From positions 1,674,001-1,738,000 of the forward strand of contig NZ_CP018477.1 of NCBI RefSeq assembly GCF_002277955.1: 64,000 nt of DNA, given 5' to 3'. Of the stretch, positions 1 to 64,000 are shown one piece after another (positions within the stretch are counted from its first letter, which is position 1; each line of letters begins with the position of its first letter). This stretch comes from Thermogutta terrifontis. GTDB taxonomy: Bacteria; Planctomycetota; Planctomycetia; Pirellulales; Thermoguttaceae. Both the position numbers and the translations under genes were made by a program. The notes beneath the pieces are model-generated. The model made no database searches. It was not told where the DNA came from and saw nothing but the letters and a program-made list of their open reading frames with translations.

Positions 1-221
1 AAAAGAAGTGTTAAAGCCCAGGTGTCGTCAATGTCGTCCCCGATGTCGGTATCAAGAATGACGGGGATTTTCCTGCCGGAGCGGATGGCGGAAAACGCCG
101 CCTCTGCACCAAACCGCGGCTTGTTTTCAGCTCGGCCCAGGCAATTCCAGGCCAGGCTTCCGGCAAATCCGCCCATAAGCAATCCCGAAACAAAATCCCG
201 GCGTTTCCAGTTCCGCGGCAT
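1..221 (-). CDS. Nucleoside hydrolase family protein, 5' part only
   Basis: The gene runs off the left edge, so only the first 73 codons are visible. After an N-terminal segment with an RRDF twin-arginine-like motif and a short hydrophobic stretch (about residues 8-28) comes IPVILDTDIGDDIDD. This is the calcium-binding N-terminal signature of inosine-uridine preferring nucleoside hydrolases, which cleave the N-glycosidic bond of ribonucleosides. The ATG at 221 is preceded by a GAGGAG ribosome binding site about eight bases upstream. The export signal suggests a periplasmic enzyme, as is common for this family in planctomycetes. The C-terminal half, including the rest of the active site, cannot be checked. 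Confidence 0.85.
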   Translation of the reverse strand, partial: MPRNWKRRDFVSGLLMGGFAGSLAWNCLGRAENKPRFGAEAAFSAIRSGRKIPVILDTDIGDDIDDTWALTLL

Positions 222-1170
222 GAGTGGGTCTCCTCACCGAAGCATGTTTTCACTGCTTGGCCGTTTCGGCCTGACGGCCGATAGATCGCCTGGTCGAGAC
301 GCATCGACGCCCCATTATCGTAACTTGGTCCCCGCCCGGCAAGCCGCGTGCGGTGGGTAAGCTGAGGACGGCAGCCGGGTTGCCCGCATGGAGAAGTTCA
401 CCCACCCCTGGGGACTGACAGCGCGACGGATAAAATGGGACGCGACTTTCCAGTTTATCGGCGAACTGGCCCGTGCGGGGAAAGAATCATCCTCGGGTTC
501 TCGCGAGCGGTATGTACTTTCTGATAGCAGAGGCCGACGCCTCGGGGGCTCTTCTGATGTGGGCTGGTGTGGGCTGATTTCGACGCCAGCCCCGCCACTA
601 AACAAAAAATGGCCTTTTTGCACGCTTCGGGGCATCACATTCAGGATTAGCAGGCGGGCGGCCCCACCTAGCAAAACGCCGAGAAGAGACGCATCAGTCA
701 CGTGGTGAATTACCTCGCCCCGAGAGATATGCGGGCCGTTTTCCTACACATATAATCCCAGCGCGGACAACGAGGCGCGACTTGGGGCGGGCTCGTAGGC
801 CAAATCGACCGGAAGTGATCTGTGTTTCTGGGGAAATAGGGGACGTTGAGCAAGATCCGGCCAACCCGGAAAACCGATCGAATCGGTCGGGCGTAGAAAA
901 ATGGGACAGTCTCCCCGAAGTTTAGAGGCATGGGGCGGCGTGGACGGCGATGAAAACCGCGGACGGTCCGCGAACCTGCAAATTTGAGGGATCCCCCGGC
1001 CAGTAGGTAGCAGATTAGAAAAAACCGAATTAAAATGGCAGAAAGGTTAGGAGCGGGATAGACTTTCCGAAAGGGATTTCCTCGCCTCGCCAAATAGTCC
1101 TACCCTGTTGTAAATCATCATCGGGCGTCATCGAGGTCTGGACCGGCGAGTGGTCGGTCGCATACGGGAA
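222..1170. other. Intergenic region without a recognisable gene
   Basis: This roughly 950-base gap separates two divergent genes. Several open frames cross it on both strands, but none shows family motifs, a good ribosome binding site or hydrophobic/domain patterns, so I treat them as chance. The stretch at 314-342 looks like the promoter of the leftward gene. A TATAAT at 751-756 has no convincing -35 box. No RNA gene was recognised. Confidence 0.5.
314..342 (-). promoter_or_regulatory. Candidate sigma-70 promoter of the nucleoside hydrolase gene
   Basis: On the minus strand TTGCCG (337-342) is followed after exactly 17 bases by GATAAT (314-319), about 93 bases upstream of the ATG at 221. 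Motif match only. Confidence 0.45.
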
Positions 1171-1175
1171 GGAGG
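1171..1175 (+). promoter_or_regulatory. Shine-Dalgarno site that points to a CTG start
   Basis: GGAGG lies six bases upstream of an in-frame CTG at 1182. The first conventional start codon in this frame is TTG at 1209, which lies far from any Shine-Dalgarno-like sequence. The site therefore decides the start of the downstream membrane protein. Confidence 0.55.
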
Positions 1176-1181
1176 TTAGCC

Positions 1182-2240
1182 CTGAACCGGTCAAGCTTCA
1201 CCATCGGTTTGGGAGCAGTAGTGCTCCTGGTGCTTTTGCGGATCACGATTGGTTGGCACTTTCTCTATGAGGGTGTCTGGAAGATTGCCAATCGGGATAA
1301 GTTTTCTGCGGAGCCCTTCCTGACTCAGGCCAAGGGTCCGTTCGCTTCCTTTTTTTACGCCATGGTTCCCGATATAGACGGGAAGATTCGGTTCCAGATT
1401 GTTAAGACTAAGGAAGGGGAACTCGTTGTCGTCTCTCCCGCTTATGAGGAAGCTTGGAAAAAGGCGTGCGATGAGTACGTCCGCTACTATCGCATGGACG
1501 AGAAGCAGAAACGGGAGGCGGAAGCAACCCGGGATCGTTTCGTTCAAGCCCTGAACAATTACCTGGCGCAAAAGCGGGACGATATTCTTGCGTACTTTGA
1601 CAGTCTCGAGCGATTCGAGAAAGAGGAAAAGGCTTCGCGCAACCTTGGGGCTTACTTTCAAAGGGAACGCCTCTGGGAACGGCAGCAAAAGCTGCGGGGC
1701 GAGGTGGCCGTTTGGTTCGCAGAGATCGACAACATGGGTCGGGCATATCTTCGTACCTTGTGGGGGATTCTCACCCCGGAGCAAAAGTCGCGGGGTATGA
1801 TTAAAGTCCCCCTCTGTGAAACGCAGCGGCTGCCTGTTCGGTTGCCGTTTGCCGCGACCAGGACAGAACTGCTCAACGTGGTGGTCACTTATTCGCTGAC
1901 GGCCATCGGTCTGTGTTTGATGGTTGGGGCGTTCACACGTCTGGCCGCCCTGGGAGGAGCAGCGTTTCTCGCTTTCGTGGTGATGACGCAATGGCCGTGG
2001 CCCACCGTGGTGCCGAAAACGCCCGAGATTGTGGGGCACGCCCTGCTGGTGGATAAAAACTTTGTGGAGATGATGGCGCTGCTTGCACTGGCCGCCATGC
2101 CGGTGGGGCGCTGGGCAGGTCTGGATTATTTCCTGTATCACTATGTTTGCCTGCCCGTTCGTGAATGTCTGAGCAAATGCTGTTGCTGTTGTGCGTCGAA
2201 GAGCGAAACAACGCCCGATGCGGCATCGAAAGGAAATTGA
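1182..2240 (+). CDS. DoxX-like integral membrane protein with a cysteine-cluster tail
   Basis: The N-terminus (a helix around residues 8-30 followed by FLYEGVWKI) and three C-terminal hydrophobic helices resemble the DoxX/DoxD family, whose members are small membrane proteins linked to quinone or thiol redox chemistry. Between the first and second helix lies a hydrophilic, charged insert of about 180 residues, far more than in ordinary DoxX proteins (about 130-150 residues in all). The C-terminus contains ECLSKCCCCCASK, seven cysteines within 16 residues counting from CLPVRE. I chose the CTG at 1182 because it has GGAGG six bases upstream and adds NRSSFTIG before the first helix; TTG 1209 is the alternative. 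A Gfo/Idh oxidoreductase follows 106 bases downstream and may be co-transcribed. The biochemical role is unknown. Confidence 0.75.
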   Translation: MNRSSFTIGLGAVVLLVLLRITIGWHFLYEGVWKIANRDKFSAEPFLTQAKGPFASFFYAMVPDIDGKIRFQIVKTKEGELVVVSPAYEEAWKKACDEYVRYYRMDEKQKREAEATRDRFVQALNNYLAQKRDDILAYFDSLERFEKEEKASRNLGAYFQRERLWERQQKLRGEVAVWFAEIDNMGRAYLRTLWGILTPEQKSRGMIKVPLCETQRLPVRLPFAATRTELLNVVVTYSLTAIGLCLMVGAFTRLAALGGAAFLAFVVMTQWPWPTVVPKTPEIVGHALLVDKNFVEMMALLALAAMPVGRWAGLDYFLYHYVCLPVRECLSKCCCCCASKSETTPDAASKGN

Positions 2241-2346
2241 TCATCGCAAGACGAGCCGGACGCTCGTCAGTTGAAATGTCGGAAAGAAACGTCAGGATCC
2301 ACACCGGTCATTGTCGCAAAGGTTATCGATAAAAGGAAACGGCACG

Positions 2347-4101
2347 ATGAATCTGACACCAGAAGAACGCGAAATCGGTAAGGCTAATTTCCATCGCGCG
2401 CTGGGCAACAATCTGGAGGTCACTCGCCGCGACTTTCTCCAGGCGGGGTTGCTGACGGCCATGGCGGCCGGCGGCAGTGTGGGCGCGTTCTACTTCGGCT
2501 ACGAAAGCACTATCGAAAAGCCCCTTCGTGTGGCCGTGCTGGGAACCGGCGATGAGGGTCAGGTCCTCATCGGGGCGTGCAACCCGGAATTCATTGAAAT
2601 TGTGGCGATCGCCGATATCCGGCCGTACAACATCCATCGGGCGTTCCACGGCGACTGGTCAAGCGAGGCGGCCATGGAAGCTCGACCGGGTCTGATGAAG
2701 GTGTACGGTTGGAAAAGCGAGGACGAGGCCCGCAAGCACGTTAAGGTTTATGGCCATTATGAGGATCTCCTGAAGGCGGAGAAAGATAATATCGAAGCGG
2801 TGATCATCGCCCTGCCGCTTCACCTGCATGCCCCCGCCGCTATCGCTGCTATGAAACTCGGCAAGCATGTGCTCACGGAGAAATTGATGGGCCATTCCGT
2901 ACACGAATGCAAGGAAATGGCACGCATGGCCAAACAGGCCTCAGTTCACCTTGCCGTGGGACATCAACGTCACTACAACATTCTTTACGAAGATGCAACG
3001 GACATGATTCGGCGGGGGTTGCTGGGGGATTTGCACTACATCCGAGCGCAGTGGCACCGTGGTAATCTTCCCGGTCGGGACAGTTGGGCCATGCCCTTGC
3101 CACCCGGTGCCAAGCCGGACGACAAAAGCCACCTCACCCTGCTTGCCCAGCAGCGGCAGTTGAAACAGGCGTTAGAAGAGGCCAAGAAATCAGCGCGTCC
3201 GGTGACTGCCGAGATTGAGCGTCTGGAAAAGATGCTGGCCCAGGTGGAGGCCCAGATTCGTGACCAGGAAATTATCGACAAGGTGAAGGAGTACGGTTAC
3301 CAGGACAAAACCCTGGTGGCGGGAAATCAGAAATACTTCCGGCCTGCCATTGAAGAGCTCATTCGCTGGCGGCTGTGGGAGCGAACGGGTGGCGGCCTCA
3401 TGGCGGAACTGGGAAGCCATCAGCTTGATGCGGCGTCAATCTTTATTGCCGCCATGCACGGAGGACAAAAGCAACTGCCGCTCAATGTGGCAGCGGCGGG
3501 GAACCGCCCGATCTTCCCGTTCGACCGGGAGATCGAAGATCATGTTTACTGCATTATCGAATTTCCCGCACCGGGTTATGATCCAAAAGATCCGGTAGGG
3601 AAGATGAAGAAGATTGCTGTGCAGTATGCTTCGATCAATGGCAATGGTTTCGGCGGTTACGGTGAAATCGTTTTCGGTACCAAAGGAACACTCATTCTGG
3701 AACGCGAGCAAGAGGCCATGCTCTATGCCGGTTCCGACACGACAGCGTCGGTCGGTGTGAGCCAGGGTGCGGGCGGGGCTGTGCTCGACACCCAGGCCAG
3801 TGGCCCCGCGCAAAAACGGGCGGAGGGACTTGGGCAGATGGCGACGGCCAAGGTGAGCCGGGGCTACCGAGAGGAAATCGAGCACTGGGCCTGGTGCATC
3901 CGCCGAAATCCCAATGCTGCCGATCCGGAGATCCACCCACGATGCTATCCAAAGGTGGCTCTGGCGGACGCCGTCCTTGCGTTGACGACCAACATAGCGG
4001 CTCGCGAGGGACGCCGCATCGAATTCAAGCCGGAATGGTTTGATATCGATAGTGATGAAACTCCAGAAGGTGTTAAGCCCGATTTGAGCCGCTATGCATG
4101 A
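2347..4101 (+). CDS. Gfo/Idh/MocA family oxidoreductase, Tat-type, with coiled-coil insert
   Basis: A 584-residue protein with a twin-arginine-like start (TRRDFLQAGLLTAMAAGG, about residues 25-42). A Rossmann domain follows (VAVLGTGDEGQVLIG, then VAIADIRPYN) and then the EKLMGHS segment typical of Gfo/Idh/MocA dehydrogenases, which use NAD(P) on sugars or sugar derivatives. A charged helical insert of about 90 residues rich in Glu, Lys and Gln (roughly residues 250-330) splits the catalytic half and makes the protein longer than the usual 350-450 residues. ATG 2347 was chosen because AAAGGA lies about ten bases upstream; the frame is open further up. The substrate cannot be read from the sequence. 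It lies between the DoxX-like gene and a strong terminator. Confidence 0.85.
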   Translation: MNLTPEEREIGKANFHRALGNNLEVTRRDFLQAGLLTAMAAGGSVGAFYFGYESTIEKPLRVAVLGTGDEGQVLIGACNPEFIEIVAIADIRPYNIHRAFHGDWSSEAAMEARPGLMKVYGWKSEDEARKHVKVYGHYEDLLKAEKDNIEAVIIALPLHLHAPAAIAAMKLGKHVLTEKLMGHSVHECKEMARMAKQASVHLAVGHQRHYNILYEDATDMIRRGLLGDLHYIRAQWHRGNLPGRDSWAMPLPPGAKPDDKSHLTLLAQQRQLKQALEEAKKSARPVTAEIERLEKMLAQVEAQIRDQEIIDKVKEYGYQDKTLVAGNQKYFRPAIEELIRWRLWERTGGGLMAELGSHQLDAASIFIAAMHGGQKQLPLNVAAAGNRPIFPFDREIEDHVYCIIEFPAPGYDPKDPVGKMKKIAVQYASINGNGFGGYGEIVFGTKGTLILEREQEAMLYAGSDTTASVGVSQGAGGAVLDTQASGPAQKRAEGLGQMATAKVSRGYREEIEHWAWCIRRNPNAADPEIHPRCYPKVALADAVLALTTNIAAREGRRIEFKPEWFDIDSDETPEGVKPDLSRYA

Positions 4102-4163
4102 GGATTGATTCGGCCGGGGCGATTCGGAACCGGTTCGGCCTCGACACAAAAGGCAATGAACGG

Positions 4164-4199
4164 AGCACGGCGTGGAGATTTCCGCCGTGCTTTCTTTTT
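4164..4199 (+). terminator. Rho-independent terminator after the Gfo/Idh oxidoreductase gene
   Basis: A nine-base perfect stem (AGCACGGCG at 4164-4172 with CGCCGTGCT at 4183-4191) around a ten-base loop is followed by TTTCTTTTT. It lies about 60 bases after the stop codon. Confidence 0.8.
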
Positions 4200-4249
4200 A
4201 GAAGGATCATTTGGCCAACGCTTCTGTGTTCCGCCCCTCGCCTGAGTGC

Positions 4250-4279
4250 GTGACTTTCAAGCAGCGTCCCCTGTATAAT
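4250..4279 (+). promoter_or_regulatory. Candidate promoter of the sugar isomerase/epimerase-like gene
   Basis: A perfect TATAAT (4274-4279) has GTGACT 18 bases upstream. It sits after the terminator of the preceding gene and about 100 bases before the next start codon. The -35 box is weak (four of six). Confidence 0.4.
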
Positions 4280-4381
4280 CATCGATTCTCTGCGTTAGAA
4301 AAAGCATCGCTGTCTAAGCAGGGCGCATCGGCCGAGTGATCGCCCGATCTCGATCGACAGGCTTACGCCGGAGGAACTTTC

Positions 4382-5188
4382 ATGCAGTTGGGGGCGATGA
4401 ACCATCCCGCCAAGGACGTGGTGGAGGAGATCCGCTGGATTGCGGAACACGATTTCGATTACATCGACCTCACGCTGGAACCACCGGCCGCCGATCCGCG
4501 AACCTTGGAGCTTTCTCGGGTAGCCACCGCTCTCGAGAAGTATGAATTGCCGGTGGTGGCCCATACGGCCTACTATCTCCCCTATGCCACACCTTTTGCC
4601 ACGATTCGCAGGGCCTGCCTGGAAGAATTGAGTGTGGCTGTAAAGGTGGCTGGGAAACTGGGAGCGAGACTGGTCACCGTGCACTTTTGCCGACCGCCCA
4701 AATTTTTTTCTGAAGAGGACGTTTTTGCATGGCACCGCGAGATTCTGGCCCCTCTGTGCGATCTGGCCGAACAAACCGGCACAGTGGTCGCGGTGGAGCA
4801 GAGTCCATTTCCGCAATGCCGGCAGATCGACATCCTGGAGCGCCTGTTGACGGAGTTGCCCGGGTTGCGGTTTCATCTGGATGCGGGCCACGCGCGACTT
4901 GAGCCGCAGGGCGACCTTTGGAACGAATACCTTGCTCGCCTGGGGCGTTATTTGGTGCACGTTCATCTTTCTGAGAACGACGGCTCGTGCGACCAGCATC
5001 TGCCGCTAGGAGCAGTGCCCGGTCACTTCTGGCAGTGGTCGCAGCGGATAGCTCAGCTCAAATCACTGCCCTATGACGGAACGATCACTCTGGAGGTTTT
5101 CGCTCCAGAACCGGATTACCTCCTTCTCAGCCGGGACCTGGTTCGCCGCTGGTGGAACGAGGCGGGCAATGAAAACTCGGCGGCATAA
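4382..5188 (+). CDS. Sugar phosphate isomerase/epimerase-like TIM-barrel protein
   Basis: A 268-residue protein of the xylose isomerase-like TIM-barrel superfamily (AP endonuclease family 2 fold). Barrel strands are visible as YIDLTLEPP near the start, VTVHF, VAVEQSP, FHLDAGHA and VHVHLSEND, with His, Glu and Asp residues in the positions that usually hold the metal. Family members isomerise or epimerise sugars, inositol derivatives or hydroxypyruvate; the substrate here is not determined. ATG 4382 has GGAGG about seven bases upstream. It follows the Gfo/Idh gene but is separated from it by a terminator, and it converges with the regulator gene downstream. Confidence 0.8.
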   Translation: MQLGAMNHPAKDVVEEIRWIAEHDFDYIDLTLEPPAADPRTLELSRVATALEKYELPVVAHTAYYLPYATPFATIRRACLEELSVAVKVAGKLGARLVTVHFCRPPKFFSEEDVFAWHREILAPLCDLAEQTGTVVAVEQSPFPQCRQIDILERLLTELPGLRFHLDAGHARLEPQGDLWNEYLARLGRYLVHVHLSENDGSCDQHLPLGAVPGHFWQWSQRIAQLKSLPYDGTITLEVFAPEPDYLLLSRDLVRRWWNEAGNENSAA

Positions 5189-5225
5189 GAGATCGGCGAA
5201 GGCAACGGGAAGTAGTGGCCCCGCA

Positions 5226-6455
5226 TCACAGGTATGCCGCCAGATCTCTCTCCGTTTGCAGACGTTCTCCTCGCATTTGGCGACGGAATTGATGGGGCGT
5301 CAATCCCCATTTTTTCTGGAAAACACGGGAGAAGTAGTTGCCCGATTGGTAGCCTGAAGCCTCGGCCACATAGGGAATCGGAAAATCGCTTTCCAGGAGA
5401 AGACGTTCCGCCCGTTGCAGTCTCAACCGCTCGAGTTCTTCGTGAATAGTCCGCCCGAGGCGACGTCGAAAGCGAAGTTCCAGGCTGCGCCGCGACATGT
5501 GGACGGCTGCCACCACGTCGTTGACGGTGATGGGGTCGGCTGCCCGATCGTGGAGAAACCGGAGGGCTGCGGCAAGATCGGGATCTTCGACGGCCACCAC
5601 GTCGCTTGACCGTCGGGTCACGACGTAGAGCGCTTCGGCAACGATTTCCTGCGGAGGAATTTTTTCTCCTTTCATCAGTCGGTCGAGCAGGGCGGCTGCT
5701 CGGTACCCGGCGGACTCGGCGTTGAGCGCCACACTGGAAAGGGGTGGATCGCTCAACTCGCAAAAGAGGTCGTCGTTATCCACGCCAACCACGGCGAGTT
5801 CCTCGGGGACCTGAATCCCAGCCGTGAGACACGCTTCCAGGACCTGGCGGCCACGGTCGTCATTGCAGGCCATGAGTCCGGTAGGTCGGGGAAGCTTGGC
5901 GAGCCAGCGCGCGAGTCGGCGGTGTTCTTTTTCCCAACTGGTTTCCACCTGCGGATGTTCAGGGAGGGGATAAATCTCCACGGAAAACCCTGCTTCGGCT
6001 ATTCGCTGGCAAAAGCCTTCCTGGCGTCGCTGCGACCATAAGTAACCCGGCAGACCAACATAGGCGAAATGCCGAAATCCCCGCTCGAGAAGATGTTCCG
6101 CTGCGAGTCTGCCCGCACCGATTGAATCCGAATGCACCTGACTGAACTTGCGAAGAGAGGGATTGTGGCAAACCCGCGCTGCAGAAAGTCCCACCAAAAT
6201 GGCAGGCAGTTTCGTGGCGAGAATCGCCCGCGCAACCTGGGGAGTTTCCACCCGAGCAATAATCCCGGTTCCGCCCCAGCGCCGCATGCGAGGGAGGGCC
6301 TGTTCCAGATCCCCGGGCGTGATGTAAAACCCCCAAGGTCCATGAAGCCGTCCGTACCGAATGACGCCCCGCAGGAACTGTCGGCCGTAACCGCGCGATG
6401 TTTCGATGAGCAAGGCCACGCGGGGAACCGAATCCCGTCTTAATATTCTCTTCAC
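5226..6455 (-). CDS. XylR-like transcriptional regulator, AraC-type DNA-binding domain
   Basis: The first ~270 residues form a LacI/periplasmic-binding-protein-like sugar sensor (PRVALLIETSRGYGRQFLRG, AAEHLLERGFRHFAYVG, GLMACNDDRGRQVLEA). Residues about 300-400 form a double helix-turn-helix AraC domain (ITVNDVVAAVHMSRRSLELRF and VAEASGYQSGNYFSRVFQKKWG). This is the architecture of E. coli XylR, which activates pentose genes when it binds sugar. The gene is divergent from araD-araA, so L-arabinose or an arabinoside is the likely ligand by inference. An inverted repeat at 6529-6555 in the shared upstream region is a candidate binding site. Confidence 0.88.
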   Translation of the reverse strand: MKRILRRDSVPRVALLIETSRGYGRQFLRGVIRYGRLHGPWGFYITPGDLEQALPRMRRWGGTGIIARVETPQVARAILATKLPAILVGLSAARVCHNPSLRKFSQVHSDSIGAGRLAAEHLLERGFRHFAYVGLPGYLWSQRRQEGFCQRIAEAGFSVEIYPLPEHPQVETSWEKEHRRLARWLAKLPRPTGLMACNDDRGRQVLEACLTAGIQVPEELAVVGVDNDDLFCELSDPPLSSVALNAESAGYRAAALLDRLMKGEKIPPQEIVAEALYVVTRRSSDVVAVEDPDLAAALRFLHDRAADPITVNDVVAAVHMSRRSLELRFRRRLGRTIHEELERLRLQRAERLLLESDFPIPYVAEASGYQSGNYFSRVFQKKWGLTPHQFRRQMRGERLQTERDLAAYL

Positions 6456-6528
6456 GGCGCACGGACTCCCGCTGAGGAAGTGTCACCACGGGAACGATTT
6501 CCATCACAATCCATGCCACCCACACCTC

Positions 6529-6555
6529 TGCGCAATTTTACAACCAATTTGCGCA
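6529..6555. promoter_or_regulatory. Inverted repeat, candidate operator of the arabinose locus
   Basis: TGCGCAA (6529-6535) and TTGCGCA (6549-6555) form a perfect seven-base inverted repeat with a 13-base AT-rich spacer. It lies between the divergent regulator and araD, directly upstream of a candidate -35 box (6564), where an activator would bind. AraC-family proteins often bind direct repeats, so the assignment to this regulator is a guess. Confidence 0.4.
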
Positions 6556-6563
6556 CCTGTCGC

Positions 6564-6592
6564 TTGCAGAGCCCCCGGGGAGCAGTTATCTT
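6564..6592 (+). promoter_or_regulatory. Candidate promoter of araD-araA
   Basis: TTGCAG (6564-6569), 17-base spacer, TATCTT (6587-6592), about 130 bases upstream of the araD start. A TTGACA at 6591 has no matching -10 box. Confidence 0.35.
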
Positions 6593-6722
6593 GACAAACT
6601 ATATCGAAAGCTCTGGTCGGCCCTGTTCCGGAGTCGTCTGGAACCATGCAGGCGGCCGGGATAGCGGGCACAGACGCGGGGCCCCTTGCCCGATTTGCTG
6701 ACCCGGAAAATTGAGGACCTCT

Positions 6723-7457
6723 ATGTTCGACGAGTTGAAAGCACAGGTGGCCGAGGCTAACCGCCGCTTACCGGCCCTGGGACTGGTGACACTGACCTGG
6801 GGAAACGTCAGCGGAATAAGTGACGACCGCCAGGCCGTTGCCATCAAGCCCAGCGGTGTCTCCTACGAGAGCCTTCGGCCGGAGGATATCGTGGTGGTGG
6901 ATCTGAGCGGTCGGATTCTTGAAGGAGAGTTGCGCCCGTCCACCGACACACCGACCCATCTGGCGCTTTACCGCAGCTTTCCGGAAATTGGCGGGGTCTG
7001 TCACACTCACAGCCGTTTTGCTACAGTATTTTCTCAATTGCGGCGGGAAATCCCGTGCTTTGGCACGACGCACGCTGATCACTTTTGCGGCCCTGTTCCG
7101 CTGACGAGAGTCTTATCTCCCACTGAAGTGGAAGAAGGTTACGAGGTCAACACCGGACGAATCATCGTGGAGCGGTTTCGCGTCGGTGGATTGAACCCTC
7201 TCGTCACGCCGGGGGTGCTGGTTGCGGGACATGGGCCGTTTACCTGGGGACGTTCCGCCCAGGAAGCCGTGGAAAACGCCGTGGCTCTCGAGGAGGTGGC
7301 TGCCATCGCGTGGCATATGCTGGTGTTGGAATCCGATCCCATGACACTCGAGGGCTATATCCTTCAGAAGCATCATGAGAGGAAACACGGTCCGGCGGCC
7401 TACTATGGACAGCAGCGGCGCGCAGCGTTCGGCGGAAAAAACGAATGTCATTCGTGA
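6723..7457 (+). CDS. araD: L-ribulose-5-phosphate 4-epimerase
   Basis: A class II aldolase-fold enzyme of 244 residues that interconverts L-ribulose 5-phosphate and D-xylulose 5-phosphate, the last step of the bacterial L-arabinose pathway. The zinc ligands are visible as His94 and His96 (CHTHSRFATVFSQ) and His170 (VAGHGPF). LTWGNVSG, DTPTHLALYR and GTTHADHFCGPVPLTR match the AraD/UlaF/SgbE family. ATG 6723 has GAGG six bases upstream; an in-frame TTG at 6711 is less likely. araA follows after 16 bases, which fixes the arabinose rather than ascorbate assignment. Confidence 0.92.
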   Translation: MFDELKAQVAEANRRLPALGLVTLTWGNVSGISDDRQAVAIKPSGVSYESLRPEDIVVVDLSGRILEGELRPSTDTPTHLALYRSFPEIGGVCHTHSRFATVFSQLRREIPCFGTTHADHFCGPVPLTRVLSPTEVEEGYEVNTGRIIVERFRVGGLNPLVTPGVLVAGHGPFTWGRSAQEAVENAVALEEVAAIAWHMLVLESDPMTLEGYILQKHHERKHGPAAYYGQQRRAAFGGKNECHS

Positions 7458-7473
7458 AAAGCGATGAGCAACT

Positions 7474-8976
7474 ATGGAAGCGATGAAACCCTATCCTGAT
7501 AAAGAAGTCTGGTTCGTAGCAGGAAGTCAGCATCTCTATGGGCCGGAAGCCATCCAAAAAGTGGCCCGGAATATGCAAGTTATCGCATCCGGTCTGGATG
7601 CTGATCCCCAAATCCCCTGCCGGATACTCGCCAAATCGGTGGTGACAACGCCGGAGGCGATCCGGCGGGTTTGCCTGGATGCCAACAATAGTCCCGCTTG
7701 CGTGGGGCTCATCTTCTGGATGCACACGTTTTCCCCGGCCAAGATGTGGATCGCTGGATTGCGCGATCTCATCAAGCCGTTTCTTCATCTCCACACGCAG
7801 TTCAATCGCGATCTTCCCTGGGATTCGATCGACATGGACTTTATGAATCTCCATCAGTCGGCCCACGGCGATCGCGAGTTTGGCTTTATCTGTGCCCGGA
7901 TGCGGCTTCGGCGTAAGGTCGTCGTGGGCCATTGGGAGGACCCTGAAGTCCGACGGCAGATTGGTGTGTGGGCGCGGGCTGCGGTGGCCTGGGACGATGC
8001 TCAGGATCTGCGCATTGCCCGATTCGGAGACAACATGCGGGAGGTGGCCGTAACCGAGGGCGATAAGGTCGAAGCGCAGATCCGCCTCCGCTATTCGGTG
8101 AACGGCTACGGGCTGGGGGATTTGGTGAAGAAGGTCCAGGATGTGAGTGATCTGGAGGTGGAACGCCTGATCCGTGAATATGAGGAACAGTACGACGTGG
8201 TTCCGGAGCTTCGGCCGGGCGGAAGCCGTCACGAGGATCTTCGAGAGGCCGCTCGGATTGAATTGGGGCTGCGCGCATTTCTCGAGGAAGGCGGTTTCAA
8301 GGCGTTTACCGATACGTTCGAAAACCTGCACGGTTTGCGGCAGTTACCTGGTCTGGCGGTTCAGCGTTTGATGGCGGAGGGCTACGGCTTCGGGGCGGAG
8401 GGTGATTGGAAAACGGCAGCCCTGGTGCGAGCGGTGAAAGTGATGGGAAAAGGGCTGCCCGGCGGAGCCTCCTTCATGGAAGATTACACCTACCATCTTG
8501 ATCCGGCAGGCATGAAGGTCCTGGGGGCCCACATGCTGGAGGTGTGTCCCACGATTGCTGCTGGTCGGCCGTCTCTGGAAATCCATCCCCTGTCCATCGG
8601 CGGCAAGGAAGATCCTCCGCGGCTTGTCTTTGACGCGGCGGCCGGACCCGCCCTCAATGTGGCGCTCCTCGATCTGGGAAACAGATTTCGAATGCTTATC
8701 AACGAAGTGGAGGTGGTTCCACCGGACCGCGATCTGCCGCGGCTTCCTGTCGCCCGGGCGGTATGGCGGCCGCTTCCTGACCTAAAGACAGCGGCCGCTG
8801 CCTGGATCTTGGCAGGGGGGCCCCATCATACAGCCTTCACTCAGGCCCTCTCGCCAGAGTATCTGGAAGATTTCGCTGAGATGGCGGGGATCGAGTTTCT
8901 GCACATCGGTCCGCACACCGATTTGCACCAGTTCAAAAAAGAACTCAGGTGGAACGAAGCAGCTTTCGGGAGTTGA
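7474..8976 (+). CDS. araA: L-arabinose isomerase
   Basis: A 500-residue protein, the normal length for AraA, which converts L-arabinose to L-ribulose with a manganese cofactor. Residues equivalent to the E. coli metal and catalytic set are present: Glu309 ([11 protein letters not shown]), Glu336 (FMEDYTYH), His353 (GAHMLEV) and His452 (GPHHTAF). The N-terminal [12 protein letters not shown] and [13 protein letters not shown] are family signatures. Translation may start at ATG 7474 or ATG 7483. It is closely coupled to araD upstream and a transporter downstream. No kinase for L-ribulose is present in the locus. Confidence 0.96.
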
Positions 8977-9029
8977 TAGTCTCCATGCCGTATTGGATGA
9001 TCTTCGGAACCAGTTGAAGGGTGAGCAAC

Positions 9030-10982
<1,953 letters not shown>

Positions 10983-11173
10983 TGGAATTCCCAAACGTCG
11001 CAGTCTGCTCAACAACGAGTGGGCACATTTGTTGGTGCTGTTCGGAGCGGCACGTAATAGGACGGCCGTGCGCATGGCATCGAACGCGCAAGGCAATGGT
11101 CAAAGGTTTTGCGGTTATGAGGCGGGGTTGTGCTGTTTGGCGATGGTTTAACGCAGGTGTTGGAGGTGCCTCT

Positions 11174-13591
11174 ATGAATCGACACGCGCGAAAGGGTGTT
11201 TCGCCGCGGAGTTGTGCAGTTGTTCTGGTATTTTTGGGAGCATTTGGCTGTCATTGGGCAAGCGTGGGTTTTGCCCAGGAGAAGGCTGTCACCATCGTTG
11301 TGCACCCGGACAGGGTGGTCAATCAAATTGACGTCAAAGTGTATGGGCATTTTTTGGAACACATTTATCACTCCGTGAATGGTGGACTGTGGGGCGAACT
11401 CGTATGGAACCGCAGCTTTGAACATAATGATGCCGGACAGTGGCGTGTGGAAGGCGATACCCTCGTGCAAAGGAGTCGCGATGTCAATCGCCGCTGGGTG
11501 TTTGGCGATCCAGGCTGGCAGGACTACGAGTTCACTCTCGAGGCACAAAAAATCGACGGGGAGGAGGGATTTCTGATCCTGTTCCGGGTGCGGGACAATG
11601 ACAATTTTTACTGGTGCAACCTCGGCGGTTGGGGCAATCGCTGGCATCAACTGGAACGCGGCAGATCCGGGGAAGGGCGGTGGTATCCGGTCGGCCCTCG
11701 TGTCAGTGGGCAGATCGAACGTAACCGGTGGTATAAAATTCGCGTTCGTTGCGAGGGACCTCACATCCAGGTCTGGCTGGACGAACAGAAAATTATCGAT
11801 TTTACCGATCGCGAAGGCCATCTGGCGGGTGCCGTCGGCATTGGAACCTGGGCCACCCGTGCCCGCTTCCGCAATCTTCGCGTGACCGATTTGGAAGGGA
11901 AAGTCCTTTTCAGCGGCATTCCTGACTCTTCACCCGTCAGCGGTTTGGCCCGGCATTGGGAAGCGTTTGGACAGGGGCGTGTTTCACTGGACGATGAGTC
12001 GGCCGCCAACAGTCAGTTCTCGGTCAAAATCGAAGGGGCACCAGGAGAGACCGGGATCCAGCAAACGCCGTTCGCTCTGAAGGCCAATGAGTGGTACGTG
12101 GGCTCTTTGTGGATTCGCGGTACCACGGAGCAAGCACCGGTTGTCCGACTCATGGACGGTGTGCAGCCCCTAGCCATGCAGAGCCTCCCCTGGCCGAGCG
12201 AAAAGTGGCAGGAAGTTCCCCTCCGTCTCCGTGCAATTCGCAACGCCGATAACGCCACACTCCAAATCGCCCTGCGTGGGCCCGGTACCCTGTGGGTCGA
12301 TCAGGTGAGCTTGATGCCGGAATCCTGGAAACAAAACGGCGGTTTTCGGCCGGATTTGCTGCAGGCAGTGGCCGAGCTCAAACCGCCACTCATTCGGTGG
12401 CCGGGCGGTTGTTTTGCCTCGGCGTATCGCTGGAAGTCCGGCATCGGTCCGCAATCAAATCGGGTTTCTTATCCCCGCGAGATTTGGGATGATGTGGATG
12501 TCAACTCGTTCGGTACCGACGAGTTCATACAACTCTGCCGCCGTGTCGGAGCAGAACCGTGCCTCGTTGTGAATATCGGTACCCCGCAGTGGAATCCCGA
12601 TCCTGATCCCGAGGAATTCCTTCAGGATATCCTGGACTGGATTGAATATTGTAACGGTCCGGCCGATTCCAAATGGGGTCGGGTGAGGGCTGCCAATGGC
12701 CACCCGGAACCGTACCACGTCAAGTACTGGGAAATCGACAATGAGACGTGGGGCTTGGGTGCTGAAAACTATGCAGCGGCGGTACGCAAGATTGCTCCGC
12801 TCATGCGGGCGAAAGACCCCTCCATCAAGCTCATCGCCTGTGGTAGCGGTGGAATGGGAGAAAGTGCCCATCGCTGGAATCGGGTGATCATCGAACAGTG
12901 TGCGGATCTTATCGATTACCTGAGTCTCCACCACTACGAGAATCCGGATCAATTTGCCCGGGGACCGTATCGGTACGAAGCGTTCTTCGAGGAAACCGCC
13001 AAGGTGATCGCCCAATCGCGAAATCCGCATTTGAAGCTGTTCGTCTCAGAATGGAATGCCCAGAGCACGGATTGGCGAACGGGGCTCTACTGTGGTGGGA
13101 TTCTCAACGCCTTCGAACGGACTGGTGGCGTGGTCGAAATCGCATCGCCGGCGCTGTTTTTGCGGCATATCTCGGCTACGGCGTGGGACAACGCCTTTAT
13201 CAACTTCGATCATCGGCGATGGTTCCCGGCCCCCAATTATGTGGTTATGAAACTCTGGCGGGATAATTTCGCACCGGAACGTATTGCGGTGGAGGGCGTG
13301 CCCGAGGACCTCAACCTTGTCGCGACCCGGGATCCGCAGCAGGGCGTGGTCATTGTGAAGGTTGTCAATCCCGGCCGAGAATCGCGGAAGGTTTCCATCC
13401 AAGTGGCGGGCCAGGCTATTCAATCAGCGACAGCGCAGAAAGTGGCGCCGGGAGATCTCCGCGCGCGAAACACCCTTGACCGTCCCGATGCCGTTCGCCC
13501 GGAAAAAGCGGACGTCGCACTTGCCGAAGGCGCGGCAACAGTGGAGTTGCCAGCTTTGTCGTGCGTGGTGGTTCGCCTGAGCGTGAAGTAA
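11174..13591 (+). CDS. Secreted alpha-L-arabinofuranosidase, GH51, with inserted carbohydrate-binding-like domains
   Basis: An 805-residue exported glycosidase that would release L-arabinose from arabinan or arabinoxylan side chains. A signal peptide covers about residues 1-35 (ends SVGFAQ). The GH51 strand VYGHFLEHIYHSVNGG follows. Then come a DUF1080/laminin-G-like beta domain (about 95-250) and a CBM4/9-like domain (about 265-395). The catalytic barrel begins near RWPGGCFASAYRWKSGIGP. The acid/base is Glu524 in WEIDNETWG and the nucleophile is Glu626 in FVSEWNAQ, both as expected for clan GH-A. A C-terminal beta domain closes the protein. ATG 11174 has GGAGG nine bases upstream; the frame is open further up into the transporter gene but lacks signal-like sequence there. 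The gene ends the arabinose locus. Confidence 0.93.
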   Translation: MNRHARKGVSPRSCAVVLVFLGAFGCHWASVGFAQEKAVTIVVHPDRVVNQIDVKVYGHFLEHIYHSVNGGLWGELVWNRSFEHNDAGQWRVEGDTLVQRSRDVNRRWVFGDPGWQDYEFTLEAQKIDGEEGFLILFRVRDNDNFYWCNLGGWGNRWHQLERGRSGEGRWYPVGPRVSGQIERNRWYKIRVRCEGPHIQVWLDEQKIIDFTDREGHLAGAVGIGTWATRARFRNLRVTDLEGKVLFSGIPDSSPVSGLARHWEAFGQGRVSLDDESAANSQFSVKIEGAPGETGIQQTPFALKANEWYVGSLWIRGTTEQAPVVRLMDGVQPLAMQSLPWPSEKWQEVPLRLRAIRNADNATLQIALRGPGTLWVDQVSLMPESWKQNGGFRPDLLQAVAELKPPLIRWPGGCFASAYRWKSGIGPQSNRVSYPREIWDDVDVNSFGTDEFIQLCRRVGAEPCLVVNIGTPQWNPDPDPEEFLQDILDWIEYCNGPADSKWGRVRAANGHPEPYHVKYWEIDNETWGLGAENYAAAVRKIAPLMRAKDPSIKLIACGSGGMGESAHRWNRVIIEQCADLIDYLSLHHYENPDQFARGPYRYEAFFEETAKVIAQSRNPHLKLFVSEWNAQSTDWRTGLYCGGILNAFERTGGVVEIASPALFLRHISATAWDNAFINFDHRRWFPAPNYVVMKLWRDNFAPERIAVEGVPEDLNLVATRDPQQGVVIVKVVNPGRESRKVSIQVAGQAIQSATAQKVAPGDLRARNTLDRPDAVRPEKADVALAEGAATVELPALSCVVVRLSVK

Positions 13592-13611
13592 ACGCAGCCA
13601 GCCCTCTGCCT

Positions 13612-13668
13612 GAAAAAAAACCGACACCCGGTGATCTCCGTTCAGATCACCGGGTGATTCTTTATTCG
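13612..13668. terminator. Bidirectional rho-independent terminator
   Basis: A perfect 13-base stem (13625-13637 with 13644-13656) and six-base loop CCGTTC is preceded by a run of eight A and followed by a T-rich tract, so it can stop transcription from the arabinofuranosidase gene and from the convergent acidic protein gene. Confidence 0.85.
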
Positions 13669-13757
13669 GGACGCCGTCATTTCAAAGACAGCCTGAACAG
13701 CCCATTTCCGGCATGCTGTCCGCGGACGTGCACCGTAGCGGTCAGGCCTGGAAGAGA

Positions 13758-14153
13758 TCACTCATCCTCTTCGTCTTCGTCGTAATCATCCTCCCAGTCT
13801 TCGTCCTCTTCATCTTCCCAATCTTCATCCTCTTCGTCTTCCCAATCCTCGTCTTCGTCGTAATCTTCTTCTTCTTCGTCTTCTTCTAAATCTTCATCGT
13901 CCCAATCTTCTTCGTCCTCCCATTCGTCTTCATCCTCGTCCCAATCGTCTTCGTCTTCGTCCCAGTCTTCGTCTTCATCCTCCCAATCTTCGTCCTCTTC
14001 GTCATCCCAGTCCTCATCATCTTCGTCCTGGGCGAGGACATAAGCACGACGGCCCAATTTGCCAGGGCCGGCCTCTGCCGTACGGGTCGGCAGTTCGGAG
14101 AACGCGTGGGTCGCGCTCAGGCGAGCCACAATGTCTTCGAAAGCAAGTTTCAC
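13758..14153 (-). CDS. Extremely acidic Asp/Glu/Trp repeat protein, function unknown
   Basis: A 131-residue protein in two parts. The first ~45 residues are ordinary sequence (KLAFEDIVARLSATHAF, then GKLGRRAYVLAQ). The remaining ~85 residues are almost only Asp, Glu, Trp and a few Tyr, in imperfect repeats of the type DEDWEDEE, with a tryptophan about every seven residues. The net charge is far below -50. GTG 14153 is chosen because AGGGG lies about eight bases upstream; GTG 14162 is an alternative. No family is recognised. Such tails in other proteins bind cations, basic proteins or nucleic-acid-binding surfaces, but no function can be assigned here. The gene is convergent with the arabinofuranosidase gene and downstream of scpB. 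Confidence 0.65.
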   Translation of the reverse strand: MKLAFEDIVARLSATHAFSELPTRTAEAGPGKLGRRAYVLAQDEDDEDWDDEEDEDWEDEDEDWDEDEDDWDEDEDEWEDEEDWDDEDLEEDEEEEDYDEDEDWEDEEDEDWEDEEDEDWEDDYDEDEEDE

Positions 14154-14317
14154 GGTGAACACCCCTGATTTAAAAAGGACCGATCTTAAGATATTTCCCC
14201 TCGCGATGGAGTGAGAGCCCTCACCGCACCGCGAACCATTGACTTTCCGTCACTCCCGGCTGGGCGAGAACTCTAACCATTCTCGCCGCCCGACAGTTTG
14301 GAAAAACGTTTAATATA

Positions 14318-15040
14318 TCAGATGCGTCCCTCGCCGGTAAGTGGTGCATTCTCCGATGTCCCAGGGCTCGAGGCCCGACGGACTGCGGAGTTACGATACT
14401 CAGCATGAGGAAGTTCGTCCAGTCCCCGCAGCCCAAAAACTTCCAGAAACGTCTCTGTCGTTCCGTAAAGATACGGTCGTCCCAGCTCTTCCGATCGACC
14501 TACAATTTTGACCAACCCACGGTCCATCAACTGCCGGAGAATCTCACCACACTGGACACCTCTGATGGATTCTATTTCGGCACGGAGCACAGGTTGCCTG
14601 TACGCAATGATGGCCAGCGTTTCCATCGCTGGTGGCGACAGGCGAATTTGCCTTTCATCGCGTGCCAGTCGCGCCACCCAGGGGTAGAACTCAGGCCGGG
14701 TGCGAAGCTGGAAACCGCCGGCAACTTCCACCAGGCAAAAAGCGGCTCCAACCTCATCATACAGCTTTCCGAGTCGTCGGAGGTAGCCTCTGACCTCGGC
14801 GGCACTTTCAAATCCGCAAATTTGCGCAATTTTCCTTGGCGTTAATGGCTGACGGGCGAGAAAGAGCGCTGCCTCCACGCGTCGCACGCCCTCCCCCCAA
14901 ATGGGACCTTCCTGGAGTTGGTGGGATGCGGGGTGCGAAGAAGTCGAGCGAAATGGCCCCAGAAACAGCCGCCAATCGGGACGACGGCGTTGCGGCTGAG
15001 CAATGTTGTGGCGTAACCTCTTTCGCCAAAAATATTGCAT
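14318..15040 (-). CDS. scpB: Segregation and condensation protein B
   Basis: A kleisin-associated winged-helix protein that forms the bacterial condensin with SMC and ScpA. Family features are visible: VEAALFLARQPLTPRKIAQ at the start of the first winged helix, METLAIIAYRQPVLRAEIE, IRGVQCGEILRQLMDRGLV and GRPYLYGTTETFLEVFGL at the end. The first ~50 residues are basic and not conserved. GTG codons at 14887 and 14878, with GGGGGGAGG just upstream, could be the real start, giving a protein of about 185 residues that matches the normal family length. scpA is not next to it in this window. Confidence 0.9.
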   Translation of the reverse strand: MQYFWRKRLRHNIAQPQRRRPDWRLFLGPFRSTSSHPASHQLQEGPIWGEGVRRVEAALFLARQPLTPRKIAQICGFESAAEVRGYLRRLGKLYDEVGAAFCLVEVAGGFQLRTRPEFYPWVARLARDERQIRLSPPAMETLAIIAYRQPVLRAEIESIRGVQCGEILRQLMDRGLVKIVGRSEELGRPYLYGTTETFLEVFGLRGLDELPHAEYRNSAVRRASSPGTSENAPLTGEGRI

Positions 15041-15311
15041 GTCCGTGGTTCAAGCGTGCCAACGTTGCGGGCTATCTCCAGCAAACGCACAAAACAAGGA
15101 TACGGCTCCCTGCGGCCTACGTGCAAGGGGCGTTTTCACCTTGGGTCATTGAGCACGCGAACGAATCGATCAGCCGTCATACGGGTTCTGGCTGGCGAGG
15201 CCACGATTAGTTGCCGAAAGCTTGGAAAGCTTGAGACAGTCCCCCCGTTGGGCGTCAATCTACGGATTCTGATCTTTGCCCAGACGCACGAGACACTCGC
15301 TCGACGCTTGG

Positions 15312-16274
15312 CTAGAAATCCTGGGACGAATTGGGAAGGACATCAGAGGAGTTGGCAGAAATCTGAGCCAGAACCCTTTTCATGGCGTCCTCCGGGCTGG
15401 GAGCAATAGCTTCCCAGAGGCGCGTCATGTGGGGGACTCCGCGAACCGGCATTTCGCAGGTGAATCGAAAGAGCTGGCCATCGGCCCCCCACCGTTCCAA
15501 ACGATAGCGCACGGCGCCAAGGGCGCGAAACTGAAGCGCAAGCTGTTTCAGGTGTTCAATTCCCTCCACCGAGGGCAGCTCTTCCTGGGGCGGTGTTCCG
15601 ATTGGAGCTGGAACGGTGGGCGAAATAGCTGCCATTTCCCGAACGGGCGGCGTAGCAGTGGCCGGTTTTTCCCAAGGCGCAACCTCCCCACCCACCAGCC
15701 CAGAATTCGCCGACTGCCAGGGCGGGCGGCGATCTCCTAAAGCGTCTGTGGAAATATTGACCGCGGTGCCGGGGCCGCCGCTACTCGTTCTTGAAATAAA
15801 AGCACCACTTAAGTCCTGGTCGAGAGTCGAATTTGCCGTGAGCGAGCTTCCTCCTTGAGCGGGTTCGCCTGGAGCAGGAAGGAAGCCCGCGGATGATGCC
15901 GCACCAGGGGATGGCACCGGAGTTGCCTGGACAACTTGGGCGGGATGGTCCCGAAAGGCCTCCCCGGCGAAGCGATGTTGGCCATCAGGTTCTTTTGCAA
16001 GGGGCAAAGTCTCAAAACTGCCTTTTTTGACGGAAAGGTTCCCTGATTTGGTTTCTTGCTCTTCATTTTCTTTTTCGACCGGGGAGAAAAACACAGAAAC
16101 GAGTACGGGAAGCCGCGTCGGTGGGACAAGAGCCAGGCCGATGGTTCCCGCAAAAATCGTAAACAGGGCCACAGCCCGCCAAATGTCTGACCGGCTGCGT
16201 TCCCGCGCATCAAGCGGTTCGAGAGTGGAATCGACCCATTCTGGTAAGAGGTTTTGAGCGGCGTCCGTGTCCAT
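15312..16274 (-). CDS. Single-pass membrane protein of unknown function
   Basis: A 320-residue protein with one hydrophobic helix (about residues 32-52, WRAVALFTIFAGTIGLALV) after a short acidic cytoplasmic N-terminus. A long low-complexity linker rich in Pro, Ala, Ser and Gly follows (about 60-240), and then a compact C-terminal domain of about 75 residues (EHLKQLALQFRALGAVRYRL to DAMKRVLAQI). I recognise no family. ATG 16274 was chosen because GAGGGACC lies just upstream and because the extension above it is proline- and arginine-rich without motifs. It may be co-oriented with scpB but is 270 bases away. Confidence 0.7.
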   Translation of the reverse strand: MDTDAAQNLLPEWVDSTLEPLDARERSRSDIWRAVALFTIFAGTIGLALVPPTRLPVLVSVFFSPVEKENEEQETKSGNLSVKKGSFETLPLAKEPDGQHRFAGEAFRDHPAQVVQATPVPSPGAASSAGFLPAPGEPAQGGSSLTANSTLDQDLSGAFISRTSSGGPGTAVNISTDALGDRRPPWQSANSGLVGGEVAPWEKPATATPPVREMAAISPTVPAPIGTPPQEELPSVEGIEHLKQLALQFRALGAVRYRLERWGADGQLFRFTCEMPVRGVPHMTRLWEAIAPSPEDAMKRVLAQISANSSDVLPNSSQDF

Positions 16275-16726
16275 GGAGGTCCCTCGTGCAGGTGGCGAGC
16301 AGGCGTGTCCACGCAATAATATCGGGCCGAAGGCGATCAACGCAACACAACTTGTGGGCAGCGTATTAAAGTTGGTTGGAAAGTGGCCCAGCAGGGGCGT
16401 GTAAGTCGGGCGTCTGGTCTTCCACAATTGATCTCTGGTGGGCTCCAAATCCGGCTCCGGAGGGCGTCGAACCAGGGGGTGCGAATGGATCGCCAAAAGT
16501 CCTCAAACGTTCCGCCGCGTATCTGCCGCCCTGATGACCTGTGGAAAAGTTAACCAGTCCGTGGCGGCGTGATGGTGAGCACCTCACGGCAAGACTGCAC
16601 ACTCAGTTAGGAAATCCCCCGAGAGCTTATTTGCAGGGAGATAAACATACTCCGCGAGACGTTTTTGAGAAACCGCCGTGCTTGGATTTCAGCGGAGGTC
16701 TAGGATGAGCCTTCGTGGATATCCAG
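16275..16726. other. Intergenic region, nothing recognised
   Basis: About 450 bases between the membrane protein gene and tRNA-Glu. Open frames here are short and without motifs. No terminator or RNA was identified. Confidence 0.45.
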
Positions 16727-16800
16727 CGACCCCGACGGGATTTGAACCCGTGCTACAGGCTTGAAAGGCCTGTGTCCTAACCTGGCTAGACGACGGGGCC
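16727..16800 (-). tRNA. tRNA-Glu, anticodon UUC
   Basis: The minus strand folds as a complete 74-base cloverleaf. The acceptor arm is GGCCCCG with CGGGGTC, the D arm contains AGCCAGGTTAGGAC, the anticodon stem is CAGGC/GCCTG with loop CTTTCAA (anticodon TTC), and the T arm is CGGG-TTCAAAT-CCCG. The discriminator base is G, as in glutamate tRNAs. CCA is not encoded. A good promoter lies directly upstream. Confidence 0.95.
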
Positions 16801-16813
16801 GTCGTGAAACTTA

Positions 16814-16843
16814 ATTATTAGGCCTTTTCTGGCGTCGCGTCAA
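16814..16843 (-). promoter_or_regulatory. Promoter of tRNA-Glu
   Basis: On the minus strand TTGACG (16838-16843), 18-base spacer, AATAAT (16814-16819), then about 13 bases to the tRNA 5' end. Position and motif quality fit a tRNA promoter. Confidence 0.6.
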
Positions 16844-16862
16844 CCGCCCGGGACCCTAACGT

Positions 16863-17070
16863 ATCCCCACTTTTCTAACGCTCGAGGAGAATTGGCATGT
16901 CCACACGGGCTCGGGTGGGAGCGAGATCAACCCCGGAGGGACCTGCTCCTCAAGTCCATGGTCTAATGTCGGACGATCCATTTCACCGGCCGGACGACAT
17001 TTCCTCACTTGGGCGGCTGGTTAAACGTTAGGGGCAATTCATGGATTGCCTCTACGACACATTGCGTCTA
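16863..17070 (+). repeat. Interspersed non-coding repeat, copy A
   Basis: One of three related elements in the window. It begins ATCCCCACTTTTC, contains GGAGGGACCTGCTCCTCAAG (about 16935-16954) and GATCCATTTCACC, and ends with TTAAACG next to a hairpin (17029-17038 with 17045-17054, one mismatch). The other copies are at 37270-37475 (inverted) and 53059-53340. It contains no open frame of note. The rest of the gap from 17071 to 17399 shows nothing recognisable. Confidence 0.65.
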
Positions 17071-17399
17071 TACCGTCTCAGCGGTTTTTGGGAAAATGGG
17101 AATGAATCGACCCGCGGCCGATCTTCGCACTCCCGGCCGGCTTTTATTTTCGTTTTTTGAAGGCCTGTCTTGGCATGCGTGTTTCTAATCCCAGATTATC
17201 GAAAACCTTTCGCCGGGGCCCAGCCGAGATTTCCTTGCCTTTGAGTTTGTAGTTTCTGGGCTTTCCCGGGACTCATGTGGGGGTTGGTGAAGCGCGAACT
17301 CCAACCCCACTGGGCCGGGCCAATCATCACGGGGGAACACCCGAGAAAACAGAAAAGAGTTCTCAAGGTGGGATCAACACACGGCGGGAAAGAGGTGAT

Positions 17400-17639
17400 T
17401 CACTTAACAGGGGTTTGTTCGCTGGGTGCGGAGTCCGACGCGGTTTCCGGGGCCGTCGTCTCTTGCGCCCGCTTCTTATCCGCCTGAATCATCTCGTACA
17501 CTTCCCGCCGATGCACCGTGACGTGCTTGGGGGCTTCGATGCCGAGGCGAACGCGATCGCCCCGGATATCGACGACCATGATAACAATCTGGTCATCGAT
17601 AATGATACTTTCGTTCTTTTTCCGCGAGAGAACCAGCAT
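17400..17639 (-). CDS. csrA: Carbon storage regulator CsrA
   Basis: A 79-residue RNA-binding translational regulator. It starts MLVLSRKKNESIIIDDQIVI, and the core RLGIEAPKHVTVHRREVYE matches CsrA/RsmA over its full length, including Leu4 and Arg44, which contact the GGA motif in target RNA. The last ~25 residues are a variable Ala/Thr/Glu-rich tail. ATG 17639 is fixed by the family N-terminus; GGAAGG lies upstream. It is divergent from the complex I cluster, with about 470 bases between them. In bacteria CsrA controls carbon metabolism, motility and biofilm genes; its targets here are unknown. Confidence 0.95.
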   Translation of the reverse strand: MLVLSRKKNESIIIDDQIVIMVVDIRGDRVRLGIEAPKHVTVHRREVYEMIQADKKRAQETTAPETASDSAPSEQTPVK

Positions 17640-17724
17640 CCTCCATTCCTTCCTTTGCTGCTGGGGGCCCGGGCTCCATCGGCCCGGAGCACCGAATACG
17701 TCGCGCACACCTTCCCTTTATCTT

Positions 17725-17753
17725 ACTGTAACTTGCCTTTGGGCAAAAATCAA
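17725..17753 (-). promoter_or_regulatory. Candidate csrA promoter with internal inverted repeat
   Basis: On the minus strand TTGATT (17748-17753), 17-base spacer, TACAGT (17725-17730). The spacer contains the short inverted repeat TTGCC/GGCAA (17733-17744), which could be an operator. Confidence 0.35.
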
Positions 17754-17991
17754 GCAAATCGAGTGCCCAACCGAAGATTCTAATTCGAAGAGAAACCTTT
17801 CGCCGGATTCCTAATCCAATCTCCGGGGCGATTTTGCATCAAATAGACATGTTTATTATGTCATCGACGGGAAAACATCCTTCAATGTGCTGTGCAAGTT
17901 TTCTCTATCATAACCACACTGAGATCCAAGGAAACATCAAGGTGATCCCAAGTTGCGTTTTTGCAACGGATCAGGGGCGACATCGGACTCG

Positions 17992-18021
17992 TTGCCGGGC
18001 ACCGACGAGCGGCTCTATAAT
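17992..18021 (+). promoter_or_regulatory. Candidate promoter of the nuo cluster
   Basis: TTGCCG (17992-17997), 18-base spacer and a perfect TATAAT (18016-18021), about 85 bases before the nuoI start. The rest of the gap between csrA and nuoI (17640-18106) shows no gene. Confidence 0.55.
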
Positions 18022-18106
18022 TCGGTCAGCAGGATTGCGTTGCGAGGTTTTCACGCGGTTTTTGCTAAACAGGCAAATCAGGTTGCCTGAAGGAAATCGT
18101 TAAAAT

Positions 18107-18667
18107 ATGTCAATCACGCAGGCAGCTACCGGTTTTGTTGGTTGGTGGGCAAATATCGCACGTGCCGTTTGGACGACCGTCAAAGCCCTTCGGGTTACCC
18201 TGGGCACGTGGTTCGGTACTTATAACCCTCGCCGACGTACCTTTACCCATCTCTATGAGTATCCCGAAAAACCTGCTGTTATCGCTCCTCGATTCAGGGG
18301 ATTCCACAGATACGATTTAACAACGTGCATTGGGTGCGATCGGTGTGCCAGGGATTGTCCGGTCGATTGCATCTACATCAGTAAAGAGCGTGTGCCGGGC
18401 CGAAAAGGCTTCCGCGTGACTTCCTTCGTTATTGACTACACGAAGTGCATGTTCTGCGCTTTTTGTACGGAGAACTGTCCCGTGGACTGCATCTTTATGG
18501 GGTCCACGTACGATTTGAGTTGCTATTTGCGTGACGGGTGCCTCGTCGATTTTGCCAAGTTGCCCCTGGAAGTCGCGTGGGGGCAGGCGACGCTTAATCC
18601 GACCGCCGTGGCCCTTTCCAAGTATGTCACCGAGCCGGTCGATGAAGGCCCCGGGGCAACCCAATGA
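18107..18667 (+). CDS. nuoI: NADH-quinone oxidoreductase subunit I
   Basis: A 186-residue ferredoxin-like subunit that carries clusters N6a and N6b of complex I. Two intact [4Fe-4S] motifs are visible: Cys74, 77, 80 and 84 (CIGCDRCARDCP) and Cys114, 117, 120 and 124 (CMFCAFCTENCP). The N-terminal ~55 residues contain the usual amphipathic segment that rests on the membrane arm. It is placed first in the cluster, ahead of nuoA, instead of between nuoH and nuoJ as in E. coli. A candidate promoter lies just upstream. Confidence 0.95.
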   Translation: MSITQAATGFVGWWANIARAVWTTVKALRVTLGTWFGTYNPRRRTFTHLYEYPEKPAVIAPRFRGFHRYDLTTCIGCDRCARDCPVDCIYISKERVPGRKGFRVTSFVIDYTKCMFCAFCTENCPVDCIFMGSTYDLSCYLRDGCLVDFAKLPLEVAWGQATLNPTAVALSKYVTEPVDEGPGATQ

Positions 18668-18718
18668 TGCACTTCTGACGTGACCCTTGTGGTTTCAAGT
18701 CTGTGATAAAGAACGCCT

Positions 18719-19183
18719 ATGAGCGAGAAAAACGAAAATCGAGGCTCAATTTCGGAAGGAGAGGGGAAAATCTATCTGTCGCTTGATGAGGCCAATGCTT
18801 TGATTCCCCGAATCGAGCCGCTGGTCCGGCGAATGGTCGACCTGGCCAGGGATCTCCAGGCCCGATATGAACGGTTGGCGGCGCTCCCGGCTGCCAGAAG
18901 GGAGCGGCACCCCCTGTACAAGGACGAAGTGGCAGACATCGAGGCCGGTATTCAGCGGGATTTCTCGAAACTTAAAGACTGGGTGGAAGAGCTTGCCTCA
19001 TTGGGAGCGATTACCAAAAGCCCCGTTGAAGGGATCATCGATTTCTATGCCCAGCACGATGGGCGTGAGATCTTCCTCTGCTGGCGTTTAGGGGAGCCGC
19101 AAATCGAGTTCTGGCACGAAGTTGATGCTGGTTTTGCGGGCCGACGACCGGTTTGCGAATTGCTCGAATCGTCCACTACCTGA
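18719..19183 (+). CDS. DUF2203 family protein
   Basis: A 154-residue soluble protein. The sequence IYLSLDEANALIPRIEPLVR, a long charged helix, then VEGIIDFYAQHDGREIFLCWR and EPQIEFWHEVDAGFAGRRP matches the DUF2203 family, short helical proteins of unknown function. It sits 51 bases after nuoI and before nuoA, inside the complex I cluster. Whether this reflects a role in complex I assembly or is chance is not known. Confidence 0.85.
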   Translation: MSEKNENRGSISEGEGKIYLSLDEANALIPRIEPLVRRMVDLARDLQARYERLAALPAARRERHPLYKDEVADIEAGIQRDFSKLKDWVEELASLGAITKSPVEGIIDFYAQHDGREIFLCWRLGEPQIEFWHEVDAGFAGRRPVCELLESSTT

Positions 19184-19651
19184 AGCGAAGAATTGAGGTG
19201 ACTCGCGCTAGTCGAACAGCGGTCGAATGGATCACAGTTCGGCCCGTTTCCGGCTCCGCCGTTCGGTTTTGCATTCGGTTGCCCGTGTTGGCGATAATCT
19301 TCGCCGTGAAAGCGCTACCGATGGAGGATTGCGGGGGATTGGCGTCTATCAACAGTGTGCGCGGGATCCGCAAGACCTCCACCCGGTACGGTTGGACGCC
19401 GCTCAAGAGGGAATTTGCTCTTCGTTCGTTGCCAGTATTCCGCCGGCACGCGGAAGAGCCCCAGATCGCCTGCCCCAAGATTCGCTTGCGGTGCCGAAAA
19501 TGCGTTGTCAGAACAATCTTTCGCGGGGCCGCCGTGGCAGGCAGCAGGCTTCCTCAGACCGATTGATTGCATGCCCCATGGAACACATTACAATGGAATT
19601 TTTCATACAGCAGTTGGACTAAATTCATCACCTACGTGCTGCAATTGGACA
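19184..19651. other. Gap between the DUF2203 gene and nuoA
   Basis: About 470 bases without a convincing gene. Open frames cross it on both strands but show no domain motifs. In particular there is no trace of nuoB cysteine motifs. It contains the candidate promoter at 19567-19594. Confidence 0.45.
19567..19594 (+). promoter_or_regulatory. Candidate internal promoter before nuoA
   Basis: TTGCAT (19567-19572), 16-base spacer, TACAAT (19589-19594), about 58 bases before the nuoA start. Confidence 0.4.
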
Positions 19652-20302
19652 ATGCCCTCAGCATTCCTTGTTGGGTACTTGCTGCTTTTTATGGGAGCAG
19701 CCGTGGCCGTTGTTTTCGGCGGTCTGCTCCTCGGGAAGCTATTGCGTCCCCATCGTCCCACAGCGGAAAAGCTGCAAACCTATGAATGCGGTGAGCCCGC
19801 CGTTGGACCAGCCGACGTCCAGTTTGATTTGCGGTTTTATGTGGTGGCGCTGGTGTTTCTCATTTTCGATGTGGAAGTGGCTGTCTTTTTCCCCTGGGCG
19901 GTGGTCTTCGGTAAGGCCAGCCACCTGCGAAGCGCAAGTGCGTCGGATCAGGCTCTTGAAGCGAGGCTAGCGGAGTTGGGGTTTGGGCACGCTGCGGGGC
20001 AAACGCCGTCAGACCGTTCCCGAGTGGAAGAGGGAAAATCGACTTCCGTCCCGCGCAGCGAGAGCATTCCTTCATCGCGGGGGGAAGATCGCAAGGCCAT
20101 ACGAAAATTTGGCAACCGCCTGATGTGGATGGCATTGGTCGATGTGTTGATATTCTTTGGTATCCTCTTGGTTGGATTCGCGTATCTGTGGCATCGAGGG
20201 GATCTGGAGTGGGTTCGCGCCCTTCCGGAAGGAACTGCTTCCCCTCCGGAGGACCGCCCACAGAAGGCAGAGAGTCTTTCCGTCTTGGTGGGCGAGACGT
20301 GA
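19652..20302 (+). CDS. nuoA: NADH-quinone oxidoreductase subunit A with enlarged loop
   Basis: A 216-residue membrane subunit; ordinary NuoA has about 120-150 residues. The first helix, the loop motif YECGEPAVGPADVQFDLRFY and the second helix FLIFDVEVAVFFPW are typical and line the quinone-site region. Between the second and third helices lies a hydrophilic insert of about 65 residues (about 89-153, rich in Ser, Arg and Glu). The third helix (ALVDVLIFFGILLVGFAYLW) is normal and is followed by a 35-residue tail. ATG 19652 was chosen because it starts just before the first helix; upstream sequence is not NuoA-like. nuoB is not next to it; nuoC follows after 62 bases. Confidence 0.92.
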   Translation: MPSAFLVGYLLLFMGAAVAVVFGGLLLGKLLRPHRPTAEKLQTYECGEPAVGPADVQFDLRFYVVALVFLIFDVEVAVFFPWAVVFGKASHLRSASASDQALEARLAELGFGHAAGQTPSDRSRVEEGKSTSVPRSESIPSSRGEDRKAIRKFGNRLMWMALVDVLIFFGILLVGFAYLWHRGDLEWVRALPEGTASPPEDRPQKAESLSVLVGET

Positions 20303-20364
20303 ACACGGCGCGTATAAGAAAGGGGGATCCCAGCAATTAGGCCCAATCGGGGCGTGGCAGACCA

Positions 20365-20895
20365 ATGGACATCGAAGCGATATTTCGACGACTTGAGGAA
20401 CGTTTTGGGGGAGCTGTACGCCTGGGCAACCTTCAGGCGATCGATCCCTGGATTGAGGTCGCACGAGAAAAGCTTTCGGAGGTATGCCGCTTCCTCCGCG
20501 ACGATCCAGAGCTTCGGTTCGAGATGCTTCACTGCATAACGGCTGTGGATTACCTGGAGACGGACCCCAAGAAAGCCGCCAAAGCTCCATTTCAACCACA
20601 TCTGGAGTTGGTGTACCACCTGTCGTCGCTGAGCAAGAGACATCGTCTGGTTCTTAAGGTGATGCTGCCCCGTTGGGAAGACGACGTGGAAGGGCGGTTG
20701 CCGCGGGTCCCGACGGTAAGCAACATCTGGAGCGCGGCCGAGTGGCATGAGCGTGAGGTGTACGACCTCTCGGGCGTGGAGTTTGTGGGACATCCCGATT
20801 TGCGACGGATTCTTTGCCCGGAGGACTGGGTGGGGCATCCCCTCCGCAAGGACTATCAAATGCCCAAGGAGTATCACGGAATAAGAGTCAGATGA
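20365..20895 (+). CDS. nuoC: NADH-quinone oxidoreductase subunit C
   Basis: A 176-residue soluble subunit of the peripheral arm that packs against NuoD. The 30-kDa subunit signature is present as WSAAEWHEREVYDLSGVEF, followed by HPDLRRILCPEDWVGHPLRKDY. It is a separate gene here, not the NuoCD fusion seen in E. coli. nuoD follows after about 160 bases. Confidence 0.95.
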   Translation: MDIEAIFRRLEERFGGAVRLGNLQAIDPWIEVAREKLSEVCRFLRDDPELRFEMLHCITAVDYLETDPKKAAKAPFQPHLELVYHLSSLSKRHRLVLKVMLPRWEDDVEGRLPRVPTVSNIWSAAEWHEREVYDLSGVEFVGHPDLRRILCPEDWVGHPLRKDYQMPKEYHGIRVR

Positions 20896-21058
20896 TGGGG
20901 ACATCAGAGAGCTCCAGGGCAGTGGAGAACAAAAACCGGGCAAAGTCTTTGATGGCTGTAAGCTTTCGTGTTAATCGGTGAGGCAGAAAAATTTAAATGC
21001 CGGATTCCCAAGTGGTGAACTCCGGGTGACCTTCATTCCCGCGAAATTGTGAATATCC

Positions 21059-22264
21059 ATGGCGGAAGCCGATCTTCAACGTCAGCAACAGGAGTCCGAT
21101 GGGGAGCTACGAACGGAAGAGCTCCTCATCAACATGGGGCCCCAGCATCCCAGCACTCATGGGGTGTTACGGGTGGTGCTGCGGACCGACGGGGAGCTCG
21201 TTCTCGAGGCGACGCCATACATCGGTTATCTTCACCGGTGCGCGGAGAAAATTGGAGAGAACGTCACCCCGCGGCAGTGGATTCCCTATACCGACAGAAT
21301 GGACTATCTGGCGGGGATGAATATGAACCTGGGCTGGGCCCTGACGGTGGAAAAACTGTTGGGGCTTCAGGTCACCGAAAAGGCCCGGCACCTTCGGGTA
21401 CTCATCGTGGAGCTGGGGCGAATCGCCAGCCACCTTGTGGCAGCGGGGACGTATGGGCTGGATCTGGGGAGTTTCACCCCGTTCATGTATTGCTTCCGAG
21501 AACGCGAGAAAATACTCAATCTTTTTGAAGCGGTTTGCGGTGCCCGCCTGACGTACAGCTACATTACTGTGGGTGGTCTGATGGCGGATCTGCCGCCAGG
21601 CTGGCTTGAAGAGTGCGAAAAGTTTTTAGATCAGTTCGAACCAGTCATCGACGACCTCCATGAACTTCTTTCGGTGAACCATATCTTCATCAAACGAACG
21701 GCGGGGGTGGGAGTCTTGCCACCCGAAATGGCCATCGATCACGGATGCACGGGGCCAGTCCTGCGCGGCAGTGGAGTGGATTGGGATCTGCGCCGGGATG
21801 GTGATCCTTTTTACACTCGCATGTATGACGGCTATCAGTTCGATGTAGCCGTATGCAAGGACGGCCGATATCCAGGTCCCTGTCCGGACGTTCCGCGGGA
21901 AACCGTTCTCGGCGATTGCTGGCACCGGTTCTTTGTTCGGATGGTGGAGGTTGTCCAGTCGGTGAAATTGGTTCGGCAGGCCATCGAAAAATACCGAGCC
22001 GCCGAAGGCGACATCGGCAAGCCAATCAAACTCAACCAGAAATTGCCAGCCGGCGAAGTGTATCTCGAAACAGAGTGCCCCAAGGGGCAGATGGGATTCA
22101 TGATCGTGAGTTTGGGCGAGGCCATCCCCTGGCGGGTTCGCGCCCGCAGCAGCAGCTTTTGCAATCTCTCGGTACTTCCCAAGTTGTGTCGGGGCTGCCT
22201 GGTGGCGGACGTGCCGGCAATCATCGGCTCGCTTGATATTGTCTTGGGGGAGGTCGACCGATAG
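21059..22264 (+). CDS. nuoD: NADH-quinone oxidoreductase subunit D
   Basis: A 401-residue 49-kDa subunit that forms the quinone-binding cavity with NuoB. Conserved pieces include NMGPQHPSTHGVLR (with the His pair of the quinone site), GYLHRCAEKIGE, MNMNLGWALTVEKLLG and the C-terminal SLDIVLGEVDR. The length is normal. NuoB, its direct partner, is not encoded in the window. Confidence 0.97.
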   Translation: MAEADLQRQQQESDGELRTEELLINMGPQHPSTHGVLRVVLRTDGELVLEATPYIGYLHRCAEKIGENVTPRQWIPYTDRMDYLAGMNMNLGWALTVEKLLGLQVTEKARHLRVLIVELGRIASHLVAAGTYGLDLGSFTPFMYCFREREKILNLFEAVCGARLTYSYITVGGLMADLPPGWLEECEKFLDQFEPVIDDLHELLSVNHIFIKRTAGVGVLPPEMAIDHGCTGPVLRGSGVDWDLRRDGDPFYTRMYDGYQFDVAVCKDGRYPGPCPDVPRETVLGDCWHRFFVRMVEVVQSVKLVRQAIEKYRAAEGDIGKPIKLNQKLPAGEVYLETECPKGQMGFMIVSLGEAIPWRVRARSSSFCNLSVLPKLCRGCLVADVPAIIGSLDIVLGEVDR

Positions 22265-22393
22265 CACTTGACGGTTAGAACGAAGCAGGACTGATTAGTA
22301 ATAAGAATGTTAAAATCTCGAACGCAGTATTCCCAGCCTGATGGAATTTCCTGACAGAATCTGGAAATAGTCGAATATGTTATCGGGGGATCT

Positions 22394-23563
22394 ATGAACG
22401 AAGTCGTCGGTCAATGGCTCCAGGCAGGTGCGACTGAGGGGTGGCTCATCATCATTGGTGTAGCACTCCTCCAGGTAACGGTGCTCCTGGCCGTGGTCAT
22501 GACGCTGGTGGCAGCTGCCACCTGGGCGGAACGCAAGGTGGCAGGGCGAATACAGGATCGATTGGGGCCCACGCGGGTGGGAGGGCGATTCGGCTGGCTC
22601 CAGCCGCTGGCCGACGGCCTGAAGCTGCTCACCAAGGAGGACATTATCCCGCTCAATGCCGATCGCATTCTGTTCAGGCTAGCGCCCTATCTCGCTTTTG
22701 CTCCTGCTTTTGCCGTCTTTATGGCGATGCCGTTTTCAGATGGCTGGGTGGCCCAACGTCTCAATACCGCCGCTTTTTTCATCCTCGCGGTCCTCGGCCT
22801 GGAAGTTTTTGGAATCATTCTGGCGGGTTATGCTTCCGGTTCCAAATGGTCATTCCTGGGCGGAATGCGCGAAGCCGCTCAGGTGGTCAGTTACGAAGTC
22901 CCCCTGACTTTTGCAGCCCTCATCCCGATTCTTCTGGCCGGGACGATGGATCTGGTGGCTATCGGCGAAGCACAACGTGGCTGGTTCTGGAATTGGTTTG
23001 TTTTTCATGATCCGTTCACCTTCGCGGCGTTCTGGATCTTTGTCACGTGTGCCGTCGCCGGGACCAATCGGGCACCATTTGACCTGGCTGAAGCGGAAAG
23101 CGAACTGGTCGCCGGGTTTCATACGGAGTACTCGGGATTTCGTTGGAGCGTCTTCTATATGGGCGAATATGCGGCCATGGCCGCGGTGAGTGGCTTGGGG
23201 GCTGTGCTGTTTTTAGGCGGATGGAATGGGCCAATCCCGGTGGCGTCCATCCTGGGCCTGACGGAAACAACCGGTCCCTGGGCAGGCTTCCTTGGCCATT
23301 TTCTCGGGGCGATTAACTTTCTCGTAAAATGTGTGATCGGAATTCTGTTCATGATGGCTCTTCGTTGGACTCTTCCCAGGCTGAGAATCGACCAAATATT
23401 GAGTATGTGCTGGAAATATTGCTTTCCACTGACGGCACTGTGCTTAATTGGGGTAACAGTTTGGATGCTCGCATTTCCGGATGGTCTGCTGGGTGTTGGG
23501 CATCCCAAGACGGAGAGTGCCGACTTTGTTGTGTACGTTGTAAAAGGCATGGCAGAACATTAA
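22394..23563 (+). CDS. nuoH: NADH-quinone oxidoreductase subunit H
   Basis: A 389-residue, eight-helix membrane subunit that connects the quinone site to the proton channels. Family motifs include ERKVAGRIQDRLGPTRVGG, QPLADGLKLLTKEDIIP and the acidic loop PFDLAEAESELVAGFHTEYS. It ends seven bases before nuoJ, so the two are co-transcribed. Confidence 0.97.
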   Translation: MNEVVGQWLQAGATEGWLIIIGVALLQVTVLLAVVMTLVAAATWAERKVAGRIQDRLGPTRVGGRFGWLQPLADGLKLLTKEDIIPLNADRILFRLAPYLAFAPAFAVFMAMPFSDGWVAQRLNTAAFFILAVLGLEVFGIILAGYASGSKWSFLGGMREAAQVVSYEVPLTFAALIPILLAGTMDLVAIGEAQRGWFWNWFVFHDPFTFAAFWIFVTCAVAGTNRAPFDLAEAESELVAGFHTEYSGFRWSVFYMGEYAAMAAVSGLGAVLFLGGWNGPIPVASILGLTETTGPWAGFLGHFLGAINFLVKCVIGILFMMALRWTLPRLRIDQILSMCWKYCFPLTALCLIGVTVWMLAFPDGLLGVGHPKTESADFVVYVVKGMAEH

Positions 23564-23570
23564 TCATACG

Positions 23571-24167
23571 ATGGTCATGGACGCAAACGCTATTTTCTTC
23601 TGGCTTTTAGCTGCCCTGGCTGTGGCAGGCGCTCTGGTGGTTGTGATAACGCCGCACATCGTGCATGCGGCCGTCGGGCTCATTTTAACTCTGAGTGCCG
23701 TCGCCGGACTGTTTTTTCTGGCCGGTGCGGAGTTCCTTGGCGCCATGCAGATCATGATCTATGTGGGCGGCACGGTCGTTTTGCTGGCGTTTGGTGTGAT
23801 GCTTACAGCTCGGCTGGCTTTTGTGCGCATGCGCACAACCGCCGACCAGTGGGTCATCGCCATTCTTCTTGCGGCTCCGCTCACCATCATCCTGCTCCAG
23901 TCTGCGTGGGCCTATGGCCATTTGAAAACGGCCCAGTTGTCATCCGAGACAACACGTGCGGAAGCGGAGGCTGTCTCAGCGACAGATCTCGGCCTTGCCT
24001 TGGTTGGGGTCCGTCCACAGGCAGGTGGAGCAAATCAATTAGACGACCGGGGGGCGTCAAATCTTGCGAATATGGAGGGCTATATTCTGCCCTTCGAGTT
24101 GGTATCCCTCCACCTGCTTGTGGTAATGATTGGAGCAGCCTACCTCGCCAGACGGCGAATCGAATAA
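23571..24167 (+). CDS. nuoJ: NADH-quinone oxidoreductase subunit J
   Basis: A 198-residue membrane subunit with five hydrophobic helices. The motif GAMQIMIYVGGTVVLLAFGV contains the pi-bulge helix that shifts during turnover. A hydrophilic stretch of about 45 residues precedes the last helix (LPFELVSLHLLVVMIGAAYL). The start may be ATG 23571 or ATG 23577. Confidence 0.95.
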   Translation: MVMDANAIFFWLLAALAVAGALVVVITPHIVHAAVGLILTLSAVAGLFFLAGAEFLGAMQIMIYVGGTVVLLAFGVMLTARLAFVRMRTTADQWVIAILLAAPLTIILLQSAWAYGHLKTAQLSSETTRAEAEAVSATDLGLALVGVRPQAGGANQLDDRGASNLANMEGYILPFELVSLHLLVVMIGAAYLARRRIE

Positions 24168-24284
24168 ATAGTGGGTTAAAGAGGGACAGCATACTAGAGG
24201 ATCGAGAAAGAATACGAACAGCCACGCCACAGTATCACGTGAGATATTTACCAGTCACGGAACAATAAACGCAATTACTGAGAC

Positions 24285-24647
24285 ATGGTGGACACAATGT
24301 TGCTTGCTGATATATTGAGCCCGATTACAGTAACGCATTATTTAGTGGTGGGCGTTATACTGTTTGTCTGCGGAATTGTATGTCTTGTTGTTAAGCGGAA
24401 TATCATCGCGATGTTAATTGGAGTGGAGCTCATATTGAACGGAGCCAATATCAATCTGGTGGCGTTCTCCAGTCCGTCACTGTTTCCATCAGGGAGGGCG
24501 CCCCTGGTCCTGGATGGTCAGGTGTTTGCCCTGTTTGTGATGATTCTAGCAGCCGCGGAGGCTGCTGTGGCTCTGGCTATTGCCCTCCAGTTTTATTCGC
24601 GGTTTGGAACAGTTGATGTTGACCAGGGTGGTCAGTTAAGCGGCTGA
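24285..24647 (+). CDS. nuoK: NADH-quinone oxidoreductase subunit K
   Basis: A 120-residue, three-helix membrane subunit related to MnhC. The proton-channel glutamates lie in MLIGVELILNGANINLVAF and AAAEAAVALAIALQFY. ATG 24297 is an alternative start that matches the usual N-terminus (LSPITVTHYLVVG) more tightly. nuoL follows after 33 bases. Confidence 0.96.
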   Translation: MVDTMLLADILSPITVTHYLVVGVILFVCGIVCLVVKRNIIAMLIGVELILNGANINLVAFSSPSLFPSGRAPLVLDGQVFALFVMILAAAEAAVALAIALQFYSRFGTVDVDQGGQLSG

Positions 24648-24680
24648 AAGAACTTTGATTGGCGGAGTGCTGAGCACCTT

Positions 24681-26996
24681 ATGGAAGCGATTCTACCGCA
24701 GCTATTGCTGGCTGCCTGGCTTCTACCGTTGCTGTCGTTCGTTCTCATTCTGCTGGCAGGAACGAGGATGGGAAAAGGCGGACGCGGTGCCGGTTATCTG
24801 GCGACCGCGGCAATCGGAGTTTCCTGTCTTCTCTCGATCATTGCGCTGGTGGGGTGGCTTGTGCACCATCCGCTTGGTGGACATGGCGGGCACTCAGAAA
24901 TTCTGACGGGAGAGTGGTACACGCTCGCCCAGTTCGAATTGCTCCGTTTCAGTGTTGGCTATTACGTGGATTCGCTGACACTGGGCATGTTCGTCATGGT
25001 CACATTTATAGCCTTCTGGATCCATATTTATTCTTTCGGATACATGCATGAAGAACTGCATGATGTTCGGGACCCATTGGTTACGGCGGCCGACGGGGGG
25101 AATCTCATCAGGCCCGGACGGTTCCATCGTTTTTATCAGTATTTATCTCTATTTTGTTTCAGTATGCTTGGCCTGGTGGTCGCCAACAATCTGTTCATGG
25201 TCTTCGCCTTCTGGGAATTAGTCGGGATTTGCTCGTATTTCCTCATCGGGTTTTACGTGGAGCGGCCCTCCGCAACACTGGCCGGAAATAAAGCCTTCAT
25301 CGTGAATCGGGTGGGCGACTTCGGAATGATTGTTGGCCTGGCCACGTTCCTGTTTGCCTGTGGAACACTCCATTACGCGACGCCTCAGACTGCCTCGCAA
25401 CACCATCAGGGGCTTTTCGCGATCGTGAAAGAGGCGACCAGCGAATATCAGGGCAAAAGTAATGGCGCACCATCTCATGAGGGCTCAAGTACCATTCCCG
25501 GTCGCGGGAAGGTTGGCGATAATTCAGGGTCAGCAATAACGAATAAAAGCCAAAAAAACGACAAGCTGACGCCCGTTCTGTTGACTCTGGCGGGGCTTGC
25601 GCTTTTTTGTGGTTGCATCGGAAAAAGCGCCCAGTTCCCCCTCCATGTGTGGTTGCCTGACGCGATGGAGGGCCCCACTCCGGTCAGCGCGCTCATCCAC
25701 GCAGCGACCATGGTGGCAGCCGGCGTGTATCTTGTTGCCCGCATTTATCCGCTTTTGACTGCGGAGGCGCTGCTGGTCGTCGCGCTGGTGGGGACGGTGA
25801 CCCTGTTTTTGGCGGCGACGATGGCGGTGGCGGCGACGGACATTAAGCGCGTCCTGGCGTATTCGACAATCAGCCAATTGGGGTATATGATGTTGGGCCT
25901 GGGAGTCGGCGGCTGGGTGGCGGGACTTTTTCACCTTTTCACCCACGCATTCTTCAAGGCCCTTCTGTTCCTGGGTGCGGGATCAGTGATCCATGCCTGT
26001 GGCACAAATGAGATGCCGTCGATGGGGGGCCTGGGGCGGAAAATGCCGTGGACGGCCGCCACAATGCTGGTCGGGTGTTTGGCCATTTCAGGGGCGGGAA
26101 TTCCCTTACTTATTGGACTGAGCGGCTATTATTCGAAGGATGCCATCCTGGCGCAGACTTTTCTATTCCATCGAACAAATCCACTGTTCGGGTGGATGTT
26201 CTATGTAGCCCTAGGTGTTGCGGGTATCACGGCGTTTTACATGTTCCGGCTATGGTTTCTCGTTTTTTGGGGGGAGCCGCGTGATGAGCAGGTGGCCCAC
26301 CATGTCCATGAGTCACCCAGAACCATGGTGGCGGCTTTGGTGGTGTTAGCTGTGCTCTCCGTGATATCGGGGTGGTCTGTCCCGGGAACCAGTTGGGGCA
26401 TCACTTCTCTTCTGGAACAGTCTCGCGTGACGCCAGCCACGGAAATGGGGACTTTACAAACTGTGACCGCGCTGCGAATACCAGAGGAACACGCGTCGCA
26501 TGAACCGACCATCCACGCCTGGGTCTCCGGACTGGCGTTCCTCGCCGCTCTGCTGGGTTTCGCAATTGCCACGCTGTTTTATGCAATCCGCTGGCTGGAT
26601 CCGGAAGATGTCCGCCAGCAATTCAAGGGCATTTGGGAATTACTCGTTCATCGATGGTACTTTGACCAGATTTATGAAGCGGTATTTGTCCGCAACGTGC
26701 TTCGTCTGGCCGCCATCGCCGCGTGGATCGATCGAAATATTATCGACTGGCTCGCGGATCATGCGGCCCTTGCGGTGAGAGGCCTTTCGCAATGGGATGA
26801 TTGGATCGACCGCACCTTTGTAGATGGGGCGGTCAATGCCCTGGCGGCGGGCATTTATGATATCGGAATTCGCCTCAGACGGTGGCAGGTCGGAAGAATC
26901 CGTGTTTATATCATGTGGATAGTCATCGGAATTGTAGCACTCTTTATCATAGGAACGATTTATTTGGGAATTGGCGCGAACATTTCCCGAGGATGA
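24681..26996 (+). CDS. nuoL: NADH-quinone oxidoreductase subunit L
   Basis: A 771-residue antiporter-like proton-pumping subunit with about 16 helices and the long lateral helix near the C-terminus; E. coli NuoL has 613 residues. Key motifs are FVFAFWELVGICSYFLIGFY-like sequence around residue 180, HVWLPDAMEGPTPVSALIHA and KRVLAYSTISQLGYMMLGLG. A hydrophilic loop of about 65 residues (about 230-295, near 25380-25560) between helices, and extra sequence before the lateral helix, account for the added length. Confidence 0.97.
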   Translation: MEAILPQLLLAAWLLPLLSFVLILLAGTRMGKGGRGAGYLATAAIGVSCLLSIIALVGWLVHHPLGGHGGHSEILTGEWYTLAQFELLRFSVGYYVDSLTLGMFVMVTFIAFWIHIYSFGYMHEELHDVRDPLVTAADGGNLIRPGRFHRFYQYLSLFCFSMLGLVVANNLFMVFAFWELVGICSYFLIGFYVERPSATLAGNKAFIVNRVGDFGMIVGLATFLFACGTLHYATPQTASQHHQGLFAIVKEATSEYQGKSNGAPSHEGSSTIPGRGKVGDNSGSAITNKSQKNDKLTPVLLTLAGLALFCGCIGKSAQFPLHVWLPDAMEGPTPVSALIHAATMVAAGVYLVARIYPLLTAEALLVVALVGTVTLFLAATMAVAATDIKRVLAYSTISQLGYMMLGLGVGGWVAGLFHLFTHAFFKALLFLGAGSVIHACGTNEMPSMGGLGRKMPWTAATMLVGCLAISGAGIPLLIGLSGYYSKDAILAQTFLFHRTNPLFGWMFYVALGVAGITAFYMFRLWFLVFWGEPRDEQVAHHVHESPRTMVAALVVLAVLSVISGWSVPGTSWGITSLLEQSRVTPATEMGTLQTVTALRIPEEHASHEPTIHAWVSGLAFLAALLGFAIATLFYAIRWLDPEDVRQQFKGIWELLVHRWYFDQIYEAVFVRNVLRLAAIAAWIDRNIIDWLADHAALAVRGLSQWDDWIDRTFVDGAVNALAAGIYDIGIRLRRWQVGRIRVYIMWIVIGIVALFIIGTIYLGIGANISRG

Positions 26997-27084
26997 TCCT
27001 GTGTGTTGCCACGAATATGGTCATTGATGGATGAAATTCAGGAGTTCCATATTGGTTTGATCGTGAATCCACAGAGGGTTACTC

Positions 27085-28896
27085 ATGGCGGGTTTGATCT
27101 TTCTGAGCATGATTGTGTTTCTGCCGGCACTTGGGGCATTGATCCTGCTGTTCTTCCCGGCTTCCGCAGAGACTGCCATCCGGCGGATCACGTTGGGCGT
27201 TACGCTGGTGGTTTTTCTGATGACGCTGCGGCTGGTCTTTCCGGGGGACGGCCCAGCGGGGGAGACGCTCCTGGAGAGGAGCATCCACGATGTGCGGTTC
27301 GTGGCGGGTGAATCTGGCTACCAGCATGCCGTGGCGGTGCCGTGGATTCGATCTTTCAATATTGAGTATTTTCTCGGAATTGATGGCATCAGCCTGCCGC
27401 TGGTACTGCTGACATCGTTCCTGTCCCTTCTCGCCGCCGCAGCGAGCTGGTCTGTCACAAAGCACGTCAAGGCGTACAGCGTGCTGTTTCTTCTTTTGGA
27501 GACGGGAATGCTCGGCGTTTTCCTGGCGCTGGATTTCTTTCTTTTCTATGTGTTTTGGGAAGTCATGCTGTTGCCGATGTACTTTCTGATTGGTATATGG
27601 GGCGGACCACGGAAGGAATATGCCGCGATTAAGTTCTTTCTCTTCACGCTGGTGGGAAGTGTTCTCATGCTCATCGCGTTGCTGATGCTCTACTTTGCCA
27701 GCGATGTGCGAAAACTGCCCGAAGACGCCCGACGGGAAAGCCTTCTCTCCTCGGAGATGATGGTGAAGTCGCTGGCTCCCGGCGAAAAGCCGCTTCACAC
27801 CTTCAACTTGGTTGCGCTGGCAAAGCTGGGACAATTGCCGGATTCCCCATTTAATGAACCGGCATGGTTGGGAAAATCGATCGCCTGGTGGGCGTTTTTA
27901 CTGCTGCTGGTGGGATTTCTCATCAAGGTGCCGTCGGTGCCGGTTCACACCTGGCTTCCGGATGCGCACGTGGAAGCGCCCACGCCGATCTCGATGATTC
28001 TGGCCGGGGTGCTTCTGAAAATGGGAGGCTATGGTATTATCCGCATCTGTTATCCGATTTGTCCCCAGGGCGCTTATGAGTTGGCCTGGTTTGTCTGCGG
28101 ACTGGGGGTGGTCAGTATGGTGTACGGGGCCCTGGCGGCCATGGCGCAGCAGGATTTCAAACGGCTGGTGGCCTACAGTTCCGTCAGCCACATGGGTTAC
28201 GTGGTGCTTGGCCTCGGTGCGTGGAGCCTCGTCCCGGGGGTGTGGGATACACAATACTGGAAGATGGGAATGAACGGGGCCATGTTCCAGATGATTGCAC
28301 ACGGGATTTCGTCGGCCGGCATGTTCTTCATGGTCGGCGTGTTGTACGACCGCGTTCATCATCGCGATCTCGATAAATTTGGAGGTATTTTCGGCAAAAT
28401 GCCCGCATACACGGCGCTGGCGATCGTGATTTTCTTTGCGGCGCTTGGACTGCCCGGCCTTTGCGGCTTTATCGGAGAAGTTTTGGTTATATTTGCGGCA
28501 TTTAGTTATAGTCGTGTGCTGGCCATTATTGGGGCTTCTGTTGTCATTCTTACGGCGGGATATATTCTGTGGACTGTGCGACGTGTCTATCTCGGTGCGG
28601 AGTATCGGGGACCGCACGCCGACGCCCTCACACCATTGTCGGTGCGGGAGTTCGCGGTTGGCGCGACTCTGGCTGTAGCTGCTGTGGTCTTCGGAGTATT
28701 CCCGCAAACGGTGTTTCGTTATATGGCGCCCAGTGTGAATCGCACCGTTGATGAGATGGCCCAGTGGATGAAAGCCGTCTCGGTGAATGTGGTGCAATCG
28801 GCGAAAGAAGAAACTCTCGAAAAAACCGGACGTGAATCGACAGTGACTTCTGACAATCTGACGGGCGAATTTGTGGAGGTCGGTTCGCAGCGGTGA
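27085..28896 (+). CDS. nuoM: NADH-quinone oxidoreductase subunit M
   Basis: A 603-residue antiporter-like subunit. Family motifs include FYVFWEVMLLPMYFLIGIWG, HTWLPDAHVEAPTPISMILA and KRLVAYSSVSHMGYVVLGL. An amphipathic loop of about 65 residues (about 210-270, near 27700-27890) and a 50-residue hydrophilic tail exceed the E. coli protein (509 residues). It starts 88 bases after nuoL. Confidence 0.97.
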   Translation: MAGLIFLSMIVFLPALGALILLFFPASAETAIRRITLGVTLVVFLMTLRLVFPGDGPAGETLLERSIHDVRFVAGESGYQHAVAVPWIRSFNIEYFLGIDGISLPLVLLTSFLSLLAAAASWSVTKHVKAYSVLFLLLETGMLGVFLALDFFLFYVFWEVMLLPMYFLIGIWGGPRKEYAAIKFFLFTLVGSVLMLIALLMLYFASDVRKLPEDARRESLLSSEMMVKSLAPGEKPLHTFNLVALAKLGQLPDSPFNEPAWLGKSIAWWAFLLLLVGFLIKVPSVPVHTWLPDAHVEAPTPISMILAGVLLKMGGYGIIRICYPICPQGAYELAWFVCGLGVVSMVYGALAAMAQQDFKRLVAYSSVSHMGYVVLGLGAWSLVPGVWDTQYWKMGMNGAMFQMIAHGISSAGMFFMVGVLYDRVHHRDLDKFGGIFGKMPAYTALAIVIFFAALGLPGLCGFIGEVLVIFAAFSYSRVLAIIGASVVILTAGYILWTVRRVYLGAEYRGPHADALTPLSVREFAVGATLAVAAVVFGVFPQTVFRYMAPSVNRTVDEMAQWMKAVSVNVVQSAKEETLEKTGRESTVTSDNLTGEFVEVGSQR

Positions 28897-28935
28897 ATAT
28901 AAATGGTATTAACGGAAAGATAGTCACTGAATAAG

Positions 28936-30507
28936 ATGAATGAGCTTCTTGAAATAATCACCCAGATCGAGCAGAACCTTGCCGTTTCGTTGCGGCTATG
29001 GCTCCCCGAGATATGTCTGGGGCTGACGGCGATCGCTCTTTTGCTGCAGAGGATGGTGTTTCCTGCCTGGCGGCGTGGGGCATCTTTCATCATGTTCGTG
29101 GGATCCGTCGCCGCCTTTGCGATACTCATCTGGCAGGCGGCATCGCCATCGGTTCATGCGAGTACCGTTGGAGCGTTTCTGGACCTGTTGCGATTGGACC
29201 AATTGGCAGCCTTTTTTCGAGGATTGATCCTTCTTTTTGCTGTCTTATTCAGCGTTCTCACCTGGTTGACTCGCTGGCCCCGCGTGGAAGACAGGGGCGA
29301 GTTCTATGTATTGTTCTTAGGTTCGGTCATCGGCATGTCCACCATGGTTGCCGCCGAGAATCTCCTGTTGGTGTTTCTCGGCATGGAAATGGCCAGTTTG
29401 CCATCGTATATCTTGGCCGGGTTTGAAAAGCGAGAACGCCGTGCCGGTGAAGCGGCGATGAAGTTCGCCGTGTTCGGGGCTGCCATGGCCGGAGTGATGC
29501 TTTATGGGCTGGGGCTTCTAGGGGGAGCGCTGGGCTCGCTCGATCTGCCAACGATGGGTGCGAACTTGATCGCCATGGCAAGCAGTCGGGACTTTCATGG
29601 ACATGGTTTGAGCCTTATTCTCGGGACACTGATGGTCCTGGCCGGCATTGGATTCAAACTTTCGGCGGTGCCGTTCCACTTCTGGTTGCCGGACGTATTT
29701 GAAGGGGCCGCTGCGGAAGTTGGCGCTTTCCTCTCGGTGATCTCAAAGGCCGCCGCTTTGGGGCTGCTCACGCGGTTATGTCTGACACTCTTGGGGGCCG
29801 ACCAGGCAGCCGCCGCGGGGTTGCCCGGGCCGCTCGTTCCGTTTGTTGTGGGAACACTCTCACTTCTGGCCGCCGTTACCTGTACCTATGGGAATTTGGC
29901 GGCTTATGGTCAGACCAATTTCAAACGTCTTCTGGGTTATTCCACCATCGCGCATGCAGGTTATCTGATGATGCCGGTGGCGGCTGCGGTGGCGGTGTTG
30001 CCCCTCAGCCGGGAAATGGCCCGATGGGCTGTCGCCTCCATGTTGTTTTATTTGGTGGTGTACATGTTCATGAACATTGTTGCGTTCGCAGGGGCGGCAT
30101 TCCTGTCACGCGGAGCCCCGGGAGAGAAAATCGAGAATTATTCCGGCTTGGTCCGGGCAGCGCCGGGGTTTGTTGTTTGTCTCACGCTGACGTTGTTTAG
30201 TCTGGTGGGACTGCCACCACTGGGTGGATTCGCGGGAAAGTTTGCCATCTTTGCCAGTTTGGCGTCCGCACAGCTCTGGGCACTACTGGTGGTTGCCGCG
30301 CTAAATACCGTTTTCAGCCTCTTTTATTACGTGCGTGTGGTGAAAGTCATGGTCCTGGATCCAGCCTCAGAATCCCTGAGTTTTTCCCTGCCGTTGTCGT
30401 CTCCCCAGGGGATGTTCCTGGTACTGGCAACGGTGCCAGTTGTGCTCCTGGGGATTTTGTGGCAACCGGCCTTCGAGTTGGTATGTTGGGCGGCCGGGTG
30501 TCAGTAG
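28936..30507 (+). CDS. nuoN: NADH-quinone oxidoreductase subunit N
   Basis: A 523-residue, 14-helix antiporter-like subunit, the last recognisable gene of the cluster. Conserved pieces are FLGMEMASLPSYILAGFEKR, PFHFWLPDVFEGAAAEVGAF and KRLLGYSTIAHAGYLMMPVA, which hold the glutamate and lysines of the proton path. It begins 39 bases after nuoM. Confidence 0.97.
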   Translation: MNELLEIITQIEQNLAVSLRLWLPEICLGLTAIALLLQRMVFPAWRRGASFIMFVGSVAAFAILIWQAASPSVHASTVGAFLDLLRLDQLAAFFRGLILLFAVLFSVLTWLTRWPRVEDRGEFYVLFLGSVIGMSTMVAAENLLLVFLGMEMASLPSYILAGFEKRERRAGEAAMKFAVFGAAMAGVMLYGLGLLGGALGSLDLPTMGANLIAMASSRDFHGHGLSLILGTLMVLAGIGFKLSAVPFHFWLPDVFEGAAAEVGAFLSVISKAAALGLLTRLCLTLLGADQAAAAGLPGPLVPFVVGTLSLLAAVTCTYGNLAAYGQTNFKRLLGYSTIAHAGYLMMPVAAAVAVLPLSREMARWAVASMLFYLVVYMFMNIVAFAGAAFLSRGAPGEKIENYSGLVRAAPGFVVCLTLTLFSLVGLPPLGGFAGKFAIFASLASAQLWALLVVAALNTVFSLFYYVRVVKVMVLDPASESLSFSLPLSSPQGMFLVLATVPVVLLGILWQPAFELVCWAAGCQ

Positions 30508-30666
30508 AACGGAATGATAGAAATTTCTGTATTCTAAGTGATTGATTATACGCATCATGGTTAAAAATTGAATAATCTTCCCGCAGGTCAAAAACGCGAT
30601 CCTCAAAAGCTTCCGGACATACGAATGGCGAGGGTTGGCAACTTTAAATCGGACACATTCTTGGCA

Positions 30667-31143
30667 ATGACCGACGGCGCGACCAACAACAAACCGCCTC
30701 TCACGCACGTTGTGACGAACCTGATACGACGATTGGGACGGTCGCTGGCGGTCTACGCGATGCAGGCCCGGCCGTGGGTCCCGTACCGACGGGAAGAGCT
30801 CTGGGAACTGTTGGAGGAAATTGCATCGCAGCACCGCGAATGGGCCGAGCGGCTGGGGGAGGAAATAACCGCGGCGGGGCAGATGATCGAACTGGGGCCT
30901 TTCCCCTCTAGTTACACACGTTTTCATGATGTCAGTGTCGACTTTCTGGCCATCCGTATTCTCGATGATTTGCGAGAACTGCGATCGCTGGCTGAAGAGG
31001 CAGAACGTCTTCCCGGGATCAAGCCGGAGCTGGCGGCTGTCCTGACACGCATTCGCAGCGGCCTGAGCGACCAGGCGAGCAACCTGGAAAAGGCGCTCAT
31101 GCAGGCCAAGATCCTGACCCCTCGCACGTCGGATTCGGGTTGA
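30667..31143 (+). CDS. Small helical protein of unknown function
   Basis: A predicted 158-residue soluble, mostly helical protein (RREELWELLEEIASQHREWA, then FLAIRILDDLRELRSLAEEA). The helix lengths recall ferritin-like four-helix bundles, but no metal-binding ExxH pattern is evident, so I assign no function. The start is uncertain: the frame is open from TTG 30568, and ATG 30625 and 30667 are possible, none with a strong ribosome binding site. It lies between nuoN and the TatD gene on the same strand. Confidence 0.65.
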   Translation: MTDGATNNKPPLTHVVTNLIRRLGRSLAVYAMQARPWVPYRREELWELLEEIASQHREWAERLGEEITAAGQMIELGPFPSSYTRFHDVSVDFLAIRILDDLRELRSLAEEAERLPGIKPELAAVLTRIRSGLSDQASNLEKALMQAKILTPRTSDSG

Positions 31144-31190
31144 CACTCACACCGAAAAGCGACTTCTCCATGGGACTCGGGAGCGCTCCC

Positions 31191-32021
31191 ATGTGGTTCG
31201 ACACCCACACGCATCTGTTCTTGCTCGAAAGCGATCACGCTTCGGAAGCTAATTCCCCAGCCTTGCTTGCAGAGATCATCCAGGCGGCTTTCGATCATGG
31301 TGTCACGCGGATCCTTTGTGTGGGGATCGATGTCGAAACAAGCCGCCGGAGCGTCAATCTCGCGCATCAGTTTCCCGATCGGCTATGGGCTGCCGTGGGA
31401 ATCCATCCAAATTCAGCAAACGGGGCGTCCTCAGCAGACTGGCATGAGATCGCGGAACTGGCACGGGATGATTCCGTCGTCGCCATCGGTGAGACAGGTC
31501 TCGATTGGTATCGTGACTTTACACCGCCTCCCGTGCAGGTCGAATGGTTTGAAAAGCACTGGACGCTCGCGCAGGAGGTGGGAAAACCGCTCGTGGTCCA
31601 TTGTCGTGACGCGGAAAAGGATATGACGGAGATCCTTTCCCGCTGGACACGTGAAGGGACCGTCCGGGCAGTCATGCACGCGTGCGCTGCACCCTGGGAA
31701 ATTGTCAGCCGATGGCTCGACTGGGAAGGAATCGTTGTCAGTTTTGCTGGATCAGTAACGTACAAAAACATGAAATTCGCGCCCATTCGAGAAACAGCGC
31801 AGCGCGTGCCCTTAGACAGGATCCTGGTGGAGACTGATTGTCCCTATCTTGTTCCGGAGCCGCATCGTGGCCGGGTTAAAACCTCCGTTCCCTCGCACGT
31901 AAAAGACACCGGTCACTTTTTGGCAAAACTGCGAGATGTGTCGCCCGAGGAGCTGGCCGCTCAGACGACGCACAACGCACTGAGGACGTTTGGCATTCCC
32001 CCTCAGCAGAAGGGTTATTGA
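31191..32021 (+). CDS. TatD family metal-dependent hydrolase
   Basis: A 276-residue TIM-barrel protein of the TatD/YcfH family of metal-dependent deoxyribonucleases. The metal ligands are visible: DTHTHL (residues 4-9), GETGLDWYRDF, VVHCRDAEKD and ETDCPYLVPEPHRGR near the C-terminus. ATG 31191 has GGGAG seven bases upstream; ATG 31170 is an alternative. It is 47 bases downstream of the helical unknown protein and may be co-transcribed with it. Confidence 0.92.
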   Translation: MWFDTHTHLFLLESDHASEANSPALLAEIIQAAFDHGVTRILCVGIDVETSRRSVNLAHQFPDRLWAAVGIHPNSANGASSADWHEIAELARDDSVVAIGETGLDWYRDFTPPPVQVEWFEKHWTLAQEVGKPLVVHCRDAEKDMTEILSRWTREGTVRAVMHACAAPWEIVSRWLDWEGIVVSFAGSVTYKNMKFAPIRETAQRVPLDRILVETDCPYLVPEPHRGRVKTSVPSHVKDTGHFLAKLRDVSPEELAAQTTHNALRTFGIPPQQKGY

Positions 32022-32367
32022 TTGACTGGGAGAAACCGGTCCGTAATAATCACAAAGGCGATTGATTGTGATGTTGGAGTTTAATAGGCAGTGTGTTCGC
32101 CTGGTGCCTTGGCTCCGGGGTCTGGAGAGGAAGTCGCTGGTGAGACGGCCGCTGGCGAATAACGGCAGGTGGCTCTGTCCGCCGAAAGAGGCTCCTGCAG
32201 CGCTGCCACTTGGAGGAATCCCCTGAACGAACGCAACCCCAGATTTAAACCCCACATTATTTTGTCTATGTTTTTTTGTTTATGTCAGGCTAATTCTGGC
32301 GGGTGCCGCAATTTCTGGAAAAGTCCTTGAAAACGTTTGCTGTCCTTTAGAGCTGTGACTTGTCGGG
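32022..32367. other. Intergenic region, one short open frame of doubtful value
   Basis: About 345 bases between the TatD gene and the HSP90 gene. A 51-codon frame (32071-32226) starts with ATG after GTG and is rich in Arg, Leu and Pro; it has no good ribosome binding site and no recognisable family. The AT-rich stretch from about 32245 to 32300 may hold the promoter of the HSP90 gene, but no clear box pair was found. Confidence 0.35.
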
Positions 32368-34254
32368 ATGGACGACCATCGTTTAGAGTCTTTTGCCGAA
32401 GATACGGCCCCCACTTGGGTGAAGCGGTTGCCATTTCAGGTGGACGTGGCGGGGATCATCCGCCTGATGGGCCGCTCGCTTTACAGCCGGCCCGATGCAG
32501 CGATTCGAGAACTCATTCAGAATGCCCATGACGGCGTCATGCGGCGGCGCGCGCAGGACCTGCAGTACCAGGGGCGGATTGACTTTTACCAGTATCCCCG
32601 GGAAGGCGTGGTGGAGGTGGCAGATGACGGCGTCGGCTTAACACGGGAAGAAGCCGAAAAATATCTGGGAACGCTCGGCAGCGGGTTGAGTGGGTTACTC
32701 AGAGGACAGGGGGAAGGAACTGGCGAAAGCGTCGGCCATTTGATCGGCGAATTCGGAATTGGGCTGTTCAGCGCATTTCTGCTGGCGGATCGGGTGGAAA
32801 TCTGTACGCGCCACTGCGTGACGGGAGAAGTCACCCGGTGGGAAGCAGGCCCCGAGGCCGATATCATCGTCACGCCGGGAAAACGCGAGACACCGGGCAC
32901 AACCGTACGGTTGTATCTCAAACCAGAGCACAGAGCTTTTGCCGAAGATGAAGAACTCCTGGAAAGGGCTATCAGGGAATACGCAGAGTTTTTACCCCTG
33001 CCCATTCACATCAACGGCAAACAGCACCGTGTCAACGTGGGGACAGCGACATGGCTCGAACCAACTCCAGACATGGGAGCTCTGGAACTCGAACTGGAGA
33101 GCTATTTCGGGGAAACACCCCTGGACGTGTTTGCCATCCGTCAGGAAAAGCCCGTTGTCATCCGTGGTGCTCTCTACGTGACGCCTCAACGTACGCCCGG
33201 GTTTACCGACGCTCCGGCACTGACCGTGACCGTCAGGCGGATGATTATTTCTCGCAAGTTGCACGGACTGTTACCGGATTGGGCAAGCTTTGTGCGAGGG
33301 GTGTTGGAGCTCTCGGAGTGTTCGCCCACAACAAGTCGCGAGGACCTGGTACGGGACACGACGTTTTACTTGGTACGGGATTTTCTGGACCGATTCATTC
33401 TGGAACACTTTCAGAATCTTGCCACCGAAGCCCCCGCCCGGTGGCAATCGCTCATTGCCTGGCATCGATACCTGCTAGCCGGGGCCGCTCTCGAGGTGGT
33501 TCCCCTCCGATATCTGCTTCGAGATACGTATCGGTTTATCACATCTCGGGGTGAGATGACATTTCCTGAGATTATGAAGGCGAGCACCTGCGACGGGTTT
33601 TCGGAGGACGTGTACGAGACGGTCATCTGGTATAATCCCAGTCGCCATCTGGAAGCGTGGCTGAACGAAGTGTTTGCCGAGCATCCGGCACCCTGTGTGC
33701 ATACTTTGCGGAGTTTTGAAGAGGCGCTGCTGGCACTCATGGTGGCGGATGCGGTTTCCGATGGCAAATGGGTGGATTTTCGAGTCGCCGGGCCCGGCAG
33801 CCCGGGGTTTGCCAGCAGTATCCTGGGGATGAGGGAACTGACGGACGCGCCACCGGAATGGCAGGATTTCCTGGGGACCGATCGGATCCATGTGAGCGTC
33901 GGGGAATACAGCAAGAGTATCCCCGTTCTGGCCTTCCTGAGTGAACGATCAGAACTGCACCGCACGTTCGAAGTGTTGCAGAAACAGGGGGCCATGCCTG
34001 TCGGTTTCCAACGACTTATCAGTGCCCATTTTCAGCAGGATACTCCCCAGCCGCATGAGGTCATCCTCAACCGGCGGCATCCGATCGTGGACCGAGCACT
34101 CAGCCAGTCCGTTCGATCACCTCTAGCAAGCGTGTTGCGTTTATTGGTCAATAAGGCCCTGCAAACGGCCGGGCTGGTCCTGGATGCCACCCTCCGAGAG
34201 CGTGAGCAAGACGATCTGTCCTGGATAGAGGAAGCTCTCTGGGGGCAATCCTGA
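32368..34254 (+). CDS. Divergent HSP90 (HtpG-like) molecular chaperone
   Basis: A 628-residue protein with the GHKL ATPase domain of HSP90. ATP-binding residues are present in RELIQNAHDGVMRRR (Glu48, Asn52, Asp55), VEVADDGVGLT (Asp87-x-Gly-x-Gly region) and HLIGEFGIGLFSAF (residues 124-137). The middle domain has FVRGVLELSECSPTTSRED, the equivalent of the catalytic-loop arginine region. The C-terminal ~200 residues are weakly similar to HtpG and lack a eukaryotic MEEVD tail. The overall length is that of HtpG, but the sequence is divergent, so client and partner specificity may differ. A large TPR protein follows on the same strand. Confidence 0.88.
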   Translation: MDDHRLESFAEDTAPTWVKRLPFQVDVAGIIRLMGRSLYSRPDAAIRELIQNAHDGVMRRRAQDLQYQGRIDFYQYPREGVVEVADDGVGLTREEAEKYLGTLGSGLSGLLRGQGEGTGESVGHLIGEFGIGLFSAFLLADRVEICTRHCVTGEVTRWEAGPEADIIVTPGKRETPGTTVRLYLKPEHRAFAEDEELLERAIREYAEFLPLPIHINGKQHRVNVGTATWLEPTPDMGALELELESYFGETPLDVFAIRQEKPVVIRGALYVTPQRTPGFTDAPALTVTVRRMIISRKLHGLLPDWASFVRGVLELSECSPTTSREDLVRDTTFYLVRDFLDRFILEHFQNLATEAPARWQSLIAWHRYLLAGAALEVVPLRYLLRDTYRFITSRGEMTFPEIMKASTCDGFSEDVYETVIWYNPSRHLEAWLNEVFAEHPAPCVHTLRSFEEALLALMVADAVSDGKWVDFRVAGPGSPGFASSILGMRELTDAPPEWQDFLGTDRIHVSVGEYSKSIPVLAFLSERSELHRTFEVLQKQGAMPVGFQRLISAHFQQDTPQPHEVILNRRHPIVDRALSQSVRSPLASVLRLLVNKALQTAGLVLDATLREREQDDLSWIEEALWGQS

Positions 34255-34373
34255 ATATATTCAAAGCGCAGAATAAAAGTTGCAGGAATAAAAAGTTCCA
34301 AAAATAAGCAGAGTATAAGGCGACAATTTAGTGAATATTTCTTCTCATTCCTTAGCTTTCGGGGAGCGTGATC

Positions 34374-37208
34374 ATGAACGGGAAAGATGCAGCGCAAGAC
34401 CTCTTTGAGCCCCTTTTCGAGAGGCTTTTTCAGTTGAATGACAAAGGATACAAACGCTCGGCCTTTCGACTGGCTGAAGAAATCAGGCGGCGGGCTAGGG
34501 AAGAAAAGAATATCATTCCCTATCTTTATGCTAATTTTCATAGCATGAACTGTGCGCAGGCGCTTTTTGATCATCGTACTGGGCGCGATCGCGCCGTGGA
34601 AACCATTGCGCTGCTGGAAAGCGAAGAAAAGGCACGGGAAATTCAACCCGATCTACCCATCGATGAATATGAAGGTGTCATCCACTGGTTGACCGCCTGC
34701 GCCTACGACAATCTCGCCAAACACCACGCCATCTGCGAGGGCTACGGCCGGGAAGAACTGCAGGGTTTGATTCAGGAAGGTTATGATGTGTGCCGCCGGA
34801 CCGGTAAGCTGCAGTGCCTCACTTGCTTTCGAGAATACGCCGTGAACGTTTATGAAGCCGCCGGTGATCTTGACCTGGCGATGCATTTTGCACGGTCTGT
34901 TTATCGGGAGCTGCCGCTGGTCGAGGAAAACGATCGACGAAGTGTGGGGGCCCTCCAGTATTCTCGGCATTTGACCATGTTGGGACGTCTGGAAGAAGCC
35001 CGAGAGATGGCGGAGGCTGCCGTCGGGCTGGCTAAGTATTATCACACACCGCTCGAGCAGCGAGTATTCGCTCAATGTCAGTTGGGAGAGATCCTAACTC
35101 TGCTGGGGCGGAGACAAGAACTGGAGGAACGGTGCGCAGTGGTCGGGGAACCGGTGGATTGGACACTGCTGCCGCCGCGAGAGGAAAATCCTGAATTGTG
35201 GCTCCGTCGCGATCTATTTGAGGCCACGGAGTTGGCGTGTGCCGGCCGATTGGCAGACGCTCTGGAGATCCTTCGCCGCTGGGATGAGTGGCTGATGTCC
35301 CGAGAGGTGTGGAGTGAGTGGTTTGAAGTACGTCTCCGGCGGGTCGCTCTGACGATGCTGGCAAAGGACGCGGCTTCGGCGGAATCGTTGGCGCGTCCTC
35401 TCCGGCAGGAAGCCCGGCGTCGCAAGGCTTGGTTGTATCTTACGCGATTAGCCGCGATGGAACGAGGCGATGTCCCGCTTTCGCCTGTGGCGTTTCTCAA
35501 GCCGCCGGAAAGTGGGCCTCTCAGCCGGGCAGCGTCGAAAGCAACCCAAGGTGAAAAGACACCACCGGCGAGCGAGGAGCACGGTATCTCTGTGGAAGAA
35601 TCAGTTCGGCAAGCCGCCCATGAGGCGGACAATGCTGTCGTTGGGGAGTCCCAGCCAGAAACGCCGGCTGACGAAGCCAAGACGGCACTGGGCAAGCAGC
35701 TCGACGAGTGGTTGGAGCGACTGCTGCAAGAGGGCCTGGAGCCGGATGATGTAGCCCAGGTGTTCGAAAAAATGCTGGCCGTCGATCCAGCAAGTGTGGA
35801 AGATCCTGACGATGGAGCGCGGCTCATTTATTTGGCGGGGCAGCTTTCGGAAATGCTGGACCGTCAATTGGAGGTGTGGGACTGGGCCCAGCGTCTGCTG
35901 ACGCGATTCCCCGAAAACGGGGATGTGCTGAACTTGGTGGCAACGGCGGCTCTGGCAGCCTGGTCAGCAGTCCGCGAAGCCGGTGAGGAAGAGTCCTCGG
36001 AGTCCTCTCCGCGCGAGGCGGGCAGAAACGTTTCTCTTCCAAAATTGGAGCAGATCGGCGCCTGGTTCCGAAAATCGCTGGATTTGTCGCCGGAATATCC
36101 CCGGCATTACACCCGGGCGGCTCAGTTCTTTCGGATGACGGGTGACATCGGAATGGCCGAATGGTGCCTTGCCCGGTCTTTTACCTTGAACCGAAATAAT
36201 CCACAGGCTGTGCTGGGACTGGCGCAAATTTACTCTGATGCGGATCGCGAACAGGATGCGCTGGCGGTTCTTGATCTGTGTCTGCGGGACGGTAAGTGCG
36301 AGGATGCAGAGGTGGCGTGGGAGGCGGGATTGGTGGCATTCCGCCTGGGACGCTATCCTGAAGCCCTGACATATTTGAATCAAAGTGAGCAGTGGGGATG
36401 GAACAGCCCCTGGCTTTATTTTTACCGGGCGTGGACGCACTTGAATCTTAAGCAAGTAGAGGATGCCCAGAAAGACATTGATCGTTTCATGGCGACACGA
36501 GATGCCCCGGGGTTGGCAGGTCACGTGCTGTACGCCTGGGTCGCCCAGCTGCTGGAGTTACCCGATCAAGTTCGTGACCATATCAAGGCCGTCCTTCAGA
36601 TGCGAATTCAGGACATTAATGATTTGTCAGAGACCGGCATCGAAAAGAATTTGCAGCAATTGTATGAAGTTGCGCGACAGGCCCTGCCGCCTGAGGACGA
36701 AGTGCTCATTGGCCTACAGGATCGGCTGTTCCAAGCAGGTATTGTGCCAGACCATGTTTTTGAGGCGGATCGCAGGAATCGTCCCAAGGTAAGCGACCTC
36801 AATTACTACGTTTGCGTGTGCCGCCAGCCTTTGGAGGAAACCTGGTCGAAGCATCCCGCTTGCTGGCCGCATCAGGCCTCGTGGCCGGCGTACTTCGCCT
36901 TTTGGGGTGTGCTTGCGCGGAATAGCGAGGAAGCTGAGCACTACGTGCTGCAGGCCCAATCGCGATGCTATCCTGATCTTTCTGCCGAACTTGTCAGCAC
37001 GACGGTGGAAGAAGGTGGGTTTTTCGATCATCCGGGAGTCGTGTGGCAGGGGGCTCGCCGTTACGACGAGGACCTCGAAGCGATCTACTCGCTTGGCCTG
37101 GACGCAGATGAAACTGATGAAAGCATGGACTTGGACGAAGATTTTGACGACGATTTTGATGAGGATGATGAGGGTTTCGATCCGAACATTCCGCCCGAGG
37201 ATAGATGA
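34374..37208 (+). CDS. Large TPR-repeat protein with acidic C-terminus
   Basis: A 944-residue, mostly helical protein. TPR-like helix pairs run through about residues 10-380 and again about 500-760 (for example MAEWCLARSFTLNRNNPQAV and AEVAWEAGLVAFRLGRYPEA). A low-complexity, Ser/Glu/Ala-rich linker of about 70 residues (about 385-455) lies between the two blocks. The last ~35 residues are strongly acidic (DLDEDFDDDFDEDDEG). ATG 34374 has GGGGAG eight bases upstream; GTG 34368 is less likely. It lies about 120 bases after the HSP90 gene, on the same strand. TPR proteins are classic HSP90 partners in eukaryotes, so a functional pair is an attractive but untested idea. Confidence 0.82.
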   Translation: MNGKDAAQDLFEPLFERLFQLNDKGYKRSAFRLAEEIRRRAREEKNIIPYLYANFHSMNCAQALFDHRTGRDRAVETIALLESEEKAREIQPDLPIDEYEGVIHWLTACAYDNLAKHHAICEGYGREELQGLIQEGYDVCRRTGKLQCLTCFREYAVNVYEAAGDLDLAMHFARSVYRELPLVEENDRRSVGALQYSRHLTMLGRLEEAREMAEAAVGLAKYYHTPLEQRVFAQCQLGEILTLLGRRQELEERCAVVGEPVDWTLLPPREENPELWLRRDLFEATELACAGRLADALEILRRWDEWLMSREVWSEWFEVRLRRVALTMLAKDAASAESLARPLRQEARRRKAWLYLTRLAAMERGDVPLSPVAFLKPPESGPLSRAASKATQGEKTPPASEEHGISVEESVRQAAHEADNAVVGESQPETPADEAKTALGKQLDEWLERLLQEGLEPDDVAQVFEKMLAVDPASVEDPDDGARLIYLAGQLSEMLDRQLEVWDWAQRLLTRFPENGDVLNLVATAALAAWSAVREAGEEESSESSPREAGRNVSLPKLEQIGAWFRKSLDLSPEYPRHYTRAAQFFRMTGDIGMAEWCLARSFTLNRNNPQAVLGLAQIYSDADREQDALAVLDLCLRDGKCEDAEVAWEAGLVAFRLGRYPEALTYLNQSEQWGWNSPWLYFYRAWTHLNLKQVEDAQKDIDRFMATRDAPGLAGHVLYAWVAQLLELPDQVRDHIKAVLQMRIQDINDLSETGIEKNLQQLYEVARQALPPEDEVLIGLQDRLFQAGIVPDHVFEADRRNRPKVSDLNYYVCVCRQPLEETWSKHPACWPHQASWPAYFAFWGVLARNSEEAEHYVLQAQSRCYPDLSAELVSTTVEEGGFFDHPGVVWQGARRYDEDLEAIYSLGLDADETDESMDLDEDFDDDFDEDDEGFDPNIPPEDR

Positions 37209-37629
37209 ACCGCTCCTGCACCGCCTGTTACATCCCCGCTTTTTGTAACGATCCGTAAAGGGCTAAGGATGCAACATGATGTAAGGGCAATTTCTGCATT
37301 GCCCCTACGTTTAAACGGGAATGGAACTGAGCAGACGGCCCCCGGGTTGCTAAAAGGATTATCCAAATCTCCGAATTCGGACGTGAGGAGCGGCTCCCGC
37401 GTGCTGAATCTTACTTCTGTGGAGGGTTCGGTCACAGTCCGCATCCTCTCCATGCGATAGCGGAAAAGTGGGGATGAACCAGTTGGCTGGGCTTTTTCCC
37501 GCTTGCCATCTTGCGACGTAGCCGATCACGGGGTTCACCGCAGTGGTCAGCAGGGAACGTCGTTCCCCACGGGCGGTGAATTGACCTCTCTGCAAACGCA
37601 TGTGAAAAACGTTGCGATTTCAATCAGCC
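37209..37629. other. Gap between the TPR protein gene and purB, holds repeat copy B
   Basis: Convergent gap of about 420 bases. Apart from the repeat element at 37270-37475 it contains an imperfect palindrome GGGAACGTCGTTCCC near 37555 and no gene. Confidence 0.5.
37270..37475 (-). repeat. Interspersed non-coding repeat, copy B (inverted)
   Basis: Read on the minus strand this copy begins ATCCCCACTTTTC (37475 leftward), contains GGAGCCGCTCCTCACGTCC (about 37384-37402) and ends GTTTAAACG followed by a hairpin, 37281-37291 with 37298-37308 (11 bases, one mismatch). It has the same order of blocks as copies A and C, in the opposite orientation to both. Confidence 0.6.
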
Positions 37630-39069
37630 TCACACTCTCACGTCGGCTTCCATGGAGGTACACGCTGGGTAGCGTCGGCGGATTGGTTCAACAATTTCTG
37701 AAAGGAATTCGTCGACTTGTTCCCGAGACCGCCCTACGTAGCGGAGTGGATCGGTCACTTCCGCAAAATTAACCTTGGCGAAGGCAGGATCAGCGCGGAG
37801 TCTCTCGATGAGGTCGTTCTCTCCTCCTTGTTCCTTGATGACTCTTGCCACGGCCTGGCTGTGCTGGCGGATGCGTTCATGAAGGTCTTGACGGTCTCCG
37901 CCGGCCTGGACGGCCGCCATGAGAATCTCTTCAGTGGCCATAAACGGTAGTTCCGCGCGGAGATTCTTGGTGATTACCTGAGGATACACGACCAAACCTT
38001 CAAAAACATTGCAGCAGAGGATGAGGATGGCGTCCACGGCCAGGAAGGCTTGCGGAATTACGAGCCGTCGATTGGCGCTGTCGTCCAGGGTGCGTTCGAA
38101 CCACTGAACGGCATGCGTCATGTGGGCATTGGCCTCGAGGGACATCACGAATCGAGCCAGTCCGCAGATGCGCTCGCACCGCATCGGGTTGCGCTTGTAG
38201 GGCATGGCCGAGGAACCCACCTGATCCTTTTCAAAGGGTTCCTCTATTTCCTTGCGATGGGCCAACAGTCGGATATCGGTCGCCACCTTGTGAGCGGTGT
38301 CCGCGATCTGTGAGAGGAGAGCGAGGATCTGCGCGTCAATTTTTCGGGAATATGTCTGGCCCGTGATGGCGTAGCTGCCGGGAAACCCCATCTTTTGGCA
38401 GACCAGTTTGTTGAGGCGTTTGACCTTTTCATGATCTCCCTGAAAGAGGGCGAGAAAGCTGGCCTGCGTGCCCGTGGTGCCCTGAACGCCCCTTGCCCGA
38501 AGTTGTGACAATCGATATTCAAGCTCCTGCAGGTCGAGAACAAAATCGTAAGCCCAAAGACATGCCCGGCGGCCCACGGTTGTCGGCTGGGCGGGCTGGA
38601 AGTGGGTGAAACTCAGGCAGGGCAGGTCGCGGTACTGCTGTGCGAAACGTCCCAAACGATCAATGACCGCGGCGAGTCGCGGGGCCAGGATTTGCAGCCC
38701 CTCCCGCATGAGGAGAAGATCCGTATTATCGGTGACGTAGCAGCTCGTGGCGCCCAGGTGAATGATCGGTCGGGCCTTGGGACAGGCGTCACCGAAGGTA
38801 TGCACGTGTGCCATCACGTCGTGGCGGAGACGGCGCTCATATTCCGCTGCCTTAGCCCAATCGATATCGTCCACATGGGCTCGCATTTCCTCGATTTGTT
38901 CCTGGGAAATGGGGAGGCCCAGTTCAGCTTCCGCTTCCGCGAGAATGATCCACAGCCGTCGCCAGGTGGAAATACGTCGCTGCGGACTGAACAGCTCTGC
39001 CATTTCTCGCGAAGCGTACCGGGTGATCAGAGGGTTGTCGCAAATACTGTAGTCGCTCTGTGTGGTCAT
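37630..39069 (-). CDS. purB: Adenylosuccinate lyase
   Basis: A 479-residue homotetrameric lyase that acts twice in purine synthesis, on SAICAR and on adenylosuccinate. The superfamily signature appears as [17 protein letters not shown]; the His regions [12 protein letters not shown] and [18 protein letters not shown] are also present. The start ATG 39069 is in the typical position; an in-frame TTG two codons upstream is unlikely. It follows an HD-domain hydrolase gene by 68 bases on the same strand, so the two are probably one transcript. Confidence 0.96.
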
Positions 39070-39137
39070 AGGCAATTTCTCGATCAGCAGGCAATGAATG
39101 CTAGCTTACTCCCGATATTCGAAGCAGCACCAAAAGC

Positions 39138-40541
39138 TTACATGTTCGTGACATCATCCACGGCGTCACCATTGAGCAGGGCATCCATGGCCGCCGCAAT
39201 CTCATTAGCATGTTGCGTATCAAGGGCATAGACCCGGCAGATCCGATAGCTGAAAGGAATCTGGCGGTACAGTTCCCGTGCATCCAGCGTGCGGACGGAC
39301 TTTGTGGCAGGATCGTAAAGATAGTTCTGGCCCGCGGCGGGGGCACGGGTGCCCGGGCGATGGACATGGCGGGGCGGATCGCAGCGAAGCGGGATTTCTC
39401 GCAAACCGGGAGGCAGTCGACGGCGAATGGCCTCCTCAAAGAGTTTCTCGTCGCTAAAAACGCTCATTTCCTCCGACTTTCCCGGGCCGAAAAACACTGT
39501 TCTTTCACATACCATCTTCCACAGGATCTTCCGTCCCAGCCATTCCCGCCAGCGGACACCCAGAGTGGCCAGCCGTTCGTCTGGAGAGTCCGCCCAGCGT
39601 TCCACGTCCACAAGCAGCGACCAGTCCGTGAAGCGGCGATATTGATCCAGATGGTCAAGAGGGTTTCCCGGAAAGAGATAATCAGCGCTATCGCGGAAAA
39701 GGTCCTGCAGCGAAAGGTCGATGGAACGCACGGTGCGATGGAAATAAATCGATCGGAACAGTTCCGCCCTTACCGTGATGAACCGCACCAGGGCAGGCAG
39801 GCCACGTTCATGGATTGTCAAACCCTGGGGCGTGAAAAAACTGTAATGAATGAGCCGGTCCAGGTCGAAGGCCCGTTGACTGTAACCCGACATGTAGGCA
39901 TCGCGAAGGACAAAGTCCATGTTGTCCACGGTATAGATCCCACTGAAGAGGGATCGCAGGAGTCGCAACCAGAGCGGGGAAGTTGGCTCCTCCGAGGTTT
40001 TGGGGCGGGTGATCAGAAAACAGATTTGTTCGGGGTCGATCTCTTCGTCCGGCCGGAGTTCCCCCAGCGGATTTCGGCGCACTCGGCGGAGCAGGGGGGC
40101 AAGTTCCCGCCGAATGATCTCACTTCCCAATCGCTCATGATTGAGCCCATAGCGGGCAAGATAGAATTGGTCGAAGAAATGCCCAAACGGACCGTGCCCC
40201 ACGTCATGAAGGAGCCCGGCAAGCCTCATGAGCGTTGTCACGTAGCCGAAACTGGGCGTGTCTGGATCGCTGGCCTGGAGGCTCGGGTACAGGTGCTGCG
40301 TGACACGCCCCGCAAGGTGCATCACGCCCAAAACATGCTGGAAGCGCGTATGTGTTGCAGACGGAAAGACCCACCAGGCCGTCTGAAGCTGGTGAATCTG
40401 GCGTAATCGTTGAACCCACGGATGGTCAATAATATCCTGCTCGGAAATTTCCCCCGGGGCGGCTCCGCGGCGCGACACAAAAGGGATATAGCCGTGGATG
40501 GGATCGTGGCTGAGACTCTCCCAGTCGTAGTTCGGCTGCAT
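39138..40541 (-). CDS. HD-domain phosphohydrolase (dNTPase-like superfamily)
   Basis: A 467-residue cytoplasmic protein with the metal-binding HD signature: FPSATHTRFQHVLGVMHLAG (residues about 58-77) and RLAGLLHDVGHGPFGHFFDQ (about 105-124), followed by a conserved NMDFVLRDAYMSG. This is the layout of the YdhJ/SAMHD1-like branch of HD proteins, which includes dNTP triphosphohydrolases. The exact substrate is not determined. ATG 40541 has GGGAG eight bases upstream; the frame is open for 400 bases above but that part is Pro/Arg-rich and overlaps a divergent gene. It lies upstream of purB. Confidence 0.85.
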   Translation of the reverse strand: MQPNYDWESLSHDPIHGYIPFVSRRGAAPGEISEQDIIDHPWVQRLRQIHQLQTAWWVFPSATHTRFQHVLGVMHLAGRVTQHLYPSLQASDPDTPSFGYVTTLMRLAGLLHDVGHGPFGHFFDQFYLARYGLNHERLGSEIIRRELAPLLRRVRRNPLGELRPDEEIDPEQICFLITRPKTSEEPTSPLWLRLLRSLFSGIYTVDNMDFVLRDAYMSGYSQRAFDLDRLIHYSFFTPQGLTIHERGLPALVRFITVRAELFRSIYFHRTVRSIDLSLQDLFRDSADYLFPGNPLDHLDQYRRFTDWSLLVDVERWADSPDERLATLGVRWREWLGRKILWKMVCERTVFFGPGKSEEMSVFSDEKLFEEAIRRRLPPGLREIPLRCDPPRHVHRPGTRAPAAGQNYLYDPATKSVRTLDARELYRQIPFSYRICRVYALDTQHANEIAAAMDALLNGDAVDDVTNM

Positions 40542-40767
40542 CACGGACACTCCCAAAAGCGGTCCTTTGCGCTTTCTGCCGGGTTTATAATGATACGACG
40601 CGCCAGTCGCAGGATTGCTGCTTCCCTGTATTTTCTGAAGATATCGTTTTAGGGCAAAGGGGCGCCGTGGCGGGATAAGGAGGGGACCGGAGGGCCAAAG
40701 GGAAGAGGTAGCGACTGAGGGATAGTGTGTTTGGTGTGGTCCTTTTTGACGAGGAGGAGGATTCGGT

Positions 40768-41469
40768 ATGCTGCGCTCGAGCGTGCTTGTGTTGGCTGCT
40801 TGCGGAATGTTGGTTTTTGCCGATAGCGTCTGTCGTGCCCAACCGCCGGGAGGCCCGCGGCAGAGAGGCAATCCTCGCGCGGTCTTTGAGGTGAAAACTC
40901 TACCGAAGGACGACGTGGAAAAACGGATTCTGGAAGTCATTGAAGAGGTAGGTCGAAATCAGCGGGCAGGGAATATGATTGTTCCCGAGGAAGACGGACG
41001 TCTCCTCCGTGCATGGGCCGAGGCCGTGGGGGCCAAGCACGTGGTGGAACTCGGTACCTCGGTGGGGTATTCCGGACTGTGGTTCTGCCTGGTGCTAAAA
41101 AAGACGGGAGGAAAGTTGACCACCTTTGAAATCAACGAGAAGCGTGCTGCCATGGCCCGGGAGAATTTCGAAAAAGCAGGGGTCAGCGACATTGTGACGA
41201 TTGTGCTTGGGGATGCCCACGAAACCGTCAAACAGGTCAAGGAACCGATCGATGTTCTTTTCCTCGACGCAGACAAGACCGGGTATCTTGACTATTTTGA
41301 GAAGCTTTCACCCCTGGTTCGTCCCGGGGGAGTTGTTATCGCCCATAACATGATCCCGAGCATGGCCGACCCGCGATTCGTGAAGGCAATCACGACAAAT
41401 CCAGACTACGAGACGGTGTTCCTGCACATGGACGCCTCGGGGGTATCGGTGTCGGTGAAAAAACATTGA
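40768..41469 (+). CDS. O-methyltransferase-like protein with a signal peptide
   Basis: A 233-residue protein. Residues 1-24 look like a Sec signal peptide (SSVLVLAACGMLVFADSVCRA). The rest is a class I methyltransferase of the caffeoyl-CoA/catechol O-methyltransferase type. The SAM-binding segment is VVELGTSVGYSGLWF, the acidic residue follows in TTFEINEKR, and DVLFLDADKTGYLDYFEKL is a family motif; the usual metal-site Asp-Asn appears as HNM. An exported SAM-dependent enzyme is odd because SAM is not expected outside the cytoplasm. ATG 40768 has GAGGAGGAGG upstream; no internal ATG removes the hydrophobic segment without cutting into the protein. Confidence 0.85.
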   Translation: MLRSSVLVLAACGMLVFADSVCRAQPPGGPRQRGNPRAVFEVKTLPKDDVEKRILEVIEEVGRNQRAGNMIVPEEDGRLLRAWAEAVGAKHVVELGTSVGYSGLWFCLVLKKTGGKLTTFEINEKRAAMARENFEKAGVSDIVTIVLGDAHETVKQVKEPIDVLFLDADKTGYLDYFEKLSPLVRPGGVVIAHNMIPSMADPRFVKAITTNPDYETVFLHMDASGVSVSVKKH

Positions 41470-41546
41470 CCGGACATTTCCTCCTGGCGTGGGGAACTTC
41501 TGCCCGCAGCCAGGGTGAAAGTCCCTAGCGAAAACCCAGCAACAAA

Positions 41547-41590
41547 AAACCGGCAGGGGTTGGCCCCATCACCTCTGCCGGTTTGTTCTC
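41547..41590. terminator. Bidirectional rho-independent terminator
   Basis: Arms 41547-41560 and 41571-41584 pair over 14 bases with a single G-U pair and a ten-base loop, with an A-run before and a T-rich tract after. It separates the methyltransferase gene from the convergent PII gene. Confidence 0.8.
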
Positions 41591-41667
41591 ATCTTTTGAG
41601 CGAAGAATCAACAATCAATGGCATGGGAAAGAATCTGCGGGCGGTTGCCGCGACGAATGGCAAACAG

Positions 41668-42015
41668 TCAGATCGCCTCCCCGCCGCGCTCGCCGGTTCG
41701 GATTCGGATGCAATCCTCCAGGGGCAACACGAAAATTTTGCCATCCCCAATCTGCCCGTGCGGTCCGGTCCGTGCCCCTTTGATGATGGCGTCAATGGTC
41801 GGTTCCAGAAAGTTGTCATTGACGGCGATCATGAGCTGGACCTTGCGGGTGAGATTCACGGAATACTCATGGCCCCTAAAGGCCTCGGCATGACCCTTTT
41901 CCCGCCCAAATCCCTGCACGTCCATGACCGTGAGGCGGAAGACCTCCACCTCCGCAAGGGCCTGTTTGACGGCTTCCAGTCGATGGGGCTGAATGATGGC
42001 GATGATCAGCTTCAT
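41668..42015 (-). CDS. Nitrogen regulatory protein P-II
   Basis: A 115-residue PII signal protein of the GlnB/GlnK type, which senses 2-oxoglutarate and ATP/ADP and controls nitrogen assimilation. The sequence starts MKLIIAIIQPHRLEAVKQAL. The T-loop carries Tyr51 (FRGHEYSVNLTRKVQ), the uridylylation site in many bacteria. The C-terminal GDGKIFVLPLEDCIRIRTGE is the family signature. No ammonium transporter gene is next to it, so GlnB versus GlnK cannot be decided from context. Confidence 0.94.
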   Translation of the reverse strand: MKLIIAIIQPHRLEAVKQALAEVEVFRLTVMDVQGFGREKGHAEAFRGHEYSVNLTRKVQLMIAVNDNFLEPTIDAIIKGARTGPHGQIGDGKIFVLPLEDCIRIRTGERGGEAI

Positions 42016-42191
42016 TGGGCCACCCTACGACGAAAAACATAACTCACCAGCGGTAGGTATCACACTATCATATCTGGATACGTGCGGCAAGACACGCCCT
42101 GAGGACAATTGACCACAGTTCGTTGTGCCACCAGATCGTGGCGTTCAGACAAGAAAACACCATTGGCGGAATAAGGCAATCAAAACCGATT

Positions 42192-42215
42192 GGGGGCGAC
42201 CAGTTGGCCGCCCCC
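42192..42215 (-). terminator. Candidate terminator of the Gfo/Idh oxidoreductase gene
   Basis: GGGGGCG (42192-42198) and CGCCCCC (42209-42215) form a strong GC hairpin with further inner pairing. On the minus strand it is followed by AATCGGTTTTGATT, a weak T-tract. It lies about 75 bases past the stop codon. Confidence 0.5.
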
Positions 42216-42289
42216 GCGTGTCCATCAGATCGCTCTCCCGCGTTGCCACAATCTCAGGTGGCGAAGTCTTGAGGCTTGCGGATCACACG

Positions 42290-43681
42290 TCACACCAAAG
42301 CCGGCAGTTCGTAGCCCTTCCGCCGCGGGCGCTCCATATAGGAAGACTTGTTGGCTCCGTCGTGGTTGGTGAATTGCTCCGTCGTCGGGTCCCAGCGAAG
42401 TTTGAATCCCACCTCGCCCACTTCGCGCACAATGTTGACGAGATAGCACAGTGTTGTGGAGCGTTGTCCGTATTCGATGTCGGCATTGCACCGCTTGCGT
42501 GTCTTAATGCACTCAATCCAGTTGGCGATGTGGTATTCCGTCTCCGGCCGTGTGATCGGGCCTGGATAATCCGGTGATTGCATGAGTTCCTTGGGATTGG
42601 TTGCAATCTTGTTGCGATTGATTTCCACTTTCCCCTTTTCACCGATGAAGATCGCACCCAACCCAGGGCCCCAATCGCCATTCAAGTGGAGACGCAGTTC
42701 TGTCCCATTGGCATACCACATCCGCACTTTGGCCCGCGGCCCAACCACCGGACGAGCCAGACGGTTGAGGTACTCCAGATAAGTGGGATCATCTTCGGGG
42801 ATGGTCTCAAACTTGCCGCACGGTTCTACCCGGACAGGTTCCTCGAGCATGATCTCCACCGGACCTGTTTCGTCGGTGCCGAGAGCACGCTGGATTTGAT
42901 CGTAGGAATGGGTTCCCCAACCAGTGACGCCGTAGCACAATCCCCCACCATCATAGTCCCACCAGCGCTCCCAACCGTGATGCAGTTCGGGGTGGTACGG
43001 CCGTAATTCTGCCTGATTCGTCCACACGTCCCACCAGTTCGCGCTTCCCCCTTCGGGCATCGGCATCGGCGGCTTCCCCGGCCAGCGCTCCGGACCCACG
43101 AAGTTAGGGGCAATTACCGTGAGGACTTTGCCAATGGCACCGTTTTTCACCAAATCGCTGGCCCAGTTATTGATGGGCATGGAACGCTGCTGGGTTCCCA
43201 CTTGTGTCACCCGATTGTACTTCCGCGCCGCCTGCACCATGTACCGGCCTTCGCGGATTGTCAGGCACATGGGTTTTTCGATGTAGGCATCCATCCCCAT
43301 TTGCATGGCGATCACGGTGATCCAAGCCCGGGCATGAGTGGTGGTTTCCACCATCACACCATCGGGCTTTTCCTTTTCAATCATGGTGCGGAAGTCTTCG
43401 TAAGTGCCCCATTTTTGGTCTTGTCCCACATCTTTGACGAAACGATCGATGGCGGGCTTGAAACAATCGCACACCGCCACAATTTGCATGTCTTTGATTT
43501 CCCGGGACTCATTGACGATCGATCGCGCTCGGCCGCCCAGGCCGACGATGGCCACTTTGACCCGTTCGGATGCCGGGGCCTGACCCGCCAATCCCAGGGC
43601 TCGGCTGCTGACAAACGTCGGGATGCCCAGGACGGCACCCAGCTTCAATACAGAGCGACGGGAAATCTGGTGCTCTCGCAT
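42290..43681 (-). CDS. Gfo/Idh/MocA family oxidoreductase with Tat signal
   Basis: A 463-residue protein whose N-terminus has a twin-arginine motif (SRRSVLKLGAVLGIPTF). A Rossmann domain follows (VKVAIVGLGGRARSIVN, VAVCDCFKPA), then DAYIEKPMCLTIREG, where EKP is the usual catalytic lysine motif. The C-terminal half has the beta-sheet domain with WWDYDGGGLCYGVTGWGTHS. Planctomycetes have many such exported oxidoreductases; the substrate is unknown. ATG 43681 has AAAGGAG about seven bases upstream. It is not similar enough to the protein at 2347-4101 to be a recent duplicate. Confidence 0.9.
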   Translation of the reverse strand: MREHQISRRSVLKLGAVLGIPTFVSSRALGLAGQAPASERVKVAIVGLGGRARSIVNESREIKDMQIVAVCDCFKPAIDRFVKDVGQDQKWGTYEDFRTMIEKEKPDGVMVETTTHARAWITVIAMQMGMDAYIEKPMCLTIREGRYMVQAARKYNRVTQVGTQQRSMPINNWASDLVKNGAIGKVLTVIAPNFVGPERWPGKPPMPMPEGGSANWWDVWTNQAELRPYHPELHHGWERWWDYDGGGLCYGVTGWGTHSYDQIQRALGTDETGPVEIMLEEPVRVEPCGKFETIPEDDPTYLEYLNRLARPVVGPRAKVRMWYANGTELRLHLNGDWGPGLGAIFIGEKGKVEINRNKIATNPKELMQSPDYPGPITRPETEYHIANWIECIKTRKRCNADIEYGQRSTTLCYLVNIVREVGEVGFKLRWDPTTEQFTNHDGANKSSYMERPRRKGYELPALV

Positions 43682-44049
43682 GGCAAACTCCTTTCACGAG
43701 TTGGAAGGCGTCAAAATCGACTGGTGCGGCGGCAATCGCTTGTATAGGAGGATGCGCCACTGGCCGAAAAACATGATTTCACTGGCAATAGAATACACCC
43801 ATCCAGCCCGTTTGCCAATGCTCTCGATTTTTGGGTTCGCCAACTTCGGGAATGACTGCGGGGACGAGATTTTCGTTGGTGGGTTCTCGGTGTTTTCATT
43901 CAACGGGAGCGCCCCTTGTGTCTGGATGAGCTCAAACTCGCCAAGTTATGACAGCGGTGGGAACGGACTGCCACGTTCGAAGAGATCCCGTCTAATGGAG
44001 CCCCACCCGAACCGGAAAAAAAGGAGTTTTCTCGCTACACGGGCGGAAC
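43682..44049. other. Gap upstream of the Gfo/Idh gene, nothing recognised
   Basis: About 370 bases between two leftward genes (ftsY stop side and the oxidoreductase start). No gene, RNA or terminator was identified. Confidence 0.4.
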
Positions 44050-44967
44050 TCAGCTTTCAGCAAACATTGCATCCACGAAGCTATCGGCATCGAAGGGCAG
44101 GAGGTCTTCAGGTTTTTCCCCCACGCCGACAAATTTCACGGGCAGTCCCATCTGCTGTCGAATCGCCACCACAACCCCGCCTTTGGCTGTGCCGTCCAGT
44201 TTTGCGAGAACAAGCCCGGTACACTTGACGGCCTCGCTGAAATGCTTGGCCTGACTGATCCCATTCTGACCAGTGGTGGCGTCGAGGACGAGAAGGACCT
44301 CGTGGGGGGCCTCGGGAATCTGTTTTCCCAACACCCGGTGGATTTTGGAGAGTTCCCGCATCAGATTCTGATGTGTTTGCAGACGTCCCGCGGTATCGAC
44401 GATACAGACGTCGGCCTGGGTTTCAATCGCCCGGGCGACCGCTCGATGACCCACAGCCGCGGGATCACTTCCCTGCGGGCCGGTCACAATCTCCACCCCC
44501 AAACGCTGAGCCCAGATACTCAATTGCTCCACGGCCGCAGCGCGGAAGGTATCCGCCGCTCCGAGGAGGACTTTCTTCCCCTGCGACTGGAACATGTACG
44601 CCAATTTGGCGATTGTCGTGGTTTTCCCGCACCCGTTGACCCCGCAAACCATGATGACCGTTGGGCCCTGGCTGGCGAAGCGGATGGGGGACTCCGGTTG
44701 CCGCAGGAGATCTTTAAGGCCCTTCTTTATTTCCTCAATCGCCTCTGACCATTCGATGACGCGATTGCGGTACTTCTGGGCGATCTGATCGACGAGCTGC
44801 TGGGCCGCTTGAACCCCCATGTCGGTGCGAACCAGAACTTCGAAGAGCTCATCCAGGAAAGCCTGATCGACCAGCCTTCCCCGCGTCTTGAACAGATCGC
44901 GGATGTCTGTTTGTAAAATTTGGGCGGTCTTTTTCAGACCTTGTTTGATACGATCAAGCAGTCCCAT
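44050..44967 (-). CDS. ftsY: Signal recognition particle receptor FtsY
   Basis: A 305-residue SRP GTPase that docks ribosome-SRP complexes at the membrane. It has the short N domain (about residues 1-90) but no acidic A domain. The GTPase motifs are intact: P-loop GVNGCGKTTT (109-118), AADTFRAAAVEQL, VDTAGRLQT, LAKLDGTAKGG and FVGVGEKPEDLLPFD. It is the last gene of the run ribH-nusB-ftsY. Confidence 0.96.
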   Translation of the reverse strand: MGLLDRIKQGLKKTAQILQTDIRDLFKTRGRLVDQAFLDELFEVLVRTDMGVQAAQQLVDQIAQKYRNRVIEWSEAIEEIKKGLKDLLRQPESPIRFASQGPTVIMVCGVNGCGKTTTIAKLAYMFQSQGKKVLLGAADTFRAAAVEQLSIWAQRLGVEIVTGPQGSDPAAVGHRAVARAIETQADVCIVDTAGRLQTHQNLMRELSKIHRVLGKQIPEAPHEVLLVLDATTGQNGISQAKHFSEAVKCTGLVLAKLDGTAKGGVVVAIRQQMGLPVKFVGVGEKPEDLLPFDADSFVDAMFAES

Positions 44968-45156
44968 GGTCGCGACTCACCGGATTCTCTCTTGCCTGCG
45001 CTGAAACACCCTCTTTTTTGTCTCGCAAGGGCCGGATATCTAATCGGTTTGGCTTCCCGAACACCGGCCCAACAGCTCCAAATTTTGCCAGCGGTTATTT
45101 GCACGGTCAAACTGGCGCCATCGCCATGGATGCACCGCCCGATGGACGACCAACTG

Positions 45157-45597
45157 TCACGACTTTTCCGGCGTCCGCGCGCAGCCCAGAACGATATCCC
45201 GGTACAGTCGGTCCAGGATCCCGTTCACAAATGGCCCCGATTGTTGCGTCCCGAATGTTTTGGCCAACTCCACGGCCTCATCGATTGCCACCTGGGGGGG
45301 TACATCGGTGTAAAGCAACTCGTAGGCCCCAATCCTCAGGGCATTCCGATCGGTGACGGCCATTCGGCTCAGGGACCAGTTCTCGGTGACCGCCCCAATC
45401 TTGGCGTCCAGTTCCTGTCGGAATTTTCGCACTCCGTTGAGCAACTCGCTTGCAAAACGAACCAACTCCGGATGACGGAGGCGCTGCCGCAATGTCTGTT
45501 CATCGTCGGCCGGGTTATGCTGGGGATTGAGATCATCCTGATAAAGAATTTGAAGGACCACGGCCCGGGCCTTCCTGCGACCGCTCATATGCTCCAT
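45157..45597 (-). CDS. nusB: Transcription antitermination factor NusB
   Basis: A 146-residue helical protein that binds boxA RNA with NusE (S10) in rRNA antitermination. Visible family parts are RRKARAVVLQILYQDDLN near the N-terminus, LSRMAVTDRNALRIGAYELL and VAIDEAVELAKTFGTQQSG. ATG 45597 lies four bases after the ribH stop; GTG 45609 would overlap ribH. The ribH-nusB pair is a widely conserved gene order. Confidence 0.95.
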   Translation of the reverse strand: MEHMSGRRKARAVVLQILYQDDLNPQHNPADDEQTLRQRLRHPELVRFASELLNGVRKFRQELDAKIGAVTENWSLSRMAVTDRNALRIGAYELLYTDVPPQVAIDEAVELAKTFGTQQSGPFVNGILDRLYRDIVLGCARTPEKS

Positions 45598-45601
45598 CGC
45601 G

Positions 45602-46222
45602 TCACCCACTGTAGGCCCCTCCCGATGGTGCTTTTTCAGCGGTTGTCACCTCGTTCCGGCGTATTTGCAGATGTTGCTCCATTTGCTCCATGAGACGGAC
45701 CATTTCGAGAGCTGCCTGGGCGGCTTCCGCCCCTTTATTGCTGACCGCTCGCCCCGACCGATCTTTACTCCGGATGACGTCACTCCCCGCGGACCGTGCC
45801 ATGGCTTGCTCAAGCGTGTCGCATGTGATCACCCCGAATAAAACTGGAACCCCTGTTTTTACACCAATTTCGGCAATTTGCAGGCTCACCGCGCGATTAA
45901 TGTGCTGGTCGTGGGAAGTCTCCCCTTTGATGACCGCACCCAGACAGATGACCGCCAAATACTTCCGCGAGCTGGCCAGCCACTGGGCAACGGTGGGAAT
46001 CTCAAACGCGCCGGGAACCCAGAAGACGTCAATGGCTTCGTTGGAAACACCGGCCGAGGTGAGTGTTTCCAGGGCCCCCTGAAGCAACCCATTTGTGATT
46101 GTCTCATTAAAACGGGAAACGACCACAGCAAACCGTCCCGGGGGTAACTCGCAAGTTCCCTCGAAGACGCGAATGCCGGGAAAGCGTTCGCGAAGATTCA
46201 TGGCAGCGTGTGGATTGGTCAT
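45602..46222 (-). CDS. ribH: 6,7-dimethyl-8-ribityllumazine synthase
   Basis: A 206-residue enzyme of the penultimate step of riboflavin synthesis. Conserved motifs are VVSRFNETITNGLL, VPGAFEIPTVAQ and GAVIKGETSHDQHI with the catalytic His. The last ~45 residues extend beyond the usual 155-160 residue enzyme and are helical. No FMN riboswitch pattern was seen in the 170 bases upstream. nusB follows almost without a gap. Confidence 0.95.
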   Translation of the reverse strand: MTNPHAAMNLRERFPGIRVFEGTCELPPGRFAVVVSRFNETITNGLLQGALETLTSAGVSNEAIDVFWVPGAFEIPTVAQWLASSRKYLAVICLGAVIKGETSHDQHINRAVSLQIAEIGVKTGVPVLFGVITCDTLEQAMARSAGSDVIRSKDRSGRAVSNKGAEAAQAALEMVRLMEQMEQHLQIRRNEVTTAEKAPSGGAYSG

Positions 46223-46395
46223 GGAATTGGCTGTCTATCGTCCACGCCCGGGTAGTAACTGCATCTGAGCCCGCGCCAACCATCAGGGCGGTTTGTGATT
46301 GAACGGGGCTCCTTGTCGCGGAAGCGTGGTTGCCCGCTCGTGCATCAAGACGGAAAACAGGTCAGCCGTTTGCCGTCCCCCTGAACATGCTCAAA

Positions 46396-47892
46396 TCAAC
46401 GGACGTTGAGACTCATCAAGAACTCGGCGTTGGTCTTGGTTTTGGCCAGACGGCTCACCAGGAATTCCATGGCATCCGGCGGATTCATCTCGTTCAGAAC
46501 ACGGCGGAGAATGCAAATCCGGCGATGTTCTTCTGGGTCAAGAAGCATTTCTTCACGACGTGTTCCTGAACGGTTGATGTCGATGGCCGGCCAGATGCGC
46601 TTGTCCACCAGCCGACGGTCGAGCACAATTTCCATGTTTCCGGTGCCCTTGAACTCCTCGAAAATGACCTCGTCCATCTTACTGCCGGTGTCGATCAGAG
46701 CCGTGGCGATGATGGTGAGAGAACCGCCTTCGTCGATCTTCCGCGCGGACCCGAAGAATTTCTTCGGTCGCTGCAGGGCGTTGGCGTCCACGCCTCCTGT
46801 AAGGATCTTTCCAGAGGCGGGGCACTCGGCATTCCATGCCCGGGCCAGTCGGGTGATGGAATCGAGGAAGATGATGACGTCTTTGCCGTATTCCACCATC
46901 CGTTTGGCCTTCTCGATCACCATTTCCGACACCTGGATGTGTCGGGCTGGAGCCTCATCAAATGTCGAGCTGATCACCTCACAGTTACAGCCTTTGATCT
47001 GACGCTCCATGTCCGTCACCTCTTCCGGACGCTCGTCGATGAGCAGCATAAACACGTAGCAGTCCGGATAATTCTTGAGAACGGCTTTGGCCATCTTCTG
47101 GAGGAGGATCGTCTTCCCCGCCCGGGGTGGGCTTACGATTAGGCCCCGCTGTCCGAATCCGACGGGTGCGATGAGGTCCACCACCCGGCATTCAATTTCT
47201 TCCGGAGTCGTTTCGAGGATGATTCGTTTGTCGGGATGGCAAGGGGTGAGGTCGTCAAACCAGATTTTCTTGGCTGCCAGATTGGGATCTTCGTAATTAA
47301 CGGCCTCCACCCGCAGAAGGGCGAAATACCGCTCGTTTTCCTTGGGCGGCCGGATCTGGCCCGAGACTGTCATTCCCGTTCGCAGGCCAAAACGGCGGAT
47401 TTGACTGGGGGAAACGTAGATGTCATCCGGGCAGGCGAGATAATGGTAATCGGGACTCCGTAAAAAGCCGAAGCCATCCGGAAGAATTTCGAGAGTCCCT
47501 TCTCCGTACATCAGACCGCTCATCTTCACCCGCTCTTTCAGGATGCGGAAGATGAGATCCTGCCGTTTCATGCCGGCGATTTCAGTATCGGAGAGGTTTT
47601 CCTTGCGGGCTTCCTCGATGAGTTCCGCCATCGACATCCGCTGAAGTTCGGCGATGTGCGTGTCGCCCGACCGCTTCGCCTGTTCGAACTGCTGAGCCTC
47701 TTCGTCGTTTTCCTCCTCTTCAAAGCGGCCGTCCATGAGCTGTTCCGCAATGGAAAGCGGTTCGTCACGGTCGTGACGGCGGCGACGAAAGGTCTGCCGA
47801 CCACGCTGTGCGGGCACACCTTTCCCGTTGGATTCTTCCTCACCGAATCTTCGGGAATCGGAAAAAGATCGGATATCTTTCGACTGGGACAT
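46396..47892 (-). CDS. rho: Transcription termination factor Rho
   Basis: A 498-residue hexameric RNA helicase. The N-terminal ~75 residues are a charged extension ([12 protein letters not shown], then [14 protein letters not shown]). The Rho N-domain ([17 protein letters not shown]) and the cold-shock RNA-binding domain ([20 protein letters not shown]) follow, then the ATPase domain with P-loop [41 protein letters not shown] and the Q/R-loop region. ATG 47892 has AGGAG nine bases upstream. A 555-base gap to coaE could hold a leader, as Rho often controls its own transcript. Confidence 0.97.
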
Positions 47893-48447
47893 GGCGTCAG
47901 TCTCCTGTGACAAGGTCAGGACTTTCCGGCGGCACGCGAACGGTGCCAAAAGGTGGGACTCAACATTTTAAAACGGATGGAGTAGCCGTTACTGCACCCA
48001 ACCAATTTTTATGGGATGAATCACTCCCGTTTCAAGTGGCTAAGTCTCGAGATGCGAAAGATTTTTCCAAAATCAAAACGAAACACAACGAACATACTAT
48101 CGACTTCGCAGCGTGCTGGTGCCTATCTTCCCGACTCTGTCATTCACGCAGCACAGCGCGAAATCTTTGGCTCCTTCGTCATTGTGCAAAAGCTTCGTAC
48201 ACGACTCGTCTTTTTTTATCCCGCTTCAGTGTTTTATGCTGCACCAGCTCGTAGCTGAGAGGACGATCCCATCGAGTCGTCGAATCAAAAACTTCAACAC
48301 TCTTCCGCAACCAGGATTGGCCGGGCAGTGGTCGTGTTCATCAATTCCAGTTGCGGTTCGCCGCATTCCAAGGCGCGGACGTCGGACAACGCATAATCTG
48401 TATCGCCACCCCTTCGAGACCGGCAAGCATAGCGCGATTGTCAGGGG
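47893..48447. other. Long untranslated stretch upstream of rho
   Basis: About 555 bases between coaE and rho, both on the minus strand. No protein family or RNA motif was recognised in any frame. It may include the rho promoter and leader. Confidence 0.45.
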
Positions 48448-49071
48448 TTAATGGGAAGCTAAATCGGCGATGAGGCTCCGCCAGACGTCCGTGACCTGTT
48501 GTCGGATGTCGTTGATGCTCCCGGAGTTGTCGATCACAAAGTCCGCCCGGACTTTTTTGACGTTCCGCGAGATCAACCACCTTTCCCGGCGATCCAGCTC
48601 TTCGGGCTTCCAGCCTCGAGTGCCCGCCCGATGGTAACGTATATCGGTTGGCGTGTCAATATAAAGTAATCTTTGACATAGTTTACTCCACCCGGCCTCC
48701 AAGAGCAACGGGGCGTCGATGACAAAAACCGGCCGCTGGTTCTGCCGGTGCTTTTCCTGCTCGGACAGGCAATCCGCCAACACGGCCTCGTGGATGACCC
48801 GCTCCAGGATCCGCCGCCGCTCTCTCGATAGCTCGTTGTCCTCGAAGACCAACTCTGCAATTCGTTTTCGATCGATTTCCCCCATTAAGGGGAAAACGGG
48901 CGATCCGAAAACCTGCCCAAGATAGGCACGAATAGCTGGCTGGTCAAGCACCCGGTGCGCTGCTTCGTCGGCATCAAAAACTTCCGCCCCCAGCCGGGCA
49001 AATTCCGTGGCAACTAGCGACTTTCCCGTTGCTGGAGGTCCCAACAACCCCACCGTGATCATGCTTGACAT
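48448..49071 (-). CDS. coaE: Dephospho-CoA kinase
   Basis: A 207-residue P-loop kinase for the last step of coenzyme A synthesis. It starts MSSMITVGLLGPPATGKS, where the P-loop is a variant of the usual GGIGSGKS. Further family parts are FDADEAAHRVLD, VIDAPLLLEAGW and WLISRNVKKVRADFVIDN. AGGAAAG precedes ATG 49071. It lies 107 bases after polA on the same strand, an order found in many bacteria. Confidence 0.93.
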   Translation of the reverse strand: MSSMITVGLLGPPATGKSLVATEFARLGAEVFDADEAAHRVLDQPAIRAYLGQVFGSPVFPLMGEIDRKRIAELVFEDNELSRERRRILERVIHEAVLADCLSEQEKHRQNQRPVFVIDAPLLLEAGWSKLCQRLLYIDTPTDIRYHRAGTRGWKPEELDRRERWLISRNVKKVRADFVIDNSGSINDIRQQVTDVWRSLIADLASH

Positions 49072-49178
49072 GCTTTCCTGAAGTGTTTCGTTAATGGCGA
49101 CTGAGTGTGAGTGAGTCCTTTTCCGTGAAAACAATACGTGGCAGGCGGGCTGTGTCAGATTTGATACAGGGGCCTGGT

Positions 49179-52055
49179 TTATACTGGTTCCATATCATTC
49201 CAGTTCGGCCCGGCACCCACATCTACCTTGAGCGGGACATTCAGTTTCATGACCGATTCCATTTCCTGGCGGACAAGACGGGCTGTGGCGGACACCTCGT
49301 CCGCTGGGCATTCGAACACAAGTTCGTCGTGGACCTGAAGGATCATCCTTGCGGCCAAGCCCGCCTCCCGCAGGGCATTCCGAACTCTGATCATGGCCAG
49401 CTTGATAAGGTCGGCTGCCGAACCCTGCACGACCGTGTTGATAGCCGTCCGTTCTGGGAGATTGCGCTGGCGGGTGGGGTGCTCCCGCACTCCGGAGATC
49501 CTCCGCTTCCTTCCCAGGATTGTGCGAACAAATCCCTGGCGGCGACATTCCTGGAGCACGCCCAGCAGAAAACGATCAATCCCGGGATAGCGGGCAAAAT
49601 AGGCATCAATAAACGCTGCGGCCTCTTCTTTCGAGATTCTCAATTGTTTGGCCAGGCCAAACGGCGTCTGTCCGTAGATCACTCCAAAATTGACGGCCTT
49701 GGCTTTCCGCCGCATCTCGGGGGTCACTTGGGTGGGAGGGACGCCAAACACCTCCGCGGCAACTGCCGTGTGAATATCTTCGTCACGGTGGAATGCCTCG
49801 CACAGCCGCTCGTCCTGAGAGAAGTGCGCCAGCATGCGGAGCTCGATCTGGGAATAATCGGCTGAAATCAGGCGCCAACCCTCCTCGGCGACAAAAGCAG
49901 ATCGAATTTCGCGACCTTCCTCCGTCCGCACCGGGATGTTTTGGAGATTCGGATCACTGCAACTGAGCCGTCCGGTGGCGGTTACGGCCTGGTGAAATGA
50001 TGCGTGGACCCTGCCCGTTCGCGGACACACCATTGTGGCCAGGCCCTCCACGTAGGTGTTCTTCAGTTTGGCGTACTGGCGATAGTCGATTATCTTGGCA
50101 GGGAGCGGGTGAATGGCCGCGAGCTCTTCCAGGACCTCGGAGTCTGTGCTGATCCCGGTTTTCGTTTTCTTCGAGCTGGGGAATTGAAGTTTGTCGAAAA
50201 GGATCTCCTGAAGCTGCTTCGGAGAGCCGATGTTGAATCTTTGCCCGGCAAGCTGGTAAATCTCCTCTTCCAAGATCTGCATGCGTCGTTCAAACTCTTC
50301 GCCGAGTTTTCTCAGGCGTTCGGTATCCACACGGATACCGTAATACTCCATTTCCGCCAGGATTTCCACCAGGGGCATTTCCACATCGGCGAACAGTTTC
50401 GCCAATTCTTCCCGCTCGAGTTGCGGCTCCAGTTTTTGCTTCAGGTGCCAGGGGAGAATGGCGTCCTGGACGGCATAACGCGCGATATCTTCAATCGCCA
50501 CCTCATTCATTTGCTTCTGTTTGCGGCCGGTGCCGATAAGCTCGGATATCTTGATTGTCTCGTGGCCTAGCAGGCGGGCGGCCTGCTCATCCAAACTGTG
50601 GGATCGCGAACCGGGATCCAGAAGATAGTCGGCGAGCATGCAATCGAATCCAAGCCCCTGCACATCGAATCCGCAGGAGCGCAGAACAACGAGATCGTAT
50701 TTCAAATTCTGCCCAATCTTTGCAATTTGCTTGTTACCGAGAATTGGTCCCAGATGGATAAGCACATCCTGCAGGGAGAGGGCTGGACTTCCTTCTGGTG
50801 TGAGGATGGGGATGTAGTATCCTTCCTGCGGCTCCGCTGCCAGCGAGATCCCCACCAGATCGGCCCAGCGAGGACGAATGTCCGTGGTTTCTGTATCCAG
50901 ACTCATCGCGTTGGCCTGGGCGAGCCGGCCCGCCAGGTCCTTCAGCTCTCGAGTTGTTTGGACAACGTGGTAACGATAGGAGATAGCCTGGGGGGGAGTA
51001 GGTGGGGATTCCTGTTGCGGTGCAAGCTTTTGGAGATCTGCGATGAGTCGGCGAAAGCCGAGCTGGCGGCACAGTTCGATGGCCCGGTCTATTTGAACAG
51101 GCTTCAACGTGAGTTCCTGGGGCTGGAGGTCCAGCGGGACGTCTCGTCTGAGGCGGACCAGCTCTCGAGAGAGAAAGGCCTGTTCGCGATAAGTTTCGAG
51201 GTTGTCACGTTTTTTGCCGGGGGGTAGCTCCGCGAGATGCTCGTAAAGAGCCTCGAGCGTTCCATAACGCTGAAGGAGTTCCTGGGCCGCCTTGGGACCA
51301 ATTAGGGGGACGCCCGGCACATTGTCACTGCTGTCTCCCACGAGGGCCTGAAAATCAACGACCTGCTCAGGAGTGACGCCCCATTCGCGGAGGAGAGCCT
51401 CGCGGTCGATATATGTTTCCTTGCGCAGATTCAGGAGTTTTACACGATCGGTGATGAGCTGGCGACAGTCTTTGTCGTTGGTGACGAGAACGCACTCACC
51501 GCCCTGCGCTTCGACAATCGACGCCAGTGTTGCCATGATGTCGTCGGCTTCGAACCCCGGCCGACGTAGCACGGGTATGCCGAGGGCTTCCAGAAACTGC
51601 TCGATGAGTTCGATTTGCGGGATAATGTCGGCATCGAGTTCCGGCCGATGGGCTTTGTATTCCGCGTAAATCTCCTTCCGGAAGCTTGGTTCTTTTGCAT
51701 CGAAGGCGCAAATGAGAAAATCTGGCTTGTATCTGGTCAACAGATGGATCATATCCCGGACGAATCCGAACACGGCATTGACCGGGCGTCCATCAGGGGC
51801 GGTCATCTCCGGCAAAGCATGAAACAACTGGTGGATGAGCGAGTGGGCATCCACCACGAACACCCGTTTGCCCCGAAAGAGTTCGTCTGATTCATGGGTT
51901 GTGGCTGGCGACGGAGTTGATGTGGCCGTCAGGACATCCTCCGTCTGCGCGGGGGTTAAGCCCTCCTGAGATGCCTGTTGGAACAGGTCAGGAGTTAGCT
52001 CCTGAGTGGGTGTCATCACGGTACGGCGGAAACGGGTCGCTCGTTTAGGACTCAT
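49179..52055 (-). CDS. polA: DNA polymerase I with intact proofreading domain
   Basis: A 958-residue three-domain enzyme. The 5' nuclease domain lies at about residues 60-330 (FEADDIMATLASIV, GDSSDNVPGVPLIGPKAAQ). The 3'-5' exonuclease domain at about 365-560 keeps its metal residues: Asp-Glu in SLDTETTDI, Asp in QNLKYDLVVL and Tyr-Asp in YAVQDA. The polymerase domain has motif A (SADYSQIELRMLAH), motif B (RRKAKAVNFGVIYG) and motif C (QVHDELVFE). The first ~55 residues are a low-complexity extension; ATG 52016 is another possible start. It sits between a DUF3047 gene and coaE. Confidence 0.97.
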   Translation of the reverse strand: MSPKRATRFRRTVMTPTQELTPDLFQQASQEGLTPAQTEDVLTATSTPSPATTHESDELFRGKRVFVVDAHSLIHQLFHALPEMTAPDGRPVNAVFGFVRDMIHLLTRYKPDFLICAFDAKEPSFRKEIYAEYKAHRPELDADIIPQIELIEQFLEALGIPVLRRPGFEADDIMATLASIVEAQGGECVLVTNDKDCRQLITDRVKLLNLRKETYIDREALLREWGVTPEQVVDFQALVGDSSDNVPGVPLIGPKAAQELLQRYGTLEALYEHLAELPPGKKRDNLETYREQAFLSRELVRLRRDVPLDLQPQELTLKPVQIDRAIELCRQLGFRRLIADLQKLAPQQESPPTPPQAISYRYHVVQTTRELKDLAGRLAQANAMSLDTETTDIRPRWADLVGISLAAEPQEGYYIPILTPEGSPALSLQDVLIHLGPILGNKQIAKIGQNLKYDLVVLRSCGFDVQGLGFDCMLADYLLDPGSRSHSLDEQAARLLGHETIKISELIGTGRKQKQMNEVAIEDIARYAVQDAILPWHLKQKLEPQLEREELAKLFADVEMPLVEILAEMEYYGIRVDTERLRKLGEEFERRMQILEEEIYQLAGQRFNIGSPKQLQEILFDKLQFPSSKKTKTGISTDSEVLEELAAIHPLPAKIIDYRQYAKLKNTYVEGLATMVCPRTGRVHASFHQAVTATGRLSCSDPNLQNIPVRTEEGREIRSAFVAEEGWRLISADYSQIELRMLAHFSQDERLCEAFHRDEDIHTAVAAEVFGVPPTQVTPEMRRKAKAVNFGVIYGQTPFGLAKQLRISKEEAAAFIDAYFARYPGIDRFLLGVLQECRRQGFVRTILGRKRRISGVREHPTRQRNLPERTAINTVVQGSAADLIKLAMIRVRNALREAGLAARMILQVHDELVFECPADEVSATARLVRQEMESVMKLNVPLKVDVGAGPNWNDMEPV

Positions 52056-52107
52056 CGATGGGCCTATCTGTTCTTTTTACACCCTCGATCGAGATCTGTG
52101 CCGGTTA

Positions 52108-52896
52108 TCAGGGCTTCGCGGGAGGTTGAGAAAAGGTAAGCGGGCCGATCAGCCCCTCCGCCACGCTGCTTGTGTGGTCGGAATCGCACCAGATCCCGAT
52201 GGCCACCACATGGGGATGCGAGCCTTTAAAATACTTGTCGTGGTCTTCCACGACGTTGCGGGTTTCTGTCAACCAGTCTTCAGCAGTACCCCGCCGTAGG
52301 ACGAGGGTATAAAGTTCTACACGACCGAAAATGAGCGAATTGTAGGTGCGGTGGATGACGTCCTTATCCCCTTCCCGGGCGGGGTTATCCCACACGTAGC
52401 CGATGACGTCATATCCGTCGGAGCGGCGGAAAGCGAGATATACCTGAAGGACCTGATCGTTCGTGGAGTCGTAGTTGGCATTTCCGCCCCGCGGGAGAGT
52501 CAGGGCCTTCCAGCCCCAGGAAAGCTGAGGATAGCGGTCGGCAGCAAACGGACGGGAACGGAGGTCCTGGTAGAGGACGAACGAAGCGCGAACCGCTCGC
52601 AGGCGCAATACGCGTTGGTGCGGGTTTTGAGGATCGGCCTCTACTGTGATGCGAACATCGCCACCGAGCCCGGCCTTTTGATACTCCCATGGGCTTGGCC
52701 AGCTCACGTTTGTCAGCCAGCGCGAGACGAGTGGTCCATGGAAGCCAAAAACTTTCTGGCTCTCTTCGCCCGCTGCGATTGATGCGACGCTGACCAGGGC
52801 CATCAGCACCCAAACGAGGAAAACCCTGTGGAACAGGCGGGGCGGCCTCGTGCGAGGGACTTGCTGGTGACAAGTCCGAAGATGGCGGGAGAACAT
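52108..52896 (-). CDS. DUF3047-type secreted or membrane-anchored protein
   Basis: A 262-residue protein with an N-terminal hydrophobic segment (about residues 25-42, VFLVWVLMALVSVASIAAG), probably a signal peptide or anchor. A beta-rich domain follows that resembles DUF3047: YPQLSWGWKALTLPRGG, VLQVYLAFRRSDGYDVIGYV and HPHVVAIGIWCDSDHTSS. The function of the family is unknown. ATG 52896 has AAAGGG upstream. It lies 52 bases ahead of polA on the same strand. Confidence 0.75.
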   Translation of the reverse strand: MFSRHLRTCHQQVPRTRPPRLFHRVFLVWVLMALVSVASIAAGEESQKVFGFHGPLVSRWLTNVSWPSPWEYQKAGLGGDVRITVEADPQNPHQRVLRLRAVRASFVLYQDLRSRPFAADRYPQLSWGWKALTLPRGGNANYDSTNDQVLQVYLAFRRSDGYDVIGYVWDNPAREGDKDVIHRTYNSLIFGRVELYTLVLRRGTAEDWLTETRNVVEDHDKYFKGSHPHVVAIGIWCDSDHTSSVAEGLIGPLTFSQPPAKP

Positions 52897-53058
52897 AGGA
52901 CGTCCCTTTCGCTGAACGTACCGACAGTGGAAACTTCCCGTTTGCGGGAGCCGCGGCAAGGTCACGGGATGCAGAAAGAATCCTCAGCCCGATCTGGTGA
53001 TTCTCAACTTATTCTATGCCTGATCAGATGGGCTCACAACTCAGCGAAATTCTGACTC

Positions 53059-53340
53059 ATCCCCACTTTTCCTCTGCCGACGGAGACGCGGACGTCCAGA
53101 GTGGTTCGCGCGGAAGCGACATTCGATCCGGAGGGACCTGCTGGTCAGGTCCGGTTCCCCACGGTGGATCATGCGTTGCGTTTCGGCCGGCACGACAAGC
53201 ATGCCCATGCGAAGGACTTCTCGGTGGGTGAGGTCCGCATTTGGAGCATCCATTTCACCGAGCGGGCCCCAACTGGTTGGTTGCGTGGTTCGTTAAACGG
53301 CAGGGGCAATTCAAGAATTGCCCCTACTACACGTTGTGCC
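53059..53340 (+). repeat. Interspersed non-coding repeat, copy C (longest)
   Basis: It begins ATCCCCACTTTTC, contains GATCCGGAGGGACCTGCTGG (about 53129-53148) and CATCCATTTCACCG, and ends with CGTTAAACGG beside a perfect hairpin, AGGGGCAATTC (53302-53312) with GAATTGCCCCT (53315-53325). Compared with copy A it has about 75 extra bases in the middle. Confidence 0.65.
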
Positions 53341-53501
53341 CTCGGTATGTCATAGGTTTTTGCAAAAATGGGGTTGGGTATAAACAGACTTGCCTGGCCG
53401 GGGCAGTGAAAATCCGACAACATTCAACACGGGGAAATGTTTTTCTGACGCTGGTGATGGTGACTGAGCACCACGGTGGCCTGCACCGGCAGATAAAAAC
53501 G

Positions 53502-53536
53502 AAAGATTTATAATAGGAAAAACATGCAAAATCTTT
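53502..53536. promoter_or_regulatory. Inverted repeat over the pncB -10 box, candidate NrtR operator
   Basis: AAAGATTT (53502-53509) and AAATCTTT (53529-53536) form a perfect eight-base inverted repeat with a 19-base spacer. The left arm abuts a perfect TATAAT (53509-53514). It lies 15 bases ahead of the pncB start, where a bound repressor would block transcription. Linking it to the NrtR-like protein encoded downstream is inference. Confidence 0.4.
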
Positions 53537-53550
53537 AGGATGGTTGCTGT

Positions 53551-55002
53551 ATGACGAGCTACGCGAAGGCGATCTTTTCCAACCCAGCGCTATTGACCGA
53601 TCTTTATCAATTGACAATGGCCCAGGGTTACTGGCGCCAGGGTTGGGCCGACCGCCGCGCTGTTTTCCATCTGTTTTTTCGCCGGGCACCGTTTGGTGGC
53701 CGATTCGCTATCGCTTGCGGGATGGAAGCGGTGGTGGAATTTCTCAAGCGATGGCGATTCACCGAGGAAGACCTCGGCTATCTGGCGACACTCAAGGCCC
53801 CTGATGGTCGGCCTCTTTTTTGTCCAGAATTTCTCGATTATCTGGCTGGCCTGCGTTTTGAGGGGGAACTCCTGGCCGTGCGGGAGGGGACCATCATTTT
53901 TGCTCACGAGCCTTTTTTGCGGGTTCAGGCGGGTCTGTTGGTCTCGCAGTTGCTGGAGACACCGCTCCTCAATCTGGTGGGATTTCCCACGCTGGTGGCC
54001 ACCAAGGCGGCACGGGTGGCGCGAGCTGCCCATCCCGATCCGGTCATTGAATTTGGCTTGCGACGAGCACAGGGGTTTGAGGCAGCGCTCATTGCAGCGC
54101 GGGCGACATACATCGGCGGATGCGTGGGCACTTCTCATGTCCTGGCCGGAAAACTGTGGGATATCCCCGTTCGGGGCACTCAGGCTCACAGTTGGATTCT
54201 CGCGTTTGGTGACGAGCGCCGGGCTTTCGAGGCTTACGCCGAGAGTTATCCTTCCAGTTGTGTGCTTTTGGTGGATACGTTCGATACAATCCAGGGAGTC
54301 AAACACGCGATCGAGGTAGCACAGAAGCTTAAGGAAAAAGGACATCGATTGCTTGGGATTCGTCTGGACTCCGGCGACTTGGTGACGCTGAGCCAGAAGG
54401 CCCGACAGATGCTCGATGAGGCGGGCCTCAACGATGTGGTTATTCTTGCGTCCGGAGATCTTGATGAGTATCGGATTAGCCGTCTCAAAGCGGCTGGGGC
54501 TCAAATCAATGCGTGGGGAGTGGGTACGCGGCTGACCACGGCCTTCGATGAGCCGGCGCTTTCCGTGGTCTACAAACTGGCGGCCATCCAGGATGGAAAT
54601 GGAGCCTGGCACGACCGAATGAAGATCTCGGCGGAGACGGCCAAACAAACACTGCCGGGAATTTTGCGGGTTCGCCGGTATTATGCCGCAGGCCAGTCCC
54701 AGATGGATGTCATTTACGACGAACGCGATCCCCAGGATCTTCAGCTTCCCGCGAAGCGAGGGAAGGAGTTCACGTTTGACGAAGCCGTGGAGTTACTTCA
54801 ACCCCTGTGGGTAGGGGGCGAACCGGTTCAAGAGGTCAGGAGTCTCAAAGAGATCCGGGAATACGTTCAGCGCCAGCTCGGCGCCTTTGCCTCGGAGTAC
54901 CTCTCGCTGCGACGGGCAAAAGCGTTTCCGGTAAAGATGGCTCGCGGTGTTGCCATCCGCCGCCGACAACTGCGATATCATCATGAGGAGCCTTCAGCAT
55001 GA
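53551..55002 (+). CDS. pncB: Nicotinate phosphoribosyltransferase
   Basis: A 483-residue enzyme that makes nicotinate mononucleotide from nicotinate and PRPP, the committed step of the Preiss-Handler route. Family parts include [15 protein letters not shown] at the N-terminus, [19 protein letters not shown], the His of [14 protein letters not shown] (the residue phosphorylated by ATP in this family), and [16 protein letters not shown]. The stop codon overlaps the nadE start in ATGA, so the two are translationally coupled. Confidence 0.95.
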
Positions 55003-56996
55003 GTCGGGTTCGCGTGGCAGGGGCGACCGTCAATCAGACGCCCCTCGATTGGTCCAACAACTTGGCCAATATCGTTCGTGCCATCGAAATTGCCCGGAAC
55101 GAAGGGGCCACGATCCTTTGTCTGCCGGAATTGTGCATCACGGGCTATGGGTGCGAGGACGCTTTTCTTTCCCCAGGCGTTCACAAGACAGCGCTGGAAG
55201 TGCTCATGGAGTGTCTGCCCCATACCAAAGGGATGATTGTCTCTCTGGGACTTCCGGTGTTTCACCGATGCGCCGTCTTCAATTCGGCCTGCCTGGTCGC
55301 AGACGGGCAAATCCTCGGTTTTGTCCCCAAGAGGTTTTTGGCATCGGAGGGCCTCCATTACGAACCTCGGTGGTTCAAGCCCTGGCCGGCGGGTGTGTGC
55401 GATCAAATTGAAATTGCCGGTCGCAACTACCCGATTGGCGATTACGTGTTCAGCGTGGGTGGGATTCGAGTCGGTTTTGAAATCTGCGAGGACGCCTGGG
55501 TGGCTCAGCGACCGGGGAGTGAGCTGGCCTCACGGGGAGTCGATCTGATTCTCAATCCAAGTGCCAGCCACTTTTCGTTCGGGAAGTACGAGATCCGCAA
55601 GCGGTTCGTGGTGGAAGGTTCCCGAGCCTTCCATGTGGGATACATTTACACCAACCTGATGGGCAATGAAGCCGGGCGTGTCATTTACGACGGGGGAGTT
55701 TTGATTGCATCGCAGGGACGGATTATCGCTGCAGGCCCACGATTCAGCTTTCGGCCGGTCACGGTGACTACGGGTGTGGTGGATGTGGAGCTCAACCGCG
55801 TGAACAGGGCCCGTTCGGCTGGCTTTGATCCTCATTTAGCTTTTCGCAATGACGGGGTGGTCAATTTTCCCTGGAATTTTCCGGACATCGAACCTTCCGT
55901 GGAAATGGCGCGGTGGCCGGCGTGGGAAACGGGACCATATCTTAAAGAGGAGGAATTCGCGCGGGCCGTGATGCTCGGGCTGTTCGATTACCTGCGCAAA
56001 AGCAAAGCTCGGGGGTTTGTTGTCAGCGTGAGCGGGGGAGCCGATTCCTCAGCGGTGGCCTGCCTCGCGGCTCTCATGGTCGAAGCGGCCCATCAGGAAC
56101 TGGGTCACGAAGCCTTTTGCCAGGCCCTCAGCCACATTCCCGAGCTGAAAACGACTCAAACTCATCAGGAGCGCATTGCAAAACTCCTTCACTGTATTTA
56201 CCAGGCTACGCGGAACAATAGTCCCGCTACCCGGGAGGCGGCCACGGCCGTGGTGACCTCCCTCGGCGCGACCATGTCCTGCATTTCCGTGGACGAAATC
56301 GTCGCGCTCTATGTGAAGCGTATCGAAGAGGTTCTCGGGCACCCTCTGACCTGGGACAAGCATGACATCGCTTTGCAGAACATCCAGGCCCGCGCTCGTG
56401 GCCCAAGTGCCTGGCTGCTGGCGAACGTCAAGGGTGCCTTACTTTTGACCACCAGTAACCGATCTGAAGCGGCCGTCGGGTATGCCACCATGGACGGCGA
56501 TACCTGTGGGAGCATCAGCCCGATTGCTGGTATCAATAAGACCTACCTGCGGCAGTGGTTGAAGTGGCTGGAGCAGGTGGGCCCCGAGGGATTGCATCCT
56601 GTGCCGGCCCTCGCCAAGGTCAACGCCCTCACACCGACCGCAGAATTGCGTCCCAGCGAACAACAGCAGACAGACGAAGCCGATTTGATGCCTTATCCCA
56701 TTCTCGATTTTATTGAAAAGGCGGCTATTCGCGACAAACTATCGCCGAAGGAGATCTATCGTCTCATGCGGCACGAGTTCCCCGATTATGGGCCTGAGCA
56801 ACTGGTCACGTGGGTCGAGCGGTTCTTCCGTTTATGGTGCCGCAACCAGTGGAAGCGCGAGCGGTATGCTCCGGCTTTTCACGTGGATGACGAAGACCTT
56901 GACCCACGCAGTTGGTGCCGATTCCCGATTCTTTCGGGAGGATTCGAACGGGAGTTGGCGGAACTTCGCCAGGCAGTAGAAAACGGCAGTTTGTAA
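54999..56996 (+). CDS. nadE: Glutamine-dependent NAD(+) synthetase
   Basis: A 665-residue two-domain enzyme that amidates deamido-NAD with ammonia from glutamine. The N-terminal nitrilase-type glutaminase has its Glu-Lys-Cys triad: Glu44 ([10 protein letters not shown]), Lys111 ([10 protein letters not shown]) and Cys163 (FEICEDAW). The C-terminal synthetase has the P-loop [12 protein letters not shown] near residue 345 and [20 protein letters not shown]. The length is that of the long, glutamine-using form. It overlaps pncB by four bases. Confidence 0.96.
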
Positions 56997-57033
56997 CACC
57001 AGGGGTTCCCTACATCACGGAGTAATTTTTTCG

Positions 57034-57771
57034 ATGGGCTACACGTACGAATACCCGCGCCCTGCAGTGTGCGTGGACTGTGTTGTTTTTGGGCTTCCCG
57101 AAACGGATACCAGCCGCCCTCCTGCGTCACCAGACGTTCTCCTCATCCAGCGTGGCCGACCGCCGTTTGCAGGGATGTGGGCGTTACCCGGCGGGTTTGT
57201 GGACATTGACGAGCCTCTCGAAGCAGCGGCGGCACGTGAACTGGAAGAGGAAACAGGAATTCGGGGGGCAGCGCTGGAGGTTGCTGGTGTTTACGGCGCA
57301 CCGGGCCGGGACCCGCGGGGCCGTACGATCTCGATCGTGTACCGCGCCCTCGTCTGGAAGTCGGCCCATTCACCGCAGGGTGGTGATGACGCCGCAAAAG
57401 CTCAATGGTTCAGCCTTTCTGCCCTGCCACCGATGGCATTTGATCATAATCAGATCGTAAAAGAAATCACCGAGAATCTCCGCCGTGACATCCGCACGCG
57501 ACCGTTTGGGCGGGAATTACTTCCGGACAGTTTTACCATCAGCGAACTTCGGCGGGTTTATGAGATCATGCTGGGCTGCCCGGTTTCGGCGAGAAAACTT
57601 CAAAGTTTTCTGCTCAAAGTGGGAGTGATTGAGCCGGCCGAGCAGGCCCATTCGGCCCCCGTCGAAACACCCACGTTAGGTCGTCGCAGAAAACTGTTTC
57701 GGTTCTGTTCAGCAGTTTACGAAGAGTTGGCCCGCAGCGGATTTACACCCGAAGCATTTGCCGGAATGTAA
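57034..57771 (+). CDS. NrtR-like Nudix protein, probable NAD metabolism regulator
   Basis: A 245-residue protein. Residues about 8-150 form a Nudix domain with an intact box: Gly54-x5-Glu60-x7-Arg68-Glu-Leu-x-Glu-Glu-x-Gly-Ile76. Residues about 160-235 form a winged-helix-like domain (FTISELRRVYEIMLGCPVSARK, LFRFCSAVYEEL). This is the NrtR architecture, in which ADP-ribose binding releases the repressor from NAD biosynthesis operators. The intact Nudix box means it could also be a working ADP-ribose pyrophosphatase. It lies between nadE (37 bases upstream) and pncA, which supports the regulatory role. Confidence 0.85.
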   Translation: MGYTYEYPRPAVCVDCVVFGLPETDTSRPPASPDVLLIQRGRPPFAGMWALPGGFVDIDEPLEAAAARELEEETGIRGAALEVAGVYGAPGRDPRGRTISIVYRALVWKSAHSPQGGDDAAKAQWFSLSALPPMAFDHNQIVKEITENLRRDIRTRPFGRELLPDSFTISELRRVYEIMLGCPVSARKLQSFLLKVGVIEPAEQAHSAPVETPTLGRRRKLFRFCSAVYEELARSGFTPEAFAGM

Positions 57772-57954
57772 GCAATTTTTGGCATCAGTTTGCCGGATGG
57801 GAGTTACCGTTCAAAATTCCATCGTCGTTTTAAAGCAAAGATGGTAGTCCAAACGGTGCGAATGCGTAGTCTGGAAGTTTGCAGGGCAGGTTCTTTACTG
57901 GCTTCGATAATAAAAATGGGGTAGCACGGGGGCTTGGAGAGGAGATTTCCGCCT

Positions 57955-58590
57955 ATGGACGCACTGATCGTGGTGGATGTTCAGAACGACTTTTGTCCAG
58001 GCGGTGCGCTACCGGTACCGCGGGGGGACGAGGTGGTCCCTGTGATCAATCGGCTCATGCCACTTTTTCCACTGGTGGTGGCCACCCAGGATTGGCATCC
58101 GCCCGACCATTGCAGCTTCGCGACCAATCACCCCGGCAAGCAGCCAGGAGAGGTTGTGGAACTCAACGGAGTGCCACAAATCCTGTGGCCTGTGCATTGT
58201 GTTCAGGGGACTCCGGGAGCTGAGTTTCATCCTGGGCTTAATACGCAGTTGTTCCAGGTTGTGTTTCGCAAGGGCATAGATCCGGCTGTTGACAGTTACA
58301 GTGGTTTCTACGACAACGCCCGACGGCGTGCCACGGGGCTCCATGAATACCTCCAGGAAAACAACGTCACACGCATTTTTGTGTGTGGGTTGGCGACCGA
58401 TTACTGCGTGAAGTGGACCTGTTTGGATGGGGCCGAGTTGGGCTATCAGACTTTTCTCCTTGAAGATGCGTGCCGGGGCGTGGAATTGATGCCGGGCGAC
58501 GTGGAGAGATCTTTGAGGCAGCTTCGCGAGGCTGGTGTAACGATCGTTTCCAGCGCCGATCTCAGCTCGATTTTGGAGCACCGCCCCTGA
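57955..58590 (+). CDS. pncA: Nicotinamidase
   Basis: A 211-residue isochorismatase-fold amidase that hydrolyses nicotinamide to nicotinate, the substrate of PncB. The catalytic triad is Asp8 (VVDVQNDF), Lys106 (FRKGID) and Cys151 (GLATDYCVKWT); the metal ligands are Asp46, His48 (TQDWHPPDH) and His81 (WPVHCVQG). ATG 57955 has GGAGAGGAG upstream. It completes a salvage route with pncB and nadE in the same cluster. Confidence 0.96.
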   Translation: MDALIVVDVQNDFCPGGALPVPRGDEVVPVINRLMPLFPLVVATQDWHPPDHCSFATNHPGKQPGEVVELNGVPQILWPVHCVQGTPGAEFHPGLNTQLFQVVFRKGIDPAVDSYSGFYDNARRRATGLHEYLQENNVTRIFVCGLATDYCVKWTCLDGAELGYQTFLLEDACRGVELMPGDVERSLRQLREAGVTIVSSADLSSILEHRP

Positions 58591-58731
58591 ATTTTGCAGC
58601 AGGACGGGGGCGTGCCGCTGGCGGTAAATGAAGGGTAAAGTCGCCGGGGCAAGAAAATCGGACCCTGAATCTTCACGGTGCGGGCGAAAATTTCGTCCGG
58701 CCGTCAAATGAGAGCTGGACCGTCAGGAAGT

Positions 58732-61700
58732 TCACCCGCCCAGAGGAACAGTTGGCGAGCGGCTAATCTCCAGGGATTTGGCATCGTCCACTTTGACCGT
58801 TTTGGTGGAATACCAGAAGTAGATTCGCCGCGCTGTCGTCTTCTGAATTGGGCCACCGAGAAATTCCTGCCGGTACAGCTCTGCTGGAACATCCCCGTCA
58901 CCTTCCAGAACCAGGAGCGTTTTCGATTCATCCAGAGACAGACGCCTTGCCCGGGCCGCGTGGAATTGGGCTTCTACAGTGACGTTTCCCAGAGCCACGA
59001 GCTCGAGATGGGGTCTTTGCTCTCCCGGTCCGAAAATCTGAAACGCGGTGAGCTCCTGGCAGTTAAGCACCATGCCATCCGGACCCAGCAGCGCGGGATC
59101 GTCAGGCAAACTCTGGGCAGACCACGTGGTCACTCCGCCATACCGAGCTTTGACTCGGCCATAACAACCCACCTGCCGCTGTTGGATGTTTCCCTCCAAT
59201 CGCTGGTGGAAACTGATGTCCAGCATGACGAGGCGTTGATTCGGTGGATTGGCTTGGGGAGAGCCAGTGTCCTGATCGGGGTTTGTCTTAGGTGAGGGGT
59301 TTTCCTGTGAGTTATCTTCCCGTCCTTGATCAGGCTGACCCTGTGTTACGGGGCGTGTTACTCCATCAGCCGAAAAAATCCCGGTGAGACTGGACGCCTG
59401 GCGGACAGTTCCGAACCGGCCTGGTCCGGGTGCGGAGACCCGGCCGCTCAAGAAATCCACACTGATTTCGCTGACCCGCAACATATCCCGGGCAACGAGA
59501 TTGCCGGATGGATCAAGCTCGAGATTCTCCACGTATACATTTCCGATTGCTCGGGCTAACCGCACCTGATGTCCTTTGAAACTGGAAAGACTGGAAAGGA
59601 TGACGGGCTCTTCGAGTTCAATTCCCAGCGCATCGGCCTGCAGACGCCTCGGACCGGAGGTAAGTTGAACGCCTCCGTGGAAGGAAATCGTTCGCCCGGC
59701 GAAGTCCATGCCCTGGTTCCATTGAATGGCAACTCGGTCCTCCGCGGAGACGGGAATCATCTGCTCAGCAGATTTTTCTATGTCGAGGCGTCCCACGCCG
59801 GCAACGGAGAGAAGGTTCCGACCGCGGTCGAGGAAGATCTGATAACCCGTCAGGGCCAGCCCGCGGCCAGCCACGTAGGCGGGATTACCAGTGAGTGAGA
59901 ATATCGTGGAAGGCCGCGTGGGGTGGGTCACCTCGAGGTGATCGCCGCGGAGTTGCAGCGGGTGAAGGTCTGCCTGCTGGGGCCGTTCGTCGGCAACGAC
60001 GCTGCCGTCCGCGGAAAGGGCTGTTAATTCTGCCGCTTGGCCTGGATAAGCCGCGAACTCCATTCGCAGCAGGTTGGCCCGCAAGGCTATCTGACCGGTA
60101 TTCGTCATTAAAGCTGAACTGTCATCCTTTCCGGCGGACTGTTCAACCGCCTGGGGACGAATCCCATGCGATGCTCGAGAAGTTTGTGTTGGTAGGGCAT
60201 TGTCCCACTTGATCCAGGCTTCCAGGCGATCAGATTGAGCGGCGAACTGAGAAGAGGTAAGTTCTACAGCCGATTGGGCCACGAAGCGGCGAAGCCGAAG
60301 CGAGGCAAAATCTGTCGCGCGTAAACCGGCGTCTGCCCAGCACCAGATCTCCTGGGCATTGAGAGTCCCCAGGTCGCCAGCCTCAATTTGAACGCCTCCC
60401 TGCAGCGCGGCGACGCGTTCGTTGGACCCGGTGGTAAATGTCAGGCTGCGTCCCCAGGTCAGTATCCATTCCTGAGAAGAGTTGGTGGGCGTGAACTGGG
60501 CCTTGCCGGGCCCCACAGCCGCCAGCATCTCAATGTCTCCCGCCGAGGTTAGTTGGCATTGCACCGCCAGTGCGGAAAACTGATCTTTTCCCCTTTTTCC
60601 CTGCACGCCGTTGGAACCACCCAGAGACATGGCCCCGGAAGCGGCGTCGTAGCGAAGGTCCTCGCCCTGCAATTCGCCATTCCAGGTGGGAAACACGATT
60701 CGGACGGGACGGCCGATGGCCCGGACGAGGTGGATAGACCATCTCGATGACCCAGGAATCGGCTTCTTCACACTCGACGGATCAGGCGACGCTGGGGTTT
60801 CCGCGGGCGGCGCACTTGTGCTGTTTGACGGTCCTGCCTCCTGAAAAGTGACCACAAGCTGCTGGCATCGAAGCTGTAACACGCTTTGGCTGTTCTGGGT
60901 CCGTGAAATTTCTACCCGGTCTTCCAGGGTCAGTGTTTTCTGTGCCGGAACGAAGAGCAGGGGCCCCTGGCACGAAATATCGAGCGCCTCATCTCGCGAA
61001 GGCGGGGATGGGGAATCCATGGCCCCCTTCGCTTGCGGTTTGTCGGAGCTCCTGACGGTCTCAAGATCGATGTGGAGGCGATCCACATGGCGGAGCAAAA
61101 ACCGATCGATATTGAGCGGTTCCTGCTCGAATCCTCCACGCGAGAACGGCGTCCTCCCCCGGAAAACAATTTCCATTCCCGCTCCCCGGGCACGATGTTT
61201 TCCCCAGGAAAGTTCCAGAGGATGATTCGTCCAGACGCGGTGCTCCGTGACTGTGATGTCGCGAGTCGTGAGTCGGAAATCCGGATGATCCTGGGTGGGA
61301 TTTTCACCTCGCACGACGACATTGCCCAGCAATTGGCCAGCGATGAAACGTCCGATTCGGGCTGTCCTCAGGTCAAGGGGCCGATCAAACTGGAAAATCG
61401 CGCCATCGAGCGCTTCGAGGATAAGTATTTCCGGTAGATTCGACGGCCATTTTGGGGACGCTGACGTGCGGGAATCAAAGACCAAAAGGCACGGCCGAAC
61501 CAGCACACGCCCTTCACCGAGATTCCAGTAGTCCTGGAAAAGCAGCGTCGTCTGGTCAATTTCCAGCATTTTGGCATTTTTGATGAGCTGACTGCGACCG
61601 GGAAAGAAAGCCGAAAGTGCCTGCAGTCGCTGTTGAAGCCGCTGGTCAGCGGGAAAATCCACACTTCGCTGGGAACTTCCGTGAAGGTCTGGTTGAGGCT

Positions 61701-61794
61701 CGATAAGAGGCACTGCCAACACGGCATACAGGTGGTAGGCCGCGGCCGTCACCAAAAGGCTCACAATGATCTGTGCCCAGCGGTGCCTCAGCAT
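58732..61794 (-). CDS. Large LptC/LptA (OstA)-like envelope protein
   Basis: A 1020-residue protein with one N-terminal hydrophobic helix (about residues 9-31, IIVSLLVTAAAYHLYAVLAV) and a long beta-rich periplasmic part. Repeated OstA-like patterns are visible: LTTRDITVTEHRVWTNHPLE (LptC-like, about residue 180), FAAYPGQAAELTALSADGS and LRGDHLEVTHPTRPSTIFSL (LptA-like, about 610-660), and ALTGYQIFLDRGRNLLSVAG. Ordinary LptC and LptA have about 190 residues each, so this may be a fused or expanded form. It is two bases downstream of kdsC and follows kdsD, which supports a role in lipopolysaccharide transport. The exact domain borders are uncertain. Confidence 0.7.
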   Translation of the reverse strand: MLRHRWAQIIVSLLVTAAAYHLYAVLAVPLIEPQPDLHGSSQRSVDFPADQRLQQRLQALSAFFPGRSQLIKNAKMLEIDQTTLLFQDYWNLGEGRVLVRPCLLVFDSRTSASPKWPSNLPEILILEALDGAIFQFDRPLDLRTARIGRFIAGQLLGNVVVRGENPTQDHPDFRLTTRDITVTEHRVWTNHPLELSWGKHRARGAGMEIVFRGRTPFSRGGFEQEPLNIDRFLLRHVDRLHIDLETVRSSDKPQAKGAMDSPSPPSRDEALDISCQGPLLFVPAQKTLTLEDRVEISRTQNSQSVLQLRCQQLVVTFQEAGPSNSTSAPPAETPASPDPSSVKKPIPGSSRWSIHLVRAIGRPVRIVFPTWNGELQGEDLRYDAASGAMSLGGSNGVQGKRGKDQFSALAVQCQLTSAGDIEMLAAVGPGKAQFTPTNSSQEWILTWGRSLTFTTGSNERVAALQGGVQIEAGDLGTLNAQEIWCWADAGLRATDFASLRLRRFVAQSAVELTSSQFAAQSDRLEAWIKWDNALPTQTSRASHGIRPQAVEQSAGKDDSSALMTNTGQIALRANLLRMEFAAYPGQAAELTALSADGSVVADERPQQADLHPLQLRGDHLEVTHPTRPSTIFSLTGNPAYVAGRGLALTGYQIFLDRGRNLLSVAGVGRLDIEKSAEQMIPVSAEDRVAIQWNQGMDFAGRTISFHGGVQLTSGPRRLQADALGIELEEPVILSSLSSFKGHQVRLARAIGNVYVENLELDPSGNLVARDMLRVSEISVDFLSGRVSAPGPGRFGTVRQASSLTGIFSADGVTRPVTQGQPDQGREDNSQENPSPKTNPDQDTGSPQANPPNQRLVMLDISFHQRLEGNIQQRQVGCYGRVKARYGGVTTWSAQSLPDDPALLGPDGMVLNCQELTAFQIFGPGEQRPHLELVALGNVTVEAQFHAARARRLSLDESKTLLVLEGDGDVPAELYRQEFLGGPIQKTTARRIYFWYSTKTVKVDDAKSLEISRSPTVPLGG

Positions 61795-61796
61795 TT

Positions 61797-62426
61797 TTAA
61801 AAGATGTGTGAAGCGGTAATGACGGCACAGTTCTTCCGATCCGATCCCGCGTTTCCCCGTTCTTCGGCGAGATAGCTATCCAGAAGCGTGGACCAGAGAC
61901 GCTGAGTTCGAAGAACCAATTCGATCACCTCGCGGAGTGCCCCCCAGCCGCCTGGTGCGGTCGTCACATAATGGGCCGCCGTGCGCACGTCCCAAGCGGC
62001 ATCAGCCACGGCCACGCCGAGTCCCACCTGTTGCAGCACGGAAATGTCGGGCAAATCATCTCCTACGTAGCAGAGCTCGTAACGGGACAACCCCCACATG
62101 TTAAGGACGCTTTCTACCGCCGGCCATTTCGGCCCAACGCCTTGAATCACCTGGTCGACGCCCATCTCTCTGGCGCGCTGTTCCACAACAACGGACCGTC
62201 GTTTGCTGAGCAGTCCCAACCGGTAGCCCGCTTTTTTCCAGAGCAGGCACCCCATTCCGTCTCGCACGTGAAATGCCTTCAGTTCGTAACCGCGTTCACT
62301 GAGCCAGAGTTGGCCGTTCGTCAAAACCCCGTCCACATCGGAAATGATCGCGCGAATTGCCAGACAGCGTTGGCGGAGATCATCGGGCAGGTCCGGGGCG
62401 GTATCCATTGAGTGAAGGGGCGGCAT
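61797..62426 (-). CDS. kdsC: 3-deoxy-D-manno-octulosonate 8-phosphate phosphatase
   Basis: A 209-residue C0-type HAD phosphatase that makes Kdo from Kdo 8-phosphate. Motif I is SDVDGVLTNG with the nucleophile Asp. FHVRDGMGCLLWKKAGYRLG and YVGDDLPDISVLQQVGLG (motif IV) are typical. Motif II reads LLSKRRS where most KdsC have TGRxS. ATG 62426 has GAGG six bases upstream; ATG 62429 and 62462 are in frame too. It lies between kdsD and the LptC/A-like gene. Confidence 0.92.
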   Translation of the reverse strand: MPPLHSMDTAPDLPDDLRQRCLAIRAIISDVDGVLTNGQLWLSERGYELKAFHVRDGMGCLLWKKAGYRLGLLSKRRSVVVEQRAREMGVDQVIQGVGPKWPAVESVLNMWGLSRYELCYVGDDLPDISVLQQVGLGVAVADAAWDVRTAAHYVTTAPGGWGALREVIELVLRTQRLWSTLLDSYLAEERGNAGSDRKNCAVITASHIF

Positions 62427-62507
62427 CATCGACCTCGTTACGATTTCACGTACGTGCTGCATGCAAGTTTCGTTGGTTTTATTGAAAACGAGAAAGCCCG
62501 AAAATTT

Positions 62508-63674
62508 TCAGTCCGTTTGATTAGAGCCACTCCGTTTAGCGTGGTCGAGGGGAATGATTGTCGGTGGTAAATCCCTCGTCCTGTCGATGGATTGTGCGGA
62601 CACATTGCCCCGTTGCGGATGCCGGACGCATTCGTCATCCGCCGCAAACTCGGCTTCGATGGCACTGGAAGCCTCGGGAAACAAGCCGATCACATCGGTA
62701 ATATCGAGCAGACCACACGGGTGGTTATCCTTATCGACAACGGGAAGTTCGCTGATTTTTTTCCGGGCAAGAAGGGCCACGGCTTCCCGAAGAGGAGTCC
62801 CCAGCAAGACGGTGATCGGAGATCGAGTCATATACTCGGAGACAGGTTCGTCGAGAACGGATTCGCGACGGCTCTCCAACAATTTTGCCAGGTCACTATC
62901 TGTGAAAATGCCGGTCAATCGCCCCTCATCGTCGAGAAGCATAATCGCTCCCGTGCGACGGCCGGGGAGTCGGGTCTCCACGATGATCTGGCGGATGGTA
63001 TGTCGCTCGGAAGCCAAACGACACTGGGAAAGAGGACGCATCTGGTCCTCGACCCGGCCGAGTTTACGACCGAGACTCCCACCTGGATGGAACCGGGCGA
63101 AATCCTCCGGCCGAAATCCGCGGAGGTACGAGAGCGTCAGAGCGATCGCGTCTCCCACGGCGAGCATGACGGCCGTCGTGGTGGTGGGTGCGAGTTGTAA
63201 ATGCCCAGCTTCGCCCACACTACCCAGTGCGATCACCGTGGCCGCTGCGCGACCGAGCCGGCTCTCTTCGCGGCTGGTAATCGCGATAATGGGGACATCC
63301 ATTTCGCGGAAAAAGGGAAGTAACCGAACAACTTCTTCGGTTTCTCCACTCCACGAGAGCACAATGGCCACGTCTCCGCGGCGGATTCTTCCCAGGTCTC
63401 CATGCACAGCCTCGGCCGGATGAAGAAAATGACTCGGCGTGCCGGTGGACGCCAGTGTGGCGGAGATTTTCTGCCCAATGAGGCCCGCCTTTCCGATTCC
63501 TGTGACAATGACATTCCCGGAACAGGAATGGATGATGGCAACGGCCTTGCAAAAGGAAGGACCGAGACAACCGGCCGCCTGAACGACCGCCCGGCCGATG
63601 GTACTGACGACATCCCGAGCAAAGCGGAGTTGTTCAAACTCTGAGTGTTTGCTGAGAGCTGCATCCGTGCCCAT
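62508..63674 (-). CDS. kdsD: Arabinose-5-phosphate isomerase
   Basis: A 388-residue enzyme that makes D-arabinose 5-phosphate from D-ribulose 5-phosphate, the first step to Kdo. A SIS domain occupies about residues 30-200 (NVIVTGIGKAGLIGQKISAT, FLHPAEAVHGDLGRI, VLSWSGETEEVVRL), and two CBS domains follow (GRLTGIFTDSDLAKLLE and KISELPVVDKDNHPCGLLD). A ~50-residue tail is extra. ATG 63674 has AAGGAT upstream; the open frame above it lacks SIS features. kdsC follows after 81 bases. Confidence 0.94.
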   Translation of the reverse strand: MGTDAALSKHSEFEQLRFARDVVSTIGRAVVQAAGCLGPSFCKAVAIIHSCSGNVIVTGIGKAGLIGQKISATLASTGTPSHFLHPAEAVHGDLGRIRRGDVAIVLSWSGETEEVVRLLPFFREMDVPIIAITSREESRLGRAAATVIALGSVGEAGHLQLAPTTTTAVMLAVGDAIALTLSYLRGFRPEDFARFHPGGSLGRKLGRVEDQMRPLSQCRLASERHTIRQIIVETRLPGRRTGAIMLLDDEGRLTGIFTDSDLAKLLESRRESVLDEPVSEYMTRSPITVLLGTPLREAVALLARKKISELPVVDKDNHPCGLLDITDVIGLFPEASSAIEAEFAADDECVRHPQRGNVSAQSIDRTRDLPPTIIPLDHAKRSGSNQTD

Positions 63675-64000
63675 ATTGGGGATCCTTCCATATTGGCGGC
63701 GTGGACCAGGCTTGGAGGCCGCGACGACCTGATTGCGAATTTCATGGAACCGGTCCACCGAATCTCCCGCCAGGCTCCGCAATTCTACCCAGCTTTCCAG
63801 GAAGCCGCAACGCGAGAATGAGAGAGGCGTGGATTTTGGAGTTACCCGCAGGAAAACTACAAAATGCACCAGGATATGGAAAGTTGCTTGGACGTTGTCT
63901 TTGTCTCAGATTTCTCAGATTGTGTAGACTACCGCAGTATGTGACTTTACAATTTGCGTGTTCTTTTCCTAAACACTGTCAGTTCTTTAGTATGTTCAAA
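63675..64000. other. Upstream region of kdsD, nothing recognised
   Basis: About 325 bases to the window edge. It should contain the kdsD promoter, but no convincing box pair or gene was found. Confidence 0.4.

Follow-up and report, generated by a model that had tools for sequence, protein, structure and literature searches.

A probable IS10-type MITE family with internal REP-type palindromes in the genome of Thermogutta terrifontis

Introduction

What are the non-coding repeats that recur in gene gaps of Thermogutta terrifontis R1, a thermophilic planctomycete from hot springs whose genome is a single contig of 4,810,751 bp? In the window analysed here (the whole stretch of 64,000 nucleotides, with a GC content of 54-58% in 4-kb steps, against 57.34% reported for strain R1 [PMC5673643]), three segments, termed copies A, B and C, had been predicted to share ordered blocks and a terminal hairpin and to form a MITE-like dispersed family, possibly one that folds into structured RNA or acts in transcription termination. 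Such MITE families seem little described in the Planctomycetota: both uses of the word "repeat" in the available text of the T. terrifontis genome paper concern assembly (PMC5673643), and no MITEs or REPs of Thermogutta were named among the literature titles and abstract openings searched, which covered few subscription journals. We put the probability at about 0.9 that A, B and C are copies of one IS10-type MITE family that carries REP-type palindromes inside.

Results

The prediction of a family hung on two things, namely likeness of the three segments beyond that of shuffled sequence and the existence of further copies, and both were borne out. Pairwise local alignment scores were 71 for A-C, 34 for A-B and 41 for B-C, compared to maxima of 28, 27 and 29, respectively, in 500 dinucleotide shuffles each, so that every pair lies above chance. 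With copy C as query the genome returned 131 matches, a number in which incomplete matches, multiple matches at one site and both strands of the palindrome are counted (best 40 of 348 candidates scored), and the best match after copy C itself reached 4e-30. Copies were compared in sequence at 29 of 30 loci, the remaining one (L028) being identical in position with L005. The positions, the blocks and the occurrence of both orientations were as originally described for A, B and C, and none of the three codes for protein, the longest stop-free runs being 54, 85 and 99 codons, respectively.

The ends of the elements lie elsewhere than predicted. The full inverted ends of the family read CTGANNCATCCCCACTTTT, the left terminal inverted repeat being CTGANNCATCCCCACTTTTCC and the right one its inverted partner. 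The conserved left block ATCCCCACTTTTC is mirrored on the right, beyond the hairpin, by its inverted partner GCAAAAGTGGGGATG, and the true right end is GCAAAAGTGGGGATGRNTCAG, the inverted partner of ATCCCCACTTTTC; the hairpin AGGGGCAATTC, which had been taken for the shared end, sits about 55 bp inside the right end instead. The sites given by the original prediction thus hold, whereas its lengths do not, because the true elements are longer and bounded by inverted ends. The end pattern CTGANNCATCCCCACTTTTSC (SC added) matched the T. terrifontis genome 145 times (63+82) with at most 3 mismatches, versus 5 matches (4+1) for the reversed pattern used as control. Fifty-four inverted pairs of ends with a hairpin between them, 174-1131 bp in length, were collected as a non-random sample, since they come from the window plus 89 stretches picked by their match to copy C or to the end pattern; pairs of ends without a hairpin were excluded, and a few of the 54 have spurious ends that match another palindrome (for example at 175584 and 774092).

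These inverted ends are flanked by target-site duplications, which had been named as a check on the prediction and which proved to be 9 bp long. Of the 54 pairs, 23 have 9-bp flanks that agree in at least 7 positions, 14 in at least 8 and 6 in all 9 (examples are CATTGCGGC, TTTCCCCCT, CTTGGCAGG and CAACGGCTC), compared to 7, 0 and 0, respectively, among 2862 mispaired left and right flanks. When duplication lengths of 3-12 were compared, the excess was found at 9 alone, length 10 accounting for 2 of 54. The other 31 pairs fall below 7/9, copies B (3) and C (5) among them. Terminal inverted repeats, a target duplication of fixed length, and short elements in high copy number that lack a transposase gene are the hallmarks of a MITE, and all of them were found. 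The ends beginning CT and the 9-bp direct repeat are moreover those of the IS10 subgroup of the IS4 family as tabulated in the part of PMC2266710 that was available (Table 1).

The three copies in the window can now be delimited as complete elements of 255 bp (A, 16856-17110, + strand), 258 bp (B, 37225-37482, - strand) and 331 bp (C, 53052-53382, + strand), scoring 84.1, 74.2 and 97.3 bits, respectively, with a right-end model (R2) of which all three are themselves rows; the palindrome of R2 was specified by hand, since RNAalifold had given an implausible structure of 3 pairs for the preceding model R1. Copy A has both inverted ends, and its left and right target duplications, CCCGGGACC (16847-16855) and CCCGCGGCC (17111-17119), match at 7 of 9 positions. 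It carries a palindrome tagged GGAG (16935-16958, +; 4 mismatches to GGAGGGACCTGCTTGTCAGGTCCG) and a hairpin tagged GTAG (17028-17055, +; -13.9 kcal/mol). In copy B, whose target duplication is gone (3/9), the GTAG-type hairpin (37281-37308, -; -16.4 kcal/mol) is accompanied by a degenerate GGAG-type palindrome (37378-37401, -), so that the middle block said to occur in all three copies is present in A and C but decayed in B (GGGAGCCGCTCCTCACGTCC, which departs from the consensus at 7 positions). Copy C starts with the left terminal inverted repeat CTGACTCATCCCCACTTTT (53052-53070, +; 0 mismatches to CTGANNCATCCCCACTTTT), followed by a GGAG-type palindrome (53130-53153, +; 1 mismatch), a GTAG-type hairpin (53300-53327, +; 2 mismatches, -15.3 kcal/mol, z -5.0) and a right terminal inverted repeat (53364-53382, +) that is degenerate in its outer half (5 mismatches), without a clear target duplication (5/9). 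The extra ~75 bases noted in copy C are real and hold a second palindrome of the middle-block type, in inverted orientation (53187-53210, -; 4 mismatches to GGAGGGGCACGCTTGTCGTGCCCG).

The basic element of about 250 bp has a consensus, built from the 24 of the 54 elements with lengths of 235-285 bp (the one at 774092 is doubtful), in which the left end is followed by a spacer of ~60 bp, GGAGGGACCTGCTTGTCAGGTCCG, a middle spacer with ATCCATTTCACCG and GGTTAAACG, the hairpin GTAGGGGCAATTCATGAATTGCCCCTAC, ~55 bp and the right end. Four copies form a short version of 174-176 bp (1186505, 3398516, 4126996 and 4598992) that lacks most of the middle, including the middle REP, and possibly represents one deletion derivative that spread. 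Larger forms contain extra GGAG units, inverted partners GGAGGGGCACGCTTGTCGTGCCCG, more hairpins and a third palindrome, GCGGGGCTAAAGCCCCGC. The longest copy, of 1131 bp (contig positions 62485-63615), has its REP block repeated as long, nearly identical segments.

The GGAG unit is a palindrome with a stem around a CTTGT loop in which the pairs 7-21, 9-19 and 10-18 covary, being 81-84% paired among 161 distinct units versus 43-65% in shuffles; at the remaining four of the seven stem pairs a single pair type prevails, so that they do not rise above the shuffles. According to the available portions of PMC2817692 and PMC3733652, REPs and BIMEs are recognized by a tag, a palindrome and inverted dimers; the tag GGAG is absent from those portions. 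The GGAG type is thus a tagged imperfect palindrome with a covarying stem, while the GTAG hairpin barely covaries. These features raise the alternative that the repeats are a REP/BIME array that owes its movement to a RAYT (Y1 tyrosine) transposase alone, with incidental inverted ends, and units of 29 bp do come and go (see below), a Y1_Tnp gene is present, and in the stretches compared 18 GGAG units and 3 hairpins lie more than 400 bp from any TIR-like site, next to 97 and 60, respectively, inside called elements. Yet it is the inverted ends, and not the REPs, that the 9-bp duplications flank, similar ends adjoin IS4-family genes in other genomes, and the genome's sole Y1_Tnp (RAYT-like) gene (L031, contig positions ~896625-896948) is flanked on both sides by different palindromes, GCGGGGCTAAAGCCCCGC / GCGGCGATAAATCGCCGC; no RAYT gene flanked by the GGAG or GTAG type was found in T. 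terrifontis. We therefore speak of REP-type units and not of RAYT-borne REPs. This gene and its flanking palindromes are probably the REPtron of a third REP family, which also occurs inside large MITE copies. The 9-bp duplications largely refute a RAYT as mover of the whole element, a role that survives for the internal units alone, and we consider the RAYT-only explanation barely credible.

If the repeats are IS10-type MITEs, as we favor, transposase genes with the same ends should exist. The exact end pattern was scanned over a collection of 84,980 species genomes, from which records of T. terrifontis itself or of very near genomes were possibly omitted, and gave three loci, one in the sister species and two in the Planctomycetota metagenome-assembled genome FK4.bin106. 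Both FK4.bin106 loci begin exactly at CTGACTCATCCCCACTTTTGC, with different DNA upstream and identical DNA downstream that includes the start of a reading frame, MRRKDTTAWVV... A 56-residue piece of this frame matched no family in Pfam or NCBIfam, and it matched 2 of 392 genomes of the phylum, G150 (49% identity) and G455 (43%). The G150 locus (L140) is an internally deleted form bounded by two inverted CTGACTCATCCCCAG ends, and the G455 locus (L141) is a transposase gene adjoining the end ATGAATCATCCCCAG. The protein of G455 is similar to the IS4-family model NF033591 (E 6e-31; 107.7 bits, under the cut-off of 152) and scores 21 bits with PF01609 (cut-off 23), and a 225-aa piece of it aligns end to end, at 28% identity, with the product of a gene on a Salmonella plasmid whose annotation is ISVsa5 family transposase. 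Used as query against 119 genomes of the taxonomic family, it found one match, in G030 (L142), a genome of the same family as Thermogutta, where an IS4-family transposase gene (NF033591, E 2e-47; 161.8 bits, over the cut-off of 152) is followed by the end CAAAAACTGGGGATAAGTCAG. Inspected by eye for DDE residues and a Y(2)R(3)E(6)K motif, the G455 protein has YRRRMAIEEMFRDEK and that of G030 DGRRMTIEELFRDEK, the tyrosine position being replaced in the latter. A further match of this kind, unannotated and located on an E. coli plasmid, carries CTGATGAATCCCC 95 bp ahead of the reading frame; the end-like sequence recurs at the end of the element in the same orientation, not inverted, and the true right end of that element was therefore not seen. 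Comparison of the ends of the MITE, its relatives and the plasmid element yields the common CTGANNNATCCCC.

Identical or similar ends thus lie next to transposase genes or pieces of them in other Planctomycetota, and with these relatives the predicted MITE-like nature of the family, already indicated by its inverted ends, 9-bp duplications, many copies and lack of coding capacity, is well founded. The parent transposon was traced in part: similar ends occur elsewhere in the phylum, but none with a parent in this genus. With the G455 protein as query among the 119 family genomes, neither T. terrifontis (G000) nor any of its three genus mates (G086, G087 and G088) yielded an IS10-type transposase, for which reason we infer the mobilizer from other genomes. 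A complete IS with two such ends and an intact transposase gene was not recovered among the loci of FK4.bin106 (L062/L064), G150, G455 and G030: those of FK4.bin106 run into a chimera or break, that of G455 is out of frame and cut off by the contig end, and that of G030 begins at a contig end. Within T. terrifontis, PF01609 pointed to two places, IS1634-like and IS701-like by eye, neither of which has convincing family ends, and in the genus mates it gave the loci L128-L137, which lack such ends. A search of solved structures yielded one match, irrelevant at E 0.12. An end-like site with 5 mismatches to the fixed consensus beside one T. terrifontis locus (L066) was judged by eye to be part of a sulfatase-like gene and treated as a chance match. 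That locus (contig positions 3073901-3074419) is itself a broken, IS701-like DDE transposase gene adjoining a truncated sulfatase gene, as read by eye.

A DDE transposase of another group with similar ends, of IS50 type or another 9-bp group, could in principle have moved the MITE as well. The ends of the IS50 subgroup likewise begin with CW and its duplications are 8-9 bp long (Table 1 in the available part of PMC2266710), and an active element with exactly the ends of the MITE was not seen in this genus. The transposases beside such ends nevertheless resemble NF033591, that of G030 above and that of G455 below the cut-off, the latter aligns with the ISVsa5 transposase, and CTGANNNATCCCC is common to the ends and to the IS10-type plasmid match; we accordingly rate another DDE group as unlikely.

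The right-end model R2 recognizes at least 150 copies in T. terrifontis and at least 149 in the sister species G087 (best 150 of 1862 and 150 of 1051 candidates scored, respectively), versus 0 among the scored candidates of the genus mates G086 (best 150 of 601) and G088 (best 150 of 904), in both of which the end pattern had 0 matches at up to 2 mismatches. Nineteen of 25 loci of the sister species were aligned with their T. terrifontis counterparts, six being omitted (L080 as a side match, L082 because it aligned through its end to the contig end, L144 as partial, L152 without a partner, and L154 and L155 with two similar partners each). No empty site was found among the 19, the aligned sites either carrying an element in both species or being too decayed for a verdict. 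The tested insertions therefore predate the split of the two species, and this pair cannot display occupied versus empty sites. L154 and L155 each match both T. terrifontis stretches starting at 3763700 and 3949300, around the element, as if a segment carrying the MITE had been duplicated.

The REP content within fixed copies has changed since the species split. A difference of 29 bp with one GGAG unit separates the species at L156, L146 and L158, a difference of 56 bp with one unit at L150, and one of 109 bp with two units at L147; larger differences that include hairpins occur at L156, L146 and L153, and differences without a recognized unit at L148, L157 and L086. Nucleotide divergence between the species was 14.7% (50/340) for hairpins, 15.9% (107/674) for REPs, 16.1% (82/508) for the ends, 18.5% (515/2791) for the rest of the element and 16.2% (1026/6347) for 200-bp flanks, which may contain coding DNA; the limits of the elements were placed by an automatic procedure and are rough for L083, L146, L151 and L158, L151 itself possibly being a chance end match. 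Six tests compared hairpin, REP or ends with body or flank, and none was significant (hairpin versus flank, p=0.54); weak constraint on the hairpin may still exist since the smallest p, for hairpin versus body, was 0.10. On this comparison of sequences, A, B and C appear to be old, fossil copies that now evolve much as the DNA around them does and give no clear indication of selection for a role.

Could the repeats instead be selected RNA or DNA structures, such as mRNA-stabilizing hairpins, attenuators or terminators, kept because they regulate neighboring genes? The hairpin folds far above shuffled sequence, with z of -5.0 to -5.6 in A, B and C (the middle block of copy C has z -0.75), its columns are among the best conserved across 35 paralogous copies, it diverges slightly less than the body of the element, and the copies lie near genes, with medians of 53 and 103 bp to the closest ORF calls. 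Against this, a check of the stem for compensatory change revealed scarcely any: it is 88.8% paired in the 35 copies versus 87.4% in shuffles (17 of 500 shuffles were as high), the covariation score was reached by 25 of 500 shuffles, and changes on both sides were seen in 2 of 10 pairs. Between species, the hairpin diverges about as its flanks do. A scan of 52950-53560, which spans copy C, found nothing resembling a terminator, and copies show no concentration between convergent genes, the orientation of neighbors around the 54 elements being near random (28 tandem, 16 divergent, 9 convergent and 1 undetermined, by rough ORF calls). An Rfam scan of the window at gathering score reported the tRNA only. 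We read the conservation of the hairpin among paralogues as recent common origin within the burst and not as current selection; repeated replacement of hairpins by REP-like copying would look the same. A selected RNA or terminator role, as had also been proposed, is thus not supported by the sequence comparisons, and maintenance by selection strikes us as very improbable.

Effects of copies on single neighboring genes are possible nonetheless. Copy A starts 55 bp upstream of a tRNA-Glu(TTC) gene on the opposite strand (window positions 16726-16855) and could affect its promoter, copy B lies between convergent genes for a TPR protein and an adenylosuccinate lyase-like protein, and copy C between divergent genes for a DUF3047 protein and nicotinate phosphoribosyltransferase. 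The predicted location in gene gaps holds for A, B and C but not for the family as a whole, since 7 of the 54 elements lie within longer mechanical ORF calls.

Discussion

The history that best accounts for these IS10-type MITEs would begin with an ancestral element of ~250 bp that had kept the terminal inverted repeats alone from an IS4-family IS of the IS10 type. Judging from the relatives, an IS10-type DDE transposase encoded elsewhere would have bound these ends and moved the element by cut-and-paste, each insertion leaving a 9-bp duplication at its target. The family presumably multiplied in the common ancestor of T. terrifontis and its sister species, and the source of transposase would then have been lost from both species, or may never have been resident. 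The interior of the element holds two palindromes of the REP kind, GGAGGGACCTGCTTGTCAGGTCCG and, near the right end, GTAGGGGCAATTCATGAATTGCCCCTAC, and REP units of ~29 bp, single or as inverted dimers, were gained or lost inside fixed copies after the split, either by transposition or by slippage and recombination within arrays. A more tentative proposal, which we hold to be possible although the odds are against it, is that the element houses two unrelated mobile systems, the dead IS10-type MITE, once spread by DDE transposition, serving as a neutral landing pad on which REP units, moved or copied by a tyrosine transposase, still come and go; if so, REPs would have gained a genome-wide set of safe intergenic sites.

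The family is a new one of a known kind. Its ends behave as those of IS10 do and its interior resembles REP/BIME arrays; most unusual is the presence of REP-like units within a MITE. With it, the phylum gains a large family of IS10-type MITEs that can be dated via the sister species, and because the copies are common to both species, single gains and losses of REPs can be counted at each copy, which makes the growth of REPs and BIMEs, a standing question, directly testable.

Several known systems share part of this architecture. Like the Thermogutta MITE, the BOX elements of Streptococcus pneumoniae are modular, with ends that are fixed and middle units that vary in number, and their sequence is regarded as unrelated to that of the MITE. 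IS10 and ISVsa5 (IS4 family, IS10 subgroup) resemble the MITE in ends that begin with CT(GA) and in the 9-bp target duplication (PMC2266710, available part), and the IS10-type plasmid match has ATCCCC at end positions 8-13 in common with it; unlike IS10 and ISVsa5, the MITE is devoid of a transposase gene, has about one fifth of their length and contains internal palindromes. BrickBuilt and MITE464/PgRS of Porphyromonas gingivalis also combine a variable number of internal repeats with IS-family ends and intergenic location, whereas their ends are of IS5 type, their duplications inconsistent, their repeats minisatellites and not REP palindromes, and their copies 19 versus at least 150; in Neisseria, ATR MITEs adjoin REP2 repeats (both from the available part of PMC4596501). 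Finally, GTAG-tagged REPs, BIMEs and REPINs, as described in the available parts of PMC3733652 and PMC2817692, which report GTAG repeats in Planctomycetes, are like the Thermogutta units short tagged palindromes that form inverted dimers and are dispersed between genes; the Thermogutta units differ from them in lying inside an element bounded by terminal inverted repeats and in that one of the two types is tagged GGAG.
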